DNA of 24,854 bases. Source: a virus. The stretch's first letter is position 1. Each line of letters starts with the position of its first letter. Positions 1 to 24,854 of this stretch are shown here, one piece after another. The notes beneath the pieces are model-generated. The model ran no database searches, had not been told where the DNA came from, and saw only the letters and a program-made list of their open reading frames with translations. The position numbers and the translations under genes were made by a program. The stretch covers positions 1 through 24,854 of IMG/VR virus record IMGVR_UViG_3300036859_000561, one strand, 5' to 3'.

Positions 1-1
1 T

Positions 2-649
2 GGCGGCGCGTTATCCGGCGGCGGGATCCCGCCGCAACATTCGGCGACCGCAGCTGCGGTCGCATCATCCAACGGCCACGGCAGCCGCCAACCTGGCGGG
101 GTCGCTGAATCGAGCGGCCTCGGCCGGGCCCACGAATTACCACTCACCACTCACCACTCACCACGCACCTTCGTTTACTGCGATCCCCCCTACCTGATGT
201 CCACGCGGCGCTCGGGCAAGCTCTACCGCTTCGAAATGACGCGGGCGCAGCACGTGGAATTGCTCGACGTGATCAAGCGGCTGCCCTGCGACGTGGCGAT
301 CTCCGGCTACTGGTCGCCGCTCTATGCCGCGGCCCTGCAGGAGTGGCGGTTCATTTCGTTCCACTCGATGACCCGCGGCGGCCGCAAGGCCCGCGAGTAC
401 GTGTGGATGAACTACCCCGAGCCAACGGTGCTGCACGATTACCGCTACCTCGGCGGCAACAAACGCCAGCGCGAACGCATCACGCGCAAAGTGCGGACCT
501 GGTCGGCGGGCCTGCGAAGACTGCCAGCGCTGGAACGCCAGGCGATCATGGCCGAGTTGAGCCCGATCGGGCCGGCCGCGTTATCGTGCGACGTTTCTCG
601 AGTGGCGCAGGATCGTGCGGCCCCAGCTGGCGAAAAGAGGAGCGCATGA
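2..649 (+). CDS. D12-class DNA adenine methyltransferase, C-terminal part (5' end outside window or disrupted)
   Basis: This is likely an S-adenosylmethionine-dependent N6-adenine DNA methyltransferase of phage type. The frame is open to the left edge. The catalytic motif IV reads CDPPY at 179-193, followed by the family-like YRFEMTRAQHVELLDVI stretch and a SGYWSPLY segment. The part from about 167 on is well supported. The part before it (2-166) is proline, serine and histidine rich, does not look like the usual SAM-binding half, and includes a 7-bp tandem repeat. The true N-terminus may therefore be in another frame, or the gene may be damaged. An internal ATG at 197 lies downstream of the catalytic motif and cannot give an active enzyme alone. 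The stop overlaps the next start (ATGA), so the two genes are probably co-translated. Role in host-restriction evasion is inferred. Confidence 0.7.
   Translation, partial: GGALSGGGIPPQHSATAAAVASSNGHGSRQPGGVAESSGLGRAHELPLTTHHSPRTFVYCDPPYLMSTRRSGKLYRFEMTRAQHVELLDVIKRLPCDVAISGYWSPLYAAALQEWRFISFHSMTRGGRKAREYVWMNYPEPTVLHDYRYLGGNKRQRERITRKVRTWSAGLRRLPALERQAIMAELSPIGPAALSCDVSRVAQDRAAPAGEKRSA
140..167 (+). repeat. Heptanucleotide tandem repeat (ccactca x4, last copy variant)
   Basis: Four head-to-tail 7-bp units lie just upstream of the codons for the methyltransferase DPPY motif. The fourth unit is ccacgca. Because 7 is not a multiple of three, gain or loss of a unit would shift the reading frame. 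In the current register no stop appears in the frame of the catalytic motif. Confidence 0.8.
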
Positions 650-831
650 AGGAGCACTGCTGGATCTGCGCTTGGCTCGAACTCGATGTGCAGGATGCGC
701 CGCACCTGATCGGCGGCCGGGTCTATACGCATCGGCTCTGCCCGACATGCCGGCACGCCGAGGCCGAGAAGATCGAGCAGCACAACCGCCTGGCGGAGGA
801 GCGGCGATCGGCGAGTCACGCCGCAGCGTAG
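646..831 (+). CDS. Small Cys4 zinc-finger-like protein
   Basis: This 61-residue protein is of unknown function. Two CxxC pairs (CWIC at residues 5-8 and CPTC near residue 35) are about 25 residues apart, which fits a single zinc ribbon or treble-clef knuckle. A charged helical tail follows. The ATG at 646 overlaps the preceding stop by 4 nt and has an agagg Shine-Dalgarno sequence 5 nt upstream, which decides the start. Its place between two DNA methyltransferases suggests a DNA-binding or accessory role, but this is inference from context only. Confidence 0.7.
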   Translation: MKEHCWICAWLELDVQDAPHLIGGRVYTHRLCPTCRHAEAEKIEQHNRLAEERRSASHAAA

Positions 832-920
832 GCACACCCGCCCGGAGCTCCGTCACACGATGGGGCCGTGACGGCCACGCTGCAGGGTCACGGCCTGGCT
901 GAGTCACGCAGCGAAGTCAC
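815..920 (+). promoter_or_regulatory. Cluster of GTCAC pentamers before the C5 methyltransferase
   Basis: GTCAC starts at 815, 852, 887, 903 and 916, and in reverse (GTGAC) at 868. The last five sit within 70 bp immediately upstream of the ATG at 923, spaced 13-19 bp apart. Seven further copies lie inside the methyltransferase gene (1149, 1299, 1373, 1430, 1562, 1665, 1682). The layout looks like an operator or iteron array, but no binding protein can be named. No convincing -35/-10 pair was seen in the 832-922 gap. Confidence 0.4.
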
Positions 921-922
921 AA

Positions 923-1768
923 ATGCAGTTGGTTCTTTCCCTATTCCCCGGCATCGACCTGCTCGGCCGAGCGTTTGAGGCCGAGGGCTACTGCGTGGTC
1001 CGCGGGCCCGACACGCTTTGGGATGCACGCATCGAGGACTTTCACTCGCCGGCGGGTCGCTTCGACGGAATCATCGGCGGGCCTCCCTGCCAGAACTATT
1101 CCGACGCCAATCGATTCCGCGATGCCGCGGAGGGCGATCGCCTGGTCGGTCACTTCCTCCGGTTGATCAACGAGTCGCAACCGGCGTGGTTCCTGATGGA
1201 GAACGTTCGCTCGGTTCCCACGGTCGAAGTGGCCGGGTACCACGTGCAGCGCCTCGATCTGACCGATTGCGAATGCGGCGGCAAGCAGAAAAGACTGCGT
1301 CACATTCAGTTCGGCACCCCCGATTACTGGCCCTCGATCATCCGGCCTCGGCGCACAAACGAACTCAGGCCAGTCACGCCCCCGGTGCTATGCCGCCTGG
1401 ACGGAAAAAACGACCGCCATTGCCGTCGAGTCACACGCCAGGGAGCGCCGGCTTTGCCGCTGCGTAGTCTCACGTCCGGAGCTCGGGCACGCGCGATCGG
1501 CAACGCCGTCCCCTGGCTGATGGGCCTCGCTCTCGCACGTGCGGTCGCGTGCGCAGGACCTGTCACGCCCGAGGACTGTATCTGCCTTTGCGGACGGCGG
1601 GTCGCGCCGCCGGCCAGGCACGCGACCGCGGCCTGTCGAAAGCGCATGGAGCGCCGCCGGCGGGGTCACTCCCCGCGCGTGGTCACGTGGGCGACATTGT
1701 CCGCGGCCGATCACGGGCCGAAAATCCCCCCTGTTGGAGTCCAGGCCGAGCCGAGATCGGCGGTCTAA
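923..1768 (+). CDS. C5 cytosine DNA methyltransferase
   Basis: This enzyme transfers a methyl group from SAM to carbon 5 of cytosine in DNA. Visible motifs are I (LSLFPGIDLLGRAFEAEG, near the N-terminus), IV with the catalytic cysteine (GGPPCQNYS, about residue 53), VI (MENV), VIII (QKRLR) and X (GNAVP). The stretch between VIII and X, where the target-recognition domain normally sits, is only about 65 residues and short for the family. Motif IX is compressed into RSLTSGARARA. After motif X a cysteine cluster (CICLCG, then AACRKR) and a basic run suggest an extra zinc-binding tail, which I associate with phage enzymes of this type. It is probably a defence-evasion modification enzyme. Start ATG 923 is preceded only by weak SD-like bases. 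Confidence 0.85.
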   Translation: MQLVLSLFPGIDLLGRAFEAEGYCVVRGPDTLWDARIEDFHSPAGRFDGIIGGPPCQNYSDANRFRDAAEGDRLVGHFLRLINESQPAWFLMENVRSVPTVEVAGYHVQRLDLTDCECGGKQKRLRHIQFGTPDYWPSIIRPRRTNELRPVTPPVLCRLDGKNDRHCRRVTRQGAPALPLRSLTSGARARAIGNAVPWLMGLALARAVACAGPVTPEDCICLCGRRVAPPARHATAACRKRMERRRRGHSPRVVTWATLSAADHGPKIPPVGVQAEPRSAV

Positions 1769-1889
1769 TGCGATCCTGGCGCGGCTGGTGCGCGGCGAGA
1801 TTTCGATCGACCGCGCCGAGGCCGACATCCTGCTCGCCGAAATGGTCGAGACGCTTTGCGACCCGGAAGAGGAGGCGATCGATGCTTAA
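1734..1889 (+). CDS. Small acidic protein, start uncertain
   Basis: No family is recognised. The last 35 or so residues (LVRGEISIDRAEADILL, then an acidic end) have a credible protein-like composition, and the frame closes with TAA inside the next gene's start region (8-nt overlap). The start is unclear. TTG at 1734 gives 51 residues and overlaps the methyltransferase end by 35 nt. An in-frame GTG near 1788 would give only about 33 residues. No strong ribosome-binding site precedes either. It may be a small accessory gene or the unspliced end of a longer overlapping frame. Confidence 0.4.
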   Translation: MESRPSRDRRSNAILARLVRGEISIDRAEADILLAEMVETLCDPEEEAIDA

Positions 1890-2130
1890 CGTGCGCATCT
1901 GGCTGCCGCCCGAAGAAGATCATGCCGACTGGCAGGCGCTGACCGGCGAGCGGATTTCGCGCGACGAGTTCGAGCGGCTCGCCGCGGAAGCCCTGCGCGG
2001 CGCGCTCGCCACGGGCTGGGCCGTCAGCGAAGATGCCGTCGCCAACTTTCTGAGGCGCAAGGCGGGCATGGGCTCGCACAACCTCGAGCACGTGCTGCGC
2101 GTGCTCGGGCTGACCGTTAAGCCCGAATAA
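1882..2130 (+). CDS. Hypothetical 82-residue protein, last gene of the rightward cassette
   Basis: This is not recognised as a known family. The ATG at 1882 is preceded by a strong purine-rich Shine-Dalgarno (gaagaggagg, 6-7 nt away) and overlaps the previous stop by 8 nt. This supports this start over longer in-frame alternatives. The sequence is mostly helical and charged. Its C-terminal third (NFLRRKAGMGSHNLEHVLRV, then LGL) faintly resembles the helix-turn-helix end of small XRE-type regulators, but this is too weak for a call. It is followed by the palindrome in the convergent gap. Confidence 0.6.
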   Translation: MLNVRIWLPPEEDHADWQALTGERISRDEFERLAAEALRGALATGWAVSEDAVANFLRRKAGMGSHNLEHVLRVLGLTVKPE

Positions 2131-2139
2131 AAACCCGAC

Positions 2140-2200
2140 TCGCGCCAAGCCGCCAAGGCGCAAAGGATCCAACCCTTCGCGCCTTGGCGGCTTGGCGCGA
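2140..2200. repeat. Family A palindrome, copy A1 (convergent gap)
   Basis: Arms of about 23 bp (tcgcgccaagccgccaagg and its complement) flank a short centre. This copy lies between the end of the + strand cassette (2130) and the end of the - strand operon (2296), so it can fold in transcripts from both sides and may act as a shared terminator. No clear T tract follows on either strand. The rest of the 2131-2295 gap holds only a short aggacag repeat (2280-2293) and no gene. Confidence 0.85.
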
Positions 2201-2295
2201 TCATGGATTCAGAAAGCGCAGCGCGGCCGGCGGGTAGTCGGCCCATGTAGTACAGCGACGGGCCGATTCCAGAAGGCAGAGGACAGAGGACAGAG

Positions 2296-2628
2296 CTACT
2301 TGCCGCCGAGCTTGGTCAGGACCTGCGCCTTGGCCTGCGGATCGGTGTTGAGGAAGCCGACCAGCGAGTCGACGGCGAAGGAATCGAACGTCGCCTGCTG
2401 CTCGCGCTGGGTCTGCTCCTGTTTCTTTTTGAAGATCCAGTTGAGCAGCGGATGGCCGGGCAGGCCGGGCAGCTTGCTGAACGGATCGCTGCCATCGTCC
2501 GGAGTGGGCGTTTTGGGCGTGGACGTGTTGGGCGTGGGAGTGTTCGGCGTGGCGGGCTTGCGCGGGATCAGGTGCCCGAGCAGGGCCGCCCCCGCGGTGA
2601 TCAGGGCGATGATAGCGGACGTTGACAT
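2296..2628 (-). CDS. Small membrane-anchored protein with Thr-Pro-rich linker
   Basis: This 110-residue protein is of unknown function. Residues 4-20 form a hydrophobic segment (SAIIALITAGAALLGHLI) that could be an N-terminal anchor or signal. Residues 25-44 are a low-complexity Thr/Pro/Asn linker made of repeated TPN/TPK units, encoded by an approximately 18-bp degenerate DNA repeat at 2507-2566. A basic helix (FKKKQEQTQREQQ) and a short C-terminal helical part follow. Start ATG 2628 has GGAGATCC about 5 nt upstream. As the last gene of the late operon, next to secreted and anchored proteins, it may work at the envelope during lysis. It could also be a spanin-like part, which cannot be shown from sequence. 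Confidence 0.65.
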   Translation of the reverse strand: MSTSAIIALITAGAALLGHLIPRKPATPNTPTPNTSTPKTPTPDDGSDPFSKLPGLPGHPLLNWIFKKKQEQTQREQQATFDSFAVDSLVGFLNTDPQAKAQVLTKLGGK

Positions 2629-2642
2629 TGGATCTCCGGATT

Positions 2643-2720
2643 CTCGCGCCAAGCCGCTAAGACGCGAAGGGGTTGGGGGTTGGGTTTTGCTTCCTTGGCG
2701 CCTTGGCGGCTTGGCGCGAG
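2643..2720. repeat. Family A palindrome, copy A2
   Basis: Intergenic palindrome with outer arms ctcgcgccaagccgc and gcggcttggcgcgag. It lies 6 nt after the stop of the gene to its right and 14 nt before the start of the gene to its left. The centre is longer and G/T-rich (ggggttgggggttggg) compared with the other copies. Confidence 0.85.
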
Positions 2721-2726
2721 ATCCAG

Positions 2727-3593
2727 TTACACCGCATACCGCCGGCGCAAGCTCAGCAGCAGCGACAACAGCGCTGCCCCCGTCGCGCCCCACTGCGATG
2801 TCTGATCGACGTCGATCCCGTCCAGGATGGGCGACGCCGGCGGTCCTGGCGTCGGCGATGGCAGCTTCGCCGGATCCGGATCGCTGTCGGGCTTGTAGCC
2901 GCCGTCGGCCTTCCGCAGCGCCTCGGCCAACTGCGCGGCGCAATCGGGACCCGCGTAGGTGCGCAGGCGGAAGCGCACCAAGGCGCGGCCCTGGGCGTCG
3001 GCCGCGCCTTGGTAAGTAATCCCCTCGGCCAGGCCGATCTGGCCGACGTGCCAGTCGGTGGGCGCGTAAGCATTTATGTGAAGCTTCCCGCGCCAGGCCC
3101 GCAGCGCGGGGTGAGCGTTGATGTCGTTGAGGAACTGTTGGCGCGGCGCGTCGGGCAGCACCGCGGTCAGGAAGTGCTTTTCCCCTTCTCCCCTTCTCCC
3201 CTTCTCCCCTTCTCCCCTTCTCTCTTGATAGGAGTCATCCAGTTTCCGCAGCGCGGCTTGCTTGTCGGCCGGTTGGCCGTTGATCTGATAGGTCGGCGCT
3301 CCGACTGGCGGGATCTTGTCGGCTTGCACGCCGCCGGGGAACGGATCGTCGCCGATCGCCGGGCGCGGGCGGGACAGGCCGAAGGTGGCGACCAGGTCAA
3401 CCTGGTGGGCCTTCCCTTCGGTCTGCCAGTTGGCCGTCAGCGGATCGAGCATGCCGATCTTCTCGCCGCGCCAATACAGATCGAGGCGACCGGCGTCGGG
3501 CGACTGATACCAGCCGTGGCAGGCAGTCGGCGACTCGGCCGGGGCCAGGGCGGTGAATAGGAGCAGTGCGAGCAATGGCAAACCACGACGCAT
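2727..3593 (-). CDS. Secreted protein with signal peptide and hydrophobic C-terminal tail
   Basis: This 288-residue protein is not recognised. The N-terminus is a clear signal peptide (MRRGLPLLALLLFTALAPAE, likely cut near residue 20). The mature part has no motif I can name. A Pro-rich stretch at about 244-256 precedes a C-terminal end of hydrophobic residues followed by RRR (TGAALLSLLLSLRRRYAV, 271-288). This resembles surface-sorting tails such as PEP-CTERM in layout, although the PEP box is not evident. Residues 124-139 (RRGEGEKGRRGEGE) come from an 8-bp DNA repeat and look like an insertion. Start ATG 3593 was chosen because it begins the signal peptide. The in-frame extension upstream is encoded by palindrome A3. 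Secretion and neighbours suggest an envelope or lysis role, by inference. Confidence 0.7.
   Translation of the reverse strand: MRRGLPLLALLLFTALAPAESPTACHGWYQSPDAGRLDLYWRGEKIGMLDPLTANWQTEGKAHQVDLVATFGLSRPRPAIGDDPFPGGVQADKIPPVGAPTYQINGQPADKQAALRKLDDSYQERRGEGEKGRRGEGEKHFLTAVLPDAPRQQFLNDINAHPALRAWRGKLHINAYAPTDWHVGQIGLAEGITYQGAADAQGRALVRFRLRTYAGPDCAAQLAEALRKADGGYKPDSDPDPAKLPSPTPGPPASPILDGIDVDQTSQWGATGAALLSLLLSLRRRYAV
3181..3220. repeat. 8-bp tandem repeat (tccccttc x5) inside a coding region
   Basis: Five exact 8-bp units, with a partial unit on the left and a degenerate one on the right, lie inside the signal-peptide gene and encode alternating Arg/Gly/Glu/Lys. One unit gained or lost would shift the frame. 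Confidence 0.9.
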
Positions 3594-3607
3594 GATTATG
3601 ACTCGAT

Positions 3608-3672
3608 CTCGCGCCAAGCCGCCAAGGCGCAAAGCGAAAAAGCATCTTCGCGCCTTGGCGGCTTGGCGCGAG
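3608..3672. repeat. Family A palindrome, copy A3
   Basis: A 65-bp palindrome with 27-nt arms (ctcgcgccaagccgccaagg and complement) and an AT-richer centre (aaagcgaaaaagcatctt). It begins 8 nt after the cysteine-peptidase stop and ends 14 nt before the next start codon. Confidence 0.9.
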
Positions 3673-3680
3673 TGTTGACT

Positions 3681-4595
3681 CTATCTGCTCACCGGCACGG
3701 GCGGCGGCGGCGGCGCCAACAGCACAATGGCCCAGCCTCCCCCACCGCCTTTCCAGCGCGATTCGAATTCCGCGGGCGTCATCCACAGGTACTTGCCGGG
3801 ATAGTTGTTGTCGAGGATCACCGCCCACTTGTCGGACAGGTGCACCAGGTTGACCATGTGGCTGATCGGGCCGCGGTGGAAGACGCCATCGCGGCCGTCG
3901 TAGGTGACACAGACGAACCGGCCGGTGCCGAGCGCCAGGCGCAGGAACTCCATGTCGCCCCCGGTGTGCTGGATGTAATCGGGGACGGGCAAGCCGCGGT
4001 CGCGGGCGATCTGCGGGATCAGCTTGGCGACCTTCTCGGGATAACCGCCGCCGGGGATGTTGTTTTGCCGCATCCATTCGGGGAAGTGCATCAGCGCCGG
4101 GACGTTCTGATAGCGGGCGGCGTGGTCGATCGAGCGGAAGACGCAGCAGCCGAGGCCCTTGACCGAGATGTTGGTTTGGTGCTGCGCGATGGGCAAGTCG
4201 ACGGTAATCTCCTCGCCGTGGTTGGCCGGGCCGTTTGCATCAATCCCAACAGGAGATGGCGATCGAACAGGAGGCAACGGAGGAAACAGAGAGGCCGGCT
4301 CTGTTTCCTCCGTTGCCTCCTGTTCGATCGGTATCTCATCAACAGGAGGCAACGGAGCAAACGGAGCCAGCCCCATTGCATCCTGTTCGATCGTTACCTC
4401 GTGAGCCGCGGCCTGCACGGGCCTGGCCGTCGCCGGCCGACCGCGCCAACTGTAGGCACGCTCGATCAGCCAGATCACAAACAGCCCCCCGAGCGCAAGC
4501 AGCAGGCCAGCGAGGATGCCGCGCAGCCAGTGCCGCCGGCAATCGGGCAGCGTCGGGCGCGGCGTGCGCAGATCGATTATGGTGGGCGAACTCAT
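3681..4595 (-). CDS. Membrane-anchored papain-like cysteine peptidase (C39-like)
   Basis: This 304-residue protein has one transmembrane segment (about 26-45, GILAGLLLALGGLFVIWLIE) and a long linker. A C-terminal domain follows with a plausible Cys-His-Asn/Asp catalytic set: GCCVF at 149-153, SHMVNL with His246, and LDNNYP at 261-266. The order and spacing fit papain-like or C39-like peptidases. The N-terminal cytosolic or signal-anchor part is basic. Residues 68-112 of the linker are encoded by a family B palindrome read in frame. ATG 4595 overlaps the stop of the three-helix membrane protein (ATGA), so the two are coupled. In this position it could be a membrane-tethered lysin that cuts peptidoglycan cross-links, or a processing peptidase. 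Activity and substrate are inferred. Confidence 0.65.
   Translation of the reverse strand: MSSPTIIDLRTPRPTLPDCRRHWLRGILAGLLLALGGLFVIWLIERAYSWRGRPATARPVQAAAHEVTIEQDAMGLAPFAPLPPVDEIPIEQEATEETEPASLFPPLPPVRSPSPVGIDANGPANHGEEITVDLPIAQHQTNISVKGLGCCVFRSIDHAARYQNVPALMHFPEWMRQNNIPGGGYPEKVAKLIPQIARDRGLPVPDYIQHTGGDMEFLRLALGTGRFVCVTYDGRDGVFHRGPISHMVNLVHLSDKWAVILDNNYPGKYLWMTPAEFESRWKGGGGGWAIVLLAPPPPPVPVSR
4260..4330. repeat. Family B palindrome, copy B1, inside the cysteine-peptidase gene
   Basis: A perfect 32-bp inverted repeat (4260-4291 and 4299-4330; arm begins cgatcgaacaggaggcaacg) with a 7-nt loop. A second, degenerate copy follows at about 4340-4392. Both are translated in frame, giving the IEQEATEETE and PLPPV residues of the linker. 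Confidence 0.9.
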
Positions 4596-4906
4596 GGACG
4601 GATCTCCGGGGCACTCTGCTGCCAGGCGACCAGGAACGCGATGAAGCCGGTCAGCAGGCAAAGAGCCGGCTTGAGGAACTCCCACCAGCCCGGCCAGATA
4701 TCATGCTTGGCGACGAAGAAATGCGCGCCGAGCCCGCCGTAGGCGACGGCGATGATCGGCCACGACAGATAGAGGCGCTGCATTTGCTTCGAGAGCGTCG
4801 CCTCGTTGCCGATGCACGCGGCCAGGATCACGTCGAGCACGATCAGCGCGACGAAGATGCCGGCGATCAGGTAGCGCGTCGTCAATGGGCTCCAACCGTC
4901 GAGCAT
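4592..4906 (-). CDS. Three-helix small membrane protein (holin candidate)
   Basis: This 104-residue protein has three hydrophobic segments: about 12-31 (YLIAGIFVALIVLDVILAA), 49-67 (SWPIIAVAYGGLGAHFFVA) and 79-95 (PALCLLTGFIAFLVAW). Short charged loops and no large soluble domain are present. Size and topology fit a class I holin. The gene immediately precedes, and overlaps by 4 nt, the membrane-anchored cysteine peptidase, an order typical of holin-lysin pairs. No sequence family is recognised, so it may also be an unrelated membrane accessory protein. ATG 4906 follows palindrome A4 by 13 nt, with a weak AAGG-type ribosome site. Confidence 0.65.
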   Translation of the reverse strand: MLDGWSPLTTRYLIAGIFVALIVLDVILAACIGNEATLSKQMQRLYLSWPIIAVAYGGLGAHFFVAKHDIWPGWWEFLKPALCLLTGFIAFLVAWQQSAPEIRP

Positions 4907-4919
4907 CTTTGCCGACCTT

Positions 4920-4983
4920 CTCGCGCTAAGCCGCCAAGGCGCGAAGATGTTTTTTCGCTTTGCGACTTGGCGGCTTCGCGCGA
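4920..4983. repeat. Family A palindrome, copy A4 (inverted)
   Basis: A 64-bp palindrome lying 3 nt after a stop codon and 13 nt before the next start. Its asymmetric centre matches that of A3 only when reverse-complemented (aaagcgaaaaaacatcttcg), so it is inserted in the opposite orientation to A3, A5 and A6. Confidence 0.85.
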
Positions 4984-4986
4984 CCT

Positions 4987-5427
4987 TCAATCTGCCTTCT
5001 CGATCGTGCAGGTCCCGACCCATTTGGTCGCGCCCGCCTTTGACTTCGGGATCTTGTCGGCCGACTCGCGGGCCTCCTCGATCGCATCCTCGGCATCGCG
5101 GAGCCGATCGGCGAAACCCGGCTTGTCCGGCGCCTCGCCGGCGAAACCGATTGCCGCCTTCGTGCAATCGAGGATCAGCCGCTTCGCATCGCCGCGGTTG
5201 AATTTGGCGCGCTGGCAAAGCAGCGTGAGCAGGAGCGGCCAGGGCACGTCGGGCTTCCATTGCTGCCACTGGGGCTGGTCTTTTTGCAAAGTGCCGAACA
5301 GCTTGATGGTCAGCGCCCTGTCGATCGGATGCGAACCGGGCTCGGGCGCGAACTTGCCGAGTTGCTTGTCGATCGCCTTGGATAGGGCGACCAGCGTGAT
5401 CGGATCGGCGGCGGGATCGTAGGACAC
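4987..5427 (-). CDS. Hypothetical protein in the late operon
   Basis: This protein of about 146 residues is of no recognised family. The GTG at 5427 (VSYDPAADPITLVALSKAID) has GAGG 8 nt upstream and is my preferred start. A GTG at 5550 in the same frame would add 41 residues that are Arg/Pro/Cys-rich and look less like coding sequence. The body is helical with a hydrophobic patch near residues 83-95 (VPWPLLLTLLCQ), too short for a clear membrane segment. A charged helix (RLRDAEDAIEEARESADK) lies near the C-terminus. It lies between a coiled-coil protein and the holin-like gene, and its role is unknown. Confidence 0.6.
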   Translation of the reverse strand: MSYDPAADPITLVALSKAIDKQLGKFAPEPGSHPIDRALTIKLFGTLQKDQPQWQQWKPDVPWPLLLTLLCQRAKFNRGDAKRLILDCTKAAIGFAGEAPDKPGFADRLRDAEDAIEEARESADKIPKSKAGATKWVGTCTIEKAD

Positions 5428-5557
5428 GAAAAGGACCTCGGGGCGAGGGCGAAGGGCAATGTGGGCGTCGGGGTCCCTGGGCGCGGGCGACCGGGCGACG
5501 GTTGTGCTGCACTCACTGTAGCACCGCGGGCGGATGCGCCAGTCGCGCACGCGCCAA

Positions 5558-5575
5558 AATCCTACCGGTAGGATT
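5558..5575. promoter_or_regulatory. Perfect 18-bp palindrome aatcctaccggtaggatt
   Basis: An uninterrupted 9-bp dyad starts at the stop codon of the coiled-coil gene, upstream of the following gene. On the transcribed strand it is followed by TT, making a weak terminator-like end, but as a loop-free dyad it equally fits a dimeric repressor site. The 5428-5557 stretch holds no other gene I would support beyond the possible N-terminal extension. Confidence 0.45.
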
Positions 5576-6075
5576 CAGGCCAAGTCGCGTTCGAGCGCAT
5601 CCAGTTGCTTGCGGAGCTTGTCGCGCTCGGCTTCCTTCTCCGCGCGGGCCTTCTGTTCGGCGTCGGCCTTCATCTCCGGATCGTGTTTCGCCAACAACGC
5701 GCGGGCTTCGTCGCGCTCGCCGATCGCCGCGGCCAGCGCTGCTTCCGCAGCTTGCGCGCGCCGGCTCAGGTCGCCTTCGCGCGCCTTTTGCTTTTCGGCA
5801 TCGGCCGCGTGCTGCTCGTGCAGCCGCTTGACGGCCTCGGCGTGTTCTTTCTCCTTGGCGGCCAGTTGCTCGCGGCCCTGCTGGCGCAACTGCTCGGCGA
5901 GGCGAGACTGTTGCGCCCGCGCCGTCTGCACGGCGACGAGTTCGCCGCGGTGCCCGTCGCGCTCGAGAATGACCCGGTCGCGCTCCGCGGTCATGCGGCC
6001 GAGCGATTCGGCGAGCGACTGGTTGGCGGCCAGCGCCTCCGCCAGCGACTGTTTGGTCCGTTGCAATTCGTCCAT
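5575..6075 (-). CDS. Coiled-coil protein
   Basis: This 166-residue protein is almost entirely heptad-patterned and very rich in Ala, Glu, Gln, Arg and Lys (for example SLAEALAANQSLAESLGRM near residue 10). It is predicted to be a long helical rod. No enzymatic motif, signal peptide or membrane segment is seen. The ATG at 6075 has an AGGGG ribosome site 6-7 nt upstream. It follows the tail fibre gene by 32 nt, so it may be a fibre chaperone, a fibre stalk subunit or a structural spacer. All of these are inferred from position and composition. Confidence 0.7.
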   Translation of the reverse strand: MDELQRTKQSLAEALAANQSLAESLGRMTAERDRVILERDGHRGELVAVQTARAQQSRLAEQLRQQGREQLAAKEKEHAEAVKRLHEQHAADAEKQKAREGDLSRRAQAAEAALAAAIGERDEARALLAKHDPEMKADAEQKARAEKEAERDKLRKQLDALERDLA

Positions 6076-6107
6076 CGCGTCCCCTTAAAGCAACAACATC
6101 CGACATC

Positions 6108-7664
6108 TCACGCCAGCACCCCCGCCGCCTGCAGGTCGGCGATCAGCGTGCCCAGAACGTCCGCGATCTCGTCGAGCGTGGTCGCGTTGGCATCGTAAGA
6201 TCGATCGGTCGTCACGTTCGATGGCGTATAGGTCGCGATCTGATAAATGCCCAGGGTCGCCAGCGCGGCCGCGGCGTCGGCATCGTCGAGCAATGAGCGG
6301 GCGAACGAGGTGCAGGTAATCTCCTCCCCGGCCCCGGCCCCGCCAGAGGATCGGCCGAAGAGAACGTCCGTCGCGCCGGCGTGCAGGTAGCCGGCGGTGA
6401 CGGTGTCGGAGATCAGATCGGCGGTGATCGACGGCGTGCCGTCGTTGTAGGTGAGGTCGATGCGGCCCGAGTCGACGAGGATGCCGCCGACAGCATCCTG
6501 GGCGGCCTCGGCGAAGTCGGAGATGCTGCCCGAAGCCAGCGACGTGGAGCCGCCAATGACGAGGCCGCCGACAACGTCCACGGTCACGAGCGGATCGCCG
6601 ACGTCGGTCGTCGTTCCATCGGACCAATCGAGAATGGCGTAGTTGTAAATCCCATAATGCGGCTGGCCGACCGTACCCCCGGTGTATGGGCGATTCCAGC
6701 CCAACCGTAAACGCGCCCAGGTCGTGCCGTTGCAGTCGAGCTCGAGGTAGGCCGAAGTCCGGTCATCCGTCGACGCCTCTCGTTCGTCGCGCGATTGCAG
6801 CGTCAGCACCGATTCGCCCAAGTGATACAGCACGCCAAACGATTCTGGCGTGACTCCGCTGCCCTTCAGGTAGAGCCCAGGGCTGGAACCTGGAGGAACG
6901 CCAGTGCCTGGAACGTCGCCCAGTGAGACAATCAAGTCCGTGTCACCGCCGGCGCCGCTTACGCTGACGTTAAAACTCGACAACAGCCCTTCGACCTTCT
7001 TCCTGCCCGCGCCGAGTTGCTGGTCCTCGACGAGATCGACCACGCCGATTTGCGTCGCGGCTGCCGGCAACAAATCGATGCGGACCTGGTTGGCCGCCGG
7101 CTGCGACAGCTCGAACCCGTCCTCCTGATCGAAGATGAGCTTGCTGATCGCCGCGTACGAGGAAAACGTGTCGAGCGTTTCGACCGCCAGCGTCGGCAGC
7201 AAATCGATCCGGACCTGGTTGGCCGCCGGCTGCGAAAGCGCGAACCCGTCCGTCTGATCGAAAATGAACCTGGTGATCCCGCTATAGGCGGGCGTGCCGT
7301 CGAGTTCTTCGACCGTGCTGCTGCCAGCGCCGCCGACGACGAACACCGGCCGCGTGTCGCCGCCGATCGTGAAGTCGCCGAAGCGCAGGCCGAGGTACTC
7401 AACGCTGGCGTCGTCGGGATCGATTGCGCCGACGGCCGCGAAGCACCACACAGCGCCGAAGTCGTCCCACGCCTCGTCGACCGAGTTCCACAGCGTCGCG
7501 TTGGCCGGGAAGTAGCCGCTGTCCTCAGCGCCGGTAATCGTCACATAGGCGACCTGCTGACTGGTAGCCAGAGGCTGGGCGTCGGGCGTTCTCCGCTCGC
7601 CCTCGGCGCGGATCAGCCGCTTCAGGCCCCGCAACGTCCGTTCGGAAAAGCTCTGCAACGCCAT
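6108..7664 (-). CDS. Tail fibre-like protein
   Basis: This 518-residue protein is a probable virion fibre or side-tail protein. The N-terminus (MALQSFSERTLRGLKRLIR) is basic and could be an attachment helix. The body is Gly, Ser, Thr and Asp-rich with many short beta-like stretches. It ends in a helical ATTLDEIADVLGTLIADLQA region of the sort seen near fibre C-termini. Two copies of a module (DGFALSQPAANQVRIDLLP and DGFELSQPAANQVRIDLLP) lie 43 residues apart. A C-terminal SLLDDADAAAALATLGI segment is a motif I have seen in tail fibres. ATG 7664 lies 14 nt after palindrome A5, and the longer frame upstream is only repeat-encoded. It probably contacts the host surface. Confidence 0.75.
   Translation of the reverse strand: MALQSFSERTLRGLKRLIRAEGERRTPDAQPLATSQQVAYVTITGAEDSGYFPANATLWNSVDEAWDDFGAVWCFAAVGAIDPDDASVEYLGLRFGDFTIGGDTRPVFVVGGAGSSTVEELDGTPAYSGITRFIFDQTDGFALSQPAANQVRIDLLPTLAVETLDTFSSYAAISKLIFDQEDGFELSQPAANQVRIDLLPAAATQIGVVDLVEDQQLGAGRKKVEGLLSSFNVSVSGAGGDTDLIVSLGDVPGTGVPPGSSPGLYLKGSGVTPESFGVLYHLGESVLTLQSRDEREASTDDRTSAYLELDCNGTTWARLRLGWNRPYTGGTVGQPHYGIYNYAILDWSDGTTTDVGDPLVTVDVVGGLVIGGSTSLASGSISDFAEAAQDAVGGILVDSGRIDLTYNDGTPSITADLISDTVTAGYLHAGATDVLFGRSSGGAGAGEEITCTSFARSLLDDADAAAALATLGIYQIATYTPSNVTTDRSYDANATTLDEIADVLGTLIADLQAAGVLA
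7071..7266. repeat. Direct duplication inside the tail fibre gene (67 bp, period 129 bp)
   Basis: Bases 7071-7137 and 7200-7266 are nearly identical (both contain ggacctggttggccgccggc) and 129 bp apart, so the duplication keeps the frame (43 codons). Confidence 0.85.
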
Positions 7665-7678
7665 GCTCTGTCTCGAAG

Positions 7679-7742
7679 CTCGCGCCAACCGCCAAGGCGC
7701 TAAGCGAAAGAACGTCTTCGCGCCTTGGCGGCTTGGCGCGAG
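7679..7742. repeat. Family A palindrome, copy A5
   Basis: A 64-bp palindrome 8 nt after the adaptor gene stop and 14 nt before the fibre start. The leader after it (ttcgagaca) is shared with the leader after A6. The left arm lacks one base (caaccgcc instead of caagccgcc). Confidence 0.9.
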
Positions 7743-7750
7743 ACTCACCG

Positions 7751-8056
7751 TCAAGGGCCGCTGACGTCGAGTTCGAGATAGACCGTGATGTCGCGGCCGT
7801 TGAGTAACGTGGCCAGATAGGTGACGGTGTAGGTGGTGCCGGCATCGCCCCCCTGGATGCGCGTCTCGACCCGCCGCGCCGTGGCCGGCGGCGAGTCCAG
7901 CACCGGCGCGCCGAGCGAAAGCCCCGATGGCGACGCCGAGACCTCGGCCGAGACGATCGGATTATCGACGGTCACCTGCCGCCAGCGCCTGAGGTTGACG
8001 GCGAAATCGAGATCGTCGGTGGGCGCTTTTGTGCCGTAGACCTTGGGGATGCTCAT
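7751..8056 (-). CDS. Phage fibre-tail adaptor-like protein (Gp77-like)
   Basis: This 101-residue, all-beta-looking protein has the pattern DDLDFAVNLRRW near the N-terminus, VSAEVSASPSGLSL in the middle, and RIQGGDAGTTYTVTYLATLL with GRDI at the end. This matches the small Ig-like phage proteins called fibre-tail adaptors (Gp77-like), which link fibres to the tail tip. Its position directly before the fibre gene fits. ATG 8056 has GAGA 6-8 nt upstream. It lies between palindromes A6 and A5. The family call rests on remembered sequence pattern. Confidence 0.7.
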   Translation of the reverse strand: MSIPKVYGTKAPTDDLDFAVNLRRWRQVTVDNPIVSAEVSASPSGLSLGAPVLDSPPATARRVETRIQGGDAGTTYTVTYLATLLNGRDITVYLELDVSGP

Positions 8057-8078
8057 GTTTGTCTCGAAACAGACGGAT

Positions 8079-8143
8079 CTCGCGCCAAGCCGCCAAGCCG
8101 CGAGATGAAAGAACGCCTTCGCGCCTTGGCGGCTTGGCGCGAG
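8079..8143. repeat. Family A palindrome, copy A6
   Basis: A 65-bp palindrome 8 nt after one stop and 22 nt before the next start. On the transcribed strand it is followed by GAGATCCGTCT, the same bases that follow A7. Confidence 0.9.
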
Positions 8144-8151
8144 ACTCCGTG

Positions 8152-8451
8152 TCACTCGACCCAGACAAACACCAGTTCCCGCGCCGCCGCCAGCGGGTGA
8201 ATGTTCTTGCCTTTGGCCAGGGCCATTACCTTGCGGATGGCGCTGCGCGGGTCCATGCTGCCGGCGTCGGGCACATCGATCACCCTGCCGATCGTGCGTT
8301 CCTCCGGCGTGCCTGGCTTGATCGTTCGCCGCGCGATGCGCTTGCCGGCCCGCAGGCAGCGCAGGCACTGCCGCAGCGCCGCCCATTCTTTTTCGCTGAA
8401 CGGCGCGCCGTGGATGGTTTCCAGATCGTCGCGGACGGATTGATCGAACAT
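8152..8451 (-). CDS. Hypothetical small tail-region protein
   Basis: This 99-residue protein from ATG 8451 (MFDQSVRDDLE) has GGGG 8 nt upstream. An alternative ATG at 8463 adds four residues. No family is recognised. It has helical stretches, a Cys pair (LRQCLRCLRAGKRIARR) and a basic middle, and ends in LAAARELVFVWVE. It lies between a common phage virion protein and the fibre adaptor, with a family A palindrome on each side, so a minor tail or tail-assembly role is likely by context only. Confidence 0.6.
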   Translation of the reverse strand: MFDQSVRDDLETIHGAPFSEKEWAALRQCLRCLRAGKRIARRTIKPGTPEERTIGRVIDVPDAGSMDPRSAIRKVMALAKGKNIHPLAAARELVFVWVE

Positions 8452-8476
8452 AAGTCGCCCCATGAAAAAGACGGAT

Positions 8477-8538
8477 CTCGCGCCAAGCCGCGAAGCCGCC
8501 AAGCGAAGGCACTTCGCGCCTTGGCGGCTTGGCGCGAG
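8477..8538. repeat. Family A palindrome, copy A7 (rightmost)
   Basis: A 62-bp palindrome 2 nt after a stop and 13 or 25 nt before the next start, depending on which ATG is used. Its left half has an extra cgaagccgcc step. No family A copy lies to the right of this one. Confidence 0.9.
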
Positions 8539-8540
8539 AG

Positions 8541-8966
8541 TCAGTTGAGGTTCTCGATGCCCTCGGCGTTCCACTGCAAATCGAAGTTGCCGCCGCTGGC
8601 CGTCTTGTCAGCGCCGAAGTCCAGGTAGAACAGCAGTTCGTCGGCGGACGCCGCGCCGCCGCGGCTCTTGTAGAGGACGGCCCCGCGCGCGGTGATGCTG
8701 GCGCTGGCCCATTGCACGTCGTCGGCGTCGAAGACGCCTTCGTTGTCGGTGTTGTCCTGGGTCACCGACTTGTTCGCCAGCGCCGCCCCGCCCGCGGTAT
8801 AGCCCGTCCCCGAAACCTCGTTGGTGATGTCGGAACGCTTGGTGTGCGCATCCTGGTCGGGCGTGTAGGTGGAGGTCACCAGCATGACTTTGATGGTGTC
8901 GGTATCGAGGTCGAGCGCCCCGTTTTGCACGTCGCGCTTGAAGCTGTTGTAAATCGTGTCGGCCAT
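8541..8966 (-). CDS. Conserved phage virion-associated protein
   Basis: This 141-residue protein belongs to a family I recognise from many siphophages. It has an N-terminal YNSFKRDVQNGALDLDTD stretch, then KVMLVTSTYTPDQDAH with KRSDITNEV, then VLYKSRGGAASADELLFYL near the C-terminus. Members are usually found among tail-tip genes and are annotated as hypothetical or virion structural. Function is not established to my knowledge. The ATG at 8966 has GGAG 8 nt upstream and follows the LamG gene stop by 2 nt, so the two are translated as a pair. Confidence 0.75.
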   Translation of the reverse strand: MADTIYNSFKRDVQNGALDLDTDTIKVMLVTSTYTPDQDAHTKRSDITNEVSGTGYTAGGAALANKSVTQDNTDNEGVFDADDVQWASASITARGAVLYKSRGGAASADELLFYLDFGADKTASGGNFDLQWNAEGIENLN

Positions 8967-8968
8967 TG

Positions 8969-10099
8969 CTAGCGCTCCGGGATGTCGAACTCGGTCTGCC
9001 GCTCGGGGATGTCGAACTCGGTCTGCCGCTCGGGGATGTCGAACTCGGTCTGCCGCTCGGGGATGTCGAACTCGATCGACGGCTCGACGAACAGCCCCTG
9101 CTGCCCCACGAAGGCCCTGGCCGCCGTCGAGGCGGTCACCACCTGGACATTGGGCGTCGCCCTGGCCCCGGTCTTGATCGTCCGCGCCGGCAGGCTCGTT
9201 GTCAGCACCTGCACGTTGGGCGTGGCCAGCGCTCCGCCCTTGGCCAGGGCCGCGGGCAGGCTCGCGGTCAGGGCCTGCACCGCCGGCTGAACCAAAGCCC
9301 CGCCGGTAACCGTCCGGCTCGGCAGGCTCGCGGTGACGTTCTGCACAGCCGGCGCGACCAAAGCCCCGCCGGTGACCGTCCGGCTCGGCAGCGAAGCGGT
9401 TACACTCACCACCGACGCGTTGACGGTCACTCCAGAGCCGCCGCCGAACTCCGAATAGGCGAGGCCGTTGCCGGAGTTGTAGAGGCTGGTGCGCTCGTCC
9501 GCGGTGAGCACGCGGCCCCACATGCCCCACTCGTCGAGGTAGGCGCCGAGCATATTGTTCGGCGTGCTGTCGGCCCCGAAGCAAAACTGAAACGTGCCAT
9601 CGTGGCAGCCGCCCGAATACGAGGCGGTCTCGGCCGTGGCGTTGTCCACCTGGATCGCGACCTGGTTGGCGGCGCTGTCGTGCCAGACGACGATGTAATG
9701 CCAGGCGCCGCCCGAGACGCTCGAGGTGGTGCCGTGTGTGATGTCGCCGGTCCCCTTCACGTAGAAGTAGAGCTTGTCGTCGGAATAACGGTACAGGCTG
9801 TACTCGCCCGAGCCAGCCTGGTTGTCCTTGGCGAAGAGGAACTGGTAGATGCCGTTAGTGTTGAATTGGACCCAGCCGGCGAACGTGAAGTCCTCATCGC
9901 CGAAGCTGAAGTCGGCGTTGTCGGCGTGGTTGAAGTATTCGCTGTTGGCGCGGATGAAGTCGCGGGCGCCGTTGATCTTGCCCGTCGCCGTGCCAACGGT
10001 GTTGTTGTCGGTCAGATCGTTGGAGCCGTGCGCATCGAGGGCGTTGCCCGACGCCTCGTCGAGTTTCCAGTAGCTGATCAGGTTCGTGAGCAACGACAC
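8969..10099 (-). CDS. LamG-like tail protein with C-terminal tandem repeats (receptor-binding candidate)
   Basis: This 376-residue protein has residues 5 to about 215 forming a concanavalin A/LamG-like beta-sandwich (ISYWKLDEASGNALDAHG at the start, FTFAGWVQF, WHYIVVWHDS, and LDEWGMWGRVLTADER near the end). Such domains bind glycans or surface proteins. About five 22-residue repeats follow (VTASLPSRTVTGGALVAPAV type). The C-terminus is four copies of a 9-residue unit (EFDIPERQT), encoded by exact 27-bp DNA repeats. The start is GTG 10099, with AGGA upstream after palindrome B2. The architecture of binding domain plus repetitive stalk suits host recognition. Its position after the tape measure and before the fibre genes supports a tail-tip role. 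Confidence 0.75.
   Translation of the reverse strand: MSLLTNLISYWKLDEASGNALDAHGSNDLTDNNTVGTATGKINGARDFIRANSEYFNHADNADFSFGDEDFTFAGWVQFNTNGIYQFLFAKDNQAGSGEYSLYRYSDDKLYFYVKGTGDITHGTTSSVSGGAWHYIVVWHDSAANQVAIQVDNATAETASYSGGCHDGTFQFCFGADSTPNNMLGAYLDEWGMWGRVLTADERTSLYNSGNGLAYSEFGGGSGVTVNASVVSVTASLPSRTVTGGALVAPAVQNVTASLPSRTVTGGALVQPAVQALTASLPAALAKGGALATPNVQVLTTSLPARTIKTGARATPNVQVVTASTAARAFVGQQGLFVEPSIEFDIPERQTEFDIPERQTEFDIPERQTEFDIPER
8973..9080. repeat. 27-bp tandem repeat x4 at the end of the LamG gene
   Basis: Units start at 8973, 9000, 9027 and 9054. Units 2 and 3 are identical, unit 1 differs at one base, and unit 4 diverges at its end. Each encodes the nine residues EFDIPERQT, so copy-number change would not shift the frame. 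Confidence 0.95.
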
Positions 10100-10125
10100 G
10101 GGCTATGATTCCTGACTTTGTTTCC

Positions 10126-10178
10126 GAACAGGGGGCAACAGAGCAAACGGAGAGATTTGGCTCTGTTCGCTCCTGTTC
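10126..10178. repeat. Family B palindrome, copy B2
   Basis: Arms 10126-10144 and 10160-10178 (gaacagggggcaacagagc type) pair at 16 of 19 positions around a 15-nt centre. The copy fills the 10100-10191 gap, 13 nt after a stop codon and 26 nt before the LamG start. Confidence 0.8.
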
Positions 10179-10191
10179 ATTGCATCCGCAT

Positions 10192-10521
10192 TCAGCGGAA
10201 CTTCGCGAACGCCTGCAGCAGCGCCGCGTTGACGTTCGAAACGCTGCCATCGCCGTTCAATTTCCCAAACAGCGAATTCAGTTCGTCCCAGGCCGCCTTG
10301 GCGTCGGCATTGCTGGCGAAGCCAAAGCGCGTGGTCACCTCGCCGAACTGCGCCGCGTCCGAGCCATCGCCGTCGATCATGAACGTCATGGTGCCGGGCA
10401 CGCCGGACTTGCCGACCAGATCGACGCCACCGTCGACGGCCTCCTCCAGGCGATTGAGCACGGCGCGCAGCATGCGGCCATGCGGCAACTGGTCGTTGAA
10501 CTGAATGCGCAAAAAAGGCAT
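10192..10521 (-). CDS. Hypothetical tail-region protein
   Basis: This 109-residue protein is of no recognised family. It opens with MPFLRIQFNDQLPHGRMLRA and has a GVPGTMTFMIDGDGSDAAQF segment in the middle that looks beta-structured, followed by a helical end (NVNAALLQAFAKFR). The ATG at 10521 is supported by a strong GGAGAGAG site 5-6 nt upstream. It directly follows the large unrecognised tail protein by 12 nt, so a tail-tip role is inferred. Confidence 0.65.
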   Translation of the reverse strand: MPFLRIQFNDQLPHGRMLRAVLNRLEEAVDGGVDLVGKSGVPGTMTFMIDGDGSDAAQFGEVTTRFGFASNADAKAAWDELNSLFGKLNGDGSVSNVNAALLQAFAKFR

Positions 10522-10533
10522 CGTCTCTCTCCT

Positions 10534-11670
10534 TCAGAACGGGAAGCCCCCGAAGGCCATCGTCGGGTACTCCCAGAATTCGAGCCAATAATACGGCTCG
10601 CCGAAGGTCAGCAAAAAAATGCCGGCCTCGGTCGCGGCGTTCGAGATTGTCACCTGCGTCCCCGAATCGACGCTGAGGATGGTCGTGTCGAGCGGGATGC
10701 CCTCGCCGCGGACCTCGTCGCCGACGAACAGATCCGAGGTCTGCGCCAGGGCGGTGATCTGGTTGGAAGGCGCATTGAGAGTCCCGTTGCGCTTGATCGG
10801 CGGCGACAGCACTTTGCCGTCCACGTTGATCGGCTGCGCGGTCGCCGACGGCTGGCCGTACTTGTCGCGGATCGGCACGCGCATGTAGCGGCCGGTCGCC
10901 GGGTCGGCCTCGCGCTTGTTGAAGCTGGTGTTCAGGAATCGCGAGGGGTTCCAGCCGCGGAAGTTGATCACCATCACGGCGTCGATGTGCCAATAGGAGC
11001 CGAACTGCGCATCGTACTCGGAGTGCCATTCGCATTCGGCCTTGACGAAGCCGGCGCCGAGGTTGCGCCAGGGATCCGAGTTGACGGCGTCCTGCAGGTC
11101 GAACAGTCGGCGCTCGTCGATCGACGCCTTGTTGATGCCGATCGCTATCGCTGGCAGCTTGCGGGCGCGTTCGATCGGCGGCACAAGGGGCTCGCCGAGC
11201 GCGTTGACGACGGGCTGCGGACCGCCGCGATTCTCGGGGCGCAAGTCCTCTTCGATCGATTCCATCTCGCGGACGTAGTAGCCGCGGATCGACGGCGGCT
11301 GCAGCAGGGGATTGAGAGGCCAGGTCGCCGGCGTCACGCCGTTGCCGCCCGTGCCCGGCCCGCTGTTGGAACCCGCATCGCCCGAGGGAAACTTGATGTT
11401 CGTCGAGAACGACTGCACGTAGATGGCGATGCGCGGATCGTTCTCCTGCTTGGTCACCCGCTGCTTGAGCAGCACGGCGCGCGGATCGGAGAACGCCTCG
11501 CTGATCAGCGGCCAGCCCTTCTGGATGAAGCGCGAATCGGTGACGATGTCGTCCGGCGCTTCCTTCGGGTCGTCGGTGTCGACCTGCCAGCGCCAACTGT
11601 AATTGCGATGGCCGAAGAGTTCGTCGTCGGACTCGACGATGCCGAGGTCGTGAATGGCGGTGATGCTCAT
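10534..11670 (-). CDS. Unrecognised tail protein (distal tail candidate)
   Basis: This 378-residue protein is Trp- and Tyr-rich with a mixed fold. It starts MSITAIHDLGIVESDDELFG and has HRNYSWRW nearby. The middle contains FNKREADPATGRY and ECEWHSEYDAQ. Near 304-356 lies a beta module of the type VGDEVRGEGIPLDTTILSV and GTQVTISNAA, which I have seen inserted in other phage structural proteins. The C-terminus is YYWLEFWEYPTMAFGG. It overlaps the tape measure by 4 nt (ATGA), the place where distal-tail proteins usually lie, but no Dit or Tal signature is visible. Function is inferred from position. Confidence 0.65.
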   Translation of the reverse strand: MSITAIHDLGIVESDDELFGHRNYSWRWQVDTDDPKEAPDDIVTDSRFIQKGWPLISEAFSDPRAVLLKQRVTKQENDPRIAIYVQSFSTNIKFPSGDAGSNSGPGTGGNGVTPATWPLNPLLQPPSIRGYYVREMESIEEDLRPENRGGPQPVVNALGEPLVPPIERARKLPAIAIGINKASIDERRLFDLQDAVNSDPWRNLGAGFVKAECEWHSEYDAQFGSYWHIDAVMVINFRGWNPSRFLNTSFNKREADPATGRYMRVPIRDKYGQPSATAQPINVDGKVLSPPIKRNGTLNAPSNQITALAQTSDLFVGDEVRGEGIPLDTTILSVDSGTQVTISNAATEAGIFLLTFGEPYYWLEFWEYPTMAFGGFPF

Positions 11671-12875
11671 TGCAGGTTGACCTCCTCAACCCGCAGCAGC
11701 GGCTTGTCCCGCAGCGCATCGAGAATGTTGGCCATCAGGGCGAGCTTGCGTTCGTCCTGCCTGATCAGGGCGTCCTTCAACTCGGCGAAGTTGAGCGGCT
11801 TGGCGTTCTGGATCGAGGCCCGCGCGTTGATCAAAAACTCGGCGGTCTCGCGCGTCCCGGCGCGCAGGGCCGGGGCGCTGACCTTGTTGGGCTCGGCGAC
11901 CTCGAGAAGCTGCTGGTACTCAGCGCGGAGCTTCTCCAGGCTGCGGGCGTAGGCATCCAGGCCGATCTGGCCGCGGTTGAATTTCTCGGTGAGCAATTCG
12001 ACCTTGTCGATCATCTCGTCGGCGGGCGCCTTGGCCACCAGCGACTCGGCCTCCTTGAGCTTGTCGAGGTGTTCTTTTTGTTCGCTCAGCGCCTGGGCCA
12101 GCTTGAGGGCGGCAGCGCTGGCGCCGCGCTGCTGCAACTCCCAGAGCCTGACCTGGTCGGCCGACATGCCGAAGGTGGTGATCGACTTCTTCAGTTCGAC
12201 CTCCATTTGTTTGATGTCGTTGGCCAGCAGGCGGGCCTTGAACTTGCTGATGTCGACGCCCTTGATCGCCAGGTCGTAGAGCTTCACGTCGCCGGCCGCC
12301 ATGCCGATCGTGGCCGACTGCTTGGTCAACTCGGCGTCCATATCCTTGATGGCCTTGGTCAGCGCCTCCTGTTCGGCCTTGGCTTCCTTTTGTTTCTTTT
12401 TCCATTCCTCCTGCGCGGCGACGTCGACTTCCAAGCCGCCGAAGCCGAGCGCCTTCGAGGCGTCGTTCAGCCAGCCGGCGGGAATGCTGATGATGTTGGC
12501 CTTGGTCCGCGCCCAGGCCGCGTCGAGGCCGCTGACGATCTTGTCGGCTTCTTCGAGGCGGGCGATATCCTCATCGCTGCCGAGCAGGCCGAGCTTCTGC
12601 GCCTCTTTTTTCGAGTTGATGTCGGTGACCAGGTCGAGCACTTCGCGCTGTTGTTTGGCAAGTTCCTCGACGGCGCGGGCGGCGGACTGGATCATGTGCA
12701 TGGCCATGGCGCCGAGCGCGGCCGCGCCGAACATCTTCATGAAGCCGGCGCCAGCGCCCGCGGTCTGCTTGTCGAAATGCTTGGTCTTGGCCGCGGCCTT
12801 GTCGAGGCCGGCTTCGAGTTGGTTGGCGTTGGCCTTGAGGACCAGGACGCCGGTGCCGAGCGTGTTATTGGCCAT
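11667..12875 (-). CDS. Tail tape measure protein
   Basis: This 402-residue protein would set tail length and is packed inside the tail tube. The N-terminus (TGVLVLKANANQLEAGLDKA) is the usual tape-measure opening. A Gly/Ala-rich hydrophobic helix follows (45-70, FMKMFGAAALGAMAMHMIQS), then a long coiled coil with many charged heptads. It is short for the class. At about 0.15 nm per residue it would predict a tail near 60 nm. It follows the G/GT chaperone pair and overlaps GT by 11 nt, which is the classic order. ATG 12875 has GCGGA-type bases upstream. Confidence 0.85.
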   Translation of the reverse strand: MANNTLGTGVLVLKANANQLEAGLDKAAAKTKHFDKQTAGAGAGFMKMFGAAALGAMAMHMIQSAARAVEELAKQQREVLDLVTDINSKKEAQKLGLLGSDEDIARLEEADKIVSGLDAAWARTKANIISIPAGWLNDASKALGFGGLEVDVAAQEEWKKKQKEAKAEQEALTKAIKDMDAELTKQSATIGMAAGDVKLYDLAIKGVDISKFKARLLANDIKQMEVELKKSITTFGMSADQVRLWELQQRGASAAALKLAQALSEQKEHLDKLKEAESLVAKAPADEMIDKVELLTEKFNRGQIGLDAYARSLEKLRAEYQQLLEVAEPNKVSAPALRAGTRETAEFLINARASIQNAKPLNFAELKDALIRQDERKLALMANILDALRDKPLLRVEEVNLQ

Positions 12876-13502
12876 GACGTTTCCGCTGCCTCTCGACGAA
12901 CGCTCGGCAGGCTTCCTGCGCCTCCCGCCAGTAGTCCGGGTCCTTCACCGCGCCCGGCCGGCGGAAGCGCGGGAAGTAATCGCGCGCGCTGGCGGCGCGC
13001 TTCGCATAACCGGATGAATTGTGCACGGTCGCCGCCAGGGTGCCCATCCGCAGGTTGTCGATGTCGAAGCCCCAGGGCCGCGCGCTGTAGAGCAACAACC
13101 ACTCGTCGAACTCCTCGGCCGGCATCTCCTCGACCAGCCGGGCCGCGGTCATGCCGAGATGGGCGGCGAGTTCGAGGGTGAACTCGCGCTCGGGCTCGAG
13201 CCCGCCTCGCTTTTTTTTTCCGGCATGTTCAGTTCGCGGGCCGCGTTGGCGATGCGATCGACGATCCAGGCGTCCTCTTCCAGCGCTGCCCGGTCGGCCT
13301 CGCTGAACAGAAGCTGGCCGCGCTCGTCGCACGCCGACCAGAGAACGACGTCGACTTGGGCCCTGGCGAGTTGCGCGGGCGTTTCCGCGGGCCGGATGGC
13401 CGCGAAGACGTTGGCGCGCTGGTCGATCGACCATTTGCGCACGTAGACCGGGAAGTCCCACTCGGGCACTTCGACCGGCAGGACCTTGGCTCCGGGGATC
13501 AT
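12865..13502 (-). CDS. Tail assembly chaperone GT (product of -1 frameshift)
   Basis: If ribosomes slip back one base at the A9 run (13219-13211), the G frame continues into a second frame that ends at 12865, giving about 212 residues. The shift falls after residue 97 (EKK) and reads on with KRGGLEPEREFTLELAAHLG. The appended part contains the HLGMTAARLVEEMPAEEFDE and PWGFDIDNLRMG pattern typical of lambda T-like or DUF4035 tail assembly proteins. In known phages G and GT bind the tape measure during tail assembly. The T frame has no good start of its own before the overlap. Frameshifting is inferred from gene order, frame relation and signal. Confidence 0.8.
13149..13502 (-). CDS. Tail assembly chaperone G (unshifted product)
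   Basis: This 117-residue protein starts at ATG 13502, overlapping the tail tube stop by 4 nt. It has a compact N-terminal domain (VLPVEVPEWDFPVYVRKW) and a LFSEADRAALEEDAWIVDRI stretch that matches phage tail assembly chaperones. After LNMPEKK the frame turns into low-complexity Ser/Pro/Ala (SEAGSSPSASSPSNSPPISA), as expected for an overrun past a frameshift site. It should be made in excess over GT. Confidence 0.8.
   Translation of the reverse strand: MIPGAKVLPVEVPEWDFPVYVRKWSIDQRANVFAAIRPAETPAQLARAQVDVVLWSACDERGQLLFSEADRAALEEDAWIVDRIANAARELNMPEKKSEAGSSPSASSPSNSPPISA
13191..13219 (-). promoter_or_regulatory. Programmed -1 frameshift signal: A9 slippery run plus hairpin
   Basis: On the transcribed strand a GAAAAAAAAAG run (nine A, 13219-13211) is followed after six bases (GCGAGG) by a stem CGGGC-TCGA-GCCCG (13204-13191). 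Slippery run, 6-nt spacer and stem are the classic arrangement. A9 may also allow polymerase slippage. Confidence 0.85.
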
Positions 13503-13894
13503 GATTCGCTGTAGCTCCAGGCGCCGCTGCAGCGCAGGTTGCAGACGATGACTTGCCCGGTTTCGCCGGGCGTCGAGCCGGCCTTCTTCATGATGGCCGG
13601 GCCTTTCCAGATCGCGCCGTCGACGAACACGACCTTGTAGAAGCGGGCCTTGCCGCGCAGCGCCTTCATGCGCGTCAGTTTTTCCTTCGTGTATTCGATC
13701 TCGAACGACCACTCGCCCGGATCGTCCGTGCTCGGGATCGATTTTTTGACGCGGTCGCCGTCGACCTCGACGTACTCCCAGGTGCCGAAATCGGGATCGG
13801 GCGGGGTGAGCGCGAGCAGCGGACTGACCGCGACGTAGTTGTCCTCGCCGCCGTCGTCATCGCAGGCCAGCGTGGCGCCAATGCCGATGTCCAT
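13499..13894 (-). CDS. Tail tube protein
   Basis: This 131-residue protein has an N-terminal IGIGATLACDDDGGEDNYVA, then GEWSFEIEYTKEKLTRMKAL and RFYKVVFVDGAIWKGPAIM. This pattern resembles the small phage tail tube proteins with a beta-sandwich fold. Its place between the tail terminator and chaperone G is where the major tail tube gene normally lies. The ATG at 13894 is 15 nt past the terminator stop. It is short for the family (usually 130-200), but the beta core seems complete. Confidence 0.75.
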   Translation of the reverse strand: MDIGIGATLACDDDGGEDNYVAVSPLLALTPPDPDFGTWEYVEVDGDRVKKSIPSTDDPGEWSFEIEYTKEKLTRMKALRGKARFYKVVFVDGAIWKGPAIMKKAGSTPGETGQVIVCNLRCSGAWSYSES

Positions 13895-13909
13895 CGCTCG
13901 ATCCTCCCG

Positions 13910-14308
13910 CTAGTCCTTGTAGGTGATCCGGTAAATCTGCTGGCCGTGGTAGCCGAGCGGGTCCTCCACCGCGGCTTCGGTGACCAGCTTGACGAACCGC
14001 ACGTTGTCGTCGCGCACCCGCAGGGCCGTCTTGACCAGCACGCGGAGCTGGTAGTTTTCGAGGGCATCCTTGCTCCAAATGTCGATCACCACTTCGCGCC
14101 AATGCAGGTCTAACTCGTTGCCCTGCAGGTCGTAGACATCCTCGGCGTCGGTCTCGGTGAACACCACGAACGGCAACGGCGCATTGAACTCGACGATGCC
14201 ATCGATCTCGACGACGGGCGGCTGCTCGGGATAGAACCGGGTGCCCACCGCCGCGGCCAACGGCGCTGACGCCTTGAGCAGGGCGACGATCACGGTTTCG
14301 ATGATCAC
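13910..14308 (-). CDS. Tail terminator / tail completion protein (DUF3168-like)
   Basis: This 132-residue protein has an N-terminal helix (IIETVIVALLKASAPLAAAV), a RFYPEQPPVVEIDG strand region and a LPFVVFTETDAEDV segment, then REVVIDIWSKDALENYQLRV. These fit the DUF3168/tail terminator group that caps the tail tube. The GTG at 14308 overlaps the gp10-like stop (GTGA). Gene order (gp10-like, terminator, tube) is the usual one. Confidence 0.75.
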   Translation of the reverse strand: MIIETVIVALLKASAPLAAAVGTRFYPEQPPVVEIDGIVEFNAPLPFVVFTETDAEDVYDLQGNELDLHWREVVIDIWSKDALENYQLRVLVKTALRVRDDNVRFVKLVTEAAVEDPLGYHGQQIYRITYKD

Positions 14309-14760
14309 GATCGCCCCGCCTTGAGCATCTCGTTGTGAAGCTCCTCGGCCGTCACCTGCCGCATCGCCCCGATGGCCTGATTGACATGGGCGCTGTAAAC
14401 GCGGTCCATGAAATTCCTGCCAATGACGCGGCCGGTGCGATGCCCCGCTTTGGTCTGCCGCTCGGCGGTGCCCTTGTCGATCAGCTGCAGGTACTTGGCA
14501 GGCACGCGGACGCGGCCGCGGAAGGTCGCCTGGATGGCGGTGCGGGCCCCGACGACGCCGACGACGGCTTTACGCCGCGACGTGTAGACCTTCTGGCCGA
14601 TGCTCTTGCCGAGCGCGCCCGACTCGCTGGGCACGGCGGCTTTGAGCGGCGTGCGCAGGATCTTGACGCCGCGGTTGATGGCCTTGCGCAGGATCTTTCT
14701 GCGCAACGCCCCCTTGACGTTGTCGAGCACGGCGATCGGGTTGGGCTGCCAGTCAATCAT
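14305..14760 (-). CDS. HK97 gp10-like neck / tail completion protein
   Basis: This 151-residue basic protein has an N-terminal helix LRRKILRKAINRGVKILRT. A PLKAAVPSESGALGKSIGQK segment and a VRVPAKYLQLIDKGTAERQT segment follow the HK97 gp10 pattern (proline and serine turn, then YL.. E/D.GT). It likely joins head and tail at the neck. ATG 14760 overlaps the previous stop by 8 nt. Confidence 0.85.
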   Translation of the reverse strand: MIDWQPNPIAVLDNVKGALRRKILRKAINRGVKILRTPLKAAVPSESGALGKSIGQKVYTSRRKAVVGVVGARTAIQATFRGRVRVPAKYLQLIDKGTAERQTKAGHRTGRVIGRNFMDRVYSAHVNQAIGAMRQVTAEELHNEMLKAGRS

Positions 14761-15127
14761 TGAATAACTCGTATTGCACCAGCGCTGTGTCCGTGTCCGC
14801 GGCCAGGCGGAGCGTCGCGGAGGGGTGCAGCCGAAACCATGCGTCCTCGCCCGGATCCAATCTGCCGATCTCGATCAGGCTGCCGCCGCTGTCGGGGCCC
14901 CAGACGACGAAGTTCGTTTCGTCGAGGTTGCGCAGGTACAGCCAGCCGGGCGTCGTCAGGTCGCCCAGGCTCAGCGCATCGCCGTCGCCGGCGGTCGACA
15001 CGCTCATGATGCCGGAGGCCGCGCCCTGAGCGCTCAAGGTTACCTCGCGGCCCTGAGCGTTGACGTCGCGCTTGAACAGGCCGTTCTCGACCTGCACGTT
15101 CAGGTTGTAGCGCAGCCGGTTGGCCAC
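14753..15127 (-). CDS. Hypothetical virion protein between head-closure and gp10-like genes
   Basis: This 124-residue protein looks all-beta and is of unknown family. It begins MANRLRYNLNVQVENGLFKR and contains SLGDLTTPGWLYLRNLDETN and a GRLDPGEDAWFRLHPSATL stretch, the pattern of a small jelly-roll or Ig-like virion protein. The start is GTG 15127, one nt past the head-closure stop. Its position in the neck block suggests a structural or decoration role, by inference. Confidence 0.65.
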   Translation of the reverse strand: MANRLRYNLNVQVENGLFKRDVNAQGREVTLSAQGAASGIMSVSTAGDGDALSLGDLTTPGWLYLRNLDETNFVVWGPDSGGSLIEIGRLDPGEDAWFRLHPSATLRLAADTDTALVQYELFND

Positions 15128-15128
15128 T

Positions 15129-15479
15129 TCAGCGCACCTGCCTCCGCGTGCAAAACATGATCAACTCGTCATCCCCGCGCGAGATGCCGTCGATCACGTA
15201 ATACGTGTCGGTCCCCTTTTCCCGCAACTGATCGCGGAAGCCCACGGCCGGAAAGTTCTTGATCCGCACCTGCGTCGTCGACTGGGCCACGGGCAGGCCG
15301 ACCGTCTGGATCTTGGCCGCGCCGAGCGGCTTGCCGCTCGCGCCGAGGTCGGAGACGTTGGCCCACAAGTCGCCGTGCGGATCGTACTCGTCCTTCACCT
15401 GATTCGTGTCGGGGTCCTTGACTGGCCGGTACTTGAGCCAGGCCAGCCGCGTATCGTACTTGCCGGCGTTGCGCGTCAT
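15129..15479 (-). CDS. Phage head closure / head-tail adaptor protein
   Basis: This 116-residue protein begins with a basic KYDTRLAWLKYRP strand and the DEYDPHGDLWANVSDLGASG motif (the W-A-x-V/I pattern of the family). It ends with GTDTYYVIDGISRGDDE. This matches the SPP1 gp16 / HK97 gp9-like head-closure group (PF05521 style). It probably plugs the portal after packaging and receives the tail. ATG 15479 lies 8 nt past the previous stop. Family members are usually 100-120 residues, so length fits. Confidence 0.8.
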   Translation of the reverse strand: MTRNAGKYDTRLAWLKYRPVKDPDTNQVKDEYDPHGDLWANVSDLGASGKPLGAAKIQTVGLPVAQSTTQVRIKNFPAVGFRDQLREKGTDTYYVIDGISRGDDELIMFCTRRQVR

Positions 15480-15487
15480 GGGCGACC

Positions 15488-15985
15488 CTATCCCGCGACG
15501 GCGACCATGTTGAGGACCTGGGAAGCGGTGCCCGTGATGTCCACGTTCTTGTCGGCAGCGCCCACCGTCGGGCCGTCATCATCCAGATTGATGCCGATGG
15601 AATGACCCGGCTTCAAAATGATTGAGAAGGCGGCGCCGAGCAGGGCCAGGCCGTTGGCAGCGCCCTCGGCGATCGTGATCGAATTGGCGTTGGTCGCGGG
15701 GTTTTCGAAGACGACGCAGCGGACGATCTTGCCGTTGAAGCTGACCGCGCCGCCGCCATGCCTGGTGAGCGCCGTGAAGTCGATGGTCGCGGCCCCGGCG
15801 GTCATGGCGATCTGCATGGCCGCGTGCAGTTCGCCGTCCGGCGTGGACGAGGCGCTCAACGTCTTGCTGACGGAGATCTTCTCTTTGACCGTGGAGTCTC
15901 CCGAGTCGATCAGCGGGCTCTCCGCCGTCGTCAACGTCTCGGTGACCGCCAGTTCGATCTTCAGCGAAGCGCTAATGGTGCTCAT
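15488..15985 (-). CDS. Hypothetical virion protein
   Basis: This 165-residue protein is Ala/Thr/Ser/Gly-rich with many short beta-like strands (SASLKIELAVTETLTTAE at the start, then FNGKIVRCVVFENPATNANS). No known domain, signal peptide or membrane segment is seen. The ATG at 15985 overlaps the gp6-like stop (TGATG type), so translation is coupled. It lies between connector and head closure genes and is likely a structural protein, perhaps a capsid or neck fibre. Confidence 0.65.
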   Translation of the reverse strand: MSTISASLKIELAVTETLTTAESPLIDSGDSTVKEKISVSKTLSASSTPDGELHAAMQIAMTAGAATIDFTALTRHGGGAVSFNGKIVRCVVFENPATNANSITIAEGAANGLALLGAAFSIILKPGHSIGINLDDDGPTVGAADKNVDITGTASQVLNMVAVAG

Positions 15986-16716
15986 CAGTAACCCCCGTAC
16001 CAGTAGACGAACAACAGGTCCTGCGCTGCTTTCGAGGTAGCCTCGTCGCCGGTGATGCTCTCCTCGATCTTCAGCAAAATCGCCTCGCGCACGCCGTCGG
16101 GCACGGCGGATACCCTGGCCCCCGCCTCGTGCGTCTCGGCGAAGACGGCCGTGAAGGTTGTCGCCGCCACGGCGGTGACCATAACGCTTTCGCGCGATGC
16201 GCCTTCGTCAATCGTGAGCACCGAGCCGACGGCGATCCCCGCCATGCTGGCCGGGGTCACCGTCTGCGCGCCAGCGCTGATGCCCAGGGCCACGCTCGTG
16301 CAGGCCCAGCCGGCAACGAAGCGGACCGTCAGCGCATCCAGTTGCGCCCGCGTCGTCGGCCAGGTGTCGCCGTAGGCCGGGACGATCTCGCCCGGCTCGC
16401 GCGAGGTGCTGACCTGATACTTCGCCGCATCGAGCGTCTGCGTGGCGCCGGCCGTGTCGACGTACTTGAGCCAGTCGACCCTGACGAGCGGCGGCCGCGG
16501 CAAACGCAGCCGCTGGCATGGGAAGGCGTCGAAGGCCAGTTCGAACGTCTGGGCCGGGATGGCCCGGCCGACGATCGTCTCGGCCCACTCCCGCGCTGCG
16601 CGAATGCGCCGAATAATGGCGGCATCGTCGTCGTCAACGTTCTGCCGCAACTGGGCCTTGGCTTCGTCCAGGGTCACCGGCTCGGCCGAGGGCGGAACTT
16701 TCACCGCCGGGATCAT
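15985..16716 (-). CDS. Head-tail connector protein (gp6-like) with an inserted beta module
   Basis: This 243-residue protein has residues 1-137 and 205-243 matching the gp6-like or phiE125 gp8-like connector family. It has VTLDEAKAQLRQNVDDDDA at the N-terminus, AREWAETIVGRAI, PPLVRVDWLKYVD, LTVRFVAGW, and then VREAILLKIEESITGDEA with FVYWYGGY at the end. Between FVAGW and the C-terminal helix sits an extra block, residues about 138-204 (16105-16305), with QTVTPASMAGIAVGSVLTID and VTAVAATTFTAVF, that typical members lack. The protein would attach below the portal. ATG 16716 is 3 nt past the preceding stop. Confidence 0.8.
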   Translation of the reverse strand: MIPAVKVPPSAEPVTLDEAKAQLRQNVDDDDAAIIRRIRAAREWAETIVGRAIPAQTFELAFDAFPCQRLRLPRPPLVRVDWLKYVDTAGATQTLDAAKYQVSTSREPGEIVPAYGDTWPTTRAQLDALTVRFVAGWACTSVALGISAGAQTVTPASMAGIAVGSVLTIDEGASRESVMVTAVAATTFTAVFAETHEAGARVSAVPDGVREAILLKIEESITGDEATSKAAQDLLFVYWYGGY

Positions 16717-16719
16717 GGT

Positions 16720-17091
16720 TCACCCCACGATCACGGTGATCGCGCCCGTCTTGACGTTGCCGCCCTGGGCGACGACTACTTTGACGCGATCGAAAACCGC
16801 GACGACGGCGTCGCGGAGCTTGGTGCCGCCGGCCGCGTAGAGAGCGTCGGCGCCGGTTTCGTCCTGGACGGGCACGCGCGGGTAGAACTTGCCCGACGCG
16901 TTCTGATTGGTCAGCGTCAGGATCGCCTCGCCGGTGCCCTCCAGCGTGATCGTGAAATCGACGCCGTCGTCGAAATCCGTTTTCGCGTAGATGACGGCGA
17001 GGATGCGGCCGGTGAGGCGCAACGCCGTGTAGGCCGTCGCTGAGCCGTCCGCGGCCGTCGTCAACGCGATCGTGTGTTTCTCGGCGTACAT
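16720..17091 (-). CDS. Hypothetical virion protein
   Basis: This 123-residue, strongly beta-patterned protein contains TALRLTGRILAVIYAKTDF and DFTITLEGTGEAILTLTNQN, then FDRVKVVVAQGGNVKTGAIT. I have seen this layout in small unnamed phage proteins near the connector gene, but no function is established. The ATG at 17091 lies 3 nt past the previous stop. A decoration or neck role is a guess from place. Confidence 0.65.
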   Translation of the reverse strand: MYAEKHTIALTTAADGSATAYTALRLTGRILAVIYAKTDFDDGVDFTITLEGTGEAILTLTNQNASGKFYPRVPVQDETGADALYAAGGTKLRDAVVAVFDRVKVVVAQGGNVKTGAITVIVG

Positions 17092-17094
17092 CGC

Positions 17095-17649
17095 TTACCA
17101 CGCAAGCCAGGTGTTTCCGGCGCTCGACAAACAGACGATGATTACACCGCCGCCGCTGGCGCTGCTGAAGGCGGCGTTGGCCGCCGCGCCGTTGATCGTT
17201 CCGCCGGATGGCGGATAGACCTTGAGAATTTTGTTGCTGACGCCATTGCCGATCAGCAGCACGCGGCCGGTCACTTTATCGGCCACGTCGATGATCACGC
17301 CTTTGGTGTCGTCGGCGGCGGTCGTCGGATAGATTTTCGCAGTGCCGGCCGGCAGAGCGCCGGCATTGGTGTTGTCGTTGCCGGCCGCGGCGGTCGATGC
17401 GCCGACGCCCGCGATTTCTTTGGTATCGGTCAGCGTCGTGACGGTCAGGACATCGAGATCCTTGCCCGCGCCAAGGACGGGAACCTTGCTCGCCTCGGCG
17501 GTCCCGGCGACGGCAGCGGTCGCCACGCCGTTGAGCGTCGACGTGATGTCCACTTCATTGGCATCGAACACCTTGGCGCCATTCAGGTGCAAGTCGCCGT
17601 CCTGGCTGTGGTAGATGCGGTTCGGATGATGTCCGGCTTCGGCGCTCAT
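17095..17649 (-). CDS. Hypothetical virion protein (decoration or head-fibre-like)
   Basis: This 184-residue protein is Ala/Gly/Thr-rich. It starts HHPNRIYHSQDGDLHLNGAK, then VFDANEVDITSTLNGVATAA, a pattern I associate with phage proteins encoded just after the capsid gene. The C-terminal half (GRVLLIGNGVSNKILKVYPP, with GVIIVCLSSAGNTW) looks like a small beta-sandwich. No enzymatic motif is present. ATG 17649 follows palindrome B3. The upstream GGAGTCCTCCC bases are not a good ribosome site. Confidence 0.65.
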   Translation of the reverse strand: MSAEAGHHPNRIYHSQDGDLHLNGAKVFDANEVDITSTLNGVATAAVAGTAEASKVPVLGAGKDLDVLTVTTLTDTKEIAGVGASTAAAGNDNTNAGALPAGTAKIYPTTAADDTKGVIIDVADKVTGRVLLIGNGVSNKILKVYPPSGGTINGAAANAAFSSASGGGVIIVCLSSAGNTWLAW

Positions 17650-17687
17650 TGGGAGGACTCCACGGCATCTGACAAATTGGGCGAAAG

Positions 17688-17767
17688 CTCTGCCTCTGTT
17701 TCCTCCGTTGCCTCCTGTTCAAATCGGGGCCGGCGCTCCGCAGAAATTGAACAGGAGGAAACAGAGC
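17688..17767. repeat. Family B palindrome, copy B3
   Basis: Arms at about 17695-17721 (tctgtttcctccgttgcctc) and 17747-17767 (ttgaacaggaggaaacagag) pair with one arm carrying an extra gttgcctcc. The copy sits in the 17650-17801 gap, 34 nt after a stop and 38 nt before a start. The rest of the gap has no gene. Confidence 0.8.
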
Positions 17768-17801
17768 AATCCAAAAACGGACGTCAATCCAACGCGACCG
17801 A

Positions 17802-18227
17802 TCAGGCGATGACCTGAGTCGATTGCGGCGTCTTGCGGGCGTGGCCCTGGATCCACATGGCCGCGAAGAAGATGTTGCCGCTGTTGCCCGAGGGCGTGAT
17901 CGTCACCCGGATGTAGCGCTTCGGGCCGATGTAGCCGATCTTGAACACGCTGTTGTCGTCGGCGAAGTCCAGGCCCATCGCTTCGATGCCGAGCAGGTAT
18001 TCGTCGGCGACGGCCGCGGCGTCGGAAAGCCCCGAGTCGTCGCCATCTTCAACGAGCACCGTGAAGGTCGCGTTGGCATCGGTGTTGGTGCCGAAGATGC
18101 CGGCGAACAGCGCCGAGTCGAAGTCGGCCTTGTCGAGGATCGTCGAGACGTACGGCGTGTCGTCGGTCACGGCCGCGACCGGCGGCTCGGCCAGCGAGCA
18201 CTTGAGGCTGTGAAAGAGGTCTTGCAT
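17802..18227 (-). CDS. Conserved virion protein following the capsid gene
   Basis: This 141-residue protein matches a family I recognise downstream of HK97-type capsid genes. It has TPYVSTILDKADFDSALFAG, then NATFTVLVEDGDDSGLSDAA, and near the end KIGYIGPKRYIRVTITPSG and MWIQGHARKTP. It is usually annotated hypothetical, and a head-decoration or neck role is plausible. ATG 18227 has GGGAG 8-9 nt upstream. It is preceded by a hairpin after the capsid stop. Confidence 0.7.
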   Translation of the reverse strand: MQDLFHSLKCSLAEPPVAAVTDDTPYVSTILDKADFDSALFAGIFGTNTDANATFTVLVEDGDDSGLSDAAAVADEYLLGIEAMGLDFADDNSVFKIGYIGPKRYIRVTITPSGNSGNIFFAAMWIQGHARKTPQSTQVIA

Positions 18228-18250
18228 GGTCCGAAACTCCCGGCCGCCGA

Positions 18251-18282
18251 GGCGGCGAATTCGTGGTTATGAATCAGCCGCC
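18251..18282 (-). promoter_or_regulatory. Hairpin directly after the capsid stop
   Basis: Bases 18251-18262 and 18271-18282 (ggcggcgaattc and gaatcagccgcc) pair at 10 of 12 positions around an 8-nt loop, starting 2 nt after the capsid TAA. No T tract follows, so it is more likely an mRNA-end stabiliser or processing site than a terminator. Confidence 0.5.
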
Positions 18283-18284
18283 GC

Positions 18285-19742
18285 TTACGCCTTGGTCTTG
18301 AAGCGCCGGAACGCTTCCGCCAGAACCGGCATGCCGTCGGTTTCCTTGCGGGCGATCCAGCCGATCTGGTTCTTGAGCGCGAAGAGTTCGAGCAGGTTCT
18401 GGATCTCGAGGTTCAGGCCGTCCTGGATCCAGTAGTTGGACCAGTCGCCGACGACGGCGATCGGCTTGGCCGCGGTGAACGTCGCGGGCGCGAACTCGCT
18501 GACCTTCAAGGGCCGCTCGAGCAGCGTGGTCAGCATGCCGCCGTTCTGGTTCTCGATCAGCATCCAGCGGCCCTCGCCGTCCTTCAGCTTGCGGCAGCGG
18601 CGGCGGAACTCGCGCGAGCCGACCCAGGTCGCCTTGGCCACGTAGGCGTCCTTCAGGTCGTAGAGGCAGTTGACCAGGTCGTCGGCGGTGAAGTCGGTGG
18701 TCGAGGACGTGGCCACGTTTTGCGTGGTGGTGATGCCGTTGGCCGACTCGGTGAAGGCGCCCAGCGGTTTCTCGACGCCGTCGCCGGTCAGGAAGGCTTT
18801 CTCCTCGGTGACGCCGAACTTGTAGCCGAAGCGCTCGGCGACGAAGGAATCGATGTTGATCGAGGACGATCGGGCCAGCTTGAGCGAGGTCTTGACCAAT
18901 TTCGCGATGAGATGCGGGGCCAGTTCGCGGCCGCCGAAGCGCATGGCGTCGTCTTCGGAGACGTCGGAGGCGGGGACTTCGGGCGTCCAGGTGCCATCGT
19001 CCAGATCGGTATCGTAAGAGACCGCGCCAACGCTCTTGGACGTCGTCGGCGGCAGGACCGTGGCAAGCTGGCGAACGAACACTTCGTCGTCGAGGAACTT
19101 GATCAGCATGGCGACCCACGACATGGGCGCGAGGTAGCCGCCCTTCGAATCGTCGGCGACCTTGAGGCCGAGCGATTCCCAGTTGCGCCGTTCGCCGCGG
19201 GCGAAGCTGTTGAAGGCGTTGAGGTACTTTGCGGAGGCCAGCGCGTACAGCGGCGAGCCGGGCAGGATGAGCAGGGGCTGGCGATGCTTGCCGAGGGAAA
19301 ACGACAGCGCCGCGCCGTCGCAGCCGCAACGGCCGGCCGGTTGGGACGATGAGGTTTGCCGGGGCAGCGGCCGCTTGAGGGAGTCTTCCAGGACGGCGAG
19401 ACGCTGACGGCGGGTTTCGTGATCGGCCAAGCCGTTGATCTGGGCGTCGAGTTTCTCGACGTCGGCTTCGCGGCGATCGTACTCTTGGGCCTCTTCGCCG
19501 GTGAGCGGCCGCTTTTCCTTGTCGGCCTGGTCGATGATGCGGCGGTTCTCCGCGATCAGCTTCCGCTTCTGCTCGGCGAGTTGCTTGAGCGACAGGCCCG
19601 CGGAGGCGCCCTCGCTGGCCGGCGGGTTGGCGGCATCCCAGTCGGCCGCGCAGGACTCTTCGTCGCCGCCCTCTTCCTGGCAGCGGGCGATGAAGTCTTC
19701 ACGGGATTCGCCTTCGTTTGGCGTGGCGAGATTCTTCGGCAT
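18285..19742 (-). CDS. Major capsid protein, HK97 fold, with N-terminal scaffold (delta) region
   Basis: This 485-residue protein opens with an acidic motif (GESREDFIARCQEEGGDEES) I have seen at the front of other phage head proteins. A charged coiled coil follows at about 50-118 (LKQLAEQKRKLIAENRRIID), resembling the delta domain removed during maturation. The rest is typical Phage_capsid: a GERRNWESLGLKVADDSKGG-type N-arm, VRQLATVLPPTTSK, ELAPHLIAKLVKTSLKLARS, RFGYKFGVTEEKAFLTGDG, and near the end LFALKNQIGWIARKETDGMP. It assembles the icosahedral shell. The protease gene lies just upstream, as in HK97. ATG 19742 is set inside a leader hairpin. Confidence 0.9.
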   Translation of the reverse strand: MPKNLATPNEGESREDFIARCQEEGGDEESCAADWDAANPPASEGASAGLSLKQLAEQKRKLIAENRRIIDQADKEKRPLTGEEAQEYDRREADVEKLDAQINGLADHETRRQRLAVLEDSLKRPLPRQTSSSQPAGRCGCDGAALSFSLGKHRQPLLILPGSPLYALASAKYLNAFNSFARGERRNWESLGLKVADDSKGGYLAPMSWVAMLIKFLDDEVFVRQLATVLPPTTSKSVGAVSYDTDLDDGTWTPEVPASDVSEDDAMRFGGRELAPHLIAKLVKTSLKLARSSSINIDSFVAERFGYKFGVTEEKAFLTGDGVEKPLGAFTESANGITTTQNVATSSTTDFTADDLVNCLYDLKDAYVAKATWVGSREFRRRCRKLKDGEGRWMLIENQNGGMLTTLLERPLKVSEFAPATFTAAKPIAVVGDWSNYWIQDGLNLEIQNLLELFALKNQIGWIARKETDGMPVLAEAFRRFKTKA

Positions 19743-19849
19743 GGTTCGTTTCCCCAGGGGGCCGCGGGAAACGAAACACGCCGTTGCGAGTTCAGATCCC
19801 CGGCGAAGGTGAGTGCCTTCTGCCGAGAATCCCCACTCGCGACGGCGTG
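19743..19849 (-). promoter_or_regulatory. Structured leader before the capsid gene
   Basis: The 19743-19890 gap between protease and capsid holds two adjacent hairpins on the transcribed strand. The first has arms 19849-19835 and 19791-19777 (14 of 15 pairs), with an inner stem (19801-19809 and 19816-19825). It is followed by TTTCGTTTC, which looks like an attenuator. The second (19777-19766 with 19754-19743, 11 of 12 pairs) covers the GGGGAAA ribosome-site bases and ends at the capsid ATG. It could regulate capsid translation or RNA processing. Confidence 0.6.
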
Positions 19850-19890
19850 CGAAGATTCCGGAGTTCAGTTGCTCTATCCTACGGAGCGAG

Positions 19891-20727
19891 TCAAGAGCCC
19901 TCGCGTTTGCGCTGCCGCCGGCGGCGTTCGAAGGTTCTCGGCTCGCGGCGATGATCGATCACCTGCACGCTCTGGCGTTCGCCCACGCCGAACTTGCGCG
20001 TGAGGTAGCGATCCAGCCAGGCCGTCAGGCGCTCGCGGATGACCTCCCGCGGCTGCCCGTCGAACACGGAGTCGAGCAACTCTTCGCCTCGCCAGAGTGC
20101 AGCCAGGGGCAGGCCGTCGATCGTTTCGGGAGACAGCAGCGCGTCGGCGGCGTCCCCGACGTTGACGATGTCGGACGCGTGAATGTCTTTCGGCCGCCAG
20201 AGCGGGGGCAGCGGCTCGCCGTCCGCTCCCTTTCGGCGCGTGCCGTCGGGTTCCAGACGGTACTCTTCGTCGACCTTGACCATCAGCGAACTCGACAGGG
20301 CGCCGGGATCCGATTCGGCAAGGGCCATCACGTAATCGCCGAGCGGCCGTCCGCCCTGCGGCGGGGTTTCGAGGGCCGTCTTGTCGAAGTGCAAGTCGGC
20401 GCGGACCGCCTGCACCGTCTTGCCGGTCCGTTCGTCGAGCGCCGTCGACATCGCCGGGTTGTGCGCGCGTCCCAGGAACTTGCCCAGGCCGTCGTTGCTG
20501 GCGTCGGGATGGGCGAACCTGGACTTGGTGCCGCCGCGGTTTGCGGCCATCAGGCTGACGATCGACTCGAGAGCCTGGCCGTCGAACTCGCCGCGGTCCA
20601 TTGACTTGAAGGGGCCTTCTTGCGCGACGACGTAGCCGCGGATGATGGCGTTCTTGCGATCGACGCCGATCGGCCGGCCGGTCACTTTGCAGGCTTCCCA
20701 GTTGGGGCGGAGGTTAAACTTTGGCAT
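19891..20727 (-). CDS. Prohead (capsid maturation) protease
   Basis: This 278-residue protein is a probable HK97-type serine protease. It would cleave the capsid delta domain and itself during head maturation. An N-terminal domain with IIRGYVVAQEGPFKSMDRGE leads to a catalytic-looking His in RFAHPD (His73), and a Ser cluster (PGALSSSLMVKV, 142-152) fits the nucleophile. The C-terminal end is Arg-rich (RRRRQRKREGS), perhaps binding the capsid or DNA. ATG 20727 has GGAG 9 nt upstream and overlaps the portal stop by 14 nt. The exact catalytic serine cannot be fixed by eye. Confidence 0.7.
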   Translation of the reverse strand: MPKFNLRPNWEACKVTGRPIGVDRKNAIIRGYVVAQEGPFKSMDRGEFDGQALESIVSLMAANRGGTKSRFAHPDASNDGLGKFLGRAHNPAMSTALDERTGKTVQAVRADLHFDKTALETPPQGGRPLGDYVMALAESDPGALSSSLMVKVDEEYRLEPDGTRRKGADGEPLPPLWRPKDIHASDIVNVGDAADALLSPETIDGLPLAALWRGEELLDSVFDGQPREVIRERLTAWLDRYLTRKFGVGERQSVQVIDHRREPRTFERRRRQRKREGS

Positions 20728-22585
20728 GGATCTTCTCCAGGGCTTTGTCGGCCCATCCGCCCGGATGCGTGATGGCCCATTCGTCGAGCGTCAAATCGAC
20801 CAGGCCGAACAACTCTTGCGGCTTGGCACTGCCGGCGATGTCGAGCAGCAACTCGCGGCTCGTGGCGCAGTATGCGGCGGCGATGCCGGCGGCATGGTTG
20901 TCGTCGATCGGCGCCAGGGCTTGCGCCAACGTCACCTCGAATTTGGGGAAGAACGCATCGAGCCAGGCGAGGAATTGGCCCGGTTTCTTCGCCGCCCGCC
21001 GCGCTTCGTTGGCGAGCTTCTTCGAGAGCCGGGCGAACACGTCCGCCAGGATCGGCCTTAGCGCTGGCGATGGCGGGCGCGGTTCATTCGGCGCCGGAGA
21101 CTCGAAATCCTTCAGGCCGTCGACGATCGTGTCGATCAGCGCTTCGTCCATCAGCGGGAAAGCTGCCTGTATGATCGCCTTCGACGAATCGGCCGGGTAC
21201 TGCTTCGCAGCCAGCTTGTCGGTAACCAAGATCAATGAGGCGATCTGAGCCCCATTTAACGCAGTTCCTTGAACGTCGCCCGTCGCCGCCGCGTCCTCGG
21301 CATCTTCCGCGGGCTGGCCATCGGCTGCCGGCTGGGCCTGCGTGTCTTGTGGCGGCTTCGGATTTGTCGCGTCGGGAATGGCGGCTTGCGCCTTCTGGAT
21401 GGGCTGCATGTTCACCGGGACGTAATACACGTCGCCGCCCGCGATCGGGTTCATGTCTTCGAGTTCGCGGATGTCGTTCTGAGAGAGAACCCCCATCATC
21501 CAAAGCTCTTTGTAAAACGCCGCGCGGGCCGCGGAGTCGCCGCGCAAAAGCGCTGCGACGTTGTGCTTGCAATAGACCTGCCGGGCCGTGGCCAAGCGCC
21601 TCAGGAGTTTGCGATCGTACTCTTGCTCCTTGTTGACCAGCGGCGGCATCAGGCTATAGATCACAAAATCTATACCTTGATGCTCGATGTTGGAAAATGT
21701 AGCGCGGCTCAGATCGCGCAGCAGGTGGGGTGGAATGTTCAGCCAACGCGCCACCTCTTCGGTTTGGAATTGCTTCGTTTGCAGCAGTTGCGCTTTTTCC
21801 AATTCCATCGTGCCGTCGCCAGCCAGCCAGTCCCAGCCGCCCCACAGCACGCCAACTCGGTTGACGTTCTCCGGACCGCCATGCGTTTCCTGCCACGACT
21901 CGCGGAACTCTTTGCGCGCCTCCTTGGACGGAGAGCCAGCGTGCTTGAGCAGGCCGCCCGGCTTGGCGCCGTTGCCGAAGAAGCGCGCGGAGAAATCCTG
22001 CGTGGCGATGCCAACCCCGAGAGACGTTAGCGCGTAGTCAACAAACGATCGGCCGGTCACGCCGTCTTTCGAGACCAGGGGCACGTGCAGCATGTCGCTG
22101 CTTTCGACCTCGCGAGTGCCATCCACTAGATAGAAAAGCTGGCCGCTGTCGCGCCGCTTTGCTTGCACGCGCCAGGGTTCGAGCGGCCAGAGCGCGGATA
22201 GTTCGCCGCGTTGATCGTTTTGGATTTCCGCGTATTCGTTGCCCCACAGCAGCCGATGGAACTCCGAGGTTCGCCGGCCGATCGACGCCGTCATCTCGGG
22301 GTTGTACTCGGTGTGCAAAACGTGATGCGCGGGTTCATCGTCGGCGACCTGGCGGCTGCGGCCGTCCTTGCGGTAGACCGACAGCGGCAGCGCCCCGATG
22401 ATCGAACTGAGCAACTGCACGCCGGCGAAAATGGCCGAGAGCGATAGCGCATCGTCCTCCGAGACGCTGACGCCCGCCGAACTCTGGCGGCCGCCCCACA
22501 TTACGCCGGGAGTCTCAGACCAGCGGCGGCCGGGGATCTTCGTCGCCAGTCGCTTCGCCCGTCCCAGCAGTCGATCGAGGATCAT
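20714..22585 (-). CDS. Portal protein, HK97 family, with C-terminal extension
   Basis: The 623-residue protein forms the dodecameric DNA channel at one head vertex. The canonical core (1 to about 390) shows LSLSAIFAGVQLLSSIIGAL and PLSVYRK near the start, YNPEMTAS, WPLEPWRVQAK, QTKQFQTEEVARWLNIPPHL and NDIRELEDMNPIAGGD. After a Pro/Ala/Gln-rich linker (about 393-430) comes an extension of about 190 residues with a TALNGAQIASLILVTDKLAA motif that I know from other phage portals. Typical HK97 portals are 400-450 residues, so this is long. It overlaps the small membrane gene by 71 nt and the protease by 14 nt. Confidence 0.9.
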   Translation of the reverse strand: MILDRLLGRAKRLATKIPGRRWSETPGVMWGGRQSSAGVSVSEDDALSLSAIFAGVQLLSSIIGALPLSVYRKDGRSRQVADDEPAHHVLHTEYNPEMTASIGRRTSEFHRLLWGNEYAEIQNDQRGELSALWPLEPWRVQAKRRDSGQLFYLVDGTREVESSDMLHVPLVSKDGVTGRSFVDYALTSLGVGIATQDFSARFFGNGAKPGGLLKHAGSPSKEARKEFRESWQETHGGPENVNRVGVLWGGWDWLAGDGTMELEKAQLLQTKQFQTEEVARWLNIPPHLLRDLSRATFSNIEHQGIDFVIYSLMPPLVNKEQEYDRKLLRRLATARQVYCKHNVAALLRGDSAARAAFYKELWMMGVLSQNDIRELEDMNPIAGGDVYYVPVNMQPIQKAQAAIPDATNPKPPQDTQAQPAADGQPAEDAEDAAATGDVQGTALNGAQIASLILVTDKLAAKQYPADSSKAIIQAAFPLMDEALIDTIVDGLKDFESPAPNEPRPPSPALRPILADVFARLSKKLANEARRAAKKPGQFLAWLDAFFPKFEVTLAQALAPIDDNHAAGIAAAYCATSRELLLDIAGSAKPQELFGLVDLTLDEWAITHPGGWADKALEKIHAKV

Positions 22586-22715
22586 TCACGTGCCCCCAAA
22601 CAGCGGCCGCGAGCAGCAGCCCGCCGGCGGCGATCGCCGCCAGCGGCAGATAAATCATCCCAAGCCCCAGGGTGAGCAACAACAAGCCAGCCAGCGCCGC
22701 CGTGTCCCTTACCAT
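22515..22715 (-). CDS. Two-helix small membrane protein between terminase and portal
   Basis: This 66-residue protein has two hydrophobic segments (about 5-24, TAALAGLLLLTLGLGMIYLP, and 26-40, AAIAAGGLLLAAAVW), then a polar acidic tail. ATG 22715 overlaps the large terminase stop (ATGGTAA) and the gene overlaps the portal start by 71 nt. This is consistent with coupled translation but also with chance. It has the topology of a small holin or an envelope-anchored accessory, but it sits in the packaging block and not in the lysis cluster. Composition and frame are consistent with a real gene, though the long overlap lowers confidence. Confidence 0.5.
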   Translation of the reverse strand: MVRDTAALAGLLLLTLGLGMIYLPLAAIAAGGLLLAAAVWGHVNDPRSTAGTGEATGDEDPRPPLV

Positions 22716-24373
22716 CGCTCTACGCCTCCGCTCGATTCCGCCGGCGCCAGCGTCGCCTGGGAAAGGCTCATTATGCCCGCGGGGATGCCGTCGATCTTGT
22801 TGGCCGATTTCTTGCGGTCGGGCATCATGTTGCCGACGCCGTCGCTTTTCATCGTCACGTTGCCGGCCATCCAGGTCAGGACCGGATTCGCGTTGTGCTG
22901 CAAGCGGCACTGCCTGACGAGCGACTCGAATAGCCGCGAAGGTTCGTTGAAGTTGTGGATGTTCTGGAGAAACTTGAACATCGCGATGCCGTGGGCCATC
23001 AGGTTCTGGGCGGTAGCCGTCGCGTTCCACGGATCGAAGGCGACCTGGCGCAGGTTGTATTTGCTCGCGCATTCTTTGACGCATTCCTCGATCGCCTTCA
23101 GGTCGATCTCGTTGCCCTCGGTCGCGTTGATGAAGCCCGCCTCAACCCAGGGCGCCAGCAGGTCGCGGAGCTTCTGGCCGCGGGTGTCCCTTGCTTCGTC
23201 GGGACACCAGAAGAAAGCGATCAACCGGAAGCCGTCTTCCCAGGGGAAGATGAGCACGAATGCCGCCAGGTCGGAAGAGTTGGCGATGTCGAGCCCGCCG
23301 AAACAATCCTTGCCGTCGAGTTCTTTCGGGTCGAACGTGGCCAGGCCGCATTTGTCCCAAAGGTCCATCGGCAGCCAGCCATCGGCCGAGGCGGTACGGA
23401 CGTTGAGATAGAGGCGTTTGAACGCGTTGGCGCTGGATGGCGAGCGCTCGGCCTTGCGGAATTTGTCGCGCAGATAGTCGATCGCAACGGAGATGCCGAG
23501 ATTGGGGTTGGCCTTGGCCCAACTCTTCTCGTCGGTCCAGTCGTCGTCGGCGTCGATCGTGTAAATCAGGGCGAACAGCGCATCATCGGGGTACCGGCCT
23601 TCCAGCACGTTCTTGGCGTACTTGTGCTGTTCGTCGTAGACCGTTTCTTGCCGTGAGTCGGCCGCGGCCGTGGTGATGCAGAACTTAAGCGGTTGAGCGC
23701 GGGCCCCCATCGCGGTGTCGAGCACGTCCCAAAACTCGCGGCCCTTCCAGGCATGCACTTCGTCGCAGATCAACCCGTGCGGATTGAGGCCGTCCGCGGT
23801 GTCGGCGTCGGCGCCGATTGGTTCGTATTTGCTGTTGGTCGATTCGACCGACAGATTGTCGCGGTAGATCTCGATGCGTTTCTTCAGCGCGGGCGACGCC
23901 TTCACCATCCGCTTCGCTTCCCCGTGGCTTAGCTTCGACTGGTCGCGTTTCGTGGCAGTGGAATAGACCTCGCAGCCCATCTCGTTATCAGCCACGAGCA
24001 ACAAGAGCGCGATGCCAGCGGCGAGCGTCGTCTTGCCCATTTTTCTCGGGACCTCCAGCCAGGCGTCGCGGAAGCGGCGCGTGCCGTCCGCACGTTTCCA
24101 CCCGAACACGCAACCGACAACGAACTTCTGCCACAGCGATAATACGAAGGGTTGCCCGGCCGACTTGCCCTTCGAATGTTTCAGAAAGCCAAAGAAACGA
24201 ATGGCTCGATCGGCCGCTTTCTGGTCCCACCAAATCCCGCGGGCCTCGCCGTTCGCAAGGTCATCCAAGTGCCGCTTGCAAGCGAGCTTCACCCACTTGC
24301 ATGCTGGGATTCGTCCCTCGGTGATGTCACGCGCATACGCCAGGACCGGGCAATCATGACGCGGCTGGTCCAT
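22709..24373 (-). CDS. Terminase large subunit (Terminase_1 type)
   Basis: The 554-residue DNA packaging motor and nuclease has an N-terminal ATPase with Walker A VPRKMGKTT (108-116), Walker B LICDEVHAW (201-209, Asp204-Glu205) and coupling motif FCITTAAAD (about 231-239). The C-terminal nuclease half has the acidic GGLDIANSSDLAAF motif (Asp362) and ends with a DRKKSANKIDGIPA pattern typical of HK97-like terminases. It works with the small subunit and docks on the portal. ATG 24373 overlaps the small subunit stop by 20 nt. Confidence 0.95.
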   Translation of the reverse strand: MDQPRHDCPVLAYARDITEGRIPACKWVKLACKRHLDDLANGEARGIWWDQKAADRAIRFFGFLKHSKGKSAGQPFVLSLWQKFVVGCVFGWKRADGTRRFRDAWLEVPRKMGKTTLAAGIALLLLVADNEMGCEVYSTATKRDQSKLSHGEAKRMVKASPALKKRIEIYRDNLSVESTNSKYEPIGADADTADGLNPHGLICDEVHAWKGREFWDVLDTAMGARAQPLKFCITTAAADSRQETVYDEQHKYAKNVLEGRYPDDALFALIYTIDADDDWTDEKSWAKANPNLGISVAIDYLRDKFRKAERSPSSANAFKRLYLNVRTASADGWLPMDLWDKCGLATFDPKELDGKDCFGGLDIANSSDLAAFVLIFPWEDGFRLIAFFWCPDEARDTRGQKLRDLLAPWVEAGFINATEGNEIDLKAIEECVKECASKYNLRQVAFDPWNATATAQNLMAHGIAMFKFLQNIHNFNEPSRLFESLVRQCRLQHNANPVLTWMAGNVTMKSDGVGNMMPDRKKSANKIDGIPAGIMSLSQATLAPAESSGGVERW

Positions 24374-24809
24374 TGAGGAAGTCTTCTAGTTCGTCCTGCG
24401 GCTCGGCGCTAGGCGCAATCGAATCGAGACCGAGACGCGACCCGAACTTGGCCAAGTCCATCGCCGCCTGCTTCGCGACCGCGAGCCAGGGATTCTGATA
24501 CTGCCCGCCGTTGCGCAGGCCGCGCAGGACCTCGCCCTTCGTCTTGAGCTTTCGCTCTGCCTTCGCCAGGCGACCCCACGCGCGGCAGTAACAGGTCAGA
24601 TCGCTGAGACTGAACTCCGTCAGCGAGCCCAAGGCACCGAGTGCGCGCGTGATGCGCTTCCACTCGCGCCGCGCTTCGAGCGTCAGAAACTTCGGCGCTT
24701 CGGGGATCGACGCCTTTGCCTTCAGACTGGGCTCGGGCAGCGGCCGCTTGCTCGCGTTGCCGTTGAGCAATCGCAGCCGCGGCGGCTTTGGCTTCGGCCC
24801 GCGCTTCAT
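24354..24809 (-). CDS. Terminase small subunit (P27-like)
   Basis: This 151-residue protein would bind the packaging site and recruit the large subunit. It starts with KRGPKPKPPRLRLLNGNASK, the N-terminal pattern of P27-family small terminases, followed by PEAPKFLTLEARREWKRITR and a helical body with LSDLTCYCRAWGRLAKAERK. ATG 24809 has GGGGTGGG 6-7 nt upstream. A TTG at 24815 in frame would add two residues and is less likely. It is the first visible gene of the leftward operon, and its promoter lies at or beyond the right edge. Confidence 0.9.
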   Translation of the reverse strand: MKRGPKPKPPRLRLLNGNASKRPLPEPSLKAKASIPEAPKFLTLEARREWKRITRALGALGSLTEFSLSDLTCYCRAWGRLAKAERKLKTKGEVLRGLRNGGQYQNPWLAVAKQAAMDLAKFGSRLGLDSIAPSAEPQDELEDFLNGPAAS

Positions 24810-24854
24810 TTGCAACCCACCCCTGTGTTAAACCTGCGAATTTTTCTGCGCCGC

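Follow-up and report, generated by a model that had tools for sequence, protein, structure and literature searches.

Why do members of a single palindrome family occupy so many gene junctions in the distal part of a phage late operon, and at nearly fixed distances from the flanking genes? The window we analysed is the whole of virus record IMGVR_UViG_3300036859_000561 (24,854 bp, which may itself be a genome fragment), and it carries on the minus strand the small and large terminase, portal and HK97-type capsid genes followed by the tail genes. No close phage relatives were found by major capsid or TerL among the viral contigs searched. A capsid relative at 43% was found in a single Planctomycetota MAG, but its contig ends before the tail genes and no copy of the palindrome was found there. 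It should be noted that gene starts, and the genes of loci fetched for comparison, are predictions made by a simple script.

The palindromes (referred to here as family A, copies A1–A7) had been put at 61–78 bp in a preliminary description of the locus; all seven are present and measure 62–80 bp, and six were verified as lying between co-directional genes, the exception being A1 which is found between convergent genes 94 nt beyond the final minus-strand stop (Table 1). The half-arm is made of 8-nt units, (GCGNCTTN)n-GCGNGAG, and each half in the window copies follows the pattern GCG-N-CTT-N-GCG-N-CTT-N-GCG-N-GAG. Hairpins at the gene junctions had also been proposed and were recovered, with A1–A7 forming stems of approximately 27–30 bp on the mRNA strand (−38.5 to −64.5 kcal/mol) that are far more stable than chance when compared with dinucleotide shuffles (z −4.3 to −10.8). 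A1 and A3–A7 share 84–94% pairwise identity, with the reverse complement of A4 listed amongst the inverted repeats as 94% identical to A3, while A2 has a different loop and no more than 74% identity to the other window copies (73–74%), and is therefore probably a separate acquisition. Full-length copies retrieved from outside the window share at most about 83% identity with any window copy, and a partial match 40 nt in length is 92% identical to A2. The leaders of A5 and A6 have TTCGAGACA in common outside of the element (p = 7e-4) and those of A6 and A7 have ATCCGTCT (p = 3e-4; both values are before correction for 15 comparisons), and this sharing fits the local copying of segments.

Table 1. 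Palindromic elements of the window and two neighbouring genes (coordinates are window positions; distances and hairpin energies in nt and kcal/mol).
Feature	Position	Strand	Characteristics
A1	2139..2201		Doublet palindrome, convergent junction at operon end; 89% identical to A3
A2	2643..2720		Divergent copy, 32-nt loop; stop-to-element 6, element-to-start 14; between 2727-3593 and 2296-2628
A3	3608..3672	-	Doublet; stop-to-element 8, element-to-start 14; between 3681-4595 and 2727-3593
Family B palindrome pair	4253..4390		Inside coding frame of 3681-4595
A4	4920..4984	+	A3 subfamily, opposite orientation; stop-to-element 2, element-to-start 13; weakest hairpin (-38.5)
A5	7679..7742	-	Doublet, 1-nt deletion in one arm; stop-to-element 8, element-to-start 14; between 7751-8056 and 6108-7664
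Gp77 fiber-tail adaptor domain protein	7751..8056	-	Between A6 and A5
A6	8079..8143	-	Doublet; stop-to-element 8, element-to-start 22; between 8152-8463 and 7751-8056
A7	8477..8538	-	Doublet; stop-to-element 2, element-to-start 13; between 8541-8966 and 8152-8463
Phage protein, phrog_644	8541..8966	-	Upstream of A7; annotated minor tail protein in a Gordonia phage
Family B palindrome	10118..10182		92-nt junction 10192/10099
Family B palindrome	17688..17780		152-nt junction 17802/17649

The claim that these elements occupy most gene junctions is true of the distal part of the operon, where six out of ten junctions (gene 8541–8966 downwards) hold one, and not of the proximal part, where none of the 20 junctions does (Fisher p = 0.0004). 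Across the six co-directional junctions the minus-strand distances are 2–8 nt from stop to element and 13–22 nt from element to start, where the preliminary description gave 2–8 and 13–25 nt, and without their elements the A7, A6, A5, A4, A3 and A2 junctions would be 15, 30, 22, 15, 22 and 20 nt long. Placement is mildly stop-proximal against a uniform model (p = 0.025, six junctions), and falls to chance level when 12 nt are set aside for ribosome binding (p = 0.91, six junctions). Given this last value and residual spacers of only 15–30 nt, the regularity is what is expected of insertions which have survived in a compact operon and is not functional evidence; we therefore reject fixed spacing as a sign of function, and the earlier view that random insertion would not produce such regularity is not supported. 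Why the copies are restricted to the distal operon is not fully accounted for by simple tolerance.

Distances are more scattered in other viral contigs, where 14 co-directional cases gave d5 1–254 and d3 2–75 and nine of the 14 are no more than 20 nt from the stop. In the Verrucomicrobiales MAG G001, nine of ten co-directional doublets are within 20 nt of the stop (p = 0.001, or 0.025 with the ribosome-binding site reserved), and doublets there appear to be enriched in convergent junctions and depleted in divergent ones. Those of two further genomes (G004 and G006) lean to the upstream gene at a greater distance and those of G261 show no such lean, in samples of five to 26 doublets per genome. 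Host copies with identical spacing everywhere had been named beforehand, as part of a refuting condition, and this is borne out in part, as the Verrucomicrobiales MAG has the same stop-proximal placement and other genomes do not. The element is not a cassette for tail and lysis genes, since in other phages the doublet is found at junctions unrelated to these and with looser spacing.

Further analysis of family A homologs bears out the suspected kinship with dispersed repeats of the kind known from planctomycete genomes, as we found them in these and in other bacterial genomes. The half-arm is present in MAGs labelled Myxococcota, Acidobacteria, Verrucomicrobia, Chloroflexi and Planctomycetota, as well as in others labelled Kiritimatiellaeota, Desulfohalobiaceae and Bdellovibrionales, which places family A in at least seven phyla by label, with 1 to 91 exact half-arm copies per genome and no matches to a reversed control pattern in any of the 14 genomes. 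Errors in MAG binning are conceivable for single copies, though not for every cross-phylum occurrence. The distribution is patchy, with the strict half-arm pattern in nine of 392 Planctomycetota genomes, and a looser pattern was found in five of 30 relatives of the rich Verrucomicrobiales MAG (G001 itself counted). In bacterial genomes the family takes the form of inverted doublets, single halves and clusters. We note that some loci in Verrucomicrobia and Planctomycetota MAGs contain alternating half-arm clusters with a regular, BIME-like spacing (L043, L060, L073; L221, L218), and that at L151 (1069–1218) a palindrome of another type (CACAGAG...CTCTGTG) is nested in the loop of a family A doublet.

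Most other phages have a single copy or two, in many cases beside head genes, and the doublet was seen at TerS–TerL, head decoration/head–tail joining, portal, minor tail and tape-measure gene junctions. Two unrelated phages (L006 and L013) have only the element in common (90% over 77 nt). Seven copies in one operon is unusual, as strict full doublets were found in just five viral contigs among 2.9 million, and two of these five represent approximately the same phage. No family A element was detected in isolate phages or plasmids (low-complexity masking was ruled out as the cause), the exact 28-mer half of the window copies was absent from GTDB genomes, and their loop subfamily was absent from other viral contigs. 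No description of family A was found in papers searched by sequence string, a search which is weak on subscription literature.

Copies of family A come and go, as the element that separates lutA and lutB in G001 is absent from this junction in three relatives of about 80% identity. In one of these, at about 80% protein identity, the two genes overlap, and in the other two (loci L249 and L250) the lutA–lutB junction has a different repeat (ACGAATGAACACGAATGAACACGAAT) where G001 has the family A element, and unlike repeats therefore settle in the same gap.

REPIN-type dispersed palindromes are usually described as being tied to a RAYT within one lineage. Family A likewise consists of two inverted short repeats and a spacer which together form a hairpin, and it is extragenic, dispersed and present in many copies as doublets and singlets, with four of 26 G001 doublets located inside predicted ORFs that may be caller errors. 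The resemblance to REPINs and REP doublets (PMC3116915) extends to the occurrence of clusters and to an identity that is higher within a lineage, but family A differs in having a half-arm made of 8-nt units, no GTAG/CGTC tag and no linked RAYT, and in its presence across many phyla as well as in the late operons of phages. The GTAG-/CGTC-tagged palindromes (PMC3733652) are similarly dispersed and have been reported from Planctomycetes, Verrucomicrobia and Chloroflexi as well, but family A is without their defining tetranucleotide. It also resembles MITEs, which are likewise short, non-autonomous inverted repeats scattered in the gaps between genes, but when we looked for target-site duplications the mean match was only slightly above that of shuffles and was driven by clusters with similar flanks, and none was convincing.

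We consider it probable that the window copies are REPIN-like dispersed palindromes which were inserted and amplified in the only sites that a compact operon tolerates. Family A would then be a dispersed and probably non-autonomous palindrome which, in the simplest history, entered the phage at least twice (as the A1/A3–A7 lineage and as A2), with host DNA as the most likely source. One of the two lineages would subsequently have been amplified in the phage or in the lineage of its host, and part of this amplification would have been local copying together with flanking sequence (A5–A7). Selection would have purged insertions into coding sequence, stop codons and the ribosome-binding site, leaving the surviving copies in a gap of a few nucleotides that separates the stop from the leader and so producing the nearly fixed spacing. 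As a by-product each junction copy would place a 27–30 bp hairpin 2–8 nt downstream of a stop codon. Judging by E. coli REPs, such a hairpin may cause terminating ribosomes to stall, shield the upstream mRNA or undergo RNase III cleavage. We infer insertion into this phage from the kinship of the copies, which is closer inside the phage than outside of it, and the nature of the repeat family, its hairpins and cross-phylum spread, the inverted A4, the different junctions occupied in other phages, the lutA–lutB site where relatives lack the element, and a second palindrome family in further junctions of the same operon all point in this direction. Counting against insertion are the lack of a convincing target-site duplication, the failure to find a mobilising enzyme, the distal confinement, and a covariation of arms in G001 which is compatible with selection on the hairpin.

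Two of the alternatives would explain the copies by different means of movement or exchange. Mobilisation as classical REP/REPINs by a RAYT (TnpA-REP) transposase would suit the doublet hairpins, singlets, clusters and extragenic placement, and Y1-type transposases, the superfamily to which RAYTs belong, were found in 12 of the 14 element-bearing genomes. However, the elements do not adjoin these genes, with one half-arm in 90 kb around 30 of them, and no Y1 transposase match was found in two Myxococcota MAGs with 19 and eight halves; nor does a GTAG or CGTC tetranucleotide stand beside the palindrome, where the ends of 54 doublets show only a weak A-T-T preference on the outside, and we regard this origin as very improbable. 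The repeats might instead be recombination seams, providing patches of homology for the exchange of tail and lysis modules between phages, as they flank small modules in the distal operon and the common leader flanks of A5/A6 and A6/A7 are consistent with recombination as well as with copying. This too is very unlikely, since we found no related phage with swapped modules, nor any close relative among the viral contigs searched, and the one or two copies of most other phages are often at head genes.

It is also possible, if unlikely, that these are functional intercistronic hairpins kept for RNase III processing, protection from 3' exonucleases or translational insulation. RNase III sites in T7-like phages are long intercistronic hairpins, and family A resembles them in this respect, but its copies are repeats of a dispersed family which is also found in bacteria. 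The great stability of stems so soon after stop codons and the stop-proximal G001 doublets would agree with a functional role, as would the covariation of arms within elements in G001 (matched in 0 of 2000 shuffles), though this leaves room either for the palindrome being under selection or for the arms being homogenised by the way copies are made. REPs in E. coli are reported to lower translation when a stop codon is no more than 15 nt away, as cited in PMC12306157 (its reference 17), and they too place a hairpin a few nucleotides after the stop in operons, but family A is unrelated to them in sequence and occurs in a phage. Against such a role, the sense strand does not form the more stable hairpin with any bias (it does so in four of seven window copies, and in 7/10, 3/8 and 2/5 elsewhere), the arm lesions in A2 and A4–A7 look one-sided and uncompensated, G261 and G134 copies have a fixed arm mismatch, and the junctions occupied differ between phages. 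Rfam gave no match above the gathering score, with only sub-threshold hairpin look-alikes that were mostly miRNA models. A2–A7 do not have the form of intrinsic terminators, in which a GC-rich hairpin is followed immediately by a U-run on the transcribed strand; a U-run is found only after A1, where GGGTTTTTATT comes directly after the palindrome on the minus strand and might form a terminator with it. We see no sign of strand-specific RNA selection, and an effect of the hairpins on the mRNA is plausible by analogy.

With insertion and tolerance as our preferred reading, what we have is a REPIN-like family which is found across several phyla and in phages, with no mobilising enzyme in view, and which in one phage fills six junctions of one operon. 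Family A itself, being RAYT-less and cross-phylum, is more interesting than the junction arrangement. It offers a natural case for finding what moves RAYT-less palindromes, and for the effect on phage late gene expression of long hairpins placed just after stop codons. A bolder proposal, which we think improbable, is that family A represents a transposase-orphan, octamer-built class of REPIN-like elements which is carried by phages across bacterial phyla, can amplify in a phage genome, and has been co-opted here as intercistronic hairpins that set the expression of individual tail genes.

The second palindrome family, family B (CTCTGTTTCCTCCGTTGCCTCCTGTTC; GAACAGG...CCTGTTC), fills two junctions and forms one in-gene pair (Table 1), and among other viral contigs L264 alone had a near-exact copy. 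At window positions 8973–9080 a 27-bp unit (CGCTCGGGGATGTCGAACTCGGTCTGC) is repeated four times in tandem, in the C-terminal part of a gene whose product has a Laminin_G_3 domain. Short tandem motifs (ACCACTC, GGACAGA and CCCCTTCT) are also found both inside and between genes at positions 140–170, 2268–2297 and 3178–3225, and these are of a kind which we take to be associated with planctomycete-like genomes and may be a hint of the host.
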